DNA from: Gluconacetobacter asukensis | Lineage (GTDB): Bacteria; Pseudomonadota; Alphaproteobacteria; Acetobacterales; Acetobacteraceae | DNA length: 64,000 nucleotides | Direction: 5' to 3' | NCBI RefSeq assembly: GCF_014174375.1 | Contig: NZ_JABEQE010000004.1 | Span: 1 to 64,000, forward strand | Shown here: positions 1 to 64,000 of the stretch, piece after piece | Layout: every line of letters starts with the position of its first letter | Numbering within the stretch: position 1 is the first letter of the stretch | Notes under the pieces: generated by a model | What the model was told of the DNA's origin: nothing | What the model saw: the letters and a program-made list of their open reading frames with translations, nothing else | Database searches by the model: none | Position numbers and translations under genes: made by a program

Positions 1-137
1 GCGCGGACAACAGACCCCCAATCCCCGCCAAGAAGAGATACAGAACGCATCTTTCTCTTGAATCATAAGTCGGACACTCAATTCAATCCATTACCTTCGC
101 GCCTATGGGGCAGCGCCCTCGCCTTGACCGACAATGA

Positions 138-1415
138 CTATCCCTCAGCCTTCATCACAATCGGCCGATCCACCAGCACAATCGACAGAATCCCCGCCAC
201 CACCAGCGCCACGGCGCACATATACCACGCGATATCGAACCGCCCGGTATAGGACACGATATAGCCCGTCATGATCGGGGCCAGCAGCCCCAGCGAATTG
301 CTGAAGGTCAGGGTCACCCCGGTCACGGCCCCGATCTTGCGCCCGTCTTCCACCAGATCGGTCAGCAACGCGGTATTGGCCCCGTTAGCGGCGATCAGGC
401 AGCAGAGCGAGACCGACAGCACCAGCAGGATCGGCCCCATGGTATGGAAATGCGGCAGCAGGCCGATGCTCGCGGCCCCGGTGACGCAGGCCGCCACGAT
501 AAACCGGCGGCGCGGCGGGTGCAGGTCGCGCCGGAAGACGATGCGCTCCGACACGCGTCCCACCACTATCGCCCCGGCAGCGGCGGCGAGGTAGCACAGC
601 GCGGTATGGGTGCCCGAGCCGGTCACGTCGATATGCAGCTCATGGATCAGATAGAGCGGCATCCACGACATGACGAGGAAGTTGAGGTAATTCTGCGTGC
701 ACTGCACGGCCAGGATGCCGAAGAACGAGCGCGAGCGGAACAGCGCCCGCACCTCGCCCAGCGAAATCGGGGTCTTCGGCTGCCGATGCACCCCCTCGCC
801 GGGATTGCGATAGATCAGCCACCACGCCACGGCCCACACCAGCCCGATCACGCCCAGCGCGATAAACTCAAGGCGCCAGCCGAACAGCGCGATCAGATAG
901 GCCCCCGCGATGGTGCCGCCCGCCAGCCCAAGCTGCATGCCGGTCAGCAGCACGGTCATCACCGATCCGCGCTCCTTCGGCAACGCCCAGTTCCGCACCA
1001 CCGTCGCCCCGACCCCGAAGGTCGGGGCTTCGCCCACGCCCAGCAGCACGCGCGTCATCAGGAATTGCGAGACATTCTGCACCATGCCGCCCAGCAGCAT
1101 CGCGCACGACCACAGCGCGACGGCCACACTGCCCACCAGCCGGGCGCCCACCATGTCCAGCACGATGGTGGACGGCAGGTTCAGCAGAAAATACGACCAG
1201 AGAAAGCTGGACGACACCCACCCCATCTGCACCGGCGTCAGCGAGAACTCCTTGCCCAGCGCCGGCAGGGCAATCGATAGCGCCGCCCGGTCGCCATAGC
1301 TGATGACGTACATCAGGAACACGAGGCCGAAGAACACATAGCGCGAGGCATGCGGCCCCCGCGCCGGCGCCGCGAGGGGGATCGGTGCAGGATGAGTGCT
1401 GGGGGCGGCGCTCAT
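138..1415 (-). CDS. MFS transporter, anion:cation symporter-like
   Basis: A 425-residue inner-membrane permease of the major facilitator superfamily. The first membrane segment is followed by the loop signature YGDRAALSIALPALGKEF (about residues 34-51), typical of the ACS (hexuronate/galactonate/tartrate/phthalate) branch, and about 12 hydrophobic segments follow. The start is the ATG at 1415: it overlaps the stop of the upstream DMT transporter by 4 bases (ATGA), and a longer frame reading back to 1691 has a low-complexity, out-of-family N terminus. It is the last gene of the leftward pxpB-pxpC-pxpA-DMT-MFS run, so an organic acid or lactam related to that pathway is a reasonable substrate guess; this is inference. 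The family call is firm, the substrate is not. Confidence 0.88.
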   Translation of the reverse strand: MSAAPSTHPAPIPLAAPARGPHASRYVFFGLVFLMYVISYGDRAALSIALPALGKEFSLTPVQMGWVSSSFLWSYFLLNLPSTIVLDMVGARLVGSVAVALWSCAMLLGGMVQNVSQFLMTRVLLGVGEAPTFGVGATVVRNWALPKERGSVMTVLLTGMQLGLAGGTIAGAYLIALFGWRLEFIALGVIGLVWAVAWWLIYRNPGEGVHRQPKTPISLGEVRALFRSRSFFGILAVQCTQNYLNFLVMSWMPLYLIHELHIDVTGSGTHTALCYLAAAAGAIVVGRVSERIVFRRDLHPPRRRFIVAACVTGAASIGLLPHFHTMGPILLVLSVSLCCLIAANGANTALLTDLVEDGRKIGAVTGVTLTFSNSLGLLAPIMTGYIVSYTGRFDIAWYMCAVALVVAGILSIVLVDRPIVMKAEG

Positions 1416-2332
1416 GACGGCGCTCCTTCGACAGGGGTTGAGGCCATGGCGGGTACGGGCGCTTTCGGCCGGTCGTGACGCAGCATCCACAGGCCCGATC
1501 CGACGATCAGCAGCCCGCCGGCCAGCATGGCCAGGCCGGGAACCTCCCCGAAACCAAGCCAGCCGATCATCGCCGCCCACAGCAGCCCGGAATAGGTGAA
1601 CGGCCCGATGGCCGAAACCTGGGCCGAGGCAAAGGCTTCGGTCTGCAACACCTGGGCAATGCCGGCAAAGGCCCCCACCGCGACCAGGCACAGCGCGTCA
1701 CCCATATGCGGCGTGGTCCAGATGAACGGCAGCGGGATGGACGTGGCCAGCGTCATCAGGATCGCCTGCCACAGGGCAATCGTGGTGCTGGATTCGGTGG
1801 CCGATAATTGCCGGATCTGCATGGTCGTCAGGGCGCCCACCGCACCCTGCGCCAGCGCCACCAGATAGGCCCAGCCGGCAACCGCCCCCACCACGCCCGC
1901 CTGGGGCGCATTCCGCCCCATGGCCACGACCACGACGCCGCAGAAACCGAGGAACACCGCAATCCAGCGATGGCGCGACGGCCGCTCATGCAGCAGCGGA
2001 ATCGACAGCAGCACCAGAAACAGCGGCTGGGTGTAGGACAGCACCTGCTGCTCGGCCAAAGGCAGCCGCGTCACCGTGACCACGATCATGATCATGCTGA
2101 TCAGCCCGACGACCGAGCGCGTCAGGTGCCCGCCGAAATGCTGCGTCTTCAGCGTCATCTTCGTGCGCGCCGCAATCATCATCACGAACGGCAGCGAAAA
2201 CAGATTGCGGAAGAAGATGATCTCCAGCACCGGCAGGCGCGGCCCCGTCACCTTCTGCAAACCATTCACCATGGCCGTGAACAGCATGGCCGAGGCCAGC
2301 AGCAGGGCCCCGCGCTTCAAATCATGCCTCAT
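1412..2332 (-). CDS. EamA/DMT-family transporter
   Basis: About 306 residues with ten hydrophobic segments in two EamA-type repeats, as in drug/metabolite transporters of the inner membrane. The start is placed at the ATG at 2332 (MRHDLKRG), giving the positive N-terminal edge before helix 1; an upstream ATG at 2359 would add nine residues of unconvincing sequence. The stop shares ATGA with the MFS gene start, and pxpA ends about 107 bases upstream, so it probably belongs to the same leftward transcript. Its role may be export or uptake of the metabolite handled by the Pxp proteins. Substrate is unknown. Confidence 0.85.
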   Translation of the reverse strand: MRHDLKRGALLLASAMLFTAMVNGLQKVTGPRLPVLEIIFFRNLFSLPFVMMIAARTKMTLKTQHFGGHLTRSVVGLISMIMIVVTVTRLPLAEQQVLSYTQPLFLVLLSIPLLHERPSRHRWIAVFLGFCGVVVVAMGRNAPQAGVVGAVAGWAYLVALAQGAVGALTTMQIRQLSATESSTTIALWQAILMTLATSIPLPFIWTTPHMGDALCLVAVGAFAGIAQVLQTEAFASAQVSAIGPFTYSGLLWAAMIGWLGFGEVPGLAMLAGGLLIVGSGLWMLRHDRPKAPVPAMASTPVEGAPS

Positions 2333-2438
2333 GGCGCCATCCACCCGACACGACTCCATACCGCCACCGCAATGACTGGCGCACTCTCTCCGGGCAGGAT
2401 GGGGCGGTCGGACAAATGGGAAATTCCTGTAGCTGGGG

Positions 2439-3206
2439 TCAGTCGGTCAGAAGGTGCGCGGGCGTCAGTTCGGCACCCGTCGCCTCGATTTCCGCGCGGA
2501 CGGCCCGCGCCAGGTCCAGCGATCCGGGCGTGTCGCTATGCACCAGGATCGAACGCGCCTTCACCGGCAGCCGGCCGCCATCGATGGTCCGCACCGACCC
2601 GTCTTCCAGAAACTGGCGCACCCGCGCCCGCACCGCCGCCAGGTCATGGATCACCGCACCGGGCTGGCCACGTGGCACCAGCGCGCCCTCGGCGGTATAG
2701 GCCCGGTCGGCCAGAAACAGCGTCAGCGTCCGCAGGCCCGCTTTTTCCGCCGCGCGTTCGGTCGGCTGTCCAGGCATGCAAAAGACGGTCAATTCGCGGT
2801 CCAGCGCGGCGATCACACGCGCCAGCCGCAGGGCGCGCCCGTCATCCGCATTGGCCATGGTGCCGAAGGCGGCATGGTAGCTCACATGCGTCACCCGGTG
2901 CCCATGCCGCGCCGCAATCCCCTGCAACGCGCCGATCTGGCAGGCCAGCATCGCTTCCATCTCGGTGTCGGACACCGCCATCGGCCGCCGCCCGAACCCG
3001 ATCAGGTCCGGCAGGCCCGGATGCGCGCCAATGCCCACCAGCCGCGCCTTCGCGGCCTGCACCGTAAGGTCCATGATGGCATAATCGCCGGCATGGAACC
3101 CGCAGGCGATGTTGGCCGAGGAGATGATTTCCATCAGCCCGTCATCGTCGGCGATGCTCCAGCGGCCGAACCCTTCGCCCATGTCCGAATTCAGATCGAT
3201 CTTCAT
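2439..3206 (-). CDS. pxpA: 5-oxoprolinase subunit PxpA (LamB/YcsF family)
   Basis: About 255 residues of the LamB/YcsF family, whose characterised member PxpA works with PxpB and PxpC to open 5-oxoproline to glutamate using ATP. The family N terminus (M)KIDLNSDMGEGFG is intact, followed by ANIACGFHAGD (about residues 34-44) and GAHPGLPDLIGFGRR (about 65-79). Two ATGs lie in tandem at 3209 and 3206. A GGAG element in the end of pxpC is spaced best for the second, which also gives the family N terminus, while the first overlaps the pxpC stop as ATGA. It is third in the pxpB-pxpC-pxpA run. With biotin carboxylase genes divergent next door, the true substrate may differ from free 5-oxoproline. 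Confidence 0.9.
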   Translation of the reverse strand: MKIDLNSDMGEGFGRWSIADDDGLMEIISSANIACGFHAGDYAIMDLTVQAAKARLVGIGAHPGLPDLIGFGRRPMAVSDTEMEAMLACQIGALQGIAARHGHRVTHVSYHAAFGTMANADDGRALRLARVIAALDRELTVFCMPGQPTERAAEKAGLRTLTLFLADRAYTAEGALVPRGQPGAVIHDLAAVRARVRQFLEDGSVRTIDGGRLPVKARSILVHSDTPGSLDLARAVRAEIEATGAELTPAHLLTD

Positions 3207-4207
3207 CATTTGGCTCCGGCTGCGCGGGGCGCCCGTCGCCGGGCAGAGCCGCCATACAGGGCGACCATCATGCGCAAATCATCGAGATACGCGGCAATCG
3301 GCCGCATGGCGGCCACACCCTCCGCATGGTCGCACGGCGCAAAGCGGATGCGCCTGCCGATGCGGGCCTGGGCCAGGCGCCACAGATCGGCTTCGATCAC
3401 GGTGGCAATCCGCGGATAGCCGCCGGCCGTGTTGGCATCCGCCATCTGCACGATGGGCGTCCCGGCCGGCGGCACCTGCACAATGCCGGGCACGATCCCG
3501 TAGGACCGCAGCTCGACCGGCTGATGCAGGCTCAACGCTTCACCCTTCAGCCGATACCCCACCCGGTCGCTCTGCGGCGTGATCTGCCATTCCGTGGCCC
3601 AGAACCGCTCGCGCGACGCCTCGGTGAACAGATGGAAATCGGTGGCCGGAATGGCACGCAGCGTCACCACGCCGTCATCCCCGTCACAAGGCCGGCGCAG
3701 CACGACCGAAGGCGGCACCGCCCCATAGCCGCCTGCCACCGGGCCACCCACCACCGGCAGACTGTCCCCGGCCTCCAGCGGCCGGCCCGACAGCCCGCCG
3801 AATCCCCCGCGCAACTGCGTGCTGCGCGAGCCCAGCACCACCGGCACATCCACCCCGCCCGACACGCAGACATAGCCACGCGCACCCCGGCGCGGGGGCG
3901 ATACCGTCAGCACCTGCCCGGCCGCCGCATGCGCCACGGCCCAGGGCAGGAGAGGGTGCCCGTCCAGGTCCAGCACGGCATCCACACCCGTAACGGCAAA
4001 GCTGCATGCATTCTCGAACCGGATGACGAACGGATAGGTCTGCAACTCGATACCGGCCGCATCCGAGGCATTGCCCAGCAGGATATTGCCGATTTCCAGC
4101 GCCAGAGGATCCATGGCGCCGGACGTGCCCACGCCCAACTGGCGATAGCCCGGCCGGCCCAGATCCTGCACCGTGTTCAGGGCGGAGGTTTCCAGAATCG
4201 TAATCAC
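3206..4207 (-). CDS. pxpC: 5-oxoprolinase subunit PxpC / biotin-dependent carboxyltransferase AHS2 family
   Basis: A 333-residue protein of the KipA/AHS2 family. The N terminus (ILETSALNTVQDLGRPGYR, then GVGTSGAMDPLALEIGN) is the conserved start of this family, and the C-terminal third carries the SDRVGYRLKG and ANTAGGYPRIATV motifs. The same fold forms half of the carboxyltransferase part of urea carboxylase/urea amidolyase. Both ends overlap neighbours by an ATGA (pxpB upstream, pxpA downstream), implying coupled translation and a stoichiometric PxpB-PxpC complex in the cytoplasm. Either a 5-oxoprolinase subunit or the transferase of a split biotin enzyme fits; the neighbouring accB/accC-like genes favour considering the second. 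Confidence 0.9.
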   Translation of the reverse strand: MITILETSALNTVQDLGRPGYRQLGVGTSGAMDPLALEIGNILLGNASDAAGIELQTYPFVIRFENACSFAVTGVDAVLDLDGHPLLPWAVAHAAAGQVLTVSPPRRGARGYVCVSGGVDVPVVLGSRSTQLRGGFGGLSGRPLEAGDSLPVVGGPVAGGYGAVPPSVVLRRPCDGDDGVVTLRAIPATDFHLFTEASRERFWATEWQITPQSDRVGYRLKGEALSLHQPVELRSYGIVPGIVQVPPAGTPIVQMADANTAGGYPRIATVIEADLWRLAQARIGRRIRFAPCDHAEGVAAMRPIAAYLDDLRMMVALYGGSARRRAPRAAGAK

Positions 4208-4899
4208 AGCTCAACGCTTTCCGGATAGAAGCGGATACGGTCCCCGATCGCGAACAGGGCAGGCGGCTCCCGGTGCGGATCGAACAGCGCGATTTCCGCA
4301 AAGCCGATCGAATTCCACCCGTTCGGCCCGGTCAGGGCGGAAATCCCGGCCTGCATGCCGCCGATCGTCACCGTGCCCGCCAGCATCTTCAGCGACGGCA
4401 CCGATTTCCGGGGGGTCGCAATGCGCGGGTCCAGCCCGTGCAGATAGCCAAATCCGGGCGCACTGCCCAACGCGCAGACCGTGTATTCGCCCGCCTGATG
4501 AATGGAAATCACCTCGGCCGGCGACAGGCCGGTATGGGCGGCGACATGGGCCAGATCCTCGCCCAGCGCCCCGCCATAGCGCACGCCAACCTCGAACAGC
4601 CGCCCCGCAATATGCCGCTCGGGCAGCGTCTCCCAGGCATGGCGCAGCCAGTCGGCCACGATGGCGGGCCGTTCCGGCGGCACGGAAAAGACCAGCATCA
4701 GGTTGGTCACACCGGGGATCAGTTCCTGAACGTCGCTGCGCGCACCGGCTTCTTCCATCAGTGCCCAGATCCGCCGCTGCTGCGCCAGGGTAAACTCCCC
4801 CGGCGCTTCGAACAGCATCGCCCGGGTGCCGATCATGCTGATCACGGGCCTGTCCCCTGCGGGGGGCGTCCGGGCGGCAACGGGGGCCGGATTGTGCAT
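4204..4899 (-). CDS. pxpB: 5-oxoprolinase subunit PxpB (KipI/AHS1 family)
   Basis: About 231 residues of the KipI/AHS1 family. Visible motifs are the N-terminal strand FEAPGEFTLAQQRRIWAL, the central EVGVRYGG..GEDLAHVAAHTGLSPAEVI block, and APGFGYLHGLDPRIATPRK followed by AGTVTIGGMQAGI. These match the AHS1 half of urea-carboxylase carboxyltransferases. I place the start at the ATG at 4899 (MHNPAPV), which follows AAGGTG about 12 bases upstream; a GTG nine bases further on the 5' side and a frame to 4944 are alternatives, since the first 20 residues are not conserved. It is the first gene of the leftward operon, and the divergent rightward operon starts about 360 bases away. Confidence 0.88.
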   Translation of the reverse strand: MHNPAPVAARTPPAGDRPVISMIGTRAMLFEAPGEFTLAQQRRIWALMEEAGARSDVQELIPGVTNLMLVFSVPPERPAIVADWLRHAWETLPERHIAGRLFEVGVRYGGALGEDLAHVAAHTGLSPAEVISIHQAGEYTVCALGSAPGFGYLHGLDPRIATPRKSVPSLKMLAGTVTIGGMQAGISALTGPNGWNSIGFAEIALFDPHREPPALFAIGDRIRFYPESVEL

Positions 4900-4974
4900 C
4901 GTGTCGCTGTTCACCTTATGCCGTCTCCAGCCCGATATGCACACATGCGCAAAAGCGCGGAGGGTCCGATTCTA

Positions 4975-5128
4975 AAACCGATATCGCAACGATATGGGGT
5001 CCGATCGTCCTTCCGATACCCAAACGTATGGCGATTCACGGACCGCTCGCCAGACCGAATTTCGCTGTGATGTCATCGGATAATCTTATGGCTCCGGCCC
5101 CGGTGCCCTTCCATCGCATTATCTTATG
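4975..5128. promoter_or_regulatory. divergent promoter region with palindrome and direct repeats
   Basis: The 357-base gap between pxpB and the SDR gene has no ORF and is AT-richer than its surroundings. It contains a perfect inverted repeat ATATCG-CAA-CGATAT (4981-4995) and two near-identical 16-mers, ATCGGATAATCTTATG (5075-5090) and ATCGCATTATCTTATG (5113-5128), matching at 14 of 16 positions with a 38-base period. These are plausible operators for one regulator acting on both operons. No regulator gene lies in the cluster, so the protein is unknown. Confidence 0.45.
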
Positions 5129-5256
5129 ACGCGAGAACGAACGGCTCTTGGCGCTCCGGTCGTTACGATACTAGCATCAAAAAACACCATGCCCGGACGA
5201 CGCGCCACGACCCGCGCCGCGCGGCCATTTTTCCTTGCAGGATCAGGATTCAGCCA

Positions 5257-6012
5257 ATGAGCACCCAGCCCTATAACACTGCTCTCGTCACCGGCGCCTC
5301 GTCTGGTATCGGTGCGGCGATCGTGGGGCGGCTGCAACAGGCCGGCATCACGGTCCACGCGGTCGCCCGCGACAAGGAACGCCTGGCCAAACTGGCGGAC
5401 GAAACCGGCTGCGTCCCCCACGCCCTCAGCGTCGCCGACCATGCCGCGATCGCAGCCCTCGCCGAAGAGATCGAGATCGATGTCCTGGTCAATAATGCCG
5501 GCCAGTCCCGCACCGGCAACATCACCAACACGACGCCGGACGATATCGACGCGCTGGTCGACGTCAATCTGCGCGCGGTCCTGCACCTGACCAACCTGGT
5601 CGTCCCCGGCATGATCCGGCGCGACCGGGGGCATATCGTCAATATCAGCTCCATCGCCGGCCATTACGCCTTCGCCGGCGGCAACACGGTCTATCACGCG
5701 ACCAAGGCCGGCGTGCATTCCCTGTCGCAGCAATTGCGGTGCGACCTCTACGGCTCGCATATCCGCGTCACCGAAATCTCTCCGGCCCGCGTGGAAACCG
5801 AAGTCTTCGGCCGGCTGATCGGCGACATGGCAGAAGCCAAGCGCCGCTTCTTCGACGAATATGACTCCCTGCTGCCGGTCGATATCGCCAATTCCGTCGC
5901 CTTCGCCGTCCTGGCCCCGCCGCGGATGAATGTCAGCTTCATGGAAGTGCTGCCGACCATGCAGGTGGTGGGCGGTCTGAACTTCGCGAAGAAAAAGCCC
6001 GACGCGGCGTAA
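5257..6012 (+). CDS. SDR-family NAD(P)-dependent oxidoreductase (YdfG-like)
   Basis: A 251-residue classical short-chain dehydrogenase. Cofactor motif TGASSGIG is at residues 12-19, NNAG at 79-82, catalytic serine around 131-132 and the YHATK active site with Tyr146 and Lys150. The stretch around ISPARVETEVFG and the C-terminal layout resemble the YdfG/3-hydroxy-acid (serine) dehydrogenase branch. The start follows a GCAGGATC leader. It is the first gene of the rightward operon; the biotin carrier gene begins five bases after its stop. Context suggests it oxidises or reduces a hydroxy or keto acid linked to the Pxp/biotin enzymes, which is inference. Confidence 0.88.
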   Translation: MSTQPYNTALVTGASSGIGAAIVGRLQQAGITVHAVARDKERLAKLADETGCVPHALSVADHAAIAALAEEIEIDVLVNNAGQSRTGNITNTTPDDIDALVDVNLRAVLHLTNLVVPGMIRRDRGHIVNISSIAGHYAFAGGNTVYHATKAGVHSLSQQLRCDLYGSHIRVTEISPARVETEVFGRLIGDMAEAKRRFFDEYDSLLPVDIANSVAFAVLAPPRMNVSFMEVLPTMQVVGGLNFAKKKPDAA

Positions 6013-6017
6013 CGCCA

Positions 6018-6461
6018 GTGGACATCCAGCAGCTCAAACGCCTGATCGACCTGCTTGCCCGCTCCCCGATCCAGGAACTGGCGATCGAGGAAGGCGGCCA
6101 GTCCATCCGGCTGACCCGCCAGCCGGCCGGCGCCATCATCCCGGCCCCGGCGCCGCTGCTGGCGGCACCGCAGGCACCCGCCGCGCCGCCCCCGGCTCCG
6201 TCGTCCCCGGCTCCGGCGGCCGAGGCACCGCGCATCATCACGGCCCCCACCTACGGCGTCTTCCATCTCTCCCCGTCACCGGGCACCCCGCCTTACGTGA
6301 CGGTGGGGCAGGCGGTCCAGGCGGGCCAGCAGGTAGGACTTGTGGAAGCGATGAAGGTCTTCAACGCCGTCAAGGCGACCCTCTCGGGTCAGGTCGCGGA
6401 GATCCTGGTCGAAGACGGTGCGGAAGTCGAGGCAGGCCAGCCCCTGTTCCGCCTGTCATGA
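6018..6461 (+). CDS. biotin carboxyl carrier protein (AccB-like), biotinylatable
   Basis: A 147-residue carrier starting with GTG. It has the three-part build of AccB: an N-terminal helical region (MDIQQLKRLIDLLARS), a Pro/Ala linker (about residues 35-72), and a biotinyl domain ending VGLVEAMKVFNAVKA, where Lys113 in EAMK is the biotinylation site. The linker and domain are the usual size. It overlaps the biotin carboxylase gene by four bases (ATGA). Because the adjacent genes supply AHS1/AHS2 carboxyltransferase homologues instead of AccA/AccD, it probably serves a dedicated carboxylase and not fatty-acid synthesis, though a role as a second ACC carrier cannot be excluded. Confidence 0.9.
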   Translation: MDIQQLKRLIDLLARSPIQELAIEEGGQSIRLTRQPAGAIIPAPAPLLAAPQAPAAPPPAPSSPAPAAEAPRIITAPTYGVFHLSPSPGTPPYVTVGQAVQAGQQVGLVEAMKVFNAVKATLSGQVAEILVEDGAEVEAGQPLFRLS

Positions 6462-7825
6462 GCGCGCCGCGCCGTTTCAACAGGGTGCTGATCGCCAATC
6501 GCGGCGAAATCGCCCTGCGCATCCAGCGCGCCTGCCGCGCCCTCGGGCTGGAGACGGTCGCCGTCCATTCCGAGGCCGACGCCGAAAGCCGCCATGTGCG
6601 CCAGGCCGATATCGCGCTGTGCATCGGCCCGGCCCCGGCGGCCCGCTCCTATCTCGATGCCGATGCCCTGCTGCTGGCCGCCCGCGCGACCGGCGCCTCG
6701 GCCATCCATCCGGGCTACGGTTTCCTGTCGGAAAACGCCGATTTCGCCGACGCGGTGGAAGCCGCCGGCCTCACCTTCATCGGCCCCACCGGCGCCTCCA
6801 TCCGCATGATGGGCGACAAGATCACGGCCAAGCGCGCCATGCGCGACGCCGGCGTGCCCTGCGTGCCCGGCTCCGACGGCCCCCTGCCGGCCGAGATGGA
6901 CGCCGTCCACGCCCTGGCGGCCCAGATCGGCTTCCCGGTCATCGTCAAGGCCTCGGGCGGCGGCGGCGGTCGCGGCATGCGCGTGGTCTGGAACGCCGAG
7001 GAACTGGGCGAAGCCGTCACCCTGACGGCCAAGGAAGCCCAGCAGGCGTTCGGCAACCCCACCCTCTATCTCGAACGCTTCATGCAGAAGCCCCGCCATA
7101 TCGAAATCCAGGTCCTGTGCGACACGCACGGCACGGCATTGTGGCTGGGTGCCCGCGACTGCTCGCTGCAACGGCGCCACCAGAAGGTGCTGGAAGAGGC
7201 CCCGGCCCCGGGCATCCCCCCCGACATCATCGCCGAAATCGGCGAACGCTGTGCCGAGGCCTGCCGCCGCATCTTCTATCGCGGCGCCGGCACGTTCGAA
7301 TTCCTCTACGAGGACGGCATCTTCGCCTTCATCGAGATGAACACCCGCGTGCAGGTGGAACACCCGATCACCGAGGCCACGACCGGCATCGACATCGTCG
7401 CCGCCCAGCTCCAGATCGCCCAGGGCGAGAAACTGGCCATCCGCCAGCAGGACGTCGCCACCCACGGCCACGCCATCGAATGCCGGATCAATGCGGAAGA
7501 CCCGCTCTCCTTCATGCCGTCCCCCGGCCGCATCACGCGCTGGGACCTGCCGGGCGGCCCGGGCGTCCGCATCGATACGCATGTCACGGCCGGCTATACC
7601 GTCCAGCCCTATTATGACTCCCTGATCGGCAAAATCATCGCCCACGGCACCACCCGGCAGGAAGCCATCGCCCGCCTGCGCGTGGCGCTGGCCGAAATGC
7701 AGGTGGAGGGGGTATCGACCAATATCCCCCTGCATCGCGACGTGCTGGCCGACCCGCATTTCCAGGAAGGCGGCGTCGATATCCATTATCTCGAACGATG
7801 GCTGGCAGACAGGACGACGCCATGA
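6458..7825 (+). CDS. biotin carboxylase (AccC-like)
   Basis: A 455-residue ATP-grasp biotin carboxylase, normal family length. It shows the N-terminal LIANRGEIALRI motif (about residues 11-22), HPGYGFLSENADF, the glycine-rich ATP loop GGGGGRGM (about 166-173), and the catalytic EMNTRVQVEHPITE near residue 291. It catalyses ATP- and bicarbonate-dependent carboxylation of biotin on a carrier protein. It is flanked by two carrier genes, overlapping each by four bases, so all three are translationally coupled. Specificity for the neighbouring Pxp-type carboxyltransferase is inferred from location only. Confidence 0.93.
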   Translation: MSAPRRFNRVLIANRGEIALRIQRACRALGLETVAVHSEADAESRHVRQADIALCIGPAPAARSYLDADALLLAARATGASAIHPGYGFLSENADFADAVEAAGLTFIGPTGASIRMMGDKITAKRAMRDAGVPCVPGSDGPLPAEMDAVHALAAQIGFPVIVKASGGGGGRGMRVVWNAEELGEAVTLTAKEAQQAFGNPTLYLERFMQKPRHIEIQVLCDTHGTALWLGARDCSLQRRHQKVLEEAPAPGIPPDIIAEIGERCAEACRRIFYRGAGTFEFLYEDGIFAFIEMNTRVQVEHPITEATTGIDIVAAQLQIAQGEKLAIRQQDVATHGHAIECRINAEDPLSFMPSPGRITRWDLPGGPGVRIDTHVTAGYTVQPYYDSLIGKIIAHGTTRQEAIARLRVALAEMQVEGVSTNIPLHRDVLADPHFQEGGVDIHYLERWLADRTTP

Positions 7826-8268
7826 CCGCAACGCCGCCCCTGCTCCCCGACCTCTCGACCCTCCCGAACGTGGAGGAAATCGGCCAGATCACCACCTGGC
7901 TGGCCGAAGCCGGCCTCGCCGCGATGGAACTTGCCAACGGCGCCGGCGGAAAACTGCGCATCGCCGTAGCACCCGCCCCGGCCCAGGTCGCCACACCCCA
8001 ACCGGCGGCCCCCATCGCCACCGCGCCCGAAACCGTCACCGCCACGGCCCCCTTCTTCGGCCGCCTGGCCCTGCACCACCCGCTCCGGCAGGACCCCTTC
8101 GCCCCGGTCGGGTCCACCGTGTGCAAGGGCGACACCATCGCCCTGCTGACCATCGACAGTCTCCAGCTTCCCGTCACCGCGCCGGCCGACGGCACGGTGG
8201 TGGAGATCCTGGCGCAGGAAGACGCATTGATCGGGTACGGCGCCCCCATCCTCACGATCGGGGCCTGA
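7822..8268 (+). CDS. biotinyl-domain protein lacking the biotinylation lysine
   Basis: A 148-residue protein with the same build as the carrier two genes upstream: a helical N terminus, a Pro/Ala linker (about 50-75) and a biotinyl/lipoyl-type domain to the C terminus (GTVVEILAQEDALIGYGAPILTIG). Aligned without gaps on GQVAEIL/GTVVEIL, the canonical EAMK falls on TIDS (residues 110-113), so the acceptor lysine is replaced by serine and no lysine occurs nearby. It cannot be biotinylated in the usual way. The ATG at 7822 overlaps the biotin carboxylase stop. It may be a structural or regulatory subunit that docks the complex. Function is not known to me. Confidence 0.82.
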   Translation: MTATPPLLPDLSTLPNVEEIGQITTWLAEAGLAAMELANGAGGKLRIAVAPAPAQVATPQPAAPIATAPETVTATAPFFGRLALHHPLRQDPFAPVGSTVCKGDTIALLTIDSLQLPVTAPADGTVVEILAQEDALIGYGAPILTIGA

Positions 8269-8283
8269 CCCTCTTCGGTCTTT

Positions 8284-8682
8284 TCAGGGCCTGTCGGGGG
8301 CACGGTCCCTGTCGGCACGTTTCATCAGGACGGCAAGCACGAGCGCGACCAGCAGCAGCGCGGGAACGTCCCCTGCAAGATGCCCGTGATGCATATCCTG
8401 ATTCAGCGCCTGCAATGCCATGACAACGGCATGCACGACACTCGACCAGACGGTGAACCAGATGAGTGACCGATTGTCGAAGGGCTTCCACGCCGCGCGG
8501 ATCAGGAAGACGCCGAGGGTCGCATACACGCCGACGATCATCATGAAATAGTTGCTGGAGGCCGGCGACCCCGCATGCCAGGCCCACCCGGACGGCCAGA
8601 CGACCGCAAGCGGATAGACCAGGCAGAACGTCACGCCGAACACGATCAGGGCGGCGGAAAGAAGGCGATCGTTGCGAACCAT
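8284..8682 (-). CDS. small four-helix membrane protein (DUF6632-like)
   Basis: About 132 residues with four hydrophobic segments (roughly 5-25, 42-60, 74-92, 100-120) and a charged C terminus. The start at 8682 is supported by AGGAG seven bases upstream; the longer frame to 8739 lacks one. The FTVWSSVVHAVVMALQA stretch recalls the DUF6632 family of inner-membrane proteins, a tentative match from memory. It converges on the rightward biotin operon with only 15 bases between stops. No function can be given. Confidence 0.65.
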   Translation of the reverse strand: MVRNDRLLSAALIVFGVTFCLVYPLAVVWPSGWAWHAGSPASSNYFMMIVGVYATLGVFLIRAAWKPFDNRSLIWFTVWSSVVHAVVMALQALNQDMHHGHLAGDVPALLLVALVLAVLMKRADRDRAPDRP

Positions 8683-8865
8683 GGCGCTACTCCTGGTCGG
8701 GGACGGCAAGATCAATGCAAGGTCGAACGGGTCCGGCATGCCGGAGATGCGGAACGCGCGACCTGCTGCTGAGAGCGTCCTGAAGCGTCGCGGGTTTTCC
8801 GGCAGCTCCTATCCATGAGGGGGAGCCTTGCCGGCAGGCAGATCCATATCGGTATGGATGGACGC

Positions 8866-9100
8866 TCCTATGCCCTCGCAAGGATGGTATGGGGGGCAGC
8901 CTGTGTGCTATCCCGACAACGGCGTGTCGAAGCGTTTTTGCAACTGGGCGGCCTCCTATGTCGGGTGGCCTGCCAAATAGAACACCCGGACCTGTGGTCC
9001 TGTGGTGAGCCGCCTCGGCTGTTCACCACGGGGGAATAGGCAGGAGGTGCGTACGCCCACTGTGAAACACCTTTCGACCCGCCCGACGCCAGGCGGGGCG
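8866..9100 (+). repeat. structured repeat copy A (C4-antisense-RNA-like leader)
   Basis: This ~235-base unit recurs at 9282-9521 with high identity. It folds, on paper, into GGGTG/CACCC (8963-8967 with 8983-8987), GGACC-TGT-GGTCC (8988-9000), and GTGGTGA/TCACCAC (9002-9008 with 9023-9029). The first loop carries CCTGCC (8969-8974), complementary to GGCAGG in the downstream Shine-Dalgarno region AGGAGG (9042-9047); CCTCCT (8952-8957) is complementary to that AGGAGG. In this copy the start codon after the SD is ACG (9053-9055) instead of ATG. The following frame, from a GTG at 9062 to 9199, encodes a peptide containing KHLSTRPTPGG. Confidence 0.6.
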
Positions 9101-9281
9101 CGGGAAGGCCTGTCCGCCGAGGCTTTTATCGCCATGCCGGTCCCTGCATCGCGGCTCATGGGGTCTCCGTTCCGAACGGGAGACACTTTCTCCCTCTGAT
9201 GCTTGCCATCCAAAGGCCGCGAAAACCCTCCCTTGCATTGTCTTTCCTCCCTGTCGAACAAGCCTGGCGTACGCGCAATGC

Positions 9282-9521
9282 GCTCTATGAGCCTGCGCCA
9301 GGGTGGTATGGGGCCAGCCTGTGTGCTATTGTAATAATGGCGTGTCGAAACGCTTTTGCAACTGAGCGGCCTCCTATGTCGGGTGGCCTGCCAAATAGAA
9401 CACCCGGACCTATGGTCCTGCGGTGAACCGCCTCGGCTGTTCACCACGGGGAAATAGGCAGGAGGTGCGTATGCTCAGTGCAAAACACCTTTCGACCCGC
9501 CCGACGCCAGGCGGGTCGTGG
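9282..9521 (+). repeat. structured repeat copy B (C4-antisense-RNA-like leader)
   Basis: Second copy of the 8866-9100 unit, about 420 bases downstream. Hairpins: GGGTG/CACCC (9381-9385 with 9401-9405), GGACC-TAT-GGTCC (9406-9418), GGTGA/TCACC (9422-9426 with 9441-9445). Loop CCTGCC (9387-9392) and CCTCCT (9370-9375) are complementary to the SD region GGCAGGAGG (9457-9465), and here the SD is followed by a proper ATG at 9471. It ends in a further hairpin, CGACCCGCC/GGCGGGTCG. This arrangement, antisense arms upstream of the RBS they can mask, is that of phage P1/P4 C4 RNAs; the comparison is structural, not by alignment. Confidence 0.6.
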
Positions 9522-9599
9522 GGAACGTGTGTCCCCCTTGCTTCCGTCGTCGTCATGCCGTGCGAGGGTGGAAAGCGGATTGGCGATACAAAAAGATGA
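9471..9599 (+). CDS. short ORF after structured leader B
   Basis: A 42-residue reading frame starting five bases after a strong GGAGG. The N-terminal part (MLSAKHLSTRPTPGG) is repeated in the frame after copy A (9062-9199), where the start codon is mutated; the two then diverge, so conservation follows the DNA repeat and may not reflect protein selection. It could be a leader peptide, a short phage-derived (Ash-like) protein, or merely part of the RNA element. No function is claimed. Confidence 0.35.
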   Translation: MLSAKHLSTRPTPGGSWGTCVPLASVVVMPCEGGKRIGDTKR

Positions 9600-9615
9600 C
9601 GATATATCCAATGAA

Positions 9616-9810
9616 ATGTCTGCATCGGACATGGCTGTTGCCCTGGTCCGAGCCTGCGGATGGAGTCGTGCGCGGAAAAAGGCGCATACGCACGTCATGC
9701 GATGCATCGAGACGGATCGGACGGGCGAGGCGGCATTCTGGATGGCCGTTCGCAACATCCTGGATCATCCGATGAACGCCGATCCAGAAGAGAACGATTT
9801 GATTCATTGA
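9616..9810 (+). CDS. hypothetical 64-aa protein
   Basis: A 64-residue frame (MSASDMAVALVRACGW... to DPEENDLIH) rich in Ala, Arg and His, with a helical WMAVRNILDH segment near the C terminus. Its stop overlaps an in-frame ATG (TGATG at 9808-9812) at the 5' side of the NepR-like mini-gene, suggesting co-translation. I do not recognise the family. It lies in the gene-poor stretch after the structured repeats, with lower GC than the flanking operons. A start further upstream in the same frame is possible. Confidence 0.4.
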   Translation: MSASDMAVALVRACGWSRARKKAHTHVMRCIETDRTGEAAFWMAVRNILDHPMNADPEENDLIH

Positions 9811-9830
9811 TGAAAAAAGGAGTTTTTCGA

Positions 9831-9992
9831 ATGCATGGGGTTCGAATGGAATCCATGGTGAAGACATGGATCGGGCAGAGCCTTCATGAGCGATTCGATC
9901 ACGTTGTCGAAGAGCCCATTCCTGAAACACTCATACGTTTTCTCGATAGAATAGATAGAGATAATGAAACGGGTTCTGTCATGGCCGAGTGA
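9831..9992 (+). CDS. NepR-like anti-sigma factor mini-protein
   Basis: A 53-residue protein preceded by AAGGAG eight bases before the ATG. Residues 14-41 contain IGQSLHERFDHVVEEPIP followed by ETLIRFLDRID, matching the NepR core (I-G-x-x-L-r-x-x-y-D-x-v-x-x-E-P-v-P-e-x-l-x-x-L-L). NepR binds the ECF sigma factor EcfG and is released by phospho-PhyR in the alphaproteobacterial general stress response. No phyR or ecfG lies nearby, so this would be an orphan paralogue. Its tiny size and position between a repeat region and a diguanylate cyclase are notable. The family match is by motif only. Confidence 0.6.
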   Translation: MHGVRMESMVKTWIGQSLHERFDHVVEEPIPETLIRFLDRIDRDNETGSVMAE

Positions 9993-10126
9993 TGCTGGCC
10001 GGATGTGGATTTATTTTTAATAACTCACGTAATGTCAGAGCGTAATTGTCCGTATTTATTTTTGAATTCCATGAGTCTATTGATGTTCATTAAAATTACT
10101 GAGATGTTGTAACTGAAGGGTGAACG

Positions 10127-11896
10127 TTGGTTACGCCAGTTCGAGTTGGAAAACGCCGGTCGCTTTGCCGTTTGTGGATCGGCAGGCGATTGTGGGTTGG
10201 CGCCGTGGTCGCCGTTTTGCTGTCCACCACGATGGCCGGCATCATTCTGGTCCATGTCTGCCAGCTTTTCCTGCACGCCCGGCACGATGTGGCGGGCCTG
10301 GAGCAGCTTCGCCAGGTCCTGGACACCGCCAATCGCATCAGCGCCGAACGCGCCCCGTCCAATGTGCTGATGTCGGGCGAGCCCGGCCTGGCATCCGCCC
10401 GCGACAGGCTGCGTGCCGCGCGCGCCGAGACCGACCAGGCCCTGGCGCGCGACGCCGCCATCGTGCCGGCGGCGCAGTTCCAGGATGCCGTGCGGCATCT
10501 GGCGCGGGCACGGGAACTCGTCGATCGGGCCGCCGACCTGGCCCCGGCCGGCTATGACACCGTCCAGCACGCGGTCGATGCTCTCTTCGCGGCTTACGAC
10601 ACCTACCGGGCGGCAATCATGTGGGAGGCCGCCTCACTCATCCGCTCCGATCCCGGATTGGCCGGCTCTGTCCAGCACGCATTGCTCCTTTCCACCCTGC
10701 GCGACGACGCCGGGCGCCTGGGTTCGAGCATCATCGCGCCCCTGATCGTCCAGACCGCAATCCCATCGCCCAATATCGCGGCTGGCGACCGCCTGGCCGG
10801 ACGTATCGCCATGCAGTGGCAGATGCTGGCTCTCAATCCCGACCTGACGGATCGTGGTCCACGCCTGACGGCCCTTAGGACCGAAGCCGAGGCAGCGTTC
10901 TTCGGCGATGGGCAGCCGCTGGTCACCCGGTTGATCGCCGAGGGAACGCATGGCGGCGCCTATACGCGAAGCGCCGCCGCATTTTCCAATCATTACGTCG
11001 AAACGCTGACGCCACTGGAAACCTGGCGGACCGCCTGCCTGGACACTCTTCTTTCCCATTACAGGCAGAGGGCGCGGCGGGCGCTGGAGCTGGCATGGGT
11101 GGTCGGGGCCATGATGCTGGCCGTCGTCGGCCTGATCGCCGGCGGGGTGCTGCTGGTACATCTACGGGTGCTGCGTCCCCTTCTGCAGGCCAGCGAGGCC
11201 GTTGTGGCCCTGGTCCATGACCAGCCCGTCCACCTGCCTCTCCCCCATCGCGGCAGCCCGGAATTGCGGCCGCTCTTCGCAGCCGTGGAGCTTCTGGACG
11301 TCAAGCTGCGGGAGCGTGCCGCGCATGCGCGGCACCTGAAGCACCAGGCCGAGACCGACGAACTGACCCGCTTGCTCAACCGGCGAGCCTTCCGGATGCT
11401 GGGGAAACCAAGACTGGATGTCGCGGGATCGGATAGACGCGCGTTTCTCATCCTGCTGGATATCGACCATTTCAAATCCATCAACGACCGATATGGCCAT
11501 ACCGAAGGCGACCGGGTGCTGGTCGCGGTTGCCGCCGCCTTGCGCGCGCATGTGCGACCTGACGATCTGGTCGCGCGGATCGGCGGCGAGGAGTTCGCCA
11601 TCCTGATCCAGGCGCACACGCAAGGGACCGCGCTGTCCCTGGCGCACCGCCTGCGCCGGGGCGTGGACGATCTCGAGATCCTGTCCGCCGATGGTGCCAG
11701 GATCTCCGTCACCGCCAGTTTCGGCGTCGCGGCAGGTGACAGCCTCCCATGGCGGCAACTCATCGCGAAAGCGGATGCCGCCCTGTATGCCGCCAAACGG
11801 GCAGGGCGCAACTGCGTTCGCCTGGCCGAACAGGATGTCTTCGACTGGCCGCAGCCGCTTCCTGCAAAGACCGATCCATCGCGCTCCTTCGCATGA
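10127..11896 (+). CDS. membrane-anchored diguanylate cyclase (GGDEF)
   Basis: A 589-residue inner-membrane signalling protein starting with TTG after AAGGGTG. One membrane helix lies near residues 24-46 and a second near 325-350, enclosing a ~275-residue periplasmic, mostly helical sensor domain. A short HAMP-like linker leads to the GGDEF domain (about 410-575). The active site is intact as GGEEF (residues 486-490), with an RxxD inhibitory site (RPDD) five residues upstream, so it should make c-di-GMP and be product-inhibited. There is no EAL domain. In acetic acid bacteria c-di-GMP activates cellulose synthase, but nothing here links this protein to that process. Confidence 0.92.
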   Translation: MVTPVRVGKRRSLCRLWIGRRLWVGAVVAVLLSTTMAGIILVHVCQLFLHARHDVAGLEQLRQVLDTANRISAERAPSNVLMSGEPGLASARDRLRAARAETDQALARDAAIVPAAQFQDAVRHLARARELVDRAADLAPAGYDTVQHAVDALFAAYDTYRAAIMWEAASLIRSDPGLAGSVQHALLLSTLRDDAGRLGSSIIAPLIVQTAIPSPNIAAGDRLAGRIAMQWQMLALNPDLTDRGPRLTALRTEAEAAFFGDGQPLVTRLIAEGTHGGAYTRSAAAFSNHYVETLTPLETWRTACLDTLLSHYRQRARRALELAWVVGAMMLAVVGLIAGGVLLVHLRVLRPLLQASEAVVALVHDQPVHLPLPHRGSPELRPLFAAVELLDVKLRERAAHARHLKHQAETDELTRLLNRRAFRMLGKPRLDVAGSDRRAFLILLDIDHFKSINDRYGHTEGDRVLVAVAAALRAHVRPDDLVARIGGEEFAILIQAHTQGTALSLAHRLRRGVDDLEILSADGARISVTASFGVAAGDSLPWRQLIAKADAALYAAKRAGRNCVRLAEQDVFDWPQPLPAKTDPSRSFA

Positions 11897-11971
11897 TCGT
11901 AGCGATATGCTGAAGGGGCCATAAGCCTCGGCGGGGGTACGCTCTCGCGAACGCCAACCCCGCCTTTTGAA

Positions 11972-13177
11972 TCAATCCCGAAGACCGGCCACAAACGCCG
12001 CAATCCGCCGGCACCCCTCGCGCAGCGTCTCGGTATCGGTCGCATAGGAAATACGAAAGAACGGGCTCATCCCGTACGCCGCACCCTGCACGCTCGCCAC
12101 CTGCTGCTCTTCCAGCAGCGCCATGACGAAGTCGGTATCGCTGTCGATCCGCCGGCCACCGGCCGAAACCTTGCCCAGACAGGCACCGATCTCGGGATAG
12201 ACATAGAACGCGCCCTGCGGCGTGTGGCAGTGCAGACCGGGGATGGCATTCAGCAGCCCCACCACAAGGTCGCGCCGGCCCTGATATTCGGCGGCCCGCT
12301 CCTTGAGGTAATCCTGCGGGCCTTCCAGCGCCGCGATGGCGGCAGCCTGCGCGATGGTGTTGATGCCGCTGGTGGCCTGGCCCTGCATGTTGTTCATGGC
12401 GGCGATCAGGTCGCGGGGGCCACCGCAGAAGCCGACGCGCCAGCCGGTCATGGCATAGCTCTTCGACACGCCGTTGACGGTCAGCACCCGGTCCTTCAGC
12501 CGCGGCTCGACCTGCGCCAGCGTGAAGAATTCGAAATCGTCATAGATCAGATGTTCGTAGATATCGTCGGTCAGCACCCACACATGCGGGTGCTTCATCA
12601 GCACGGCGGCAATCTCTTCCAGATCCTTGCGCGGGCAGCACGCCCCGGTCGGATTGTTGGGGAAGTTCAGCACCAGCCATTTCGTCCTGGGCGTAATGGC
12701 GGCATCCAGGTCGGCAGGCGAAAGCCGGAAATCATTGTCGGCCAGGCACGGCACCTGCACGATCTCGGCCCCACCCAGCCGGGCGATGTCGGCATAGCTG
12801 ATCCAGTAGGGGGTCGGCAGCACCACCTCGTCACCCGGATTACAGGTGGCCATCATGGCGTTATAGATGATCTGCTTCGCGCCATTGGCGATCAGGATCT
12901 CATCCAGCGCGTAGTCCAACTGATTGTCGCGCAGGAATTTCTGCCGCACCGCCGCCTTCAGCGCCGGCTTGCCGGCCTGCGGCGGGTATTTGGTGTCGCC
13001 ACCGCGCGCGGCGGTGATGGCGGCGTCAACGACATGGTCGGGCGTCGGAAAATCGGGTTCGCCGGACGACAGGCTGACAATCCGCGCCCCCTGCGCCTTG
13101 AGCGCGGAAGCCTTGTCCGTCATGGCGGCGGACGCCGAGATCGCAATCCCATTCAGTCGGTCTGCAAAGCCAGGCAT
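11972..13177 (-). CDS. pyridoxal-phosphate aspartate aminotransferase (class I/II)
   Basis: A 401-residue fold-type I aminotransferase of the subgroup I-gamma kind. Motifs: NPTG at 175-178, TDDIYEHL around 203-210, the Schiff-base lysine in VSKSYAMTGWR (Lys239), and the C-terminal substrate arginine in FRISYA near residue 380. It exchanges the amino group between aspartate and 2-oxoglutarate; some relatives also act on prephenate. GGAG lies nine bases before the ATG. It is divergent from aspartase with a conspicuous palindrome between them, suggesting shared nitrogen control. Confidence 0.92.
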   Translation of the reverse strand: MPGFADRLNGIAISASAAMTDKASALKAQGARIVSLSSGEPDFPTPDHVVDAAITAARGGDTKYPPQAGKPALKAAVRQKFLRDNQLDYALDEILIANGAKQIIYNAMMATCNPGDEVVLPTPYWISYADIARLGGAEIVQVPCLADNDFRLSPADLDAAITPRTKWLVLNFPNNPTGACCPRKDLEEIAAVLMKHPHVWVLTDDIYEHLIYDDFEFFTLAQVEPRLKDRVLTVNGVSKSYAMTGWRVGFCGGPRDLIAAMNNMQGQATSGINTIAQAAAIAALEGPQDYLKERAAEYQGRRDLVVGLLNAIPGLHCHTPQGAFYVYPEIGACLGKVSAGGRRIDSDTDFVMALLEEQQVASVQGAAYGMSPFFRISYATDTETLREGCRRIAAFVAGLRD

Positions 13178-13274
13178 CGATGATCACTCCAGGCGCGATG
13201 GCAAGATGGCGCACGGGGCGCATCCGGCAATTTAGTTCGTTTCGCATCCGTCGAGATACTGCCGAAAATAATCT

Positions 13275-13301
13275 GGCCCCATACAACTATTATATGGGGC
13301 C
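13275..13301. promoter_or_regulatory. 27-bp palindrome containing ATA-N9-TAT (Nac-type site)
   Basis: GGCCCCATA (13275-13283) and TATGGGGCC (13293-13301) form a perfect 9-base inverted repeat around a 9-base spacer, giving ATA-N9-TAT at its core. That is the consensus of the LysR-type nitrogen regulator Nac in enterics, and a Nac-like LysR gene lies 1.6 kb away (14899-15834). The site sits between the divergent aminotransferase and aspartase genes, the expected place for coordinated control. Binding is inferred. Confidence 0.5.
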
Positions 13302-13402
13302 GGAGAGCCCCCTCAACATTACGGTATGGATACGGTCCGGCCGATGGGGCGAGCGCAGAACGCCCCGGCCGATCGGCCTCCTCTTCGGATGCGGGAATCA
13401 CC

Positions 13403-14857
13403 ATGGCGGACATGATACGCAATGACGAAGGCGCCGGCATGCCGGCTTCCGGCACGCGCACCGAACGCGACCTGCTGGGCCCGGCGGAGCTTCCCGCCGA
13501 CGCCTTCTGGGGCGTCCATACCAGCCGGGCCGTCGCCAATTTCCCCATCAGCGGCACCCCCATCGGCGCGTTCGCCGAGCTGGTGCGCGCCCTGGCCGTC
13601 GTCAAGCAGGCCGCCGCCCGCGCCAACCGCACGCTGGGCGACCTCGACCCCGACCGCGCGGCCGCGATCGAGGCCGCGTGCATCCGCATCAGGGACGACC
13701 GGCGCTACCACGCGCATTTCGTCGTCGATGTCATGCAGGGCGGGGCAGGGACCTCGACCAACATGAACGCGAACGAGGTCATCGCCAACGTGGCGCTGGA
13801 CATCATGGGCCGGCCAAAGGGCGACTACGCGACCCTCCACCCCAACGACCATGTCAACATGGCCCAGTCCACCAACGACGCCTACCCGACGGCGCTGAGG
13901 CTCGCCGCCCTCTTCGCCGTCGATCCCCTGCTCGACGCCCTGGCCGCGCTGGCCGAGGGGCTGGATGCGAAGGCGCGGGAATTCGCCCCGATCCTCAAGG
14001 TCGGCCGCACGCAATTACGCGACGCCGTGCCGATGACGCTGGGCCAGGAATTCGCCGCCTTCCGCAGCATGATCGAGGCCGAAATCCGCAATCTGCGCAC
14101 GCAATCCGCCGCCTTCCTCCCGGTCAATCTCGGCGGCACCGCCATCGGCACCGGCGTCAACACCCGCCCCGGCTACGCACAGTTGGTGACGGAGGAACTG
14201 GCCCGCCTGAGCGGCCATGCCATCATTTCCGCCCCCGATTTCATCGAGGCAACGTCGGATGTCGGCGCCTTCACCATGTTCTCCGGCGCGCTCAAGCGGC
14301 TGGCGCTCAAACTCTCCAAGATCGCGGGCGACCTGCGGCTGCTGTCCAGCGGCCCGCGCGCGGGTTTGGGCGAAATCATCCTTCCCCCCGTCCAGGCCGG
14401 CTCGTCGATCATGCCGGGCAAGATCAATCCCGTGATCCCGGAAATGGTGAATCAGGTCGCCTACCTCGTCGCCGGGCACGACCTGACCATCACCATGTGC
14501 GCCGAGGGCGGCCAGCTTCAGTTGAACCCGTTCGAACCGATGATCGGCTATTGCCTCCTGTCCTCGATGCACCTGCTGACCGCAGCCGTGGACACATTCC
14601 GCACGCGCTGCATCGCCGGCATTACGGCCGACAGCGCGCGCTGCCGCGAACTGTCCGACAACAGCCTGGGCGTGGTCACCGCCCTCGTCCCCGTCCTCGG
14701 CTACGAAACCTGCTCGATCCTCGCCCGCCGCGCCCTGGCCGAAGGCCGCAGGATCGCCGACCTGGTGCTGGAGGAAGACCTCCTCTCCCGCGACCGGCTG
14801 CTCGACCTCCTGCGCCCCGAAAGACTGACCGCACCGAACCTCGCGAGAGCCGGGTAA
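13403..14857 (+). CDS. aspA: aspartate ammonia-lyase
   Basis: A 484-residue member of the fumarase/aspartase superfamily, deaminating L-aspartate to fumarate and ammonia in the cytoplasm. Superfamily signature GSSIMPGKINPV occupies residues 333-344 with the catalytic serine in the mobile loop; GGAGTSTNMNANE (113-125) and HPNDHVNMAQSTND (146-159) are also intact and favour aspartase over class II fumarase. Slightly longer than Escherichia coli AspA because of an N-terminal extension; starts at MADM, MIRND or MPASG are all possible and none has a strong SD. It is flanked by the aminotransferase and a Nac-like regulator. Confidence 0.87.
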   Translation: MADMIRNDEGAGMPASGTRTERDLLGPAELPADAFWGVHTSRAVANFPISGTPIGAFAELVRALAVVKQAAARANRTLGDLDPDRAAAIEAACIRIRDDRRYHAHFVVDVMQGGAGTSTNMNANEVIANVALDIMGRPKGDYATLHPNDHVNMAQSTNDAYPTALRLAALFAVDPLLDALAALAEGLDAKAREFAPILKVGRTQLRDAVPMTLGQEFAAFRSMIEAEIRNLRTQSAAFLPVNLGGTAIGTGVNTRPGYAQLVTEELARLSGHAIISAPDFIEATSDVGAFTMFSGALKRLALKLSKIAGDLRLLSSGPRAGLGEIILPPVQAGSSIMPGKINPVIPEMVNQVAYLVAGHDLTITMCAEGGQLQLNPFEPMIGYCLLSSMHLLTAAVDTFRTRCIAGITADSARCRELSDNSLGVVTALVPVLGYETCSILARRALAEGRRIADLVLEEDLLSRDRLLDLLRPERLTAPNLARAG

Positions 14858-14898
14858 TGCGCGTCCGATCGCCGCCAGCGCGCATGTCCAGGCCGGCT

Positions 14899-15834
14899 TT
14901 ACGTGGCTTGGGTTCCCGGCCAGTTCCGGGATGTCGCCATGGCCTTGGCCAGCGCGACCAGATGCTCCCGCACGGCGACCGAGGCTTCCGTTTCCGGAAC
15001 CGTCTCGGGAATGCACAGCGAGACATCTTCCTGAATCACCGGGTTGCGCAGGGGATAGATCTTCGACCGTTCGGGCACGACAATCCGGCTGGCGACCGAC
15101 CATGGCAGGATGGTACTGCCAATCCCCTGGGCAATCGCCTCCTGCAGGGTCGGCAGCGCCTCGATCTCCGCGACGATATTGGGCGTCAGCTGCTTGCGCA
15201 GAAACGCCATGTCGATCCGCTGGCGGACGAAATTATGCCGGGGCGGGACCAGAAGCGGAATCTCGATAATGTCCGCCAGTTGCACCGCCCCAGACGCATC
15301 TTGCGGAAATTCCAATAATGCCGGCGCAAGAAGAAAAAAATCCTCTTTCATCAACGGGGTGAACAGAACACCCTTGATCGGCCCGGACCCATGGATCACC
15401 GCCATGTCCAGCCGTCCGGTCATGATCAGCTCGCTGTAGATCTCGTCGAAACTCTCGGTCAGATGCAGCACGACCTCCGGCAGGCTGGTCCGCACCCGCT
15501 GCAGAAGATCGACGGCCAGCGTCGACCCGGCACTATAGGGCGAAAGACCGACCGAAACCTTGCCCACCAGCGGCCCCGCGCCGAGCGTGATTTCCGTCAT
15601 CGCCCGGTCGAGCTGCTTGCTGATCGTCTGCGCGTGCCGGTACAGCTCCACCCCCGCCATCGTCGGGGTCACGCCGCTCTTGCTCCGGATGACCAGTTTC
15701 TGCTTGAAGGTACTTTCCAATGCCGCCAGTTGCTGGCTGAGCGCGGGCTGGGCAATGTTCAGCAGATCGGCAGCGCGGGAGATGCTGCCAAGATCTATAA
15801 TTTTTACAAATGCCTGCAGCCGTCTTATGTCCAA
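14899..15834 (-). CDS. LysR-family regulator, Nac-like
   Basis: A 311-residue LysR protein. The N-terminal helix-turn-helix (residues 1-60: MDIRRLQAFVKIIDLGSIS...AQPALSQQLAALE) closely resembles Nac/Cbl-type regulators, including the K-I-V/I-D-x-G-S segment and GVTPTMAG. The rest is a periplasmic-binding-type effector domain. It converges on aspA and is divergent from a TonB-dependent receptor, so it may control the aminotransferase/aspartase block, the receptor, or both. The effector is unknown. Confidence 0.85.
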   Translation of the reverse strand: MDIRRLQAFVKIIDLGSISRAADLLNIAQPALSQQLAALESTFKQKLVIRSKSGVTPTMAGVELYRHAQTISKQLDRAMTEITLGAGPLVGKVSVGLSPYSAGSTLAVDLLQRVRTSLPEVVLHLTESFDEIYSELIMTGRLDMAVIHGSGPIKGVLFTPLMKEDFFLLAPALLEFPQDASGAVQLADIIEIPLLVPPRHNFVRQRIDMAFLRKQLTPNIVAEIEALPTLQEAIAQGIGSTILPWSVASRIVVPERSKIYPLRNPVIQEDVSLCIPETVPETEASVAVREHLVALAKAMATSRNWPGTQAT

Positions 15835-15994
15835 CTGTCACTCCGTGTCGCGCGCGTAAGGTTCCTGCGGATAGTAGGCATCGGCCTGCCGCCCGTCAAC
15901 GAAACTGCGGGGTGGGCGCGCCCGGCCCCCGCTTGTCCCGCCCCTCCATGCTGCCCGGGCAGGGACCCATAGGATTTAACTATGCGGCCATATT

Positions 15995-16016
15995 CATAAC
16001 TGCATCGTAACTTATG
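15995..16016. promoter_or_regulatory. LysR-type inverted repeat upstream of TonB receptor
   Basis: The inverted repeat CATAA-N12-TTATG (15995-15999 and 16012-16016) lies between the divergent Nac-like regulator and the receptor gene, within a local AT-rich patch. Its spacing suits a LysR-type operator and it contains a near match (ATA-N9-TAA) to the palindrome at 13275. The remainder of the 322-base gap (15835-16156) shows nothing else. Confidence 0.35.
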
Positions 16017-16156
16017 CATACGCAGTTGGTGTCGCTGTCTCGGATTTTCTGAAATGGCCCGTGGTTCGGCCACGGTTCGGATGCGCGCCGGTGTCATTGT
16101 AAATATCCTGTTTCATGACGGGAACATTCCTCAATCAAACCAGAAGGGTGGCGAAT

Positions 16157-18862
16157 ATGCTTCTTCAATATTCCCGGCTGCCGCAACCACAGGGCACCGC
16201 CGACATCGACCTTCCGGCTGCGCTGTCCGCGAAGCGGCAGGGAATCGCGCCAGCCTCCTTCGGATCATGGTGGAAGGCCGGCACCGCCCTGCGACCGGTC
16301 ACCTGCTGGGCCGTCATCGGTCTTTTCGCAGCGTCGGCCACCGCCCCCGCGCGGGCCGCGACCGGCACGTCCGATGCAACCGGCACGGGCAGCGTGAAGG
16401 CTTCCGCCCCGGCCAAGGCCAAGGCCCGCACGCAGCCGAAGCACAAGGCCGACGCCGACGAGCAGGTCATCGTCACCGGCACCCGCGCCCCCAACCGCCA
16501 CGCGCGGCAGAGTTCCAGCCCGATCACGGTCGTCACCGCCGCCACGCTGGCCCGCACCGGCCTGCCCAACCTGGCCGAGGCGCTGGCCCGCACCTATCCG
16601 TCGATCAACATCCAGGCGATGGGCCAGAACGCGGATGCGCTGACATCGTCCATCCGCATGCGCGGCCTCAACCCCAACCATGTGCTGGTGCTGGTCGATG
16701 GCGTCCGCCGTCATACCAGCGCCAATATCAGCACCGGGGCAGGGGTGAATTTCGGTTCCACCCCCACCGACCTGAACATGATCCCCGCCGCCGCGATCGA
16801 CCATATCGAGGTGCTGGAAGACGGCGCCGCCGCGCTCTACGGCTCCGACGCGATCGCCGGCGTGGTCAACATCATCACCAAGAAGAAGCCCTCGGGCCTG
16901 CATGTCAGCGCAACGACCGGCGCCAACGCCTATCTGGGCGATGGCTGGACGGCCCAGCTCGACGCCGATGGCGGCATCCGCCTGGGCGATGACGGCTACC
17001 TGCATCTGTCCGGCCAGTACATGCACCGCGACGATTCCGTCATCAAGGCCATCGACCACCGGTTGATCGAAAACCAGGCCCCCGCCGGCGCCTATACGGG
17101 CAGCGCCTATACCGGCAGCCTCCCGGTCCCCCTCTATTCCAACCAGGTCACCAACGTTCCCGAGGAAACACGGGAATCCCTGGCGCTCAGCTTCGGCAAG
17201 CCCCTGACCGATAAGGTCGAAGGCTATGGCCTGATCACCTACGCCCATCGCCATTCGCAGGCGTTCGAACAGTTTCGCCTGCCCACCGTCCTGCCGTCAG
17301 CCTACCCGTACGGTTTCGAGCCCCTCGACGTGGGCGAGGAAAACGACTACGCCGCCACGCTCGGCGTCAAGGGCCGCGATCTCTTCGGCTTCGACTGGAA
17401 TCTCAGCACCACCTATGGCGCCGACCAGGTCAATCTCTCCACGACCAACAACGTCAATCTCGGCATGCTGAAGTCTACATGCGTGCCCGCCTCGGTCGAT
17501 CCCACCTCCATCTATGCGTCGGGCGACGGCTGCGGCTACGTCAAGGACAAGTTCTTCCTCAAGGGCTTCACCGCCGCGCAGTGGGACAACAAGCTGGATT
17601 TCCGCCGGGGTTTCACCCTGCCGTTCCACATCCCGCTCAACCTGGCCTTCGGCGCGGAACATCGCCTCGAAACCTATGAACTGTCGCCGGGCGAACCCTC
17701 GTCGTACCAGCTCGGCGGCCCCCAGGCCATCGTGGGGCTGACGCCGTCGAATGCCGGTTCGTGGAGCCGCGACATCTGGGCCGGCTATATCGACACCGAC
17801 TTCAAGATCATGCCGCACTGGGACATCGACCTGGCCGGCCGTTTCGAGCACTATACCGACTCCGGCAATACCGAGAACGGCAAGATCTCGACCCGCTACG
17901 ATTTCAGCAAGCGGATCGCCATCCGCGGCACGGTCAGCAACGGCTTCCGCGCGCCCACCCTGGCCGAGCAGCATTACAGCTCCGCCGCCCTGTCGCCGAC
18001 GGTCGCGGGCGGCCTCCTGCCCGCCAATTCGGCGGCGGCGCGGGAACTGGGCGCCACGCCGCTCAAGCCCGAACGCTCATGGAACCTGTCGGGCGGCTTC
18101 GTCCTGGAACCGATCGACGGTTTCCATATCGAGGTCGACGCCTACCAGATCGCGATCCGCGACCGCCTGGTCAGCAGCAGCACCTATAATGGAACGGCGG
18201 CAGTCAGCGCGCTCGAATCCATGGGCTTCACGGTGCCGTCCAGCATCCCGGCCCAGAACGTCACGGCCAACTACATCACCAACGGCGCCAGCACCCGCAC
18301 CCAGGGCGTGGATATCAAGGCGGACTACACGCTGCACCTGCAGCGCTACGGCAACCTGGCCCTGTCGGCTGCGCTGGATCTCAACCGCACCCGCGTCGGG
18401 CATATCGCCAGCAATGCCAAGGGCATTCCCCTGCTCAATGCACAGGCCATTTCCCAGTTCACCACGGAATATCCGCGCAGCAAGCTGATCCTGAACGCGC
18501 TGTGGACCATCGGCGATTTCGACATCAACATCCGCCAGAGCCGCTATGGCGAAACCAAGAGCCTGCTGACCTATCAGGATTGGGCCACCGGCACCTGCGC
18601 CGACGGATCGTCCCAGCAATATTCGACAAAGTGCTGGTATGAATTCAAGGGCGCACCCCGCTGGCTGACCGACCTGCAGATCGGCTACCGCGTCAACTCC
18701 CACTGGCACGTCGCGGTCGGCGGCAACAACATCTTCAACATCCGCCCCCGCGAAATCCCGCAATCGACCCGCTATAACGGGACGAACATCTACGACACCT
18801 TCGCGGCAGGCATCCCGATGACCGGCGGCTACTATTACGGCCGCGTCGACGCGACGTTCTAA
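16157..18862 (+). CDS. TonB-dependent outer-membrane receptor
   Basis: About 901 residues. A long pre-region (about 1-50) precedes a signal-like hydrophobic segment ending APARA, then a Lys/Ala-rich linker, a TonB box (EQVIVTGTRAPN), a plug domain with RMRGLNPNHVLVLVDGVRRH and IEVLEDGAAALYGSDAIAGVVNIITKK, and a 22-strand barrel ending in ...GRVDATF with terminal aromatic. AGAAGGG (16142-16148) lies eight bases before this ATG; an ATG at 16115 has no SD. It imports an unknown ligand energised by TonB. Divergence from a nitrogen-type LysR regulator hints at a nitrogenous or carbon substrate instead of a siderophore. Confidence 0.9.
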   Translation: MLLQYSRLPQPQGTADIDLPAALSAKRQGIAPASFGSWWKAGTALRPVTCWAVIGLFAASATAPARAATGTSDATGTGSVKASAPAKAKARTQPKHKADADEQVIVTGTRAPNRHARQSSSPITVVTAATLARTGLPNLAEALARTYPSINIQAMGQNADALTSSIRMRGLNPNHVLVLVDGVRRHTSANISTGAGVNFGSTPTDLNMIPAAAIDHIEVLEDGAAALYGSDAIAGVVNIITKKKPSGLHVSATTGANAYLGDGWTAQLDADGGIRLGDDGYLHLSGQYMHRDDSVIKAIDHRLIENQAPAGAYTGSAYTGSLPVPLYSNQVTNVPEETRESLALSFGKPLTDKVEGYGLITYAHRHSQAFEQFRLPTVLPSAYPYGFEPLDVGEENDYAATLGVKGRDLFGFDWNLSTTYGADQVNLSTTNNVNLGMLKSTCVPASVDPTSIYASGDGCGYVKDKFFLKGFTAAQWDNKLDFRRGFTLPFHIPLNLAFGAEHRLETYELSPGEPSSYQLGGPQAIVGLTPSNAGSWSRDIWAGYIDTDFKIMPHWDIDLAGRFEHYTDSGNTENGKISTRYDFSKRIAIRGTVSNGFRAPTLAEQHYSSAALSPTVAGGLLPANSAAARELGATPLKPERSWNLSGGFVLEPIDGFHIEVDAYQIAIRDRLVSSSTYNGTAAVSALESMGFTVPSSIPAQNVTANYITNGASTRTQGVDIKADYTLHLQRYGNLALSAALDLNRTRVGHIASNAKGIPLLNAQAISQFTTEYPRSKLILNALWTIGDFDINIRQSRYGETKSLLTYQDWATGTCADGSSQQYSTKCWYEFKGAPRWLTDLQIGYRVNSHWHVAVGGNNIFNIRPREIPQSTRYNGTNIYDTFAAGIPMTGGYYYGRVDATF

Positions 18863-18874
18863 AGACTGGTTACC

Positions 18875-18921
18875 CCCCGCCCGGATATGTTCATCCGGGC
18901 GGGGTCTTCTGTTCTTTTTTT
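18875..18921 (+). terminator. rho-independent terminator of the TonB receptor
   Basis: A 12-bp stem, CCCCGCCCGGAT (18875-18886) with ATCCGGGCGGGG (18893-18904), encloses a 6-base loop and is followed by a T-rich tract to 18921. It begins 13 bases after the receptor stop codon. Confidence 0.8.
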
Positions 18922-19031
18922 GGAAAAAAGAACCAAAAAACTTTTGATTCGTTCAGGAGTTTTTTGCCGGGACATACGACGCCCCAAAACGAATAAAAGT
19001 CTTTTTGCTTCTTTTTCTTCAGAAAAAGAAG
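18911..19031. terminator. T-rich inverted repeats between convergent genes
   Basis: Two A/T hairpins occupy the rest of this gap: GTTCTTTTTT...AAAAAAGAAC (18911-18920 with 18924-18933) and CTTCTTTTTCT...AGAAAAAGAAG (19008-19018 with 19021-19031). Read leftward, the second lies just after the stop of the alpha/beta hydrolase and would terminate it. The first has a near-identical copy at 47737-47758, so it is a recurring genomic element. Confidence 0.55.
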
Positions 19032-19036
19032 AACCC

Positions 19037-19855
19037 TTACCCCCGCGCAAACGCCAGCAGATCCGCATTCAGCCGATCCCCATGCGTGACGACAAACCCA
19101 TGCGGCGCCCCCTCATAGATCGTCAGCGTCGCCTGCGCGATCATCTTCGCCGCCAGCGCCCCGGTAGCCTCCAGCGGCACCACCTGATCGTCATCGCCAT
19201 GAATGATCAGCGTCGGCACATCGATCTTCGCCATATCCGGACGGAAATCGGTTTCGGAGAAGATGGTGACGCAATCGATTGTCGCCTTCAGCGACCCCTG
19301 AAGCGCAATCTGCAACGTCTGCTCCAGCACACCGTCCGAAACCTGCGCCCCGTGATTGATCCCGTAGAAAACCGGTGAAAAATCCTTGAGGAACTGCGCC
19401 CGATCGGCCCGCAATCCAGACCGGATTCCGTCGAAGACGCTCTTCTCGGGACCAACCGGATGGTCGTCCGTCTTCATGAACAGCGGCGTCACGGCCCCCA
19501 GCAGCGCCAGCCTGGCCACACGTTCGCTGCCATGCCGGGCGATATAGCGGGTCACGTCGCCACCGCCCATCGAAAACCCGACCAGGATCACGTCACGCAG
19601 GTCCAGATGCGCGATCAGTTCGGCAATATCGTCGGCCAGCCGGTCATAATCATGGCCCTGCCAGGGCTGGTCCGACCGCCCGAAACCCCGCCGGTCGAAG
19701 GCAATGGCCCGAAAGCCGTTCTCCGCCAGATGCAGCATCTGCCCATCCCACATATCGGCACTCAGCGGCCAGCCATGGCTGAATAGAACGGGCTGCCCCT
19801 TGCCCCAGTCCTTGTAATAGAGGCCAACCCCATCGGAGGTGGTAAAGCGTGTCAT
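19037..19855 (-). CDS. alpha/beta hydrolase (chloroperoxidase/arylesterase-like)
   Basis: A 272-residue alpha/beta-fold hydrolase. The nucleophile elbow is GFSMGGGD with Ser95, the oxyanion region is FSHGWPLSADMW (25-36), the acid lies in HGDDDQVVP (219-227) and the catalytic histidine is His252 in APHGF. These motifs match cofactor-free haloperoxidases and related esterases that act on small esters or peracids; the physiological substrate is unknown. There is no signal peptide, so it is cytoplasmic. It is followed upstream on the same strand by DoxX and an Old Yellow Enzyme, perhaps a redox-stress set. Confidence 0.88.
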   Translation of the reverse strand: MTRFTTSDGVGLYYKDWGKGQPVLFSHGWPLSADMWDGQMLHLAENGFRAIAFDRRGFGRSDQPWQGHDYDRLADDIAELIAHLDLRDVILVGFSMGGGDVTRYIARHGSERVARLALLGAVTPLFMKTDDHPVGPEKSVFDGIRSGLRADRAQFLKDFSPVFYGINHGAQVSDGVLEQTLQIALQGSLKATIDCVTIFSETDFRPDMAKIDVPTLIIHGDDDQVVPLEATGALAAKMIAQATLTIYEGAPHGFVVTHGDRLNADLLAFARG

Positions 19856-19906
19856 GGTCCCGTCCTTTTCGGATTCGCGTTTGCGGTTACAGGGAATGAA
19901 GAAGGT

Positions 19907-20335
19907 TCAGAGAGCAGGCGTTTTCGCGGACCGGCCCAGCCGCAGGGCAAACCGCCCCGGTCCGGCCACCGCAAGGGCGATCAACCCGCCGGCAATCCCG
20001 ATATTCTTGTAGAAATGGATCATCATGTCGTACCGGAGCATTCCCTCCATGGTCCAGAAATGATGGCCGATAAACCCGGTCACAACGGTATAGGCAGCCA
20101 GCAGCAGCGCCAGCGGCTCGACGAACACACCCAGCACCAGCGCCACGCCGATGCCCAGTTCCACACCCGTCGCCACCAGCGCGGACAGGGCGGGCAAGGG
20201 GGCACCGGTCTGGGCCATATAGGCAACGGCGCCGGAATAATCCGACAGCTTGCCCCACCCCATGACGAGGAACAGGACAGAGAGGGCAATGCGGGAAGCG
20301 AGCAGCGCTGCATCGCGGGTGGCGGGCGTGATCAT
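19907..20335 (-). CDS. DoxX-family membrane protein
   Basis: A 142-residue inner-membrane protein with four hydrophobic helices. It has the DoxX signature RIALSVLFLVMGWGKLSDY near the N terminus, the paired GVELGIGVALVLG helix, and HHFWTMEG in the central loop. The start is the ATG at 20335, preceded by AAAGGA about ten bases upstream; the TTG at 20356 is less likely. DoxX/YphA-type proteins are linked to quinone redox and oxidative stress in other bacteria. It lies 51 bases downstream of the hydrolase start and 143 bases from the Old Yellow Enzyme, all on the minus strand. Confidence 0.83.
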   Translation of the reverse strand: MITPATRDAALLASRIALSVLFLVMGWGKLSDYSGAVAYMAQTGAPLPALSALVATGVELGIGVALVLGVFVEPLALLLAAYTVVTGFIGHHFWTMEGMLRYDMMIHFYKNIGIAGGLIALAVAGPGRFALRLGRSAKTPAL

Positions 20336-20478
20336 GGCAGATAATTCCTTTGGCAAGGTCCGGTGAAGCGGAAGGTCCGTGTCCGTCGGTTGACGTTGCA
20401 GTCACGTTATGAGCGATCGAGGTGCAATGAAACGGAAACAACAGAAATCCATCGGTTCCGTTTCTTTCCTCTTGCCGG

Positions 20479-21576
20479 TCAGGCCCCCGCCCGCTGCACG
20501 TCGTGGAACGGATAATCGGTGTAACCCCGCGCATCGCCGCCATAGAACGTCGTCCGGTCATACCGGTTGAGCGGCCAATCATGGCGCAGACGGTCCACCA
20601 GATCGGGATTGGCGATGAAATTCCGCCCGAACGCGATCAGATCGGCATCGCCCGACGCCAGCAGCCGCTCCGCACTGTCCCGCGTAAACCCGCCCGCCGC
20701 GATGATCGTTCGCGTAAACAGCGGCCGCAGCGTGGCGACATCGACCGGATTATCCTCCGCATCCGCCCCGATCCGGGGCTGTACCACATGCAGATACCCC
20801 ACCCCCATCCGGTCCAGCATCGCCGCGACATACCCAAAGGTCGCATGCCGGTCGCTGTCGGCCATCGACCCATAGGCCCCGCTGGGCGTCAGCCGCACCC
20901 CAACGCGCGCCGCCCCCCACACATCGATGGCCGCCTGCGTCGCCTCACGCAGAAACCGCGCCCGGTTCTCGATCGGGCCGCCATAATCGTCCGTCCGCCG
21001 GTTCGTCCCATCCTGCAGGAACTGGTCGGGCAGATACCCATTGGCCCCATGGATCTCCACCCCATCGAACCCCGCCTTCAACGCCCGTTCCGCCGCATCC
21101 CGATAGGCGGCAATCAGCCCCGGAATCTCATCGCGATCCAGCGCCCGCGGCATGTCGTACGGCACGGTCCCCTCCAGCGTCCACGCCGTGCCCTCCGCCC
21201 GAATGGCCGAGGGCGCGACCGGCGCCACACCACCCGGTTGCAGCACCCGGGCCGACTGCCGCCCCACATGCCATAATTGCAGCACCATCCGCCCACCCTT
21301 GGCATGCACCGCATCGGTAATGCGCCGCCAGCCGGCAATCTGCGCATCGTCATAGATCCCGGCGGCACGCTCAAACCCATATCCCGTCAACGCCACCGGC
21401 GAGGCTTCGGAAATCAGCAGCCCACCCGGCGTCGCGCGCTGGCTGTAATAGGTCCGCATCAACTCATTGGGCAGGTCGCCGGCGCTGGACCGCATGCGCG
21501 TCAGCGGCGCCATGACGATGCGATGGTCCAGCCGCATCGGGCCCACGAATTTCGGCGAAAACAGCAGGTCGGTCAT
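20479..21576 (-). CDS. alkene reductase, Old Yellow Enzyme family (NemA-like)
   Basis: A 365-residue FMN flavoprotein of the classical OYE class. Visible motifs: VMAPLTRMRS (FMN binding, 21-30), QLWHVGR (about 100-106), the substrate-binding HGANGYLPDQFLQDGTNRRTDDYGG (split around residue 180, with the His-x-x-Asn pair), and phosphate-binding GGFTRD/IAFGRNFI near the C terminus. It reduces activated C=C bonds such as those of N-ethylmaleimide with NAD(P)H. It is divergent from a LysR regulator, with inverted repeats in between, which suggests regulated detoxification of electrophiles. Confidence 0.9.
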   Translation of the reverse strand: MTDLLFSPKFVGPMRLDHRIVMAPLTRMRSSAGDLPNELMRTYYSQRATPGGLLISEASPVALTGYGFERAAGIYDDAQIAGWRRITDAVHAKGGRMVLQLWHVGRQSARVLQPGGVAPVAPSAIRAEGTAWTLEGTVPYDMPRALDRDEIPGLIAAYRDAAERALKAGFDGVEIHGANGYLPDQFLQDGTNRRTDDYGGPIENRARFLREATQAAIDVWGAARVGVRLTPSGAYGSMADSDRHATFGYVAAMLDRMGVGYLHVVQPRIGADAEDNPVDVATLRPLFTRTIIAAGGFTRDSAERLLASGDADLIAFGRNFIANPDLVDRLRHDWPLNRYDRTTFYGGDARGYTDYPFHDVQRAGA

Positions 21577-21581
21577 ATCGA

Positions 21582-21713
21582 AATTATCCTGTCATCAACT
21601 CGCCACCCGGCGGATGGCGCGGCGGCGAGGGGCCGCCGTTGCAATCAAGGATGGACAGTTCCAGATCGGATTGGCAGACAGGATAATTCCATAGTCACCA
21701 TTCCAGTCTGGAA
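21582..21713. promoter_or_regulatory. divergent OYE/LysR control region with inverted repeats
   Basis: AATTATCCTGTC (21582-21593) and its exact reverse complement GACAGGATAATT (21677-21688) flank the gap, and a perfect TTCCAGTCTGGAA palindrome (T-N11-A, 21701-21713) sits six bases before the LysR start codon. The T-N11-A palindrome suits LysR autoregulation. GACAGGATAAT recurs at 22762-22772 ahead of the next SDR gene. Confidence 0.5.
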
Positions 21714-21718
21714 TAATA

Positions 21719-22606
21719 ATGGACCGTCTCCAGGCCATGACCGCCTTCGTGCGGGTCGTCGAAACCGGCTCGTTCACCGCCGCCGCCCGCCGCCTGCATC
21801 TGGGCCAGCCGGCGGTCTCCAAGGCCATCGCCCAACTGGAAGCCCAGCTCGGCGTCCAGCTCCTGCTGCGCTCCTCCCACGGCCTGACCCCGACCAGCGC
21901 CGGCCAGCGTTATTTCGAACGCGTCGCCCGCATCGTCGCCGAGGCCGAGGAAGCCGACCGCGCGGCACGCGACAGCACCGCCAGCCTCGACGGCCGCCTG
22001 CGCGTGGCCCTGCCCACAACTTTCGGCCGCATCCAGATCGTGCCCAGACTGGGCCCCTTCCTGGCCGCCCACCCGAGGCTGGACGTCGATATCGAACTCG
22101 ACGACCGCAGGGTGGACCTGATCACGGAAGGCATCGACATCGCCATCCGCATCGGCCCGATGAACGACAGCGCCGTCATCGCCAAACGCCTGGCCCAGGG
22201 CCGCCGATCACTGATCGCCACTCCCCACTACCTCGCCACCGCCCCATTGCTGGACACGCCGGAAGACCTCCCCAATCACCAGGCGATCCTCTACACACGC
22301 GGCGGCACTCTCAAACCCACCTTCCGCCGCTCCGACGGCACGGAAATGACCATCCCCCTCCACGCCCGCCTGCACCTCAGCGCCGCCGAAGGCATCCGCG
22401 CCGCCACCCTGGCCCATCTCGGCCTGACCATCGCCGCCGACTGGATGTTCCAGCCCGAACTGGAAAACGGCACGGTCATCCGCTGCCTGACAGACTGGCA
22501 CCTCACACCTGTGGACCTCTGGGCCCTCTACCCAGCCGGAAGGCTGACCAGCGCCCGCGCCCGCGCCTTTTCGGACTTCGTACAGCATATCGTCACCATG
22601 GCCTGA
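21719..22606 (+). CDS. LysR-family transcriptional regulator
   Basis: A 295-residue LysR protein of the large CrgA/DmlR-like group: MDRLQAMTAFVRVVETGSFTAAARRLHLGQPAVSKAIAQLE (split) in the first 45 residues gives the helix-turn-helix, then GLTPTSAGQRYFERVARIV and an effector domain ending PAGRLTSARARAFSDFV. These regulators often control a divergent oxidoreductase; here that is the Old Yellow Enzyme gene. The effector is probably an electrophile or quinone, by analogy only. Confidence 0.9.
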   Translation: MDRLQAMTAFVRVVETGSFTAAARRLHLGQPAVSKAIAQLEAQLGVQLLLRSSHGLTPTSAGQRYFERVARIVAEAEEADRAARDSTASLDGRLRVALPTTFGRIQIVPRLGPFLAAHPRLDVDIELDDRRVDLITEGIDIAIRIGPMNDSAVIAKRLAQGRRSLIATPHYLATAPLLDTPEDLPNHQAILYTRGGTLKPTFRRSDGTEMTIPLHARLHLSAAEGIRAATLAHLGLTIAADWMFQPELENGTVIRCLTDWHLTPVDLWALYPAGRLTSARARAFSDFVQHIVTMA

Positions 22607-23000
22607 CAACCGGAATGCCGGGACCAGGCTTCTCCCTCGCCGATAGCATCAGCCTGCACATCATTCGGTCATCGCGCGCGACACGCTCAACGTCGCAATT
22701 CTTGCCGCCATTCCCGACAATCCAATGCCATGTGCAGGAGAATCGTAAATGGTCGGAAAGAGACAGGATAATCCCGCCCACAGAGTGGGAACTTGTTAAC
22801 ATATTGCGCGTTAAAGTCCCTGCGGCACGCCGCAATTATTCATGTGCCACCCTGAATGTTCTCCGAAAATGGGGAAGGGGCCTCCCGCAAGGACCGAGCG
22901 AAACGGTGCCTCTGGGCCTGGCATGAAAATCCGCAACGTCCAGGCGCATGCGCTTTCGGCGCATTGCCGCTCTGGAGTGATGAAACGGAGGAAACACATC
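22607..23000 (+). promoter_or_regulatory. intergenic region with third GACAGGATAAT site
   Basis: This 394-base gap holds no convincing gene. It contains GACAGGATAAT at 22762-22772, identical to both arms of the repeat in the Old Yellow Enzyme control region 1 kb upstream, and an AT-rich patch (22795-22850) that could be a promoter. The SD of the following SDR gene, CGGAGGAA, is at 22986-22993. The shared motif suggests the SDR gene belongs to the same regulon. Confidence 0.4.
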
Positions 23001-23786
23001 ATGGCGCTGGACGGATTGTCGCGCTTCAAAGGCCGCAAGGTGATCGTAACCGGGGCCGCTTCGGGTATCGGTCGCGCAACATCACTGCGTTTTCTCGAAG
23101 AAGGCGCCAGCGTCATCCTCGTCGACCGCGATGCAAAGGCCCTCGATGCCGTCATGGCGGGCCTGGACCCGAAACGGGCCATCCCCTCCCTCACGGACAT
23201 TTCCATCCCCGCCCAGGTCAAGACCCTGCTGGACCTGACCCGCCAGCATTTCGGCACGCTGGACGTGCTGGTAAACAATGCCGGCGTAACGACAATGGGC
23301 ACGGTGCTCGATTCCGATCTGCAATCCTGGAACACCGTCTGCGCCACGATCCTCAACGGCACGATCGACGTCAGCCGCACCTTCCTCCCGATGCTCATCC
23401 AATCGGTCGGCAACATCGTCAACGTCGCCTCCGTCTCCGGAATGCGCGGAGACTGGAACACGGCCTATTACGATGTCGCCAAGGGCGGCGTCGTCAACCT
23501 CACCCGCGTCATGGCCATGGACCACGGGCACACGGGCGTGCGCATAAACGCCATCTGCCCATCCGTAACCCGCACCGGCATGACCAAAGACGCCGTGAAG
23601 GACAAGGCCTTCGTCAAACGTGTCGAAGACCGTATCCCCCTCGGCCGCCTCGGAGAACCCGAAGACATGGCAGCTGCCATTTCCTTCCTGGCCAGCCCCG
23701 ACGCCGCCTACATCACTGGCCTCATCATGCCCGTCGATGGCGGCGTAACCGCCTCCAACGGCCAGCCACCCTTTCCCATGAATTGA
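23001..23786 (+). CDS. SDR-family oxidoreductase
   Basis: A 261-residue short-chain dehydrogenase starting at the ATG eight bases after CGGAGGAA. Motifs: TGAASGIG near residue 17, NNAG near 89, a catalytic serine in NVASVSG, the YYDVAKGG active site (Tyr/Lys), and a C-terminal GRLGEPEDMAAAISFLASPDAAYITG ending VDGG typical of FabG/2,3-butanediol/gluconate-5-dehydrogenase-like enzymes. Substrate unknown; in acetic acid bacteria such enzymes reduce keto sugars or alcohols. It is followed immediately by a strong terminator, so it is the last gene of its transcript. Confidence 0.88.
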   Translation: MALDGLSRFKGRKVIVTGAASGIGRATSLRFLEEGASVILVDRDAKALDAVMAGLDPKRAIPSLTDISIPAQVKTLLDLTRQHFGTLDVLVNNAGVTTMGTVLDSDLQSWNTVCATILNGTIDVSRTFLPMLIQSVGNIVNVASVSGMRGDWNTAYYDVAKGGVVNLTRVMAMDHGHTGVRINAICPSVTRTGMTKDAVKDKAFVKRVEDRIPLGRLGEPEDMAAAISFLASPDAAYITGLIMPVDGGVTASNGQPPFPMN

Positions 23787-23790
23787 AACT

Positions 23791-23826
23791 CCTGATGGAA
23801 GCTATCTTATTTCCATCAGGTTTTTT
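23791..23826 (+). terminator. rho-independent terminator of the SDR gene
   Basis: CCTGATGGAA (23791-23800) pairs with TTCCATCAGG (23811-23820) around a 10-base loop and is followed by six T residues (23821-23826), four bases after the SDR stop. Confidence 0.9.
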
Positions 23827-23931
23827 GGAACGGAATCCGACACGCCCGCACAGACGGTATGTCCCGATTGGCAGGAAAGTGGAAGGTCGGCTTCTGAACT
23901 GGTAAGCAGTCGTTCGGTTGAGTAGGCTCGA

Positions 23932-24378
23932 ATGATGGAACTGATGTTCGTAAAACGCAGCGGTAAGTATGACGAGCTGACCATCGTCCGGAGTGATGGA
24001 ACAGTAGAGAGTGTTGCATGCCCAAAACAAGGGATCATTCCCCACGACATGGTGCATTACGCAGTAGAGAGCGTACTGGCCCATCGCGGTTTCCTCTCGT
24101 TGGTGAAGGAAGGACAGGCGTCGGCATTCACAACAGGTGCAGGGGACAGCGACGAAGCAGTAGAGCGGCTGGTGGAAACGTTTCAAGCCGAAATGTGGGG
24201 TGGGCGCGTATCGGCAGCAGATCTCCTTTCAACGTATGAGCATGCGTGCGAGTCCCGAGGGCACCGTATCGCGGCAGTTTCACGGGACGATGTAGAGGCG
24301 ATCCGGGATCGTCTCGATGAGCTTACGCTTCAATGGGGTGCCCTACCGCAAAACGGAGCTCTGACCATCCGCTTCTGA
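23932..24378 (+). CDS. hypothetical protein, 148 aa
   Basis: A soluble 148-residue protein with an N-terminal beta-rich part (FVKRSGKYDELTIVRSDGTVES), a conserved-looking CPKQGIIPHDMVHYAVESVL stretch (residues 30-49) and a helical C terminus (DDVEAIRDRLDELTLQWGAL). Small proteins with this HDMVHYAVE block occur as uncharacterised genes in alphaproteobacteria, as far as I recall. The start is ATG 23932 or 23935, without a clear SD. GC is somewhat lower than in neighbours. No membrane segment or known catalytic motif is visible. Confidence 0.7.
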   Translation: MMELMFVKRSGKYDELTIVRSDGTVESVACPKQGIIPHDMVHYAVESVLAHRGFLSLVKEGQASAFTTGAGDSDEAVERLVETFQAEMWGGRVSAADLLSTYEHACESRGHRIAAVSRDDVEAIRDRLDELTLQWGALPQNGALTIRF

Positions 24379-24470
24379 CGCTCGCCGGGGCGATCACGAG
24401 CGTCTGGCATGCGGACGCAAGCTGTCACACTCCCGTCAATTGTCGGCCCACGCTTACACCCCCACCAACC

Positions 24471-26051
24471 CTACAACCGCGTTCCCGCCGCAATCTCCTG
24501 CATATCCAGATCCTGCTCCATCTCTCGCAGCACATGGTCATGGATCTGCCCATGATGATGCAGCGCCAGGATCTCCGCCCGCGCCGCCTGAATCGCCGCC
24601 AGCACCGCCTGATAATGCGCAATCTCCTCCGGCCGGTGGGTTGCCATATCCTGCGCATAATCGCGCGTCACACGCAGGCGGTGCCGATACTGCTCCAGCA
24701 GCCGCGGATGCCGCTCGGTACCATCCGGCCGGCGCGATGCCCGCTCGATCGCCCGCAACTGCGCCTCCGCCACCCGCACCCAGGCCGTGTTTTCATCGCT
24801 CTGGATACGCGCCGCCTCGTCATCGGTCAGCTTCAGCGCCCGAACCAGCGGCTCCAGCGTGATCCCCTGCAACAGCACCGTCACCAGAATCGCGGCAAAG
24901 GCACAGCAGAGCGCCAGGTCGCGGCCGGGCAGGGCCTCGGGCAGCGACAGCGCCGCCGCCAGCGTGACGACACCACGCATCCCCGACCACCCCATGACAA
25001 TCGTCTCGGGCAGGGAAGGGGTCGCGAACTGGCGCGGCCACCAGCGCCGCAGCACCGCCCGTACGGCATCGGCACCGAACAGCCACACGAAGCGCGAGAC
25101 GATCATGGTCGCCAGAATGGCGGCCATCGGAATCACCAGCCGGTGCAGCAGGTCCGCCGTGCCCTCCAGCCGATGCAGCACGCCGCGCAACGACAGGCCG
25201 ATCAGGATGAACAGCACCGATTGCAGCAGAAACACCATCACCTTCCAGAACGCCTGCGCTCGCACGCGCGTGCCGGCGCTGAAATCGGCATGCTGGTTCC
25301 ACCCCAGCATCAGCCCGGTGGTCACAGTCGCCAGCACGCCGGAGACATGCAGCCGGTCAGCCCCGATATAAGACGCCGCCGCCAGCAGCACGGTCGCGGT
25401 AATGATCAGGTCGCTGTCCCGCAACCGGCGGATCAGGAATAGCCCGCCCCACCCCAGCACGGCCCCGATCGCCACCCCGCCCACCGAAACAAGACAGAAC
25501 GCCCCCACCGCCGCCATCGGGTCGAACAACCCGGTCAGCGCCGCCGCCAGCGCAAAGCGGAACAGCACCAGCCCGGTGGCATCGTTCAGCAGGCTCTCCC
25601 CCAACAGCAGCGAGGTGATCCGCCCCGGCAGGCTCAACCGCTCCATCGCCGCCTCCGCCGCCACCGCATCGGGCGGCGAGACGATGGCCCCCAGCGTGAA
25701 ACACACCGCCCAGGGCAGCGACGGCACCGCCAGCCGCGCGGCAATGCCCACCGCCAGCGTGGTGAACAAAGTGGTGCCGACCGCCAGCGCCAGAATGCCG
25801 CGCAGGTTGCGGCGGAATTCATGCCACGCCGTAAACCAGGCGCTGCTCATCAGCAGGGGCGGCAGAAACACGACCATGACCAGGTCGGGGTCCAGCGTCA
25901 GCTCCGGCGTGCCCGGCAGCAGGGCCAGCCCCGTGCCGCCCAGGATAAAGGCAGCCGCCGGCGGCAGCGCCAGCCGCCGCGCCAGCCGCTCCAGCGCCAG
26001 GATCACCAGCAGCAGGAACAGGAAATACTCATAGCGGGCGACGTCGGACAT
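24471..26051 (-). CDS. Na+/H+ antiporter, CPA1 family
   Basis: A 526-residue cation:proton antiporter. About 12 membrane helices occupy residues 1-415, with the CPA1 hallmarks GAIVSPPDAVAAEA (about 117-130) and the paired GESLLNDATGLV (about 149-160) carrying the ion-binding Asn-Asp. A ~110-residue hydrophilic C-terminal tail (HRLRVTRDYAQDM, HHHGQIHDHVLREMEQD) is helical and His-rich, likely a cytoplasmic pH-sensing region. It exports Na+ (or K+) for protons in the inner membrane, relevant to an acid-producing organism. Single-gene unit, divergent from the PQQ dehydrogenase. Confidence 0.92.
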   Translation of the reverse strand: MSDVARYEYFLFLLLVILALERLARRLALPPAAAFILGGTGLALLPGTPELTLDPDLVMVVFLPPLLMSSAWFTAWHEFRRNLRGILALAVGTTLFTTLAVGIAARLAVPSLPWAVCFTLGAIVSPPDAVAAEAAMERLSLPGRITSLLLGESLLNDATGLVLFRFALAAALTGLFDPMAAVGAFCLVSVGGVAIGAVLGWGGLFLIRRLRDSDLIITATVLLAAASYIGADRLHVSGVLATVTTGLMLGWNQHADFSAGTRVRAQAFWKVMVFLLQSVLFILIGLSLRGVLHRLEGTADLLHRLVIPMAAILATMIVSRFVWLFGADAVRAVLRRWWPRQFATPSLPETIVMGWSGMRGVVTLAAALSLPEALPGRDLALCCAFAAILVTVLLQGITLEPLVRALKLTDDEAARIQSDENTAWVRVAEAQLRAIERASRRPDGTERHPRLLEQYRHRLRVTRDYAQDMATHRPEEIAHYQAVLAAIQAARAEILALHHHGQIHDHVLREMEQDLDMQEIAAGTRL

Positions 26052-26357
26052 GGGGGGCGATCCGCAGCGGGAGGACGTATCGATCGCGATACAGCCCCCG
26101 CATACATCATATGAAGGGGCAGGGGGAACGGCCCCATGGCCCCGGCCCGGCCCGTTCCCCGGCCGGATACGACTGTCTCAGCTTTGCGACAGTCGGTGCG
26201 GGTCGGGACACGTTCGTGTGAAAGAGCTTACAGGATCGTAGCGATCCGAAAACCTTCATGACGATAAGCACGCTGGTCGGCAATAGCCATGGGGCCGCAG
26301 CCTCACGAGTTGTTCCGGATCACGGAAACTTCAATAAAGAATAGGAACATACGCGAG
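26052..26357 (+). promoter_or_regulatory. promoter region of the PQQ dehydrogenase
   Basis: This 306-base gap separates the divergent antiporter and dehydrogenase genes. The only clear structure is a palindrome GGATCG-TAG-CGATCC at 26233-26247. A weak AGGAAC SD (26343-26348) precedes the dehydrogenase ATG. No other element was seen. Confidence 0.35.
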
Positions 26358-28811
26358 ATGATTACGAGTGTGTTCTCGATCGTCACCTCGATCCTGATGG
26401 CCCTTGTGGGGCTTTTTCTTTTCCTGGGTGGTGGATACCTGCTCGTCCTGGGCGGGTCCTGGTTCTACGCCCTGGCGGGCGCCGTCATGATCGGCGCCGC
26501 GCTGGCGGGATTCAAATCGCCCAAACTGGCGCTGCGGCTCTATGCCGGTCTGCTGCTGTTCGCCACCTTGTGGTCGCTCTACGAGGTCGGATTCAACATC
26601 TGGAACCTCGAAGTCCGCCTGCTCACGCTGGTGGGCATCGGTGTGTGGATGCTGCTGCCATGGGTCTGGCGGCAGGGCGGAACCTGGCTGGCCGACAAGC
26701 GCGAAATGCTGGGCGCGGTCGGCGTCGGCGCCCTGGCGCTGGTGGTCAGCTGCTTCACCTCCTACTCGATCGACGGCACGGTGCCGGCCGACCGCATGGC
26801 GGCGCAGGAAGCCGCCGATTCCGCCGCCGACGGCATCCCCGCCGGCGATTGGCAGGCCTATGGCCGCACCATGGGCGGTGACCGCTATTCGCCGCTGGGC
26901 CAGATCACGACGGCCAATGTCGGCCATCTGAAGCGTGCCTGGCTGACGCGGACGGGCGATGTCCAGCAGATCGGCGAAGGCACGGTCGCCGGCCCCGACC
27001 AGGGGCATGAATTCAACCTGGAAGTCACGCCCATCAAGGTCGGCGACACGCTGTACATGTGCACGCCCCATAGCTGGGTGATGGCGCTGGACGCGGCGAC
27101 CGGCAAGGTCAAATGGAAGTTCGACCCGCAGCCCGCGAAGGCCGACCAGGAGAAGAACGTCTATCTCTCCTGCCGTGGCGTGACCTATTACAAGATCCCG
27201 GACGAAATCCAGACCAGCTGCCGCACGCGCATCTACTCGCCGGTGGCCGATGTGCGCATCGTGGCGCTCGATGCCGAAACCGGCAAACCGTGCGATGATT
27301 TCGGCGATCATGGCTTCATTTCGCTGCGCCAGTATCTGGGCCATGTGCCGCACGGGTTCCATTTCGTCACCTCGCCGCCGCTGGTGGCCAAGAACCGCCT
27401 GATCACCGGCGGCTGGATCTTCGACAACCAGGCCAATTTCGAACCCTCGGGCGCGGTGCGCGGCTTCGACGCCACGACGGGCGCGATCGCCTGGGCCTGG
27501 GATGCCGGCCACACGCCGGAAACCTGGACACCCGGCCCGGATGACGTGCTGACGCGCGACACGCCGAACGCCTGGGGCGTCTATACGGCCGACCCCGACC
27601 TGGGCCTGGTCTATATCCCCACCGGCAACGCCCCGCCGGATAACTGGGGCGGCTCGCGCCGTCCGTTCGACGACGCCACCTCCTCGGCGACGATCGCGCT
27701 GGATATCGTGACCGGCGAACGCCGCTGGACCTACCAGACCGTGCATCACGACCTGTGGGACATGGACATCCCGTCCGGCCCGTCGATGGTCGACCTCCCC
27801 GGCCCGAGCGGCGAGATGATCCCCGCCCTGGTGCAGAGCACCAAGCGCGGCGAATTCTTCGTCCTGGACCGCCGCACCGGCCAGCCGGTCCCCGGCTACC
27901 CGGTCGAGGAACGCAAGGTGCCGACCGCCGGCATCGCGCCCGACGACCGCGTGTCGCCGACCCAGCCCTACCCGACCGCGATGCCCTCGGTCTCGCCGCC
28001 GGACCTCAAAGAGACCGACATGTGGGGTGCGACGCTGCTGGATCAGATGATCTGCCGCATCCAGTACCGTCAGTCGGCCTATGACGGGCAGTTCACCCCG
28101 CCGCATATCGGCAAGACCACGATCGTCTACCCGGCCTTCTACGGCGTCGTCGACTGGCAGGGCATCACGATCGACCCGCAGCGCAAGATCATGCTGGCGA
28201 ACGCGAGCTACCTGCCGTTCCGCATCAAGCTCGATCACCGCCAGACGCTGGAAGGGCCGGGCACGCTGCCCAAATGGAACGGCCAGGGCGAAGAGCCCGC
28301 GGCCAAGGGTGACGCGCTGTCGGTCTCGCCGGATTACGGCACGCCCTACATCGCCTACACCAATCCCTGGCTGAACCCGCTGCAGATCCCCTGCAAGGGC
28401 CCGGTCTGGGGCACGCTGACGGCGATCGACCTGGTGACGAAGAAGATCGTCTGGCAGCATCCGGTCGGCACCACCCGCGACACCGGCCCGTTCCGGACGC
28501 ACGACAACCTGCCCCTGCCCACCGGCATGTATAATATCGGCGGCAACATCGTGACCAAGGGCGGCGTCGTCTTCATGGGCGCCACCGCCGACGACTACCT
28601 GCGGGCCTTCGACCTCGCGACGGGCAAGGTGATCTGGCGCGACCGTCTCCCGGCGGGCGGCCAGGCCACCCCGATGTCCTACGAGATCGGCGGCAAGCAG
28701 TATGTCCTGATCGCGGCCGGCGGCCATGGCGGCCTGGGCACGCGCAGCGGCGACTACATCATCGCCTATACGCTCGACGGCGCGCCGGGAACCGGCGCGA
28801 CCGCCCAATAA
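26358..28811 (+). CDS. membrane-bound PQQ-dependent dehydrogenase, glucose/quinate/shikimate family
   Basis: About 817 residues. Five hydrophobic helices (residues 1-135) anchor it in the inner membrane and bind ubiquinone; the rest is an eight-bladed quinoprotein propeller on the periplasmic side. Family landmarks include AYGRTMGGDRYSPLGQIT, NLEVTPIKVGDTLYMCTPH, the catalytic-site VHHDLWDMD with the conserved aspartate, the PQQ-contacting lysine in STKRGEFFVLDRRTG, and PAGGQATPMSYEIGGKQYVLIAAGGHG. Layout and length match glucose dehydrogenase (Gcd), but details near the active site (NIGGNIVTKGGVVF) leave quinate or polyol dehydrogenase open. It oxidises substrate directly into the respiratory chain. 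A beta-barrel gene and an AcoR-like regulator follow. Confidence 0.92.
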   Translation: MITSVFSIVTSILMALVGLFLFLGGGYLLVLGGSWFYALAGAVMIGAALAGFKSPKLALRLYAGLLLFATLWSLYEVGFNIWNLEVRLLTLVGIGVWMLLPWVWRQGGTWLADKREMLGAVGVGALALVVSCFTSYSIDGTVPADRMAAQEAADSAADGIPAGDWQAYGRTMGGDRYSPLGQITTANVGHLKRAWLTRTGDVQQIGEGTVAGPDQGHEFNLEVTPIKVGDTLYMCTPHSWVMALDAATGKVKWKFDPQPAKADQEKNVYLSCRGVTYYKIPDEIQTSCRTRIYSPVADVRIVALDAETGKPCDDFGDHGFISLRQYLGHVPHGFHFVTSPPLVAKNRLITGGWIFDNQANFEPSGAVRGFDATTGAIAWAWDAGHTPETWTPGPDDVLTRDTPNAWGVYTADPDLGLVYIPTGNAPPDNWGGSRRPFDDATSSATIALDIVTGERRWTYQTVHHDLWDMDIPSGPSMVDLPGPSGEMIPALVQSTKRGEFFVLDRRTGQPVPGYPVEERKVPTAGIAPDDRVSPTQPYPTAMPSVSPPDLKETDMWGATLLDQMICRIQYRQSAYDGQFTPPHIGKTTIVYPAFYGVVDWQGITIDPQRKIMLANASYLPFRIKLDHRQTLEGPGTLPKWNGQGEEPAAKGDALSVSPDYGTPYIAYTNPWLNPLQIPCKGPVWGTLTAIDLVTKKIVWQHPVGTTRDTGPFRTHDNLPLPTGMYNIGGNIVTKGGVVFMGATADDYLRAFDLATGKVIWRDRLPAGGQATPMSYEIGGKQYVLIAAGGHGGLGTRSGDYIIAYTLDGAPGTGATAQ

Positions 28812-28832
28812 TCAATAATAAACAACAACAGG

Positions 28833-28861
28833 TGCCGGGCGCGCGTCATGCGCGCCCGGCA
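28833..28861 (+). terminator. GC-rich hairpin between PQQ dehydrogenase and barrel gene
   Basis: TGCCGGGCGCGC (28833-28844) pairs perfectly with GCGCGCCCGGCA (28850-28861) around a 5-base loop. No T tract follows, so it may be a processing/stability hairpin or attenuator inside a two-gene transcript instead of a full terminator. Confidence 0.5.
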
Positions 28862-28884
28862 TCGCCCCCAACGGAATCAAACCA

Positions 28885-29778
28885 ATGCGTTTGACAGAAC
28901 GGCCGGAATGGCTTCGGACCCTGGTCCGGCTTTCCATCCCCGGTATCGCATTGCTCGGCGCAGCCCCCGCGGCGCATGCCGCGGACGTCACGCTCGGCAT
29001 CATCGGCCCGCACGAATATGACCTGCCGGTCGATTTCCAGCCCTTCAACGTGCTGGTGCAGTACGGCGACGGCAACGCGGCCGGCTCCTATTACAACGGC
29101 TCGGGCCAGCGCACGGCAGGGCAGGGCAGCCACACCTGGTCGGGCCTGACCAAATACGTCCATTTCCGCAGCTTCGAGGCCATTCCCCATGTGGGCTTCG
29201 CCTTCGAGATCATCCAGGCCGAAAGCTTCACCCTGGCCAACGGCAAGAACTATGGCGGCCTGGGCCCCACCATCGTCGGCCCCGCTGCCTGGTTCAAGCC
29301 GAACGCCCACAGCACCTTCGGCTTCCAGACCTTCATGCAGACCCCGGTGGGCACGCGTGACGCCACCTCGCCCAATTACTGGTCGAACATCTCCAGCTTC
29401 ATCTTCGACTATGAATGGAAACATTTCAGCTTCGACGGCGACGTGGGCACCGTCGTGGGCTCGACGAAGCATATCAGGGGCCAGAACAGCTATTTCCCCG
29501 GAATCGTCTTCTATTCCAACCTGCGCTGGAGCTGGAAGGCCACCAAGCTGCTCGAACCGTTCTTCGCCTTCGACTGGCAGAACGTCACGGGTACCTACAA
29601 CAATACCACCCAGGCCTACGTCAAGGATTCCAGCGGCCGCGAGGTCGCGCTGGGCGTGGGCATGATGTTCAATATCGCGAAGAACTTCTCCTTCACCACC
29701 CGCTACACGCATTCGGTCGAAGGCCGCAACACGCCCGAAAGCAACGCCTATTACATCAAGCTGGTCTATCTCTGGTAA
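28885..29778 (+). CDS. outer-membrane beta-barrel protein (MetA-pathway phenol-degradation-like)
   Basis: A 297-residue exported protein: a signal peptide with cleavage after AAPAAHA (about residue 32), then alternating amphipathic strands such as KYVHFRSFEAIPHVGFAFEI and FSFTTRYTHSVEGRN, ending in YYIKLVYLW with the terminal aromatic of a barrel. The pattern resembles the Phenol_MetA_deg (PF13557) family of channel-like outer-membrane proteins; this is from memory. It lies 73 bases after the PQQ dehydrogenase and probably passes that enzyme's substrate or product across the outer membrane. Confidence 0.75.
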   Translation: MRLTERPEWLRTLVRLSIPGIALLGAAPAAHAADVTLGIIGPHEYDLPVDFQPFNVLVQYGDGNAAGSYYNGSGQRTAGQGSHTWSGLTKYVHFRSFEAIPHVGFAFEIIQAESFTLANGKNYGGLGPTIVGPAAWFKPNAHSTFGFQTFMQTPVGTRDATSPNYWSNISSFIFDYEWKHFSFDGDVGTVVGSTKHIRGQNSYFPGIVFYSNLRWSWKATKLLEPFFAFDWQNVTGTYNNTTQAYVKDSSGREVALGVGMMFNIAKNFSFTTRYTHSVEGRNTPESNAYYIKLVYLW

Positions 29779-29996
29779 CCCGCGCCTGTAGCCGGTTCCC
29801 ATCATCACGACTTCTTGCCGCCGCGCCTTGTTGCCGGGCATTGACCTGGCGGCGGCCAGAAGATGTATATATGTATTATGCGTAAATTCAGGACCGGAAT
29901 GTCCTGACAAATCCTGTGGGGGCGCCGTCGCCGACCCGATGCGGCCGGTCCGGCGCTCCACAGCGTGTTGTGAAGAAGCGGGCGCGGCGGCAGGCG

Positions 29997-30938
29997 ATGG
30001 AACAGGCAGCTCTCCTGAGAGGCAGCACTGGCGCGGTGCGAAACAGCGCCGGCGGCATCATGGTGGAACGCTCGTGGCAGCGCTGCGCCGCCGCCCACAA
30101 TGTCGATCCGGCCCAGGGCTGGGCGGCCGACATCCTCAGCGGTGCCGAATTCCGCCAGGTCAGCGGGCGCTCCGTCCCGCTGATGCGGGCGGCCCTGCCC
30201 GAAATGCGGCGCCTGTTCGACCTGGTCTATCCCATGGGCCTGCTGGTGCTGCTGGCCGACCCCGACGCCACGCTGCTGGCCCGCTGCGCGGACGAGGCCC
30301 AGTCCGCCCATTGCCGCCGGATGGGCCTGCAACAGGGCGCGATGTGGGACGAGGCCATCGCCGGCACCAACGGCGTGGGCACCTGCGTGCGCGACGGCGA
30401 CCCGATCTTCCTCGGCCAGGGCGAGCATTGGCGTTTCTGCCTGTCGCTGCTGGCCAGTTTCGCGGCTCCCATATTCGACGCGCAGGGGCAGATGGTCGGG
30501 GCACTCAACCTCGCCGCCTTCCACGGGGATTCGTCGCGCCCCGCCGCCCCCCTGCTGATGGACACGCTCACCCTGGCCGGCCGCCGGATCGAGGAACAGC
30601 TGTTCCGCACCCGCTATGACGGGCGCAAGGTGCTGCTGCTGGACGCGGCCGATGGCTGCTCAGCGCCACTGGTCGCGATCGACGAAGACGGGCAGGTGGT
30701 CGGCGCCACCCGCGCCGCGCGCACGCTGATGCACTGGACGGACGAGATGATCCGCGAGCAGCCCAACCTGCTCTCGGCCCTCGAAGGCGACGACTCCCCC
30801 AGCTTCCGCAAGGCGGAAGAAAGCGTCATCCGCACCGCGCTCGCCACCACCCAGGGCAACGTCACCCGCGCGGCCCGCACCCTCGGCATCAGCCGCGCCA
30901 CCTTCTATCGCAAGATGCGCATGCTCGGCATCGCATAA
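29997..30938 (+). CDS. AcoR-like regulator with GAF and Fis HTH, no AAA+ domain
   Basis: About 313 residues. The N-terminal half has the AcoR/DhaR-type GAF sensor (ERSWQRC, then AGTNGVGTC around residue 125 and LNLAAFHGDSSRP), and the C terminus is a Fis-type helix-turn-helix (EESVIRTALATTQGNVTRAARTLGISRATFYRKMRMLGI). The sigma-54 AAA+ domain that AcoR itself carries in between is absent, so it cannot activate sigma-54 and probably acts as a sigma-70 regulator. The start is uncertain (ATG 29997 chosen; a GTG at 29970 is possible). It follows the PQQ dehydrogenase/barrel pair by 218 bases and may sense its alcohol or polyol substrate. Confidence 0.82.
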   Translation: MEQAALLRGSTGAVRNSAGGIMVERSWQRCAAAHNVDPAQGWAADILSGAEFRQVSGRSVPLMRAALPEMRRLFDLVYPMGLLVLLADPDATLLARCADEAQSAHCRRMGLQQGAMWDEAIAGTNGVGTCVRDGDPIFLGQGEHWRFCLSLLASFAAPIFDAQGQMVGALNLAAFHGDSSRPAAPLLMDTLTLAGRRIEEQLFRTRYDGRKVLLLDAADGCSAPLVAIDEDGQVVGATRAARTLMHWTDEMIREQPNLLSALEGDDSPSFRKAEESVIRTALATTQGNVTRAARTLGISRATFYRKMRMLGIA

Positions 30939-31384
30939 GCGCCTGTCAGCCTCCTCCCGCTCTCGTGGAGAAAGCGTCCGTCAGCTCAGCCGGAGCGCGC
31001 GAGAGAAGCCGCCCTCCGCGCGATAGCAGCGCGTCGATGTGATCGACGCAGTGAACAATCAGCACACACGGCACAGCCTCCCGAGCGACACATTCTCGAC
31101 GCTCAGAGCCGATGCCGCAATCCGTCATCTACCCAAACCCCGGCGGCCGGAACCGGCACACCCGTTCGACCGGTCGAAAGTTCCCGCCACACGGCTTGAA
31201 GCCGCCTTCGGCACCCAGCCTGAACGTGATCAGGACACGATCGTCAGAGCTCTGGACGAACTGACCAATAGGGTATGAGGGACGCAGACCTTCCGCTTCC
31301 GCCTACATCCCGGACACCTAGGTAAGAGTTTGGCTTTTCGTAAAGCGGACATAAGTCCCAAAACAAAAACCTGTCGTCTGATTG
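30939..31384. other. intergenic stretch with palindrome
   Basis: No convincing gene. A perfect palindrome GCGTCGAT-GTG-ATCGACGC lies at 31031-31049. A GTG-started frame of 79 residues (31039-31278) begins inside it, with a helical end (DQDTIVRALDELTNRV), but lacks an SD and a recognisable family. This is the boundary between the host-like operons and the accessory island. Confidence 0.4.
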
Positions 31385-31585
31385 TCAGCCACGATCTGTG
31401 CCGCCAGCATTCGAGTGGCCTTGTGCGTATGCGCGCTTCAGCATCTCCACCACGTCCGCTCGGGCAAAATGGTCTGTGTCGCTGTCTTGCCCAGGCCGGT
31501 AACGATCCCGAGGCTCGTATCCTGAGATGATGTTCGAGATTGCTGGCTCGCGTTCGCCTGGAGTGAGTTCATATGAGCCTCCCAA
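31385..31585 (-). CDS. hypothetical 66-aa protein, third gene of small-ORF operon
   Basis: A 66-residue frame with a TTG start at 31585, overlapping the end of the preceding gene by 17 bases. It is hydrophilic (NIISGYEPRDRYRPGQDSD, then FARADVVEMLKRAYAQGHSNAGG) and ends in a plausible helix. An alternative in another frame starts at an ATG (31572) with a better GGGAGG and gives 44 residues, but its sequence looks less protein-like. Unknown function; possibly phage or plasmid derived. Confidence 0.35.
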   Translation of the reverse strand: MGGSYELTPGEREPAISNIISGYEPRDRYRPGQDSDTDHFARADVVEMLKRAYAQGHSNAGGTDRG

Positions 31586-31799
31586 CGGGGGGAGGCAGCA
31601 TCAGGCGCGCGATATTTAGCTCTGTGACAGCTCCGCGCGCGGGGATCAAACCGATGACGCCGCTGTCCTGCGGGAGCGCCCATGCTGCAACGGGATACAC
31701 GCTGTCGGCCTGACCTTCATTTTGATGTCGGAAGCTCCAACCTGAACATGGGGTAATCTGAACGATGTCACACTCATTGGTCGTCTGCTTGTCGCTCAT
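31569..31799 (-). CDS. hypothetical 76-aa protein, second gene of small-ORF operon
   Basis: A 76-residue frame (MSDKQTTNECDIVQIT...) whose ATG overlaps the stop of the upstream gene (TAATG), with GGAGA eight to nine bases before it, so it is translationally coupled. The sequence has a Ser/Thr/Asn-rich N terminus and a C-terminal VIGLIPARGAVTELNIARLMLPPP. No family is recognised. It belongs to a leftward set of three tiny genes between host operons and an IS element. Confidence 0.45.
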   Translation of the reverse strand: MSDKQTTNECDIVQITPCSGWSFRHQNEGQADSVYPVAAWALPQDSGVIGLIPARGAVTELNIARLMLPPPVGRLI

Positions 31800-32071
31800 T
31801 ATTTCGGTTCTCCCGATGCCGCCGATATCTGCCACGCAGCTTGTTGAGCAGCTGTGGCGATCGGCCCGATTTTCCCCCGAAGCAAAGCAACCTGGCGCAG
31901 CACGGCGCGCGCATTGCACGAAGCAGCCGCAAGGGCGTCGTGGTCGCCGGTCATGCCCGCGTGCTTCGTCTTTCGAGATGACAATGGCCGGCTGTCCTGT
32001 ATGTGTGACTCGACCTCGGACGACGACAGCCAAACGGCATCTCTCGTTTCGGTCGGCGCTGTGCCGGTCAT
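31799..32071 (-). CDS. hypothetical 90-aa protein, first gene of small-ORF operon
   Basis: A 90-residue frame starting MTGTAPTETRDAVWLSSSEVESH at the ATG at 32071 with GGAG about 11 bases upstream (an ATG at 32104 is the alternative). The middle is charged, and the C-terminal third (ARAVLRQVALLRGKIGPIATAAQQAAW) is a probable amphipathic helix. The stop overlaps the next gene as TAATG. I do not recognise it; the tight coupling of three tiny genes argues that the set is real. Confidence 0.45.
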   Translation of the reverse strand: MTGTAPTETRDAVWLSSSEVESHIQDSRPLSSRKTKHAGMTGDHDALAAASCNARAVLRQVALLRGKIGPIATAAQQAAWQISAASGEPK

Positions 32072-32247
32072 CGGCTTGTCATCTCCAAGACTTTTGCAGG
32101 ACATTTCAGGTCACGTGCCTGAGGGGAGCCCTCACCTGCTCCAGCATGTCAACGAGTCATCTCCTGCACGGCCACTATTTGTCTGGCTCGCGAAGTTGAT
32201 ATGGAAAACTCGTCGGCGAGTTTCTGGTCGTTAATATCCAGATGTCT

Positions 32248-32631
32248 TTAATTTTTATTACGATAAATTGAATTTATAACCTTTTCGTAGAGAAAAAAAT
32301 TCTTATTTAATGAATAATTTCCCCGCGTTATAATATAAAATACAGAAACAAACGCAATGTTTATCGACAAAATCAATATAGAAGCTCCCCAAAAAATATC
32401 CAACATACCCCCATATGTTGAAATTAATTTAATAATTTCAAGCATAGAGAACGATGCGATGGCAAAATGGACAATATTATTTCTCATTTTTATGTTAAAG
32501 TTATATCCAAAAATCATAACAAAGCACATTGCGCCTAAAATAAAATCATACGTACAATCATAAACCAGATGATATTTTATCCTGAGAAATAAAACAATCA
32601 CTCCCAAAAAAAACAATGAAACCGAACTCAT
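32248..32631 (-). CDS. AT-rich membrane protein next to IS end
   Basis: A 127-residue hydrophobic protein with four likely membrane helices and a positively charged C terminus (EKVINSIYRNKN). Codon use (AAT, ATA, TTT, AAA) is extreme compared with the GC-rich flanks, marking recent acquisition. Its ATG lies only nine bases from the left terminal repeat of the IS1182-like element, so its native promoter and perhaps its N terminus have been replaced by the IS. Possibly a fragment of a polysaccharide or O-antigen type membrane protein; no family is assigned. Confidence 0.55.
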   Translation of the reverse strand: MSSVSLFFLGVIVLFLRIKYHLVYDCTYDFILGAMCFVMIFGYNFNIKMRNNIVHFAIASFSMLEIIKLISTYGGMLDIFWGASILILSINIAFVSVFYIITRGNYSLNKNFFLYEKVINSIYRNKN

Positions 32632-32639
32632 ATTTCACC

Positions 32640-34170
32640 CGATTGTGTTGAAAAAGACGAGGCGGGAGGTGGGTAGGACGGCGCGATGAATGCCGTCTGA
32701 GGCGCCCCTCTCGATCAGGCTGGGAGGACTGCTGATCTAATTGGGATCAGCTTTGCCAGCTTGCGGAGGTTCTGGGCTGCGGCAGCGAGAAGAAACTCGT
32801 CTTTGGCGCCGTTCGGTCCGCGCAATCGTAATCGATCGAGCTTCAGGATGCGTTTGAGGTGGGCGAACAGCATCTCAATCTTCTTGCGTTGTCTGCATGA
32901 CGTGAAATAGGCATCCGTCAATGCGAGGTCGCGTGCCATGTCGCGGGCGCCTTCGTGAGCGGAGCGCATGATCTTGCGGGCTGGCATATTGGGCGTGCAG
33001 CGCGGTCGCAAGGCACAGCCTCCGCAATCCTGCTGGCGGGCGCGATAGCGGACGAAGCCGTCCTGATCGACGTAGGAGCGCGGCGTAGTGAAGTTACGGT
33101 GGGAGGGACGAAGCCGTTGGCCGCCCGGGCAGACATAGCTGTCATCCTCGTGATCAAAGACGAAATCAGATCGGGCGAATGTACCGTCGCTACGGGCAGA
33201 TTTATCGAACACGCGAATATGCGGTTCGATGGCTTTCTCCTCGACCAGCCAGGCGAGGTTTGCTGCCTCACCATACGCGGTGTCGGCTGCCAGCCGTTCC
33301 GGCCAAAGGCCGAAGCGTTCCTGTGTCCGCTCGATCATGCGGCGTTGGGCGGTGACTTCCGCCTGGCGCACTGACGTGGTGGCCTCGGCATCGACGACGA
33401 CAGCATGGTCGAGGTCGATGAGGTAGTTGGTGCTGTAGGAGAAAAAGGCCCTATCCGGCGTAGCGGCGGTAAAACGCGCAGCCGGGTCGGTCGGGGCCAA
33501 TTGCTTGGGGACAACGGGTGTGGCCGCTCCGAAAGCGGCATCGTCGAGCACGGCCAGATACTCACTGACGGTGCGGCCGGTGGCATACGGTGGCAAACCG
33601 TCGCTGCCCGGCACTGCACGCTGGCGATCGACATCGGCGCGGATCAGGCTCGCATCGACTGCAAAGGCTTCGCCGCCGACCAGCTTTTCCTCGATGCAGC
33701 GCCTGACGGTCATCTCGAAGACCTCCGGCAGGAGGTTGCTCTCACGGAACCGGCCGTGCCGGTTCTTGGAAAAGGTCGAGTGATCGGGAACCGCGCCGTC
33801 CAGGCCGAGCCGGCAAAACCATCGGTAGGCGAGGTTGAGATGCACCTCCTCGCATAAGCGCCGTTCCGAGCGAATGCCTATGCAATAGCCGATGCTCAAC
33901 ATCCGGATCAGCAATTCAGGGTCGATCGATGGGCGCCCTGTATGGCTGTAGAATGGACTCAGATGCGCGCGCAGCCCGGATAAATCGACGAAGCGGTCAA
34001 TCGCACGCAGCACATGGGATTGCGGCACATGCTGCTCGACGCTGAAGCCGTAGAACAGCGCCTCCTGCGTCCCGGTCCGCTCACCCATCATCTGCCTGCC
34101 CTCCGTCCATGGGCGAATACTGAATCAGCGCTCAGCCACTACCGCAAGGTAGGGTTTTTCAACACAATCG
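32640..34170 (-). mobile_element. IS1182-like insertion sequence
   Basis: About 1531 bases bounded by 16-base perfect terminal inverted repeats, CGATTGTGTTGAAAAA at 32640-32655 and its complement at 34155-34170, enclosing a single transposase gene on the minus strand. No convincing target duplication is visible outside the ends, so it may be old or the flank may have been rearranged. It sits inside the low-GC accessory island. Confidence 0.85.
32715..34091 (-). CDS. IS1182-family DDE transposase
   Basis: A 458-residue transposase, apparently full length. The N-terminal DUF772-type region contains HTGRPSIDPELLIRMLSIGYCIGIRSERRLCEEVHLNLAYRWFC (split, residues 50-93) and DHSTFSKNR; the first catalytic aspartate is in FAVDASLIRAD (Asp146), the second in AADTAYGEAANL, and the C terminus has the zinc-like CGGCALRPRCT and RKKIEMLFAHLKRILKLDRLRLRG with the glutamate. 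It should be able to move the element, since no stop or frameshift is seen. Confidence 0.92.
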   Translation of the reverse strand: MMGERTGTQEALFYGFSVEQHVPQSHVLRAIDRFVDLSGLRAHLSPFYSHTGRPSIDPELLIRMLSIGYCIGIRSERRLCEEVHLNLAYRWFCRLGLDGAVPDHSTFSKNRHGRFRESNLLPEVFEMTVRRCIEEKLVGGEAFAVDASLIRADVDRQRAVPGSDGLPPYATGRTVSEYLAVLDDAAFGAATPVVPKQLAPTDPAARFTAATPDRAFFSYSTNYLIDLDHAVVVDAEATTSVRQAEVTAQRRMIERTQERFGLWPERLAADTAYGEAANLAWLVEEKAIEPHIRVFDKSARSDGTFARSDFVFDHEDDSYVCPGGQRLRPSHRNFTTPRSYVDQDGFVRYRARQQDCGGCALRPRCTPNMPARKIMRSAHEGARDMARDLALTDAYFTSCRQRKKIEMLFAHLKRILKLDRLRLRGPNGAKDEFLLAAAAQNLRKLAKLIPIRSAVLPA

Positions 34171-34399
34171 CCTCATATCGGACAGGCGTCGTACGGGTAG
34201 ACTCTGCGCATAGCGGACACGCATTGTTCGAATCTAAACTGTCGAGTTAGTGCTAAATCAGATAGGCCGTTTTCCATTGCAACCTACTCGAACAGTGAAC
34301 AGGATATGACACTATCCAGCCTTTTCCGGTTCATTTGTATGGTATGAGTATAGCGTTCTGTACTTCGATCAAAAGCCGTCACTAATGATCACTTGCCTT

Positions 34400-34876
34400 C
34401 TAGAGGCGGACGCCGTGTTGTCGCAGCATTTCGAACGGAGTAATCGAGCTAACTCCGAAGGCGTTGCCAGCATCAGGAATTTTTATTCTGCGCTGCGAGC
34501 CCGGGGTGCTCGTTTCAAGCGTCACGATCTGATGCTGGCCCAGCATAGCATAAGCTACGAGGTAAGAATCGGCTTTACTAAGAAATTCAGCTACGGCTGC
34601 AGTGGTATAACCATTGGAGGTTGCCCACGTCGCGACCTGCCCCATTGTGTTGGTAATAGCTGCGTTATCGGGAAGGAAGAGATCAGCTGCATGGAAGTCG
34701 ATCCAATTCCTAATTTGGTCGTCCTTCTGTCTCAGTTCGCGTTTCACGGGTGAAATACTCTTCACGTGGCCGGCAGTAGCTGCTTGTGTTATCCAGTTCC
34801 AATAGCCCCCGCAGATATCGAATGCGTAGTAGGTCAGCGCCGGAGTGAGGAGCGCGTTAGAGTCCATCAACAACAT
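34400..34876 (-). CDS. DUF4411 PIN-like toxin
   Basis: A 158-residue PIN-domain-like protein. It starts LLMDSNALLTPALTYYAFDICGGYW, with Asp5 as the first metal ligand; other candidate acidic residues are Glu47 (PVKRELRQ), Asp103 (SKADSYLVAYA) and Glu121. The KAD-SYLVAYA block and length match the DUF4411 family, predicted ribonuclease toxins. The ATG overlaps the stop of the upstream ImmA/IrrE gene (TGATG), the usual order of antitoxin then toxin. RNase activity is predicted from fold only. Confidence 0.8.
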   Translation of the reverse strand: MLLMDSNALLTPALTYYAFDICGGYWNWITQAATAGHVKSISPVKRELRQKDDQIRNWIDFHAADLFLPDNAAITNTMGQVATWATSNGYTTAAVAEFLSKADSYLVAYAMLGQHQIVTLETSTPGSQRRIKIPDAGNAFGVSSITPFEMLRQHGVRL

Positions 34877-36039
34877 CAGCTGGCTACTCCGAGGCGTCGA
34901 GCTTCTTCGCGGAAGGTCTTCGAGTTACTGAGGTTCAGAAGATCGAATGCATCACCCATGAGCGTTTGGCCTTCGAGTGCTGCCGAGATGACCGCCGATG
35001 CGAAGCGCGGATCTACACGAGCGCCCATAGTGGCGTAAAAATCTCCGCCCCCAGACGCTTTTTTTTCTGAACGCTTCAGCGAAGCAAGCTCTGTATCGTA
35101 ATTCTCTTGGAAGCCAGCGTAAGACAGGCGTCCAAGATCTTTTAGGCGTCGTAGAGCAACTAGTGTGCTGACCCGGAATGTCCGAGCTATTATCGCCTTT
35201 GCAAGATTGACGTCGCTCGGCAGGTCCATTGTAGTCAATTGGGACATGGGCACCAGAACTTCCGCCGCGACGGCGTTGCAAAACCGCTCGAGGCTCTGAT
35301 CCAGCCCAATATCCTCTGGCAAATCGTCAGCAGCACTATTGCTTATTCCATCCTGTCCGATCCAAATATGGGCCAGTTCGTGCGCGAGCGTAAAAATCTG
35401 CGCGGCTTTCGTATCGGCACCGTTAATGAAAATCAGTGGCGCGAAGGAATCAGGGATTGCGAAGCCACGAAACTCGCGAGGATTGAGTGGGCGGTGGGTG
35501 TTGTTCCCGACAACACCATTGACCATGACGAGAATGCCTGCATTCCGGGCATGGCCGATAAATTGCCGAAGAAACTCGCCCCAATTTGCCGCTCCGGACC
35601 GGCTACCGACTTCAAGTTTGAGCGCCGTTCGGATTTGCCCCGCGACGACAGCAGGCTGATCTGCGGCGGAAGCGGAGCTGACAAAACTCAAAATGTCGGC
35701 CCCAGAACCCGAAAGATGATCTCTATACCAACGTTGACGCAACTGACAGGTATGAATCGTGTCAATCAATTCGGTGCTCGGCCTCAGCGAACCGTCATCC
35801 GCCATGCGTCTAAAGTCGGGCAGAGGTAACTTCTCTTCCGGCGGCTCAGACAGAAATAACATCCCCATCGGCAGGTTAAGAACGCTGGCCAGCGTTTCGA
35901 TTTGTTTGAAGGTCGGTCCACCTTTTCCTGCAAGCCACTCAGGGTAACTTCTAAAGCGCTTTGTGAGGGTATCAAGCGGCATTTCGGCCCGCTTACGAGC
36001 CCATTCCAGCACGCTAGGCGATATTTCAACCTTTGCCAT
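34876..36039 (-). CDS. XRE/ImmA-IrrE metallopeptidase antitoxin
   Basis: A 387-residue two-domain protein: an N-terminal Xre-like helix-turn-helix region (ISPSVLEWARKRAEMPLDTLTKRF, with PTFKQIETLASVLNLPMGMLFL) and a COG2856/ImmA-type zinc peptidase domain whose active site FTLAHELAHIWIG gives His220, Glu221 and His224. A C-terminal domain follows (about 300-387). Xre-COG2856 proteins are paired with PIN-like DUF4411 toxins in predicted type II toxin-antitoxin modules, exactly the arrangement here. It probably neutralises the toxin and represses the operon; the peptidase may respond to stress or phage. Confidence 0.85.
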   Translation of the reverse strand: MAKVEISPSVLEWARKRAEMPLDTLTKRFRSYPEWLAGKGGPTFKQIETLASVLNLPMGMLFLSEPPEEKLPLPDFRRMADDGSLRPSTELIDTIHTCQLRQRWYRDHLSGSGADILSFVSSASAADQPAVVAGQIRTALKLEVGSRSGAANWGEFLRQFIGHARNAGILVMVNGVVGNNTHRPLNPREFRGFAIPDSFAPLIFINGADTKAAQIFTLAHELAHIWIGQDGISNSAADDLPEDIGLDQSLERFCNAVAAEVLVPMSQLTTMDLPSDVNLAKAIIARTFRVSTLVALRRLKDLGRLSYAGFQENYDTELASLKRSEKKASGGGDFYATMGARVDPRFASAVISAALEGQTLMGDAFDLLNLSNSKTFREEARRLGVAS

Positions 36040-36411
36040 TACGTGCTGTTCCTCTTATTCCCTCAATCATTCATCTCTGCTGGACACCCGATTGAATTAA
36101 TCGGTCATCGCATCCTTCTGTCGTGTGCAACATAAGGAACAGGTAGATCAAAATGCTACAAGTGAGTAGCACGATACTCCGCTGACGAAAAGCGACAACT
36201 AAGTGATCGTCCGGTTGAATGGTCACGCATCCCGATATCCGACCCTCCGCTTATCCCGCCTAAATCGCCTGTCTGCTATGCGTGTAGACAGGCAACATCC
36301 GTCCTCATGCCGCCTCTGGTTATAGTCATGTCCGCCCGCAAAGCGCTCGTTCTTCACGACCCCCGGTCGTTCCAAAGGACATAGGACGTCGCCCCCACCT
36401 GCACGCAGGTT
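36040..36411. other. gap upstream of the toxin-antitoxin operon
   Basis: No gene seen. The first ~80 bases are AT-rich and include GATT-GAATT-AATC, a possible operator/promoter for the antitoxin gene. A perfect hairpin GCCTGTCT...AGACAGGC (36267-36274 with 36286-36293) lies further on, without a T tract. GC content rises back to the host level here, marking the island edge. Confidence 0.4.
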
Positions 36412-36876
36412 TTACAAACCCAGTTCCGAGAGTGAGGGATGGTCGTCCGGGCGTCTCCCTTGCGACCAGTGGAACAGGCGCTGTTCCGCCGAAATCGGCT
36501 GATCGTTGATCGAGGCGACGCGACGGCGCATCAGCCCGGCCTCGTCGAACTCCCAGTTTTCATTGCCGTGGGAACGGAACCACCGGCCCGTCTCGTCATG
36601 CCATTCATAGGCGAAGCGCACCGCAATCCGGTTTTCGCGGAACGCCCAGACTTCCTTGATCAGCCGGTACTCATGCTCCCGCGCCCATTTGCGGGTCAGA
36701 AACAGGACGATTTCCTCCCGTCCGCAAAGAAACTCCGTGCGATTGCGCCACTGGCTGTCGGGCGTATAGGCCAGCGCGACCTTCTGCGGGTCGCGACTGT
36801 TCCAGGCATCTTCGGCCAGACGCGCCTTCAGCGTGGCGGTTTCGGTATCGAAGGGTGGAAACGGCGGGCGGGACAT
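36412..36876 (-). CDS. DUF1348 / NTF2-like protein
   Basis: A 154-residue protein with GGAGG seven bases before the ATG. Motifs [44 protein letters not shown] and [40 protein letters not shown] are those of the DUF1348 family, a SnoaL/NTF2-type cone fold. Members are cytoplasmic and of unknown function, sometimes near stress genes. It stands alone. Confidence 0.88.
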
Positions 36877-36891
36877 GGGCGGACCTCCGGT

Positions 36892-37267
36892 TCAGGACCT
36901 GATGAACAGACAGGCGGCGGCCCTGCATGCCTGCATTTCGCGCCTGTCGGGAAGCAGCGCAATCGCCGCACGATAGCACGCCAGGATCGCTTGCGGAGCC
37001 GCCTCGGGCCGCCCGGCATCGAACGACGGATGCCGGTGCGTATGCGAACCCGCGTTGAAGGGCCCATGCCACCTCGGCCCCGGCCGGAACGGTCACCACG
37101 AAATCGATACCCGCCATCACGCCGCCCGCCTGCCACGAACCATCCCGACCGATACCGGCTATGCCAGCAGCAAAACCGTCGAAACGGTGCACGCCAGGGG
37201 CAGGGACCCGCCGGCGCCATCGGGCGCCCGGCGGATCGGCGCCCTTATGACGTCCGGTCACAGCCAC
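36892..37267 (-). pseudogene. possible frameshifted gene remnant
   Basis: Two minus-strand frames join sensibly if one frameshift near 37060 is assumed: an upstream part reading RFDGFAAGIAGIGRDGS...MAGIDFVVTVPAGAEVAW and a downstream part reading HGPFNAGSHTHRHPSFD...ACYRAAIALLPDRREMQACRAA, stopping at 36892. Neither part alone resembles a complete protein, and no family is recognised. The rest of the gap to 37500 shows nothing. Confidence 0.3.
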
Positions 37268-37504
37268 CCCAATGAACCACGCCGGATCACCCAGCCCTGG
37301 CGCCTGGACATGAAGGCCATGCTGCCATCAGGCCCGTCACGGGCTTTACCCGCGTCTACCTCCCTGGTCTCGCCAACGTCATACCCGAATGGACGTTCAG
37401 CACCGCCGATGGCCCCATAAACTGCCGACACCAATTGTTACCATTGCGCCCGATCCGACGGAGTATAATCCACCCCGCACATCTTGCGCGATCATGGCTC
37501 GTCC

Positions 37505-37531
37505 GATAATATGAGAATAATTCTCATTATC
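37505..37531. promoter_or_regulatory. Fur box upstream of PepSY gene
   Basis: ATGAGAATAATTCTCAT (37511-37527) is a near-perfect palindrome, extended by GATAAT on the left and TATC on the right, matching the Fur/iron-box pattern GATAATGAGAATnATTCTCATTATC. It ends about 15 bases before the GTG start of the PepSY gene, so ferric Fur would block its promoter or ribosome site. Confidence 0.75.
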
Positions 37532-37541
37532 GTGGTGGCGC

Positions 37542-38726
37542 GTGCTTCGGAAAATTCATCGCTGGATCGGGCTGGCCCTGATCCTGCCGTTCGCGTTGCA
37601 GGGCCTGACCGGGCTCCTGCTGGTGGTCCTGCCGCTGCTGCTGGCGGGCCGTCCCGCCGTTCCGGCCCCCGGGGCGACGACCGCACCGGGCATCAGCGCC
37701 GAGGCCATGATCGCCGCCGCCCGCACCGCGGCCCCCGCCGGCACGCTGCCCCTGCGCTTCGACCCGCCACGCTGGCCGGGCGACAGCGCGGTCGTCGCCT
37801 TCGGCCCGGCCGGCGAGCGCCATCCTGAATTCGAGGTGATGGTCGACCCAACCCACGCCGCAATCCTGCGCACCCACATCGTCCCGCATATCCTGCGCGT
37901 GCTGCACAATCTACACGCCGACCTGCTGCTGCTGCCCTACGGCCAGAACGCGACCGGCATCATGGGCGTGCTGCTGAGCGTAATGGCTATCACCGGGCTG
38001 ATCCTATGGTGGCCGCACCCGGCGCTGTGGGCATCGGGCAAATGGCGCCGCACGATCACCGTCTCCCCCCGGGCCCGGGGCTATCGCCTGTGGCGCGAAA
38101 CCCATCTCAGCCTGGGCTTCTGGACGTTGGGGATCATGCTGTTCCTCGCCCTCAGCGGCACGGTCCTGGCCTTCCCCTTCGCCCGCCCGCTCTTCGGCGT
38201 GCAGGGCGGCGACCGCCCGGCCCACACCCGCGCACACCATGCCGACCACACGCCCGCCATCCCCGGCGAGCAGGGGCTGGACACCGCCATGGCCGCCGTG
38301 CAGGCCCAGATGCCCGACGCAATCCTGACCTCGGCCCGCCTGGGCGCCCGCCCGGCCGAGCAATCCTTCACCATCATCCTGCCCGCCTACGGCCCCAACC
38401 GCCCGGCAACCGTGCGCTATGACGCCGATGCCGACACGGTGCGCTTCACCCGCGACCCCGGCCGGCAGCGCACGGGCGAACTCACCTTCATGTGGCTGCA
38501 CACGCTGCACGAGGCCAAACTGGCCGGCCCCGCCGTCATCGCCAGCCTGTGGCGCACCGCCGTCGGCCTCGCCGGCGCCGCCCTGTTCTTCTTCTCCCTC
38601 TCCGGCGGCGTCATGTGGGTCCTGCGCCGCCGCCACCCGCAAGGCCCGGGTAGCCGCCGTGCCGGACGCCGCCGGCACCCCAAACCGCATGCAGGCGCGC
38701 CACGCCCATTCCCGAGACGACAATAA
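37542..38726 (+). CDS. PepSY-associated membrane protein (iron-regulated reductase-like)
   Basis: A 394-residue inner-membrane protein starting with GTG. The family N terminus RKIHRWIGLALILPFALQGLTGLLL is followed by a periplasmic PepSY region, HNLHADLLL around 125, a second helix GIMGVLLSVMAITGLILWWP, a third WRETHLSLGFWTLGIMLFLALSGTVLAFP, and a C-terminal helix with WLHTLHEAKLAG. Paired histidines in helices suggest heme binding, as in PiuB/FsqB-type ferric-siderophore reductases. The Fur box just upstream supports an iron-uptake role. Confidence 0.85.
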   Translation: MLRKIHRWIGLALILPFALQGLTGLLLVVLPLLLAGRPAVPAPGATTAPGISAEAMIAAARTAAPAGTLPLRFDPPRWPGDSAVVAFGPAGERHPEFEVMVDPTHAAILRTHIVPHILRVLHNLHADLLLLPYGQNATGIMGVLLSVMAITGLILWWPHPALWASGKWRRTITVSPRARGYRLWRETHLSLGFWTLGIMLFLALSGTVLAFPFARPLFGVQGGDRPAHTRAHHADHTPAIPGEQGLDTAMAAVQAQMPDAILTSARLGARPAEQSFTIILPAYGPNRPATVRYDADADTVRFTRDPGRQRTGELTFMWLHTLHEAKLAGPAVIASLWRTAVGLAGAALFFFSLSGGVMWVLRRRHPQGPGSRRAGRRRHPKPHAGAPRPFPRRQ

Positions 38727-38729
38727 AGG

Positions 38730-38825
38730 GTGAAACGCAATCTCAAACTGGAGCGCCAGATGCAACTGGCGCGTGAGACGCTGAGGGAACAGGCGGACGT
38801 CCTTCAGGAACTGGCCAAGCGATAA
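38730..38825 (+). CDS. tiny amphipathic ORF after PepSY gene
   Basis: A 31-residue frame (GTG start) beginning three bases after the PepSY stop and encoding a single charged helix, KRNLKLERQMQLARETL then REQADVLQELAKR. A shorter start at an internal ATG (residue 11) has GGAG six bases before it. It may be a small regulator or subunit translated with the reductase. Too short to assign with certainty. Confidence 0.35.
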   Translation: MKRNLKLERQMQLARETLREQADVLQELAKR

Positions 38826-38970
38826 AACGCCCGCTTGACCCGATACTGGACATCGCGCGCATGGTGCCGTCGATCGCGTGATCAGGCGGCCGGCGACGGA
38901 AATGGCGGGGTAGGGGGAAAGCCCAGTTTCCCGAACAAGCGCCCTCCGTCTACAGCCATTCCCGACACAT

Positions 38971-40032
38971 TCAACCCCGCATTTGCTGGCCGATGTTTCT
39001 CTGCAGACGCACGATGGCCACACTGGCTGCCAGCAAGCTGCCAAACACCAGGGCGAACCCCGCCAGGCTCCCGGCGAAAGATGGCGGCACAGCGAAATGC
39101 GTACCCTCGACGCGCCAGATCATCATGACGGGATAGCCGAGCAGATAGACAGCAAGCGCCCTCCGCCGGGCATAGAGGGCAATCGCATCGAGCCACGCAG
39201 GGCGCGCGCAGGAAGCCCCAAACCAGACCAGCAGGGGCACGCCGACACCCAGCAACGGCCAGCCGATAAACCGGGTCGTCAGCAGGAGCATGCCAATGAA
39301 TGAAGCGAGAACGCAGATCGGATGGAACTGCGGGGTGCGCGCGCCATAACGGTCATGGAGATGCCACAGCAACGCCCCACCGAAGAACCCCAGACCCATC
39401 CGGGGCCACCCACCCCAATAATGCACCGTGGACCAGCCCGCATTGGGATCATGCCAGACCCCGGCAAGCACAAGACAGACCGCCACCGCCCCGGCCCACA
39501 CCGCGAACAGCCGTCGCGGAGAACCGGGAACGCGCAGCAGGGCCAGAAACGCAAAGCCGAACAGTTCCAGCACAATGGCCCAACTCGGCGGATTGAGCGG
39601 AAAGACCGAGCCATGGACAAGCGTCGAGAAGACCGGCAGCAGGACCAGGCCCGAGAAAAAGGCGCCGATCCAGTTCGCAACCGTCCACCCGTCCGCGTTG
39701 GCGAATGCAAAGGGCGCGAACGCGCAGAAGCCCGCGACAAGCGCTATTGCATATATCGGGTAGATATGGGCGATACGGTCACCGACAACCCGCCACCTGT
39801 TCGCAACCATAACAGTCGGCTGCGACAGATAACGCATCGAGAGAAAACCCTCGATCATGAAAAAAATATCGATCGGGATCTGCCCCTGCGGCAACAGCCG
39901 CGCAACATAGGGCTCCGACCAATGACCGATGAAAATGCTGATACCGACGAGCAAGCGCAGTATCTGCAGCGTCGGATAGCCCTCATTCTGTCCGCGCGCG
40001 GGCAGCCGCGCCACAGAAATCCTTGTCGTCAT
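38971..40032 (-). CDS. acyltransferase family 3 (OafA/WecH-like)
   Basis: A 353-residue integral membrane O-acyltransferase with about ten helices. Landmarks are the N-terminal LQILRLLVGISIFIGHWSE with catalytic histidine, IDIFFMIEGFLSMRY (a variant of the usual FFVLSGF), RIAHIYPIYAIAL with the conserved R..R/HIYP, and NPPSWAIVLELFGF (W-S/A-x-x-x-E). It would transfer acetyl or another acyl group to a cell-surface polysaccharide or small molecule. It is a single-gene unit with no polysaccharide genes beside it. Confidence 0.87.
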   Translation of the reverse strand: MTTRISVARLPARGQNEGYPTLQILRLLVGISIFIGHWSEPYVARLLPQGQIPIDIFFMIEGFLSMRYLSQPTVMVANRWRVVGDRIAHIYPIYAIALVAGFCAFAPFAFANADGWTVANWIGAFFSGLVLLPVFSTLVHGSVFPLNPPSWAIVLELFGFAFLALLRVPGSPRRLFAVWAGAVAVCLVLAGVWHDPNAGWSTVHYWGGWPRMGLGFFGGALLWHLHDRYGARTPQFHPICVLASFIGMLLLTTRFIGWPLLGVGVPLLVWFGASCARPAWLDAIALYARRRALAVYLLGYPVMMIWRVEGTHFAVPPSFAGSLAGFALVFGSLLAASVAIVRLQRNIGQQMRG

Positions 40033-40275
40033 GCGTCCGCGTCCTTCATTGTTCCGGAGGGAGCGGCCTGGACGTCGAACGCCCGTTAGCCACGCTGCTG
40101 AAGGAAGGCCGCGTCACCGGAACATCGCCTCCGCGTCCCGGGCATCCTTCGCCTTTCCAGCACGTGCAGCAACCCGCCGGCGCACACTTCGTTGCGCGCG
40201 CACACAATTTAGTGACTGAACGGTTAACCGCCTCCGGCCTGATGTTCCGCCTTTTTCCTCCTTCCCAGACGCCGG

Positions 40276-40352
40276 CTAATGTCAGGACGGGTCCGGCCCG
40301 ATGCGGCCATCCGCGCGATCCAGACCGGCGATCCGCTTCATATCCTCCGCAG
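40276..40352 (-). pseudogene. 3'-end remnant of aldo/keto reductase gene
   Basis: About 77 bases match 42484-42562, the 3' end of the intact aldo/keto reductase gene, with a handful of substitutions; both encode the C-terminal ...GLDRADGRIGPDPS. Upstream in its reading direction the match stops abruptly. It therefore looks like a leftover of a duplication or recombination. The rest of the 40033-40422 gap shows no gene. Confidence 0.7.
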
Positions 40353-40422
40353 GGGCTTTCGGCCCCCGTACCCCGTCAAAGGGGGGGGCGGCCTCCGGAA
40401 ACCCGTTCGTTGCGGCCCGGGC

Positions 40423-40896
40423 TCAGATCTGTGCGGCAAGTTCTTCCAATTGCGTAAGGCATGTACCCCATCCTTGGAAGAATCCCATCTCTTCATGCTT
40501 CGCCCGATCTTGCTGGCTCTTGTGGCGCACCAGTGCGCGATAGCGCGTGCCGTCCGCAACCGGCTCCATGGTGACTTCCACAGTCATGAAGGCTTCAGCG
40601 TTCGGCCGGAACTGTGGGCCGAGGCCATCAGTCCAGACCAGGCGCCGTTCAGGCTCGACAACAAGAACGCAGCCCGGCTTTTCCGGAAAAGCATCTCCTT
40701 CCGGCGAGCACATGACAATATTGAACGTCCCCCCCGGTACAAGGTCGACCGAGGCTTTGGCCACGCCATAAGGCCGGGGGGCGAACCATTGCGTCAGCAA
40801 ATCCGGCTCCGTCCATGCGCGCCAGAGTTGGGCTGGCGTGGCCTTTACCGTACGTTCGAGGACAAGGTCGCGTTCGTTATCGATTTCCACGTGCAT
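40423..40896 (-). CDS. SRPBCC/AHSA1-domain protein
   Basis: A 157-residue START-like protein: it opens [43 protein letters not shown] and continues with [31 protein letters not shown] and [17 protein letters not shown], the complete pattern of the AHSA1 family of hydrophobic-ligand-binding proteins. The ATG follows AAAAGGA and lies 20 bases inside the ArsR gene's end, so the two are coupled. Such ArsR-SRPBCC pairs are common; the ligand is unknown. Confidence 0.88.
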
Positions 40897-41218
40897 TTTC
40901 CTTTTCAGACAATGTTTCGATAAAGCTATCCAACTGGTCCAGGCGGGTTTCCCAAACGCGCCGCTCCCGTTCCAGCCAGCCTTGTGCGGCTGTGAGCGCG
41001 TCGGGACGCAATTGACACATACGGACGCGGCCCGTTTTGCGGGAGATGACGACCTCGCTCTCTTCAAGCACACGGATATGCTTCATGAAGCTGGGCAGCG
41101 CCATGTGATGTCGTCGCGCAAGCTCGCCAACGCTCGCCGGCCCGCTGGCAAGCTGCGCGATGACCGCGCGACGGGTGCCGTCCGATAAACAATGAAAGAC
41201 GCGGTCAAGGTAAGCCAT
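40877..41218 (-). CDS. ArsR-family transcriptional regulator
   Basis: About 113 residues, a typical small winged-helix regulator: [69 protein letters not shown] (split). It lacks the metal-binding ELCVCDL motif, fitting the SdpR-like subset that regulates AHSA1 partners. The start at MAYLD (41218) matches family length; longer frames to 41293 are unlikely. It precedes and overlaps the SRPBCC gene. Confidence 0.88.
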
Positions 41219-41479
41219 ATGGATAACTAATCCCATTCGAGATATCCCGTCAAGACAGTAAGCCATCCGGCTAAATATCTCCATGGAGAGCAAGGCATGG
41301 AAAGCAAGGATAGGGACGTGGCAGGGTCCGCTTATTGTGGTCGATGGCAGCCAGTTGGGTCATCATCGAACGACACCGCCATGCCTTTCGGAAGGCGAGA
41401 AATGAAGTGAGAGAACCCGATGCCGGGTCGCGCCGCTGGAAAGCGCATTTGCATCACCTCTGCTGGCGGATAAGTTGGG

Positions 41480-41851
41480 GCTCTTCTGGCGCCTTCAACG
41501 ACGAGAAACTGCGGGAGTTCACTCACGGCGGCATTCAATGCAACCAATGCAGCGATGACAAGCCTGACCCAATCGGCAGCGATCGCTTGCCGCCCACGGG
41601 ATCAGGGTCAACGGCATCGCGCCAGGACCGCTCCGGATGCCCATGCGGCAGGGCTGGATGCAGCCTTTGCGGTCGCCGAAGGGAAGGGGAAGGGAGACAA
41701 GATCAGGAGTGTCGCCGCCTCTACTCCCCAGAAGCGGTTCGGCGAGGCGTCGGATCTCCTCGGCGCGATGCTCTTCCTCGCTTCGGACGAGTCTGCCTTC
41801 GTGACCGGTCAGACAATCGATGTCGATGGAGGCCACAGACTCATGTCATAA
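41480..41851 (+). pseudogene. frameshifted, truncated SDR gene
   Basis: The plus strand encodes successive pieces of a short-chain dehydrogenase C-terminal half in different frames: AFNDEKLREFT, then AAFNATNAAMTSLTQSAAIA, then GIRVNGIAPGPLRMPMRQG, then AAFAVAEGKGKGDKIRS...KRFGEASDLLGAMLFLASDESAFVTGQTIDVDGGH to 41851. At least three frameshifts are needed and the cofactor and active-site half is missing, so the gene is dead. Functional relatives would be FabG-like reductases. Confidence 0.75.
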
Positions 41852-41984
41852 GAACCGGTTGCAACGCGCGCTCTCTTGCCGCCGGTTCACGATAGCGGCG
41901 AACCGTTCCCGGGTTCTCGCATCGTGTCGAACGTCCGCGTGTTTCCCTTTCGGACGATGACTGCATCCGGGGGGCAACCCGGCT

Positions 41985-42458
41985 TCATTTTGCCCGGGAG
42001 GGATCGTCCGCCGGGTTGACGTAGGTCATGCCGAAGGGGCCGACGCCGGAGACTTCCACCACGACCGGTGAATCGGCCGTCCGCAGGGCATGCGGCGTGC
42101 CCTTGGGCAGATGGACGAAGCCACCGGCCGCAAGCGCATCCTCCCGCGCGCCGGTAAAGCTCCTGCCAATGAAATGGGTGAAGCGACCGGATAGAACGGT
42201 CAAGGTCTCGTCCATATTATGGGTGTGGGGCGCGATCTGCGCATGCGCCGGCATCCTCACGCGAATGACGAACGGGCCGGGGGCAGAGGCATTTCCATAC
42301 ACATAGGAAATCTCGACATGTTTTGGAAAATCGGCTGGTGCTGCCACCCACCTGACCTGCTCCTGCGTCAGAACGATGGATGCATCATCGGCATGGGCCG
42401 ATCCGGCAGCCACGAGGCCCGCAAGGATCGGGAGGGCAAGAAGAGCGTTGCGGAACAT
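41985..42458 (-). CDS. periplasmic cupin-domain protein
   Basis: A 157-residue exported protein: signal peptide with cleavage after AAGSAHA (about residue 23), then a single cupin domain with motif 1 around HAQIAPHTHNMDETLTVLSG (His-x-His and Glu metal ligands) and motif 2 GGFVHLPKGTPHALRT. Similar proteins are annotated as DUF4437-like or general periplasmic cupins; the substrate is unknown. It lies 26 bases downstream of the aldo/keto reductase stop, on the same strand as that gene but reading away, so it may share its transcript end. Confidence 0.85.
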   Translation of the reverse strand: MFRNALLALPILAGLVAAGSAHADDASIVLTQEQVRWVAAPADFPKHVEISYVYGNASAPGPFVIRVRMPAHAQIAPHTHNMDETLTVLSGRFTHFIGRSFTGAREDALAAGGFVHLPKGTPHALRTADSPVVVEVSGVGPFGMTYVNPADDPSRAK

Positions 42459-42484
42459 TCTTTCCCGTCCTTCTCAAGTGCCGC

Positions 42485-43327
42485 CTAATATGTGGACGGG
42501 TCCGGCCCGATCCGGCCATCCGCCCGATCCAGACCGGCGATCTGCTGCATATCCTCCGCATCGAGCGCAAAATCGAAGACCGCGATATTCTCATCGAGCC
42601 GCTTCGGCGTGGCCGATTTGGGAATGACGATCAGCCCACTGTCGATATGCCAGCGGATGATCACCTGCGCGGCGGTCCTGCCGTGTTTCCCGGCAATCTT
42701 CGCAATCACCGGGTCGTCCAGAACCCGCCCCTGGCCGAGCGGGCTCCAGGATTCGGTCCTGATCCCATGAGCCTCATTGACGGCACGCAGCGCACGCTGC
42801 TGAAAACGCGGATGCAGTTCGATCTGGTTGACCGCCGGCACCACACCCGTCGCATCGATGATGCGCGCCAGATCCTCGGCCCGGAAATTCGACACGCCGA
42901 TCGATTTCACCCGCCCCTCCTGCCGAAGCGCGACCATCGCCTTCCAGGTCTCGACGAACCGCCCCTCGGCAGGCTTGGGCCAGTGGATCAGATAGAGGTC
43001 GAGCCTCTCGCGGCGCAGCCTGCGCAGGCTGGCATCGAACGCCCGCAACGTCGTGTCATAACCCTGCTCATCATTCCGGATCTTGGTCGTCACATAGATG
43101 TCGGGCCGGCCTGCCAGCCCCTCTCCCACGCCCTCTTCGTTGCCATAGATCGCGGCCGTGTCCACGGCCAGATACCCGGCCGCGACCGCATGCCGCACGA
43201 TCGCCGCCGTCTCCCCGGCCGGCGTCTGCCACACGCCAAGGCCCATCTGCGGCATCGTCGTGCCGTCATTGAGCGGGATATGCGGCTGGGCACGCTTGCT
43301 GCCGGGCGTATGGGGCATGTCGTTCAT
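42485..43327 (-). CDS. aldo/keto reductase, 2,5-diketo-D-gluconate reductase-like
   Basis: A 280-residue TIM-barrel reductase of the AKR5 type. Family features: MGLGVWQTP, the catalytic VDTAAIYGNEEGVG (Asp and Tyr), VTTKI with the lysine, DLYLIHWPKP with the histidine, and cofactor-binding GVSNF and IPKSATPKRLDEN. It reduces keto sugars such as 2,5-diketogluconate or small ketones with NADPH in the cytoplasm, a sensible activity in a gluconate-forming acetic acid bacterium. Its 3' end is duplicated at 40276-40352. No SD stands out before the chosen start (MNDMPHT). Confidence 0.9.
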   Translation of the reverse strand: MNDMPHTPGSKRAQPHIPLNDGTTMPQMGLGVWQTPAGETAAIVRHAVAAGYLAVDTAAIYGNEEGVGEGLAGRPDIYVTTKIRNDEQGYDTTLRAFDASLRRLRRERLDLYLIHWPKPAEGRFVETWKAMVALRQEGRVKSIGVSNFRAEDLARIIDATGVVPAVNQIELHPRFQQRALRAVNEAHGIRTESWSPLGQGRVLDDPVIAKIAGKHGRTAAQVIIRWHIDSGLIVIPKSATPKRLDENIAVFDFALDAEDMQQIAGLDRADGRIGPDPSTY

Positions 43328-43661
43328 CTTCCGTCTCTCATCCTCTCTTCATGATCGTTTCACGACGCCACGGCCGCTCGCGAGCCGCCTGAAAACCACG
43401 TCCTCCATCTATTCTCGAATAATGGCGATTTTGTATCGTTTTATTAAAAACCGGAAAACTCTTCCCAGGCAGTGCAAAGCCCGCACGCTGCCTGATGACG
43501 ATTCCACGTTTTCGAGGAAAACCCAACTGTTTCCTTTTTCTTCCAAAATCCGGCCTGTCTCGCCCCTTCAAGAGATCGTGTAAAAGAAAATCCCGTCTCC
43601 CCTTGTCCGGCGCACGATCGTGCCGACCTACCCACCGTGGTCCAAGCAACAGGAGGCCATC

Positions 43662-44036
43662 ATGGCGGATACCACAACCAGAATTGACGAGACGCACGAA
43701 CTCATCGCCTCCGACAAGGTCGAGGGCACGGCGGTCTATTCACCAGCCGACGAAAAGCTGGGAACGATCAGTCACTTCATGGTCGATAAACAGACCGGCC
43801 ACGTGGCCTATGCCGTCATGAGTTTCGGCGGCTTTCTCGGAATGGGCAACAGCTACCACCCCCTTCCATGGCGGGCCCTGCACTACGACGTGAATCGTCA
43901 GGGTTATGTCGTCGACCTGACACCGGATCAGCTGAAGGGGGCTCCGAGTTACACCTCGGAAACCATGCCCAACTGGAGCGATCAACTATACGGTCACCAG
44001 ATCGACAAATATTACGAAGGCCCCCTGGGGCATTAA
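43662..44036 (+). CDS. PRC-barrel domain protein
   Basis: A 124-residue soluble protein whose ATG follows AGGAGG by five bases. One PRC-barrel domain covers most of it: DKVEGTAVYSPADEKLGTISHFMVDKQTGHVAYAVMSFGGFLGMG..YHPLPWRALHYD. It resembles stress-induced PRC-barrel proteins of alphaproteobacteria that bind or regulate RNA/membrane partners. It stands alone between the aldo/keto reductase and the GH92 gene. Confidence 0.88.
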   Translation: MADTTTRIDETHELIASDKVEGTAVYSPADEKLGTISHFMVDKQTGHVAYAVMSFGGFLGMGNSYHPLPWRALHYDVNRQGYVVDLTPDQLKGAPSYTSETMPNWSDQLYGHQIDKYYEGPLGH

Positions 44037-44177
44037 CGCCCTTCCGGGCCCAAGCGCGCATCCGGCGTGGCAACAGGCATGACGATGCAGCTCATGGCCA
44101 CCGCCACGTCGAGATGCCGCTCCCGATTCGAAAAATACAATATGAAGGAACAGTATTAACGAATCAGGGAAGGGGCC

Positions 44178-47100
44178 TCACCCGGGGTGCCCCAGCAGCT
44201 CGAACTCGCCGATCGTCGCCGGATGTGCCCCCTCAGGCCGCCAGCGATACAGAAGATGCGGGCGCGGGTCCGCGATCAGGTAGGGCCGGGTCTGCCGCTT
44301 CCATGCGAAATGCTGGGCCTCGCGATGGTCGATCACCGTCCAGTGCACACCATCATCCGATGCCGCAAGATCCCACGCCCGCGCACCATCGTTCGGATCA
44401 CCGCCCGACGTCACCGTATAGGCCAGCGCGGTCGCCGCATGAGGAAACACCGCCTTCAGGCCGCCGCCCGGCACCGGCGCACTGGTCATCGCATCATTGT
44501 CAAACAGCGCGGCAGGTCCCTCCGTGCGCGCCTGTTCTCGGTCTGTCAGGTCCACGGCCGGTTCGGGCATGGCGCTCCCACGGGTCAGGGAGGGCAGGGC
44601 GGCATCCGCCCCCGTCCCCCACGCCGACGGCCGGTCGCCCATCGTGAAATGCAATATGCCGCCAGCGGCGATGTCCGCATGGGACAACCACCACCACGTC
44701 AGATTTTTGCCATTCAGCGTCACGGACTGGATAAACCGCCTGCTGTCGCTCACGCCCGGCGCCTCGATCGTCAGGCGGTGCCCATTGTCGAAAGCAAGCT
44801 GCATCGTCTCGAAACGCGGTGCGCCGATCGCGTAGGTCGGCGTGCCGACCCGCAACGGGTAGAAACCGGCGGCGCTGAACAGCCACCAGGCCGACATCTC
44901 GCCATTATCCTCGTCGCCCGGATAGCCCTGCCCGATCGCCGTGCCGCGATACAGCCGGTTCATGACATCGCGGATCTTGTCCTCGGCCTTCCACGGCTGC
45001 CCCGCGAAATCGTACATATAGAGGATATGATGCGCCGGCTGGTTACTGTGGCTGTATTGTCCCATGCGGATATCATGCATCTCCCGCATCTCATGAATAA
45101 CGCCGCCATACGCGCCCACATGATAAACGCCCGGCGTCGCGAAATAGGCATCGAGCTTGCGGGCCAGGCCCGCGCGGCCGCCATAGAGGTTCATCAGCCC
45201 CTGCGCGTCCTGAACCGGATCGAACGCCATCGTCCAGGCATTCGTCTCCGTATAATCTCCCCCCCACGCCAGCGGATCGAATATGTCCTTCCCGGCGCGC
45301 CACGCGCCATCCGGCCGCCGCCCGACAAAGAATCCAACATCGCGGTCGAACAGATTGACATAGTTCAGCGCACGATTCCGCAGATACCAGGCCTCCGCCT
45401 CGAAATCCGCCCGTTCCGCCGATCCCGCACGCGCCATCCGCGCCAGATCCGCCGCCATCGTGCCGATCGCGAAATCATTGAGCGTGGAGGCACTGGACCA
45501 TGACAGCGCCTCATCCGTGTCGGTGTCCGTGTAACCCCGGAAGATGGAACGCGCCAACCCCTTGCGCCCCACACCCGGATCGTCCGGCACCACGGTCGCA
45601 TCCTTCAATGCCGCCCGGTAAAAGCTGGAAATATCGAAATGCCTTACGCCCTTGCCCCAGGCATCGGCGAAGGCGACATCGGCACTCGTCCCCGTCATCA
45701 GGTCCGCATAGCCCGGCGAAGACCAGCGCGCGATCCACCCGCCTTCGCGATATTGCTGCACGAAACCATCGATCAGCGTGCCCGCCTCGTCGGGACTCAA
45801 CAGCGCATAGGCGGGCCACGCCGTCCGATACGTGTCCCAGAACCCGTTATTGACGAAGAGCTTTCCCGTCTCGACCCGCGCCCCCGTATGCGTCTCGCTG
45901 TTCGGCCCCACCGGCGCCGCGAACGGGCTGGCATGCACGAAGGACGGCGCCTGAGGGCTGCCGGCATTTTCGTACGCCGCGTTCGGATAGAGATAGAGAC
46001 GGTAAAGATTGCCGTAGAGCGTCCTCTGCTCGTCAATCGGCGCGCCCGGAATCGCCACCCGCGTCAGTGTCCTGTTCCATTCGGCCTTTGCCGCCGCCGC
46101 CACAGCGTCGAATGTCGTCCCCTCCGGCAATTCCATCGCCATCGTGTGCCGCGCCTGGTCGATGCCGATCAGCGATGTCGCGATCCGCAGCGTCACCGGC
46201 CGGCCGTCCGAGGTATCGAACGCCGCCCATGCCTGCACATCGTCGCGCTTCTGGCCCGTCATGCGCCCCTGCGCCCTGGCGGGACGATCGAAGACGATAT
46301 GGACGAACATGCGCGTCGCCCCGGTCGACAGGTCACTGGCAACATCCGTGTAGCCATCGGCGCTCATGCCATCCTGCGCGATGACGATGCGCCCATGATC
46401 GCCGATATTGTCGAACGCGATCTGCCCTTCGTCACCCGTATAGGAAAAACGCATGATGGCGGCATGATCCGTCGGCGCAACCTCCGCGACGATCCCATTG
46501 TCGAGCGCCACCCGGTAACGATAGGGCAAGGCCGCCTCATGCGCGTGATCGAACCCTGCCGACCGCAGCCCCCGGTCGGCGGAGGGCGGCGCACCGCCCG
46601 GCACAGGCATGATCTGGAATGTCTGCCGGTCCCCCATCCAGGGGCTGGGCTCGTGGCTGAGCGAGATCGCCTGAAGCCTCGGCCTGTTCTGCGCGTCGTT
46701 TCGGTCCTGATACTGATAAAGCCAGTCGGAATTGCCGCGCGTGACCGGCGTCCAGAAATTGAATCCATGCGGCACGGCAACGGCGGGAAAATTGTTCCCG
46801 CGCGAATAATGGCCGTTCGCATTGGTGCCGCGCCGTGTATCGACCAGGTCGGCAGGCGTAGCCCCCTGCATATTGTCCGCATCGCCGATGCTGATATCAT
46901 CGAAATAGACGTGATAGGCCCCACCTCCGGGCCGCCCCGCCTGCACTTCGATCGCCGCGATACGCTTGTTGTGCGCGATCGCCCCCAGGGGCACTTCGAC
47001 CATGTTCCACTGATTCGGATACAGGCCCCGCCCCTGTCCCTGCGGGGTCAGCGGCGCGCCGGCCATATCCCGCGCCCCCAGTGACGAAGCCCGGGTGCCA

Positions 47101-47504
47101 TCGTCAAAGACGATATCGAGCGCCGTCCCGGTCGCAGGATCGGTCAGGGACAGCGGATCATCGACGGGAAAGATCATATAGCGCAGCACGCTGTCCGGCG
47201 TGATCGCCGCCCGCTCCGCCGGCGGCACCGTCTTCACGACCGCACGCACCGGCACGCCGCGCGCATCGAACCGCATCGCGTGCAGGCCCGTAAAACCGCT
47301 ATCGGGATGCGCCGTCACCACCTCATTTTTTCCCGGCCCCGCAACCAGAGAAGCCGCCCAACCCGGACCCGAGAGGGGAGGGAAGCTGCCAGCACCATCG
47401 AAGCGCTCGGACAGGACAGGCGCCCCCTTCGCGGCCGATACCACAGCGCATGCGGACGAAAGGGCGATCAGCGCGGCATATCCCGCCCCAAAATGGCGTT
47501 TCAT
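44178..47504 (-). CDS. GH92-family glycosidase (alpha-mannosidase-like), secreted
   Basis: About 1108 residues. A signal peptide (KRHFGAGYAALIALSSACAVVSA) precedes an N-terminal carbohydrate-binding-like region (residues 30-220), then the GH92 catalytic module with VDTRRGTNANGHYSRGNNFPAVAVPHGFNFWTPVT, HSNQPAHHILYMYDFAGQPWK and the hallmark GDEDNGEMSAWWLFSAAGFYPL (about residue 860), where the acid/calcium residues lie; a beta-sandwich with discoidin-like traits ends it. GH92 enzymes remove terminal alpha-mannose, often in a Ca2+-dependent way. The ATG at 47504 has AGGA nine bases upstream; 47510 is nearly as good. There is no polysaccharide-utilisation locus around it. Confidence 0.9.
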   Translation of the reverse strand: MKRHFGAGYAALIALSSACAVVSAAKGAPVLSERFDGAGSFPPLSGPGWAASLVAGPGKNEVVTAHPDSGFTGLHAMRFDARGVPVRAVVKTVPPAERAAITPDSVLRYMIFPVDDPLSLTDPATGTALDIVFDDGTRASSLGARDMAGAPLTPQGQGRGLYPNQWNMVEVPLGAIAHNKRIAAIEVQAGRPGGGAYHVYFDDISIGDADNMQGATPADLVDTRRGTNANGHYSRGNNFPAVAVPHGFNFWTPVTRGNSDWLYQYQDRNDAQNRPRLQAISLSHEPSPWMGDRQTFQIMPVPGGAPPSADRGLRSAGFDHAHEAALPYRYRVALDNGIVAEVAPTDHAAIMRFSYTGDEGQIAFDNIGDHGRIVIAQDGMSADGYTDVASDLSTGATRMFVHIVFDRPARAQGRMTGQKRDDVQAWAAFDTSDGRPVTLRIATSLIGIDQARHTMAMELPEGTTFDAVAAAAKAEWNRTLTRVAIPGAPIDEQRTLYGNLYRLYLYPNAAYENAGSPQAPSFVHASPFAAPVGPNSETHTGARVETGKLFVNNGFWDTYRTAWPAYALLSPDEAGTLIDGFVQQYREGGWIARWSSPGYADLMTGTSADVAFADAWGKGVRHFDISSFYRAALKDATVVPDDPGVGRKGLARSIFRGYTDTDTDEALSWSSASTLNDFAIGTMAADLARMARAGSAERADFEAEAWYLRNRALNYVNLFDRDVGFFVGRRPDGAWRAGKDIFDPLAWGGDYTETNAWTMAFDPVQDAQGLMNLYGGRAGLARKLDAYFATPGVYHVGAYGGVIHEMREMHDIRMGQYSHSNQPAHHILYMYDFAGQPWKAEDKIRDVMNRLYRGTAIGQGYPGDEDNGEMSAWWLFSAAGFYPLRVGTPTYAIGAPRFETMQLAFDNGHRLTIEAPGVSDSRRFIQSVTLNGKNLTWWWLSHADIAAGGILHFTMGDRPSAWGTGADAALPSLTRGSAMPEPAVDLTDREQARTEGPAALFDNDAMTSAPVPGGGLKAVFPHAATALAYTVTSGGDPNDGARAWDLAASDDGVHWTVIDHREAQHFAWKRQTRPYLIADPRPHLLYRWRPEGAHPATIGEFELLGHPG

Positions 47505-47736
47505 GGTCATGATTCCTGCGAATGGGATCGAACGAGGCCCATTCCGCCCCTCCGTCTCGGCGCCGCATGAAAGACCGGCCATACGCAATGATCAACCGGT
47601 CGCGCCTACGGCATCGGCGAGATGCGGCTCAGGAATGCCGGTCCATCCAGACATTCCGAGACCGATTTAAATCATCCATTCAGGAACGCGGCCAGTTCAG
47701 GCAACAAAATTCCAAAAAAAGACAAGAAGTTTTTTG

Positions 47737-47758
47737 GTTCTTTTTTTCAAAAAAGAAC
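47737..47758. terminator. T-rich inverted repeat (copy of 18911 element)
   Basis: GTTCTTTTTT (47737-47746) pairs with AAAAAAGAAC (47749-47758) around a 2-base loop. It lies 23 bases downstream of the DUF523 gene on the minus strand, so it acts as its terminator. The same arms occur at 18911-18933. Confidence 0.6.
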
Positions 47759-47780
47759 AGAAACAACCGCCCCGGCCCCC

Positions 47781-48269
47781 TCAGCCCAGAAGCGCCTGAA
47801 GCTCCCCAATCCCGCTCTCCGCGAAAACCCGCACGCCATGCGCGCGCAACAGCGCAGTCGTCACACCCACGCCGTCATGCCGCCCGCCGCCGAAGCTCCC
47901 GTCATAAATGAAGCGGCTCCCGCAGGACGGGCTGCCATCGGTCAGGATGGCAAACCGGCACCCATGCTCCCGGGCCAGGCTCAGGGCAATTTCGGCCCCC
48001 GCAATAAAGAGGTCCGACACATCCGCGCCGCCCGCTGTGATCACACGGGCCGTCCGCGCCAGCACCGCCTGACCGGACTGCCCACCGGCGATTTCGGCAG
48101 GCGGGCGCGGCACCGGGAAGCCCGCCGAAAGCTCCGGGCAGACGGGCACCAGCCGCCCTTCCGCCTGCCACCGGCCCAGGGCAGGGTGCCGGGCCGATTT
48201 GGCCCCCCCGTCATAGCGGACAGGGTGGCCCAGAAGGCAGGCACTGATCAGGATCTTCGCGTTCGCCAT
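47781..48269 (-). CDS. DUF523-domain protein
   Basis: A 162-residue cytoplasmic protein of the DUF523 family: KILISACLLGHPVRYDG (residues 4-20), VPVCPELSAGFPVPRPPAEI, GAEIALSLAREHGCRFAILTDGSPSCGSRFIYDG, ending GVRVFAESGIGELQ. Conserved cysteines (SACLLG, CPE, SCGS) suggest a metal or Fe-S site. The start at 48269 has TAGGG seven bases upstream. The role of the family is not established; it may modify or sense small molecules. Confidence 0.9.
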   Translation of the reverse strand: MANAKILISACLLGHPVRYDGGAKSARHPALGRWQAEGRLVPVCPELSAGFPVPRPPAEIAGGQSGQAVLARTARVITAGGADVSDLFIAGAEIALSLAREHGCRFAILTDGSPSCGSRFIYDGSFGGGRHDGVGVTTALLRAHGVRVFAESGIGELQALLG

Positions 48270-48308
48270 GGCCAACCCTACCATGGCAGCGGACAGATCG
48301 TTACCGCC

Positions 48309-49427
48309 TCAAACGAGTTCGGCCAGCGCCGCGCGGTCGAAACCCTTCAGATTCTCATGGTCCCCGGCCTTGACCTTCACCACCCAGTCGGGATCGCTGA
48401 GCAGCGCACGGCCGACCGCAATCAGGTCGAACTCATCACGTTCCATCCGCGCGATCAGCGGCGCGATCCCGGTCGAATCCGCACCTTCCCCGCTGAAGGT
48501 CGCCACCACATCCCCCGACAGCCCGACCGAACCGACACTGATGGTCGCGGCTCCCGTCAGCTTCTTCGCCCAGCCGGCAAAATTCAGGCCGTTCTCGCCG
48601 TCGATTTCCGGAAATTCGGGTTCCCAGAAGCGCCGCTGCGAGCAATGCAGAATGTCCACACCGGCCTCGACCAGGGGCGCCAGCCAGTCCGTCATCAGGT
48701 CCGGCGTCTCGGCCAACCGGGCGGCAAAATCCTGCTGCTTCCACTGGCTGACGCGCAGGATGATGGGGAAATCATCGCCCACGGCCCGCCGCACGGCCGC
48801 AACCACCTCGGCCGCAAAGCGCGACCGTTCCCGGATGCTGGCACCGCCATAGCGGTCGGTCCGCCCATTGGTGCCCGACCAGAAGAACTGGTCGATCAGA
48901 TACCCATGCGCCCCATGAAGCTCCAGCGTGTCGAATCCAAGCCTCTTGGCCTCCACGGCCGCCTTCGCGAATGCCGCCACCGTGTCGGCAATCGCTTCCT
49001 CGCTCATCGCCTCGCCACGCGGCGCCTCGGGGGCCAGCAGGCCGGACGGGCTTTCGATTGGCGTGTCCGGCTGCCAGCCGGTCATGCCCGGCATGGACCC
49101 GGTATGCCAGATCTGCGGCCCCATGCGCCCGCCGGCTTCATGCACGGCATCGATCACCTGCTTCCACCCCGCAAGGGCTGCGTCCCCATGGAAGAAGGGA
49201 ATGGTGGGCTCGTTGCGCGCGGTCGGCCGATCGATCACGGTCCCTTCGGACAGGATCAGCCCCACCTCCCGCTCGGCGCGGCGGCGATAATAGGCGGCAT
49301 TGGCCTCTCCCGGCACGCCCTCGGGCGCGAACATCCGGGTCATGGGGGCCATGACGATCCGGTTCTTGAGTTCGAGCCCCTTGAGGCGGAAGGGGCGAAA
49401 AAGCACGCTGTTTTCGGCACGAGACAT
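48309..49427 (-). CDS. NADH:flavin oxidoreductase, Old Yellow Enzyme family
   Basis: A 372-residue FMN enzyme of the OYE superfamily (a branch distinct from the gene at 20479). Motifs: LKNRIVMAPMTRMFAPEGVPG, GPQIWHTGSMPG, LELHGAHGYLIDQFFWSGTNGRTDRYGG (split, with His-x-x-His) and LIAVGRALLSDPDWV. The start at MSRAENS has GGAG eight bases upstream. It is divergent from an HxlR-type regulator, a pairing typical of quinone/electrophile response. Substrate not known. Confidence 0.9.
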   Translation of the reverse strand: MSRAENSVLFRPFRLKGLELKNRIVMAPMTRMFAPEGVPGEANAAYYRRRAEREVGLILSEGTVIDRPTARNEPTIPFFHGDAALAGWKQVIDAVHEAGGRMGPQIWHTGSMPGMTGWQPDTPIESPSGLLAPEAPRGEAMSEEAIADTVAAFAKAAVEAKRLGFDTLELHGAHGYLIDQFFWSGTNGRTDRYGGASIRERSRFAAEVVAAVRRAVGDDFPIILRVSQWKQQDFAARLAETPDLMTDWLAPLVEAGVDILHCSQRRFWEPEFPEIDGENGLNFAGWAKKLTGAATISVGSVGLSGDVVATFSGEGADSTGIAPLIARMERDEFDLIAVGRALLSDPDWVVKVKAGDHENLKGFDRAALAELV

Positions 49428-49458
49428 CGACAGGCTCCGTTGTGATCTCGTGGCGAAC

Positions 49459-49512
49459 GGTATACATCGTAGACCTGACGTCAATCAGGCACCTGAAGTC
49501 GCCCAGGTATAC
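49459..49512. promoter_or_regulatory. paired GGTATAC sites between OYE and HxlR genes
   Basis: GGTATAC occurs at 49459-49465 and 49506-49512, 47 bases apart, with a TGACGTCA palindrome between them (49477-49484). The 100-base divergent gap contains nothing else. GTATAC-type palindromes suit HxlR-family dimers, so these are probable operators for the adjacent regulator. Confidence 0.5.
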
Positions 49513-49527
49513 GCAAGGAAACCGCCG

Positions 49528-49902
49528 ATGATGGTCTGCAACCCCCAACGCTTCGCCGGCGATTGTCCCAGCCGCATACTCTTCGACCAGATCGCGGACA
49601 AATGGTCGATGATGGTGCTGGCGGTCCTCCACGCCGGCCCTTTGCGCTTCAACGCAATCCGCCGCCTGCTGGAGGGCGTGACGCAAAAGGCCCTCACCCA
49701 ATGCCTGCGCCGGCTGGAACGCAACGGCCTGGTCTCCCGCCGCGTGATCACGACCTCCCCGGTCGCCGTCGAATACGAAATCACCCCCCTGGGCCGCACC
49801 CTCCAGGACCCCCTCAAGGCCCTCTACGCCTGGACCTACGCAAAAATGCCGGAAGTCGAACAGGCCCGGCAGGCGTTCGATCAACGAAACGGGAAGGGGT
49901 GA
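49528..49902 (+). CDS. HxlR-family transcriptional regulator
   Basis: A 124-residue winged-helix regulator starting eight bases after AAGGAA. It has the HxlR layout: an N-terminal cysteine (MMVCNPQRFAGDCPSRILFDQIADKWSMMVLAVLHAGPLRFNAI; split), RLEGVTQKALTQCLRRLERNGLVSR and a short C-terminal helix. Cys4 and Cys13 could sense quinones or electrophiles as in YodB/QorR. It likely represses itself and the divergent Old Yellow Enzyme. Confidence 0.9.
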   Translation: MMVCNPQRFAGDCPSRILFDQIADKWSMMVLAVLHAGPLRFNAIRRLLEGVTQKALTQCLRRLERNGLVSRRVITTSPVAVEYEITPLGRTLQDPLKALYAWTYAKMPEVEQARQAFDQRNGKG

Positions 49903-50205
49903 GGTACGAGGGATTTTCCCGACCCCTTCTTTTTCGTAACCGTCCGAAACTGGCACGCTGCGCCTGCCTGGATTTTGTGCCCTGCGTTCAGCGAACTGAA
50001 CACGGGGCTTGCGATCTCACCTGCGACGGCGGTGCAGAAGATCGAAAAAATGTGCTAAATGGCGATTGAAATCATAGTTTAATCTTCCGGAGAATTCACT
50101 CTGCTCAAGAGCTCCCTGATTATATCCGTTTTCAGGAAGCCCATATGCACTCGAGAATATCTCAAGTGAGGCGACGCTGGTCCTTTTTTGAGTTTTTCCC
50201 TTGGC
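49903..50205. other. gap between HxlR and ArsR genes
   Basis: No gene is supported. The region from 50040 to 50240 is AT-richer and contains TTCAGGAAGCCCATATGC and a Leu/Phe-rich out-of-frame string, but no SD-led frame. The ArsR-gene end (50206) is followed leftward by short inverted segments and a T-rich tract that could terminate it. Confidence 0.4.
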
Positions 50206-50886
50206 TCAAAGAGGGAACATTTTTTCGAATGTTCTCCGTCCCTTCTGGGTAAAGTGGACAACACGGCTGCGAGGGAGTTGCGTTGCCCAACCCTTCTGGA
50301 AAATAAAATCCATGAGGCCTCTGCCCAGTGAGCCACCCAGATGAAAACGTCGCTCGCTCCAGTCCAGACAGTTCCGGCAAAGCGGGGGACGCGCCTTGTT
50401 TACACCTGTCAGGTCCAGGCCGCATGAGACAAGAAAATCCTCCCCTTGCGTCGTGAGACTCAGCCCGTCTGGAGCAAGCGCCAGAAAGCCTCGTCCCATG
50501 AGGCTGTCGTACATCCGCACACCCGCTTCTCCGGCCAGATGCCTGTAACAGACTCGGGCTGCACGTAGGGCCGGATCTCGCGGTCCTGGGCGTGTCCTGA
50601 GATATCCTTGAGCCGCCGCAAACCCCATCATGACTTCCAGCAGATTTGCAACATGGGGCCCAGCTAACTGGAAATATCTGTGTCGCCCCTGGCTGCATCC
50701 CAGGATCAGACCGCCGCCCATCAGCTTCCGGACATGGCCTGACACTGTCGGCGCGGCAATCCCGGCCTCGCAGGCCAGTTCCGTGGCCGTCAGGGCTTTG
50801 CCCGACATCAGCGCGGTCAGGATGTTGGCGCGTGCCGGATCACCGATCAACGCTGCGACATGCGCAATGTCAGGACCTTCCTTCAT
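50206..50886 (-). CDS. ArsR-family regulator with extended C terminus
   Basis: A 226-residue helix-turn-helix protein: the N-terminal winged helix (HVAALIGDPARANILTALMSGKALTATELACEAGIAAPTVSGHVRKLMGGGLI; split) is classic ArsR, followed by a ~130-residue domain with several cysteines (CYRHLAGEAG, CGLDL, PPLCRNCLDWSERRFHLGG). This long form occurs in uncharacterised ArsR proteins. Its start overlaps the end of the flavin reductase gene. The cysteines might bind metal or react with quinones. Confidence 0.88.
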   Translation of the reverse strand: MKEGPDIAHVAALIGDPARANILTALMSGKALTATELACEAGIAAPTVSGHVRKLMGGGLILGCSQGRHRYFQLAGPHVANLLEVMMGFAAAQGYLRTRPGPRDPALRAARVCYRHLAGEAGVRMYDSLMGRGFLALAPDGLSLTTQGEDFLVSCGLDLTGVNKARPPLCRNCLDWSERRFHLGGSLGRGLMDFIFQKGWATQLPRSRVVHFTQKGRRTFEKMFPL

Positions 50887-51511
50887 GCTTCGATCTGCAC
50901 CGAAACATCCGGGTATCGCAAGCCCTCAAGGTCTGCCGGAAATAATCGCGAGATCCAGTATGATTGCCGTCCTGTTCGAAGCGTGGCCAACCCCGCAAGG
51001 GAGGGAAGGTTACGCAGCTTTTGCCGCACAACCGGCTGCTGCTCGCCAGGTCGCCGCAGCCTGGGCGACGGAACAAGGCGGCTTTTAGGTCCCCGCCCGA
51101 AAGACGACACTCCAGTTGAAGCGGGCAGTCACCAATACGGGGCGGCTTCACGTTCTCGGACGGAAGAGGCGCGAAGTCCCCCAGGGCGAACTTGTCCGCG
51201 CAATATGTGTAACCCATGCTGGCCTTGTCTGACGGTACAGGAAAACACCCTGTCGTTCGGGCAATGGCTTCGACCTTGGACCAGAGATCTGCCGAGGGCA
51301 GATTGAGAGTGCATTCCCCGGTTTCACGAATGTTCCGGAGCGCCTGACCGGTCGTTCCCAGTCCGATGACAATATTCGGCCCAAGGGCCCAGGCTGATGA
51401 GATCGGGGTGATGTTCGTCTTGCCGTCATGGCTGGCCGTTCCAACAAGAACAACAGGGGTGCCGAAATACAGCACGGATGGCGAAATAGTCAGGATATCA
51501 GGTGCAGCCAT
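50870..51511 (-). CDS. flavin-reductase-like protein with aberrant C terminus
   Basis: A 213-residue frame. Residues 1-140 are a clear FMN-binding split-barrel flavin reductase (LTISPSVLYFGTPVVLVGTASHDGKTNITPISSAWALGPNIVIGLGTTGQALRNI, then GECTLNLPSADLWSKVE and PPRIGDCPLQLECRLS). After ECRLS the expected C terminus (an EAEVVRVHAHEDI... block ending in YNFRHYFGL) is missing and is replaced by unrelated Cys/Arg-rich sequence that runs into the ArsR gene. It is probably a truncation or frameshift caused by a deletion joining the two genes, so the enzyme may be inactive. Confidence 0.7.
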   Translation of the reverse strand: MAAPDILTISPSVLYFGTPVVLVGTASHDGKTNITPISSAWALGPNIVIGLGTTGQALRNIRETGECTLNLPSADLWSKVEAIARTTGCFPVPSDKASMGYTYCADKFALGDFAPLPSENVKPPRIGDCPLQLECRLSGGDLKAALFRRPGCGDLASSSRLCGKSCVTFPPLRGWPRFEQDGNHTGSRDYFRQTLRACDTRMFRCRSKHEGRS

Positions 51512-51700
51512 GGTTACATCCTACGAAAGCAGTTTTCAGCCTGCTCATAGGCCACCCTGAAGAAAGAACGCTTTGTTCTGCACCAAAATATGCCGCGCTA
51601 ACCCACCTCCTCACTCCCAGGTCCGCTTTGCGGAAGCGCAAGTGACATATCCTATGCCTGAGATAAGGCGGAAGCGGCCCTCAAACAGGCTCTTGCCGCC

Positions 51701-53104
51701 TCACCCCCCAGCCAACCCCCTTACATCCGCCAGCAGGCGATAAACGGCCTCATCCTCCATCCGCGCCACATTGAAGCGCAGACAATCGGCCGCGGTGCCA
51801 TTGGCGCTGAACAGATTGCCTGGCGCCAGGATCACGCCATGCGCCAGCGCGCCGCGCGCAACACGGGTGGCATCCAGCCCCGCGGGCAGGCGGCACCAGA
51901 CGAACGGGCCGGACGCCGGCTCCACCACCGGGCTCAGGCCCAGCCGCTTCAGCCGGTCCAGCACCCGCACCCGGCACTGGTCCAGCCGCATGCGCATCTG
52001 CGCCACATGCCGCCGATAGCCGCTATCGGTCAGCACCGCATGGCAGATCCCGGCCGCCAGCCGCCCGGAAGCAATCCCGCTGGCCACGCGCAGATCCACC
52101 AGCCCTTCCACCCAGTCCGGCCGCACGGCGATATAGCCGCACCGGAAAGAGGCAGAAACGGTCTTGGAAAAACTGCCGATCCGCACCACCCGCTCCAGCC
52201 CGTCGAAGGTGGCCAGACGCGCGGCCGGCGCCGCCTCGAAATCGGCAAAGATATCGTCTTCCACCACGATGATGTCATGCGCCTCGGCCAGCCGCAGCAC
52301 CCGATGCGCCACCACGGGGGAGAGGACCGCGCCGGTCGGATTATGAATGGCGGAATTGGTGATGTAGAGCCGCGGCCGGCAGGACTCCGCGACTTGCGCG
52401 AAAGCAGCAATATCCGGCCCATCGGCCAGATAAGGCACGCCCACCACCCGCACCTGATGCGCCCGCAACAGTGCGAGAAAGTTGAAATAGCACGGATCGT
52501 CCACCATCACCGTGTCCCCCGGCCGCAGCAGGAAACGGCAGATCAGGTCCAGCGCATGCGATCCGGAATCCGCCGTCAGGATCTGCGCGGGCGAAACCCC
52601 GACATCCTGCTCCGCCATCCGCCGCGCGACGAAGGCACGGATCGGCGCATGCCCCAGCGGAGAGTCATAATCGAACAGCGCATCCGGCGCCCCATCCCGC
52701 GCCACGGCCCGCAATGCCCGGCGCACCAGTTCCTCCGGCATCCAGGCGGCGGGCAGCCAGCCGCATCCGGGCGACAGCGCGGCCGGGTCCTGCTCCAGAG
52801 ACGCCCGCAACATGCAGACCGGATCGACCATGCGCGCCGGCTCCGATGACGGCACGTCCAGCGACAACGGCGCCAGCGGGGCGGCGACATAAAAGCCCGC
52901 ACCGGGGCGCGAGCGGATAACCCCTTCGGCATGCAGCCGGTCATAAGCCTCCACAACGGTGGATTTCGACACCCCCGCACCATCCGCCATGGCGCGGATC
53001 GAGGGCAGGCGGGCACCCGGCGTCAGCAATCGCCGCTCGATCCGGTGGCGCACCAGCCCCATCACCTGCGCCACCCGCGTCCCATCCGCCTGCTGAACGT
53101 CCAT
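51701..53104 (-). CDS. MocR/GabR-type regulator (GntR HTH fused to aminotransferase)
   Basis: About 467 residues: an N-terminal GntR winged helix (VAQVMGLVRHRIERRLLTPGARLPSIRAMADGAGVSKSTVVEAYDRLHAEGVIRSRPGAGFYV; split) and a fold-type I aminotransferase domain. The PLP lysine is in RIGSFSKTVSASFRCGYI; NPTG appears as IHNPTGAV and DDIFADF follows. Such proteins sense an amino compound through PLP. The start at 53104 has AGGGGA about eight bases upstream; 53125 is possible. It is divergent from an EamA transporter, a standard MocR arrangement. Confidence 0.93.
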   Translation of the reverse strand: MDVQQADGTRVAQVMGLVRHRIERRLLTPGARLPSIRAMADGAGVSKSTVVEAYDRLHAEGVIRSRPGAGFYVAAPLAPLSLDVPSSEPARMVDPVCMLRASLEQDPAALSPGCGWLPAAWMPEELVRRALRAVARDGAPDALFDYDSPLGHAPIRAFVARRMAEQDVGVSPAQILTADSGSHALDLICRFLLRPGDTVMVDDPCYFNFLALLRAHQVRVVGVPYLADGPDIAAFAQVAESCRPRLYITNSAIHNPTGAVLSPVVAHRVLRLAEAHDIIVVEDDIFADFEAAPAARLATFDGLERVVRIGSFSKTVSASFRCGYIAVRPDWVEGLVDLRVASGIASGRLAAGICHAVLTDSGYRRHVAQMRMRLDQCRVRVLDRLKRLGLSPVVEPASGPFVWCRLPAGLDATRVARGALAHGVILAPGNLFSANGTAADCLRFNVARMEDEAVYRLLADVRGLAGG

Positions 53105-53120
53105 CCGTACCGGTCCCCTG

Positions 53121-53157
53121 AACAATACAGTTCATTGTAATTGTACCGGACCGTATC
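53121..53157. promoter_or_regulatory. MocR-type operator in divergent gap
   Basis: On the minus strand this 107-base gap contains repeated ACAAT units (ACAATTACAAT) and an inverted pair ACAAT-N7-ATTGT (53123-53139), AT-rich against a GC-rich background. Repeated short elements of this type are where MocR dimers usually bind. They overlap the likely -35/-10 area of both genes. Confidence 0.4.
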
Positions 53158-53210
53158 TGGAAACCCGTCGCCGCCCGCCGCATCACCGATCGGCACGAAA
53201 GGACGGAACG

Positions 53211-54095
53211 ATGCAGGACAGAACAACGGAAGGCTGGATCGCGGGCCTGATCGGCATGACGATCTTCAGCGGCTCGATGCCGGCCACCAAGCTGGCCATC
53301 GCGGGGTTCGACCCGCTGTTCCTCACGGCGGCCCGCGCCGCCCTGGCCGGGGTTCTCGGGGCGCTGTGCCTGTGGCGATGCCGGGCCAGCGTGCCCGCAC
53401 CGCGCGACCTGTTCGCCCTCGCGGTCGTCGCATTGTGCGTGGTGCTGGGCTTTCCGCTGCTCAGCGCCCTGGCGCTGCAGGCCATGCCCTCCACCCGCTC
53501 GATCCTGTTCCTCGGCCTGCTGCCGCTGGCCACGGCTACGTTCGGCGTACTGCGCGGGGGCGAACGGCCCTCCGCCGCCTTCTGGGCTTGGTCGGTCGCC
53601 GGGGCGGCACTGGTCTGCGGCTTTGCCGCACGCCGGGGCGGGGCGGGGTCCTACGGCGCCGACCTGACGATGATCCTGTCCGTGATCGTCTGCGGGCTGG
53701 GCTATGCCGAGGGCGGCCGCCTGTCACGCACGCTGGGCGGCCTGCGCGTCATCTGCTGGGCGCTGGTGGTGGCGCTGCCGGTATCGGCGGCAGGCGCGCT
53801 GGCGACGGCGCCGGCCCAATGGGGCAACATCGCGCCCTCCGCATGGGCGGGGCTGGCCTATGTCACCCTGTTCTCGATGTTCCTGGGGTTCGTGTTCTGG
53901 TATCGCGGGCTGGCGCTGGGCGGCATCGCGGCGGTGGGGCAGTTGCAGCTTCTCCAGCCCTTCCTCGGCTTCTTCCTCGCCTTCCTGACCCTGCACGAAC
54001 CGGTCGGCGGCCAACTCGTGCTGACCGCCATGGGGGTCGTACTCTGCGTGGCGGGGGCGCGGCATTTCTCCCCCGCCCGCACGCCGGCCCGCTAG
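53211..54095 (+). CDS. EamA/DMT-family transporter
   Basis: A 294-residue inner-membrane protein with ten predicted helices and two EamA repeats (MTIFSGSMPATKLAIAGFDPLFLTAARAALAG near the start, and a second repeat ending FLAFLTLHEPVGG). It starts at the ATG following AGGACG. Proteins in this position next to MocR regulators usually export amino acids or amines. Substrate unknown. Confidence 0.88.
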   Translation: MQDRTTEGWIAGLIGMTIFSGSMPATKLAIAGFDPLFLTAARAALAGVLGALCLWRCRASVPAPRDLFALAVVALCVVLGFPLLSALALQAMPSTRSILFLGLLPLATATFGVLRGGERPSAAFWAWSVAGAALVCGFAARRGGAGSYGADLTMILSVIVCGLGYAEGGRLSRTLGGLRVICWALVVALPVSAAGALATAPAQWGNIAPSAWAGLAYVTLFSMFLGFVFWYRGLALGGIAAVGQLQLLQPFLGFFLAFLTLHEPVGGQLVLTAMGVVLCVAGARHFSPARTPAR

Positions 54096-54119
54096 GGCCG
54101 GCACCCGCTTCCGCTTGGC

Positions 54120-54830
54120 CTATAAAGGCGGCGCCGGAACACTGGCCCCGACAAAGGGCCCGACGACGATCAGCTGGTTGGTCACCGACGTCACCCCCGG
54201 CGTGTTCTCCGCCGCCACCCGCGTGGCCGAGACCAGCCGCTCATCGGTCACGGCGCCGCTCAGGACAACCGCCCCGCGATAGACCTCGACCTTGACGAGG
54301 TCCCGCACCCCGGCCCCCAGCCCCCTTTCCAACGCGGCTTCCACCGCCTCGCGGATGACGTTGTCGTCGGTGGCCACGGGCGGTTCGGCGGCCAGCGGCA
54401 TCAGCGCGCGCAGCACGTCGGCCCGCGCCAGGATACCGATCACCCTGCCATCCTGAAGCACCGGCAGGCGCCGGACGTGATGGACGGTCATCATGTCGAT
54501 GGCGTCCGACAGGCGCGCATCCGGCTCGATGGTGACCGGCTGGTCGGTCATCACATCGGCAATCTTGCGGCCATGGGTGTGGACATATTCGTCCGCCCGG
54601 CTACCGGGCGAGAGGAACAGATCCTTCAGCCACGAATGCGCGCCGACCGTGCCCAGTTCGTGCCGTCGCAACAGGTCGCCCTCGGTCACGATGCCGACCA
54701 GTTCCCCCTGCGGGGTGGTGACGGGCACCCCGCTGATCCTGCGCTCCAGCATCAGCTGGATCGCGTCGGAGATGCCCTGCGTCGGTTGGAGGCAGAACAC
54801 CGGTGATGTCATGATGTCCCGGACTTTCAT
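54120..54830 (-). CDS. CBS-domain and BON-domain protein
   Basis: About 236 residues. Two CBS domains (residues 1-60: MKVRDIMTSPVFCLQPTQGISDAIQLMLERRISGVPVTTPQGELVGIVTEGDLLRR; and about 87-145: KIADVMTDQPVTIEPDARLSDAIDMMTVHHVRRLPVLQDGRVIGILARADVLRAL; both split in the text) are followed by a BON domain (about 170-225). CBS pairs bind adenine nucleotides; BON domains associate with membranes. The gene is divergent from the copper cluster and probably unrelated. The start follows AAAGG by 11 bases, a weak SD. Confidence 0.88.
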   Translation of the reverse strand: MKVRDIMTSPVFCLQPTQGISDAIQLMLERRISGVPVTTPQGELVGIVTEGDLLRRHELGTVGAHSWLKDLFLSPGSRADEYVHTHGRKIADVMTDQPVTIEPDARLSDAIDMMTVHHVRRLPVLQDGRVIGILARADVLRALMPLAAEPPVATDDNVIREAVEAALERGLGAGVRDLVKVEVYRGAVVLSGAVTDERLVSATRVAAENTPGVTSVTNQLIVVGPFVGASVPAPPL

Positions 54831-54984
54831 GGCGTGCAGCCTTTGCTCTAGAGACTCACCGATGGTGGGCACGCACCCCGGTCCCCGCAATCGCAGTCCG
54901 GATTTTGTGAAGAGCGCCCCGCGTCCACGGCAGGCAAGGGCGAAAGGGCTGGACGGAAATGCAGGTTCCGTGGAAGGTGCGGCC

Positions 54985-55410
54985 ATGCGCGCCGGTGACG
55001 GGACAGGGAGAATGCAGGGGTTCATCTCGACAGCGACGGGACGGATGCTGGCCAGCCTGCTGCTGCTGGTCGGGCTGATGCTGCCCGCCACCCTGTCGCA
55101 CGCCACCTCCGCGCCCCCCGCCATGGCGGCAATGCCCGGCATGGACCCCGGCATGGACATGGGATGCGCCACCCCATCCACCACGGCGCCCGACAGACCC
55201 ATCTCCTGCCACTCCCCCCGCCATCACCACGGCCATGCCGGCGATTCCTGCTGCCCGCAGGGCGCGTGCGCCGCCGCCTGGCTCCCGGCCCCAACCGCCC
55301 AGGCCCCGCCCGCCCTGCGCAGCGTCGCCTCGGTGCAGCCTATCCACATCCACCGCCTCGCCGGCCGCATCTGCGCGCCCGGACGACGCCCACCCAGAAA
55401 CCGCGCCTGA
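54985..55410 (+). CDS. His/Met-rich exported protein of the copper cluster
   Basis: A 141-residue protein with a hydrophobic signal segment (GRMLASLLLLVGLMLPATLSHA) and a low-complexity periplasmic part rich in Met (AAMPGMDPGMDMGC), His (CHSPRHHHGHAGDSCCPQGAC) and Cys, then a His-rich tail. It looks like a metal-binding companion of CopA/CopB. The ATG at 54985 follows GGAAGGTG by about six bases; an ATG at 55012 is possible. No clear family is recognised (DUF2946-like is one possibility). The CopA gene begins 248 bases downstream. Confidence 0.7.
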   Translation: MRAGDGTGRMQGFISTATGRMLASLLLLVGLMLPATLSHATSAPPAMAAMPGMDPGMDMGCATPSTTAPDRPISCHSPRHHHGHAGDSCCPQGACAAAWLPAPTAQAPPALRSVASVQPIHIHRLAGRICAPGRRPPRNRA

Positions 55411-55412
55411 GA

Positions 55413-55573
55413 GCCTGACCGTAAATGCGCGCTGGCGGCGCGTCCTGTGCGCGTTTCCTCCGCTTCGGTGCTCACGGCCATCAAGGCCGCTCCGCTCCGA
55501 TGCTCGGAAACGCAACCCCGGACGCGACCCTTGCGGGCCGCTCCCGCTCGCCAGCCCACATGTCCGGTCAGGC
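55413..55573. repeat. MITE-like repeat copy 1 inside copper cluster
   Basis: This 161-base element has 9-base terminal inverted repeats, GCCTGACCG (55413-55421) and CGGTCAGGC (55565-55573), and an internal hairpin CGGCC-ATCAA-GGCCG at 55475-55489. The core is shared with copies at about 63757-63866 and 63925-63966. It carries no gene and separates the first protein of the copper cluster from CopA. Confidence 0.7.
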
Positions 55574-55658
55574 CCCTGAACTCCGCGGCGACCAGGCCCA
55601 CAAGGCCCCTCGCACGCGTCGGATTGCAGATCGTTCTTCCTGGGCGGATGACCAAGAC

Positions 55659-57443
55659 ATGATTTCTCTTCCCCTAGCGCGGCGGGGGGCGCTGACGCGC
55701 CGCCGCTTCGTCATCGGCGCCGCCCTGGGCGGCACCGGCCTGTGCCGCGCGGGCGCCCTCGCGGCCCCGGCCACCCCGGCACCGCCTTCCTCGGGCATTC
55801 CCCCGGCGGTGCCGGATACGCGCTTTGACCTCGCGATCGGCCCGGTCGGCGTCAACGTCACCGGCCGGCCGGCACGCGCCATCGGCATCAACGGCACCAC
55901 CCCGGCCCCGATCCTGCGCTGGCGGCAGGGCGACACGGTGGAGCTGACCGTCACCAACCAACTGCGCGAACCCAGTTCCATCCACTGGCACGGCATCCGC
56001 CTGCCGGCGGACATGGACGGCGTACCGGGCCTCAGCTTCGCCGGCATCCCGCCGGGCGGTCGCTTCACCTACCGGTTCCGCCTGCATCAGAGCGGCACCT
56101 ACTGGTACCACAGCCATTCCGGCTTCCAGGAGCAGATCGGCCTCTATGGCGCCCTGATCGTCGACCCCAGGGCCGGCTACGCCCAACCGTTCGACCGAGA
56201 ATACGTGATCGTCCTGTCGGACTGGACGGACGTGGACCCGGCCGACATCGTCTCGAACCTGAAATTCCAGAGCGACTATTACAATTTCCGCCAGCGCACG
56301 GTCGGCACCTTCGTCCGTGACGCAGCACGGCAGGGGCTGGGCCCCACCATCGCCGACCGGCTGCGCTGGGGCGCGATGAACATGGCGCCGACCGATATTT
56401 CGGACGTGTCCGGCATCATCTACACCTATCTGGTCAATGGCTGCGCGCCCGCCACCAACTGGACCGGCCTGTTCCGCCCCGGCGAGAGGGTGCGCCTGCG
56501 CGTGATCAACGCGGCATCGATGACGCTGTTCGACATGCGGATTCCCGGCCTGACCATGCAGGTGGTGCAGGCCGACGGCAACGATGTGGAGCCTGTACCG
56601 GTCGACGAATTCCGCATCGCCCCCGCCGAGACCTACGACGTGATCGTCACCCCCTCCGGCCCCGGCCCCTACACGATCTTCGCCCAATCCGAAGACCGCA
56701 CCGGCTACGCACGCGGCACCCTGGCCACCGCCCCCGGCCAGACCGGCCCGATCCCCCCCATGGACCCGCGCCCCCTGCGCACGATGGCCGACATGGGCAT
56801 GGCTGGCATGGACACGCCCCATGGCGCCATGCCCGGAATGGACATGCCTAGCATGGACATGACCGGCAAAGAACAAGGCGATATGCCGCCCGGCATGAAG
56901 ATGGACCCCACGCCCACGCCCACGCCCTCCACACCACCCGCCCCACCCCTGGGCGTCGAAATGCAGAATATCGCCCGGATGCCCACCAACCGGCTGGCGG
57001 AGCCGGGCGCGGGGCTCGAAGGCAACGGCAGGCGCGTCCTCACCTACGCCGACCTGCGCGCCACCATCCCGGGCGCCGATCCGCGCCCCCCCTCGCGCGA
57101 GATCACCCTGCGCCTGACCGGCAACATGGAGCGCTTCATCTGGGGCTTCGACGGGCGGAAATTCTCCGAAGCCCCGCCGATCCGCCTGCGCGTGGGCGAG
57201 CGCGTGCGCTTCGTGCTGATCAACGACACGATGATGGAACACCCGATCCACCTGCACGGATTATGGAGCGAGCTCGAAAACGGCCACGGCGCCTTCCGCC
57301 CCTACAAGCACACGATCATCGTCAAACCCGGCGAAAGGCTCAGCTACCTGGTCACCGCCGACGAGCCCGGCTTGTGGGCCTATCACTGCCATCTGCTCTA
57401 TCACATGGAGGTCGGCATGTTCCGCACCGTGGTGGTGGCATGA
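55659..57443 (+). CDS. copA: multicopper oxidase, copper resistance protein CopA/PcoA family
   Basis: About 594 residues. A twin-arginine-type signal (RRRFVIGAALGGTG) directs the folded enzyme to the periplasm. The copper motifs are intact: SIHWHG and WYHSHSG in the first cupredoxin domain, HPIHLHGLW and YHCHLLYHMEVGMF (type 1/2/3 ligands) at the C terminus. A Met-rich segment (about 375-430, MGMAGMDTPHGAMPGMDMPSMDM; split) is characteristic of PcoA/CopA and binds extra Cu(I). It oxidises Cu(I) to the less toxic Cu(II). The start at 55659 is chosen by the Tat signal. The stop overlaps copB by ATGA. Confidence 0.93.
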   Translation: MISLPLARRGALTRRRFVIGAALGGTGLCRAGALAAPATPAPPSSGIPPAVPDTRFDLAIGPVGVNVTGRPARAIGINGTTPAPILRWRQGDTVELTVTNQLREPSSIHWHGIRLPADMDGVPGLSFAGIPPGGRFTYRFRLHQSGTYWYHSHSGFQEQIGLYGALIVDPRAGYAQPFDREYVIVLSDWTDVDPADIVSNLKFQSDYYNFRQRTVGTFVRDAARQGLGPTIADRLRWGAMNMAPTDISDVSGIIYTYLVNGCAPATNWTGLFRPGERVRLRVINAASMTLFDMRIPGLTMQVVQADGNDVEPVPVDEFRIAPAETYDVIVTPSGPGPYTIFAQSEDRTGYARGTLATAPGQTGPIPPMDPRPLRTMADMGMAGMDTPHGAMPGMDMPSMDMTGKEQGDMPPGMKMDPTPTPTPSTPPAPPLGVEMQNIARMPTNRLAEPGAGLEGNGRRVLTYADLRATIPGADPRPPSREITLRLTGNMERFIWGFDGRKFSEAPPIRLRVGERVRFVLINDTMMEHPIHLHGLWSELENGHGAFRPYKHTIIVKPGERLSYLVTADEPGLWAYHCHLLYHMEVGMFRTVVVA

Positions 57444-58204
57444 GGGCGCGATTCCCGGCCACCCTGGCCCTCATCCTCTGCGCAGGCACGGCCCACGCGG
57501 CCGATGGCAACACAACGGGCAGCATGGACGATGCCCCCGTCGCCTATGTCGGCGGCATGCCGCCCGTCATGGACCACATGCTCTACAGCCACGCGCTGCT
57601 CGACGAGTTCGAAGCCCGCGCCAACAATCATGGCGGCCAGTTCCGCTATGACGGCCAGGCCTGGTTCGGCACCGACTACGACAAGCTGTGGCTGAAATCC
57701 GAAGGCACGGTCGGTACCGACGGCCGCTTCGGCGACGGCGACCACGAAGTGCTGTACGACCGCGCCGTCTCCCGCTATTTCGACGTGCAGTCCGGCGTGC
57801 GGGTCGATATCGATGCCGGGCCGACCCGCGCCTGGGGCGCGGTGGGCGTCGAAGGGCTGGCGCTGTATTTCTTCCAGCTCGAAGCGACCGCCTATTTCAG
57901 CGATCGCGGCGCGGCGGCCCGGCTGCAGGGATCGTACGACCTGCTGCTGACCAACCGCCTGATCCTCCAGCCCCAGGTGGAAATGAATGTCTATTCCACC
58001 AACGACCGCGCCCGCGGCAACGGGCGCGGCCTGTCGGATCTCGATACCGGATTGCGCCTGCGCTACGAATGGCACCGCAAGATCGCCCCCTATCTGGGCG
58101 TGACCTACACCAGCAGCTTCGACCAGGCCGCCAGCATGGCCCGCGCGCGCGGGCAGCGGGTCCACGGCATGAACGTCACCGCCGGAATCAGACTATGGTT
58201 CTGA
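57440..58204 (+). CDS. copB: copper resistance protein B (outer membrane)
   Basis: A 254-residue exported protein: signal peptide ending GTAHA, then a CopB/PcoB beta-barrel with the family motifs GGQFRYDGQAWFGTDYDKLWLKSEG (about 65-89), EVLYDRAVSRYFDVQSGVRVD and PYLGVTYTSSF, ending GIRLWF with a terminal aromatic. It has fewer N-terminal Met repeats than PcoB. It sits in the outer membrane and takes copper or assists CopA. Coupled to copA by an ATGA overlap. Confidence 0.92.
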   Translation: MRARFPATLALILCAGTAHAADGNTTGSMDDAPVAYVGGMPPVMDHMLYSHALLDEFEARANNHGGQFRYDGQAWFGTDYDKLWLKSEGTVGTDGRFGDGDHEVLYDRAVSRYFDVQSGVRVDIDAGPTRAWGAVGVEGLALYFFQLEATAYFSDRGAAARLQGSYDLLLTNRLILQPQVEMNVYSTNDRARGNGRGLSDLDTGLRLRYEWHRKIAPYLGVTYTSSFDQAASMARARGQRVHGMNVTAGIRLWF

Positions 58205-58260
58205 CCCCGCCCGTGATCACCACGATGTTTTCAAAACAAGACAGAAGGAAAATCTCGCCG

Positions 58261-58632
58261 ATGCGTCCATCCATCATCAGGACCGCCCTCCCGCTGGCCG
58301 CCCTGCTGGCCGGGCTCCACGCCGCTCAGGCTGCCGCGCAAGGCACCACCGGCACGGCGCAGGGCATGTCCGGTATGGCCGGCATGGACATGTCCGGCAT
58401 GGACCACGGGTCCATGAGCATGAAGGGGCCGATGGAGACCATGCCGGGCATGCAGATGGCCGGCCCATCCCCCACACCAGACCGGACGGCGAACGCCGCC
58501 CCGCAGGGCGATTGCCGTGCCATGCCGGGCATGGCCATGCAGGGCGGCCGGTCCGGGGCAGGGTGCGGCACGCAGGGCGCGGCAGCCAACCCCGACCCGC
58601 AGCCCATGCCCGAGGCCGTGCGCGAGCGTTAA
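58261..58632 (+). CDS. Met-rich periplasmic copper-binding protein
   Basis: A 123-residue exported protein: a signal peptide (RTALPLAALLAGLHAAQA) followed by a Met/Gly/Asp-rich region (MSGMAGMDMSGMDHGSMSMKGPMETMPGMQMAG; split), then Pro/Ala/Gln-rich sequence with two cysteines. The Met-x-Met and Asp-His clusters suggest a copper buffer like CopC/PcoE or similar. AAGGAA precedes the ATG. It follows copB by 56 bases and is the last gene of the copper cluster. Confidence 0.75.
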   Translation: MRPSIIRTALPLAALLAGLHAAQAAAQGTTGTAQGMSGMAGMDMSGMDHGSMSMKGPMETMPGMQMAGPSPTPDRTANAAPQGDCRAMPGMAMQGGRSGAGCGTQGAAANPDPQPMPEAVRER

Positions 58633-58699
58633 CGGGGCCGCGTCAACGCCCCACCCGGCGCGCCTGCTTCGCGCGCCGGTCTTCAATCTCGGGCTGCGA

Positions 58700-59680
58700 T
58701 CAGCCAAACCGTTCGCCGACCATCTCCTCGCTCTCCGCCCACAGCGCCTCCGCACGGACCGGATCGACGGCATAAGCCCGCACCCCGCCCTCGATCAGGC
58801 TGATCGGCTGGTCGTCGGGCACCACGGCGCTGACATGGCAATCCTCGCAATAATGCCCGCCCACCGCATCGGCCTCCGCCACCACACCGGCCCAGACCGA
58901 GGTCGCAGCCCCCTGCGGGATGGTCTTGAACTGGAAAGGCGGCTTGCCCTCGGCGGTGGCGCGTTCATTGATCTGCGCCACCATGGCCTCGATCTGCCCG
59001 GGGCCCATATGGCGGGCCAGCTCCGTCATGATCCCGCCGGGATGCACGGCCGTCGCCCGCACGCCCCGCGCCCGATGCCGCGCATCGAACGCAACCGCGA
59101 ACAGGATATTGGCGGTCTTGGACCGTCCATAGGCCAGGAACGGCTCATAGGCCGTCCGCTCGAAATTCGGATCGTCGAGGTCGATATCGGAAAACCGATG
59201 ACCCGACGAGGCCAGATTCACCAGCCGCGCCCCGTCATGCATCAGCCCGGCAATCCGGTTGACCAGCACGAAATGCCCCAGATGATTGGTGCCGAACTGC
59301 GTCTCGAACCCATCTTTGGTATGGCCAAACGGCGTGGCCATCACGCCCGCATTGGCAATCACCAGGTCGAAGGGCAGGGCGCGCGCGTTCAGCGCATCCG
59401 CACAGGCGCGCACGCTGGCCAGGTCCGCCAGGTCCAGTGCAACCAGCTCCAGCGAACCGCCGCCGCGTTCCGCATCCGCGCGCACCTGTGCGGTCGCCCG
59501 ATGCGCCTTGTCCAGATCGCGCGCCGCACCCACCACATGCGCGCCATGGGCCGCCAGCGCCCGCGCCGTCTCGACCCCAAGCCCGGCGGAAACACCAGTT
59601 ACGAACACGCGCCTGCCCGCAAGGGAAAGCCCGGAAAGAACATCCTCGGTCGTGGATGTCGCGCCAAAATCCTGTGCCAT
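58700..59680 (-). CDS. SDR-family oxidoreductase (retinol/light-dependent-protochlorophyllide-type)
   Basis: A 326-residue short-chain dehydrogenase with N-terminal extension: TGVSAGLGVETARALAAHGAHVVGAARDLDKAHRA carries the cofactor fold, NAGVMATPFG follows, and YGRSKTANILFAVAFDARH is the YxxxK active site. This group resembles RDH/WW-oxidoreductase-like SDRs with NADP specificity (AARDLDK). The start at 59680 follows GGAGG by six bases. It is divergent from a TetR regulator with an obvious operator, so its substrate is probably an inducer of that regulator. Confidence 0.88.
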   Translation of the reverse strand: MAQDFGATSTTEDVLSGLSLAGRRVFVTGVSAGLGVETARALAAHGAHVVGAARDLDKAHRATAQVRADAERGGGSLELVALDLADLASVRACADALNARALPFDLVIANAGVMATPFGHTKDGFETQFGTNHLGHFVLVNRIAGLMHDGARLVNLASSGHRFSDIDLDDPNFERTAYEPFLAYGRSKTANILFAVAFDARHRARGVRATAVHPGGIMTELARHMGPGQIEAMVAQINERATAEGKPPFQFKTIPQGAATSVWAGVVAEADAVGGHYCEDCHVSAVVPDDQPISLIEGGVRAYAVDPVRAEALWAESEEMVGERFG

Positions 59681-59736
59681 CATTGGCCTCCAGCAGGAAA
59701 GGGAGTTATGTGGAAGCATGCTCCGCTTATAGATAT

Positions 59737-59753
59737 GCGGAGGATTACTCCGC
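59737..59753. promoter_or_regulatory. TetR operator palindrome
   Basis: GCGGAG-GATTA-CTCCGC (59737-59753) is a perfect 6-base inverted repeat, and another CTCCGC lies at 59721-59726, also paired with the left arm across 10 bases. It sits in the 91-base gap between the SDR and TetR genes, about 18 bases before the GTG of the regulator. Confidence 0.65.
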
Positions 59754-59771
59754 TTAACAAGGGGCAGAGGC

Positions 59772-60368
59772 GTGGACGGGGAAAAAATATCGCGCCGCAA
59801 ACCGCGCAGCGACGGCCAGCGCAACCGCCAGCACCTGCTGGATACGGCGAAAGCCGCCTTCCAGTCCGGCGAGACCGACATCCCGCTGGACGAGGTCGCA
59901 CGCCGCGCCGGGGTCGGAATCGGCACGCTCTACCGCCATTTCGCCAACCGCGACGCCTTGATCGAGGCCGTCTATCGCAACGAGCTGGACCGTCTCGCCG
60001 CGGCCGCCACCCAGCTTGCGGGCACGCATCCGCCGGTCGAGGCCCTGCGCGCATGGATGCTCCTGTTCGTGGATTATATCGCCGCCAAGCAGGTCATCGC
60101 CCCCGCCCTGAACGGGCTGGTCGGCGGCACCTGCGCGCTCTACGCGGCCTCGGCCGAGATCATCAAGGGCACGATCGACGGGCTGGTCTCCCGCGCGGTC
60201 AAAAACGGCGACATCCGCCCCGATCTCGACCCGCTGGATTTCCTCCGCGCCCTGGTCGGCGTCTCCAACGTCGCCGCCGCCCCAGGCTGGGAAGCCAGCG
60301 CCCGACGCCTGGTCGATATCCTCATCGCCGGATCACAGCCTCCAACCGCGTCCCAAAGCCGGACATGA
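59772..60368 (+). CDS. TetR-family transcriptional regulator
   Basis: A 198-residue TetR protein with GTG start. The N-terminal helix-turn-helix (RNRQHLLDTAKAAFQSGETDIPLDEVARRAGVGIGTLYRHFANRDALIEAVY; split, residues 17-67) is textbook TetR, with a helical ligand domain and a SARRLVDILIAG C-terminal segment. It most likely represses itself and the divergent SDR gene through the palindrome at 59737. Confidence 0.92.
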   Translation: MDGEKISRRKPRSDGQRNRQHLLDTAKAAFQSGETDIPLDEVARRAGVGIGTLYRHFANRDALIEAVYRNELDRLAAAATQLAGTHPPVEALRAWMLLFVDYIAAKQVIAPALNGLVGGTCALYAASAEIIKGTIDGLVSRAVKNGDIRPDLDPLDFLRALVGVSNVAAAPGWEASARRLVDILIAGSQPPTASQSRT

Positions 60369-60388
60369 CAGCTATACATGACAGCTAT
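60363..60388 (+). repeat. tandem 13-mer duplication at the TetR stop
   Basis: ACATGACAGCTAT occurs twice back to back (60363-60375 and 60376-60388). The TGA stop of the TetR gene lies within the first copy. A slippage duplication of no evident function. Confidence 0.7.
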
Positions 60389-60861
60389 ATAGGCCATGCT
60401 TCAAGCGTATGACCAAGTCTGTCCGGCTTGCAGGGCATCGGCCATGTCATCGCCGATGCCGGAGAGGAAGCATTCCAAAGCGGTCGAATGGCAGTTGGAG
60501 GCCATCGCGTACCCGATCATTCTGCAACATGTCGGACAGGCCGCTTCCAGCCTCTTTGTGAGTCGTACCGATAGATTGCCAGTGCCGAAAAATTGAAATG
60601 ACAAAGGCTGCGTCATCGGTCAGATCGGAAAAACCCAGTACGGTAAGATTGGTGATTTGTATCTTCCAATCCAATAAGCATGTGAATTGCCATTTTTAAG
60701 CGGTCAATGCTGAATTCAAGTACTATTTTTGTTGAAATGCCCTGCCTTGTCAGTCGGCAGGGGTTGGCGTAACTGGGGTCCGAACCTTAAGCCGACTTGA
60801 CCATGTCCGGTTTGCGGGGCCGCATTTCAGGCCCATACACCTCAATGACGTTGGGATTGCG
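60369..60861. other. gap between tetR and acnB
   Basis: No convincing gene in ~490 bases. Minus-strand frames here (for example 60401-60616) lack an SD and family features. The last ~150 bases before acnB are AT-richer (ATTTTTAAGCG... tract, 60690-60740) and probably hold the acnB promoter. Composition between 60580 and 60740 is lower in GC than elsewhere. Confidence 0.4.
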
Positions 60862-63651
60862 ATGAACGCCTATTCAGATTACCTGACCGAAATCAAGGAC
60901 AGAGCAAATCAGGGGCTCGCTCCCAAGCCGATCGACGATGGCGCGCTCGTCCGTGACATGATCACGTTGATTGAGGACGCAGGTAACGAACACCGGGCCG
61001 ATGCCCTCAAGTTCTTCATTTACAACACGCTGCCCGGCACCACGAGCGCCGCCGGCGTCAAGGCGGCGTTCCTCAAGAAGATCGTCCTGGGCGAAACGCT
61101 CGTCCCGGAGATCACCCCCGCCTTCGCTCTCGAGTTGCTGTCGCACATGAAGGGCGGCCCCTCGATCGAGGTGCTGCTTGACATCGCCCTCGGCGATGGC
61201 GGCCCGATCGCCGAGCAGGCGGGCGAGGTGCTGAAGACCCAGGTCTTCCTCTATGACGCCGACATGTTCCGGCTGCGCGATGCCTTCAAGGCGGGCAACG
61301 CCATCGCGAAGGACGTGCTCGAGAGCTATGCCAAGGCCGAATTCTTCACCAAGCTTCCGGCTGTCGAGGACGAGATCCAGGTCGTGACCTTCGTCGCGGC
61401 CGAAGGCGATATCTCGACCGACCTCCTGTCGCCGGGCAACCAGGCGCATTCGCGCTCGGACCGCGAGCTGCACGGCAAATGCATGATTTCGCCGGAAGCA
61501 CAGCAGGAAATCGTCGCGCTGCAGAAGCAGCACCCCGGCAAGCGGGTGATGATGATCGCCGAAAAGGGCACGATGGGCGTCGGCTCGTCGCGCATGTCGG
61601 GCGTGAACAACGTGGCGCTCTGGACCGGCAAGCAGGCCAGCCCCTACGTTCCGTTCGTCAATTTCGCCCCTGTCGTCGCGGGTACCAACGGCATCTCGCC
61701 GATCTTCGCGACCACGGTCGACGTGACCGGCGGCATCGGCCTGAACCTCAAGAACTGGGTCAAGAAGACCGGCGCGGACGGCAAGCCGATCCTCAATAAC
61801 GACGGCAACCCCATCCTCGAGCAGAAATACTCGGTCGAGACCGGCACCGTCCTGAAGATCGATGTAAAGAACAAGCAGCTCCGCGACGAGAACGGCAACG
61901 AGCTGGTCGATGTCGCCGCCGCGTTCACGCCCCAGAAGATGGAGTTCATGAAGGCGGGCAGCTCCTACGCCATCGTCTTCGGCAAGAAGCTCCAGACATT
62001 CGCGGCCCAGGCGCTGGGGATCGAAGCGACCCCCGTCTTCGCACCGAACAAGGAGATTACGGTCAAGGATCAGGGCCTGACCGCGGTCGAGAAGATCTTC
62101 AACCGCAACGCCGTCGGCGTGGCGCCGGGCAAGGTCCTGCATGCAGGGTCGGATGTCCGCGTGAAGGTGAATATCGTCGGCTCCCAGGACACGACCGGCC
62201 TGATGACGGCACAGGAGCTTGAGGCGATGGCGGCCACCGTCATCTCGCCGCTCGTGGACGGTGCATACCAGTCGGGCTGCCATACGGCATCCGTCTGGGA
62301 CAAGAAGGCCCAGGCGAACATCCCGAAGCTCATGAAATTCATGAACGATTTCGGCCTGATCACCGCGCGTGACCCCAAGGGCGTCTATCACGCGATGACG
62401 GACGTGATTCACAAGGTCCTGAACGACATCACCGTGGATGATTGGGCGATCATCATCGGCGGCGACAGCCATACCCGCATGTCCAAGGGCGTGGCCTTCG
62501 GCGCCGACTCCGGCACGGTGGCCCTGGCACTGGCCACGGGCCAGGCGACGATGCCGATCCCGCAATCGGTCAAGGTCACGTTCAAGGGCACGATGCAGCC
62601 GCACATGGACTTCCGTGACGTGGTGCACGCGACCCAGGCGCAGATGCTCAAGCAATGCGGCGACAACGTCTTCCAGGGCCGCGTCATCGAAGTGCATATC
62701 GGCACGCTGCTCGCCGACCAGGCCTTCACCTTCACCGACTGGACAGCCGAGATGAAGGCCAAGGCGGCGATCTGCATCTCGCAGGACGAGCCGCTGATCG
62801 AATCGCTGGAAATCGCCAAGTCGCGCATCCAGATCATGATCGACAAGGGCATGGAAAATGCCGCGGGCACGCTGAAGGGCCTGATCGCCAAGGCCGATGC
62901 GCGCATTGCCGAGATCCGCTCGGGCGAAAAGCCCGCGCTGGCGCCCGATGACAACGCGAAATATTTTGCCGAGGTCGTGGTCGATCTCGATCTGATCGAC
63001 GAGCCGATGATCGCCGATCCCGACGTGAACAACCCCGATGTCTCCAAGCGCTACACCCACGACACGATCCGCCCGGTTTCGTACTATGGCGGCACCAAGA
63101 AGGTGGACCTTGGTTTCGTGGGCTCCTGCATGGTGCACAAGGGCGATATGAAAATCGTGGCCCAGATGCTCAAGAACCTGGAGAAGGCGCAGGGAAAGGT
63201 GGAGTTCAAGGCACCGCTGGTTGTCGCCGCCCCGACCTACAACATCATCGATGAACTGAAGACCGAGGGGGATTGGGAAATCCTCGAGCGCTATTCCGGC
63301 TTCGAATTCAATGACCTGCTGCCGAAGGCCACCGCGCGGACCGAATACGAGAACATCCTCTATCTGGAACGTCCGGGCTGCAACCTGTGCATGGGCAACC
63401 AGGAGAAGGCAGAAAAGGGCGATACCGTTCTGGCGACGTCGACCCGCCTGTTCCAGGGACGCGTCGTCGAGGATTCCGGCGAGAAGAAGGGTGAATCGCT
63501 TCTGGCCTCGACCCCGGTCGTGGTGTTGTCGGCGATCCTTGGCCGGATGCCGAACAATGAGGAATACAAGGCTGCCGTCGAAGGGATCGATCTGACCACG
63601 TTCGCTCCGCCGAAGGCGACGCCGATCGATTCCTTGTCCGTCCATTACTGA
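60862..63651 (+). CDS. acnB: aconitate hydratase B (bifunctional aconitase / 2-methylisocitrate dehydratase)
   Basis: A 929-residue cytoplasmic Fe-S enzyme converting citrate to isocitrate through cis-aconitate; AcnB also acts in the methylcitrate cycle. Order of regions: N-terminal HEAT-like domain (1-160), then the aconitase domains. The cluster cysteines are visible as GSCMVHKGD and ERPGCNLCMGNQEKAEKG (C-x2-C) in the last fifth, and GGDSHTRMSKGVAFGADSG, typical of AcnB, lies near 530. It carries a somewhat longer N terminus than the Escherichia coli enzyme. As a single-gene unit it is the TCA-cycle aconitase, important for acetate tolerance in acetic acid bacteria. Confidence 0.96.
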   Translation: MNAYSDYLTEIKDRANQGLAPKPIDDGALVRDMITLIEDAGNEHRADALKFFIYNTLPGTTSAAGVKAAFLKKIVLGETLVPEITPAFALELLSHMKGGPSIEVLLDIALGDGGPIAEQAGEVLKTQVFLYDADMFRLRDAFKAGNAIAKDVLESYAKAEFFTKLPAVEDEIQVVTFVAAEGDISTDLLSPGNQAHSRSDRELHGKCMISPEAQQEIVALQKQHPGKRVMMIAEKGTMGVGSSRMSGVNNVALWTGKQASPYVPFVNFAPVVAGTNGISPIFATTVDVTGGIGLNLKNWVKKTGADGKPILNNDGNPILEQKYSVETGTVLKIDVKNKQLRDENGNELVDVAAAFTPQKMEFMKAGSSYAIVFGKKLQTFAAQALGIEATPVFAPNKEITVKDQGLTAVEKIFNRNAVGVAPGKVLHAGSDVRVKVNIVGSQDTTGLMTAQELEAMAATVISPLVDGAYQSGCHTASVWDKKAQANIPKLMKFMNDFGLITARDPKGVYHAMTDVIHKVLNDITVDDWAIIIGGDSHTRMSKGVAFGADSGTVALALATGQATMPIPQSVKVTFKGTMQPHMDFRDVVHATQAQMLKQCGDNVFQGRVIEVHIGTLLADQAFTFTDWTAEMKAKAAICISQDEPLIESLEIAKSRIQIMIDKGMENAAGTLKGLIAKADARIAEIRSGEKPALAPDDNAKYFAEVVVDLDLIDEPMIADPDVNNPDVSKRYTHDTIRPVSYYGGTKKVDLGFVGSCMVHKGDMKIVAQMLKNLEKAQGKVEFKAPLVVAAPTYNIIDELKTEGDWEILERYSGFEFNDLLPKATARTEYENILYLERPGCNLCMGNQEKAEKGDTVLATSTRLFQGRVVEDSGEKKGESLLASTPVVVLSAILGRMPNNEEYKAAVEGIDLTTFAPPKATPIDSLSVHY

Positions 63652-63756
63652 TACGAGGTATTGGGTCCCCGGGTCTGGCCGTTTGGCATCCGTGACGGAG
63701 TCCTGTCTGGCACGTTGCCACTCCTGATACGGACATTCGGCTAACCCGGCCCTGTG

Positions 63757-63966
63757 CTTCGGTGTTCACTTCCATCAAGGCCGCTCCGCTCCGATGCGCG
63801 GAAAGGCAACCCCGGGCGCGGCCCTCTGGGCCGCTCCCGCTCATCAGCCCATATTTTCGGTCAGGCTCTAAGAGGCTGTTTCAAAAACCCCGCTGGCGGC
63901 GGCCTGACGGCGGTTTCCTGCGCGTCGGTGCTCACGGCCATCAAGGCCGCTCCGCTCCGATGCTCA
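63757..63966. repeat. MITE-like repeat, copies 2 and 3
   Basis: Two more copies of the 55413-55573 element. Copy 2 (about 63757-63866) keeps the CGGTCAGGC right terminus (63858-63866) but lacks the left one. Copy 3 core (about 63925-63966) is nearly identical to copy 1 (GTGCTCACGGCCATCAAGG) and continues off the window. Just before copy 3, AGAGGCTGTTTCAAAAA (63870-63886) resembles an IS5-type terminal end. Confidence 0.65.
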
Positions 63967-64000
63967 AAAACCACCGCCAGACGCGTGGCTGGCGCCACGC

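Follow-up and report, generated by a model that had tools for sequence, protein, structure and literature searches.

The pxp locus of the Gluconacetobacter asukensis window (the whole stretch of DNA analysed here, 64,000 nucleotides in length) probably encodes a multi-subunit biotin-dependent enzyme that activates a lactam, together with the catabolic pathway that it serves. The partnership of its biotin carboxylase (BC) and biotin carboxyl carrier protein (BCCP) with PxpB/PxpC is well supported; the chemistry and substrate of the enzyme, set out below, we infer.

Organization of the locus

The pxpB-pxpC-pxpA genes are encoded on the minus strand, divergently from the genes for a short-chain oxidoreductase (SDR), the BCCP, the BC and a second carrier-like protein (Table 1). 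Profile searches confirmed this gene content and arrangement, which a sequence-only reading had proposed, with all genes at the positions first noted and the two transporters beside them. An aminotransferase gene lying outside the range first noted (2439..8268) is part of the same module. The pxpA, pxpB and pxpC genes occur together, as in the gene set used to recognize a PxpABC 5-oxoprolinase, and PxpC scores 298 bits against its equivalog model NF045499, under the cut-off of 500. The biotin-accepting Lys113 of the BCCP is encoded by the codon at 6354-6356. The reading frame of the second carrier extends upstream to 7798, the ATG at 7822, which overlaps the BC stop, being the likelier start. 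Clusters of this kind usually carry the label of a simple 5-oxoproline-splitting enzyme plus spare parts of fatty acid synthesis.

Table 1. Predicted features of the locus and supporting matches (positions in the window).
Feature	Position	Strand	Evidence
MFS transporter	138..1418	-	PF07690; same place in relatives L032, L035, L040, L042
EamA/DMT transporter	1412..2359	-	PF00892; place conserved in L032, L035, L040, L042
PxpA (LamB/YcsF lactamase-like)	2439..3209	-	PF03746, 288 bits; NF003814, 318 bits (cut-off 226)
PxpC, carboxyltransferase subdomains A,B; signature Gln254	3206..4207	-	PF02626, 293 bits; TIGR00724 above cut-off
PxpB, carboxyltransferase subdomains C,D; Arg179	4204..4944	-	PF02682; TIGR00370, 170 bits (cut-off 146)
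Divergent intergenic region	4945..5256	.	invariant ATAATCTTATG in alignment of 8 loci
SDR oxidoreductase, YdfG-like	5257..6012	+	PF00106; NF007829, 160 bits (below cut-off 411)
BCCP, biotin Lys113	6018..6461	+	TIGR00531, 123 bits (cut-off 115); motif EAMKVF
Biotin carboxylase (BC)	6458..7825	+	TIGR00514, 656 bits (cut-off 626.5)
Second carrier-like protein (pseudo-BCCP), no biotin Lys	7822..8268	+	PF00364, 37 bits
Class I/II aminotransferase	11972..13177	-	PF00155, 277 bits; NF004769 (aspartate transaminase), 505 bits (cut-off 617)

Biotin carboxylase and carrier proteins

All nine BC motif patterns searched are present in the BC, and both BC and BCCP exceed the cut-offs of acetyl-CoA carboxylase models (TIGR00514 and TIGR00531, respectively). 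Together with the CT_A_B and CT_C_D domains of the carboxyltransferase (CT), a BC and a biotinylatable BCCP make up the parts of urea carboxylase (EC 6.3.4.6), all of which are found at the locus. In a BC tree that included ten sequences taken as housekeeping AccC, E. coli accC among them, 38 of 39 BCs labelled as window-type clustered with an Erwinia BC in a single clade that excluded the presumed housekeeping enzymes; the one exception, L156, does not belong to the window type when judged by its CT.

The biotin lysine was conserved in 82/82 BCCPs, a circular count given that these proteins had been picked by their biotin motif; four of the seven BCCPs missed by the motif search, all but those of L100, L112 and L123, were read by eye and had the lysine in 4/4 cases. 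The second carrier has a serine in the biotin-lysine column and none of its 78 homologues has a lysine there. It was found in at least 78 of 97 window-type loci, the copy of L042 having been missed by the filters. Two loci, L124 and L147, retain this lysine-less carrier with no BC or BCCP nearby, so that it probably serves the carboxyltransferase as a docking or structural subunit.

Conservation of the gene linkage

Eighty named loci were selected by PxpC similarity alone, a BC being counted if it scored more than 150 bits within the flanks. BC was present in 71 of these, PxpA in 78, SDR in 70, aminotransferase in 71, amino-acid ABC permease in 65 and an RraA-type aldolase in 37. The same gene set recurs across many soil and plant-associated bacteria, and since it recurs in other genomes the linkage is not due to chance. 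The 97 window-type loci include three duplicate records (L116, L076, L136), leaving 94 distinct loci for recounts; the aminotransferase is present in 84 of the 94 and the SDR in 79, and at L042, from the same genus, the aminotransferase gene directly follows that of the second carrier. Among 71 PxpBC loci with no nearby BC, an aminotransferase or SDR occurs at only one, L193, which is itself window-type.

Nine of the 80 loci (L083, L089, L112, L117, L118, L124, L137, L145 and L147) have no BC above 150 bits in their flanks. Among them, L117 has a BC about 10 kb away (L232), L137 lies at a contig edge and L112 holds a BC fragment. The genomes of L118, L124, L147 and L193 encode one short AccC-like BC each (59-60% identity), their other BC frames, of about 1200 aa, being taken as fused urea carboxylases.

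An independent random sample of 199 Pseudomonadota genomes yielded 77 non-fused CT loci, of which 19, spread over separate CT clades, have a BC within about 8 kb and 58 have none nearby. Mapped on the CT tree, BC linkage required 12 changes, compared with 49.6 for shuffled labels, and the BC groups follow the CT groups.

PxpB/PxpC as a carboxyltransferase

Arg179 of PxpB occupies the place of the likely general-base lysine of urea carboxylase (K1605 of the K. lactis enzyme) in alignments, and replacement of that lysine by alanine severely inhibits the yeast enzyme. The lysine or arginine was considered as a diagnostic of BC-linked versus unlinked PxpB, yet the expected split was absent: lysine is characteristic of the fused urea carboxylases and of a single BC-linked group, whereas the PxpB group of the window has arginine, like unlinked PxpB. 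In the CT tree, fused urea carboxylases cluster with another, lysine-retaining BC-linked set, and window-type CTs fall into one 48-row clade with the PxpBC of E. coli and Klebsiella, which have no BC nearby.

Residue 254 of PxpC was compared over 203 distinct proteins: glutamine was found in 87 with a nearby BC and 10 without, and leucine in 69 without and 20 with. Gln254 marks the group of the window, although L198, elsewhere in the tree, has glutamine as well. Its distribution amounts to little more than a single change on a single stem and therefore does not count as independent evidence. PxpC aligns to positions 449-769 of the urea carboxylase model TIGR02712 and BC to positions 1-442. No in-frame joining of BC and PxpB was found in the module loci, the two being separate ORFs here; the only fusions met in this search were PxpB-PxpC, in another BC-linked group, and the fused urea carboxylases.

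The chain listings of PDB 9yx5 place homologous AHS1/AHS2 chains together with the BC-BCCP subunit AccA3; the AHS1 aligned from that entry likewise has arginine at the lysine position, and no PxpA match occurs among the chains listed. Urea carboxylase has the same functional parts (CT, BC, BCCP) as the locus, on one polypeptide there and as separate proteins here. AccA3 presumably also carries BC and BCCP on one polypeptide and is shared with acyl-CoA carboxylases, unlike the subunits of this locus.

Proposed enzyme and alternative interpretations

The BC would carboxylate biotin on Lys113 of the BCCP using ATP and bicarbonate, and the PxpB/PxpC pair would act as the carboxyltransferase, passing the carboxyl group to a cyclic amino acid at its amide. 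Opening of the activated ring may then fall to PxpA, after which the N-carboxy product would lose CO2 and the released amino acid would be processed by the aminotransferase and SDR. Import might be served by the MFS and EamA proteins here and by amino-acid ABC transporters at other loci. The likeliest substrate is an amino-acid lactam resembling 5-oxoproline. Weighing against this reading are Arg179, the clade shared with the unlinked PxpBC of E. coli and Klebsiella, the reported ATP-using 5-oxoprolinase activity of PxpABC, the nine selected loci without a BC in their flanks, the paralogous CT pair L008 of this genome and the 58 of 77 randomly sampled CT loci that have no BC nearby. More tentatively, the enzyme may be a dedicated lactam carboxylase in which N- (or O-) carboxylation replaces phosphorylation; it would descend from a 5-oxoprolinase of the PxpBC type that gained its own BC, BCCP and conserved non-biotinylated carrier, and would provide a catabolic route for a substituted pyroglutamate. 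One guess from the gene families is the lactam of a plant gamma-hydroxy or gamma-methyl glutamate; the opened form would be transaminated and then cut by the RraA-type aldolase. A literature search for an Aspergillus lamA/lamB lactam locus found no paper.

That the same biotin enzyme simply has 5-oxoproline as its physiological substrate, a reading that differs from the preferred one in substrate only, has perhaps one chance in four. Each of the three CT pairs encoded in the genome, including the paralogous pair L008 that has no BC alongside, carries Gln254, which leaves no ordinary PxpBC for 5-oxoproline, and a BC-linked Levilactobacillus operon contains a D-glutamate cyclase family gene. Against this, a further PxpBC, one without Gln254, was read in 13 of the 16 module genomes checked (the leucine kind in 10, the phenylalanine kind of the BC-linked fusion in 3), so that the enzyme may be meant for a specific amino-acid lactam rather than for 5-oxoproline alone; the conserved, dedicated aminotransferase and SDR point the same way. 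Of the sequence-only suggestion of 5-oxoproline or another lactam or amide, the 5-oxoproline part may accordingly be incomplete.

It is unlikely, although consistent with several observations, that the locus encodes an ordinary ATP-driven PxpABC 5-oxoprolinase with BC and BCCP merely co-located, for instance as extra acetyl-CoA carboxylase parts. PxpABC has been reported as an ATP-using 5-oxoprolinase; the PxpA, PxpB and PxpC families are the same, the CT shares a clade with E. coli PxpBC, PxpB has the arginine of ordinary PxpB, BC and BCCP pass acetyl-CoA carboxylase models and some module loci have no BC. However, the locus differs in its dedicated BC, BCCP, second carrier, SDR and aminotransferase and in having Gln254 in place of leucine. 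The genome has accA, accB, accC and accD elsewhere, with housekeeping accB-accC on C2, and the BC and BCCP of the locus are not its only AccB/AccC, nor do they replace missing copies, an outcome that would have weakened the sequence-only reading. Of its three BCs one is housekeeping and both others adjoin PxpBC; accA and accD account for both of its PF01039 matches, and neither a PYC/OADA-type CT nor any further carboxyltransferase for the two extra BCs was found in this genome. The BCs of the module group in a clade apart, several CT clades show BC linkage, and BC-less PxpBC loci other than L193 have neither SDR nor aminotransferase (70/70). In S. aureus, pxpB-pxpC-pxpA-accB-accC lie in one six-gene operon whose accBC the authors regard as fatty acid synthesis genes, and the passages on that operon name no SDR or aminotransferase (PMC11315280).

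A true split urea (or guanidine) carboxylase is highly improbable despite the matching CT_A_B, CT_C_D, BC and BCCP parts, given the arginine in place of the likely general-base lysine, the clustering of the fused enzymes with a different, lysine-keeping BC-linked set, and the presence of PxpA, an aminotransferase and amino-acid transporters where no allophanate hydrolase was detected among the nine proteins scanned with profiles at the locus. The sequence-only proposal of a split urea-carboxylase-like enzyme is supported as regards a BC/BCCP partner for an AHS1/AHS2-type pair, a partnership borne out by the conserved linkage, the matching BC and CT groups, the want of another CT partner in the genome and the 9yx5 precedent, but not in the detail of urea carboxylase itself, given Arg179 and the grouping of the CT with the E. 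coli PxpBC.

If the biotin-dependent lactam-activating enzyme is real, module genes at present annotated as 'acetyl-CoA carboxylase' and 'PxpB/PxpC' would together make up a biotin enzyme in its own right, acting on an amide, the catabolic pathway of which has no assignment in the literature searched. Because the module CT shares its clade with the E. coli PxpBC, the finding also raises the testable question of whether phosphoryl or carboxyl transfer is the reaction of the AHS1/AHS2 fold, and by what route one activity became the other.

Gene organization and wider module

The nine genes that the sequence-only reading had placed at this locus are real and arranged as described (see table). Four-base overlaps join pxpB to pxpC and pxpC to pxpA, and on the opposite strand the SDR, the biotin carrier (BCCP), the biotin carboxylase (BC) and a second carrier-like protein (carrier 2) are closely consecutive. 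The BCCP carries an EAMKVF motif and the BC all nine motif patterns searched. Carrier 2 has Ser at the column of the biotin Lys of BCCP; homologues of it occur in at least 78 of 97 loci and all of these lack Lys at that column, and loci L124 and L147 retain it with BC and BCCP not nearby. In the divergent promoter region, ATAATCTTATG is invariant across all eight related loci aligned, and a near-copy, ATTATCTTATG, stands there as well; this is a possible operator.

Coordinates of features in and around the locus
Feature	Position	Strand	Remarks
Nine-gene locus	138-8268		
Divergent promoter region	4945-5256		candidate operator
213-nt repeat, copy 1	8892-9104		copies 90% identical; between carrier 2 and aminotransferase
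213-nt repeat, copy 2	9310-9522		
GGDEF-domain protein	10127-11896	+	PF00990; same separating stretch
Aminotransferase	11972-13177	-	found by neighbour clustering

Neighbour clustering extended the module to an aminotransferase. Among 94 distinct window-type loci (PxpB/PxpC of the window's kind), 84 have the aminotransferase, 79 the SDR, 71 an ABC permease, 69 a solute-binding protein and 37 an RraA-type aldolase (86, 80, 71, 69 and 37 of 97 when three duplicates are included). Neither aminotransferase nor SDR was found in 14 loci of a BC-linked group whose PxpB keeps the Lys of urea carboxylase (Lys-type) or in 11 loci of a BC-linked PxpB-PxpC fusion group. Loci lacking a nearby BC (13 and 58 in two samples) have 0 and 1 aminotransferases and 0 and 1 SDRs, the single locus being L193, which is window-type. 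In the window about 3.7 kb, holding the repeat pair and the GGDEF gene, separates carrier 2 from the aminotransferase; this stretch is absent from the same-genus locus L042, where the aminotransferase immediately follows carrier 2.

Biotin enzymes of the host genome

The genome (4.39 Mb, 64 contigs) encodes three biotin carboxylases and three CT_C_D loci, the latter marking carboxyltransferase-like PxpB/PxpC pairs (CT). One BC belongs to a housekeeping accB-accC on contig C2 and, with accA and accD also present, the window's BC/BCCP does not replace a missing accB/accC, as the sequence-only reading had allowed. The second BC is that of the window. The third, on contig C21, adjoins PxpB, PxpC, PxpA, a BCCP (LEVMKTL) and a Hydantoinase_A/Hydantoinase_B pair; this second BC-linked PxpABC set (C21:1-20000) also has a Peptidase_M20 gene near. 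The third CT pair (C4:263756, in C4:256000-275000) is a paralogue closely related to the pair in the window (PxpC 66%, PxpB 70%), and two copies of PxpA and one EamA transporter accompany it; neither BC nor BCCP was found in the 19 kb examined, and this CT may borrow those of the window. Since the two PF01039 matches of the genome are accA and accD, and a PYC/OADA search gave no match, PxpBC pairs are the only CT found for the two extra BCs, unless these serve AccAD.

Linkage of BC to PxpBC across genomes

The linkage that the sequence-only reading proposed to survey recurs in other genomes. Among 40 loci taken from this family and its class (L028-L067), BC occurs in 14 of 14 window-like loci and in 11 of the Lys-type; 13 have PxpBC with no BC in the flanks, as does the Lys-type L051, and L054, a short contig without a match, was left out of later analysis. 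In the best 80 of 589 relatives, picked on PxpC similarity, PxpB occurs in 80, PxpA in 78, a BC above 150 bits in 71, the SDR in 70 and the aminotransferase in 71. No such BC lies in the flanks of L083, L089, L117, L118, L124, L145, L147, L137 and L112; L137 is at a contig edge, the BC of L112 is a fragment, and L117 has BC, BCCP and carrier 2 about 10 kb off on the same contig. L083, on an Agrobacterium vitis plasmid, retains BCCP and carrier 2, with no BC in the flanks examined.

Of 199 Pseudomonadota genomes drawn evenly over the phylum, 81 have CT_C_D. Among the 77 non-fused loci taken, BC lies within about 8 kb in 19 and is absent there in 58. Window-type CTs occur in two of the 19 (L187, L205) and, with no BC nearby, in L193. 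Thus, the module is uncommon in the phylum, BC linkage less so.

Phylogeny and diagnostic residues

On a FastTree phylogeny of 152 PxpC+PxpB rows, BC linkage requires 12 changes versus a shuffled mean of 49.6 (0 of 500 shuffles as low). BC-linked CTs form three groups: fused urea carboxylases with the Lys-type; the fusion group, with 11 rows; and the group of the window, in which 29 of 37 rows have BC and two are duplicates. The last shares a 48-row clade (support 100) with two unlinked rows, L145 and L149, and with PxpBC of E. coli and Klebsiella, which lack BC. In the BC tree, 38 of 39 BCs labelled window-type fall, with an Erwinia BC, in one clade separate from 10 BCs taken as housekeeping AccC (one being E. 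coli accC); the exception, L156, has a CT that is not window-type. Each of the two remaining groups has a BC clade to itself. Both trees are quick ones in which long branches were flagged. In the fusion group (L162, L169, L175, L177, L186, L189, L190, L195-L197, L203), 10 of 11 loci encode PxpB and PxpC as a single in-frame fusion; its BC clade has eight rows, and its PxpC has Phe at position 254, where that of the window has Gln.

Lys1605 of K. lactis urea amidolyase, within TKYNP, is described as the most likely essential general base, K1605A being severely inhibited (PMC5770610). Fused urea carboxylases and Lys-type loci have Lys in this column, and the window's group and unlinked PxpB have Arg, which argues against a copy of the urea carboxylase mechanism. 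Arg is, however, also present in the AHS1 chain of PDB 9yx5, where AccA3 is listed too, judging from chain listings and the sequence alignment. At PxpC position 254 (203 distinct sequences), Gln occurs in 87 with nearby BC and 10 without (90 and 10 including duplicates). For Leu, 69 sequences lack a nearby BC and 20 have one; all 11 with Phe are BC-linked, and six carry other residues.

Substrate and overall reading

The amino-acid-type ABC transporters, PxpA and an aspartate-type aminotransferase (NF004769, below cut-off) point to a lactam of an alpha-amino acid as substrate. Of the 16 module genomes checked, 13 also hold a PxpBC without Gln254 (Leu kind in 10, the BC-linked Phe kind in three), with 30 of 49 CT places read and only non-Gln ones in genome G378. 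The window's genome has Gln254 pairs only, so that 5-oxoproline is also a possible substrate there. It stays in play for Levilactobacillus too, given the D-glutamate cyclase family gene in the BC-linked operon of a Levilactobacillus brevis plasmid (L226), where pxpB, pxpC, BCCP, BC, this gene, pxpA and an NRAMP transporter stand in one row. A plant gamma-substituted glutamate lactam is a speculative candidate.

Split UCT genes were noted in 2011 without functional data (PMC3199775), section 8 of that paper making no mention of BC linkage. The passages found describe an S. aureus pxpBCA operon with accB/accC, ascribed to fatty acids (PMC11315280), Lactiplantibacillus pentosus with extra BCCP/BC and pxpBC (PMC12427679), a summary of PxpABC (PMC8453981) and a reported role of Pseudomonas pxpABC in root attachment (PMC13390462); in these passages, from one collection, BC/BCCP is nowhere stated to serve PxpBC.

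Of the split urea-carboxylase-like enzyme proposed from the sequence, the BC/BCCP-PxpBC partnership is supported by recurrent linkage, separate BC clades and the lack of another CT found, but a urea carboxylase mechanism in detail is not supported, given Arg for Lys1605. What emerges is a conserved enzyme, split and biotin-dependent, that is related to urea carboxylase and joined to PxpA and a catabolic module; the partnership is well supported and the chemistry inferred.
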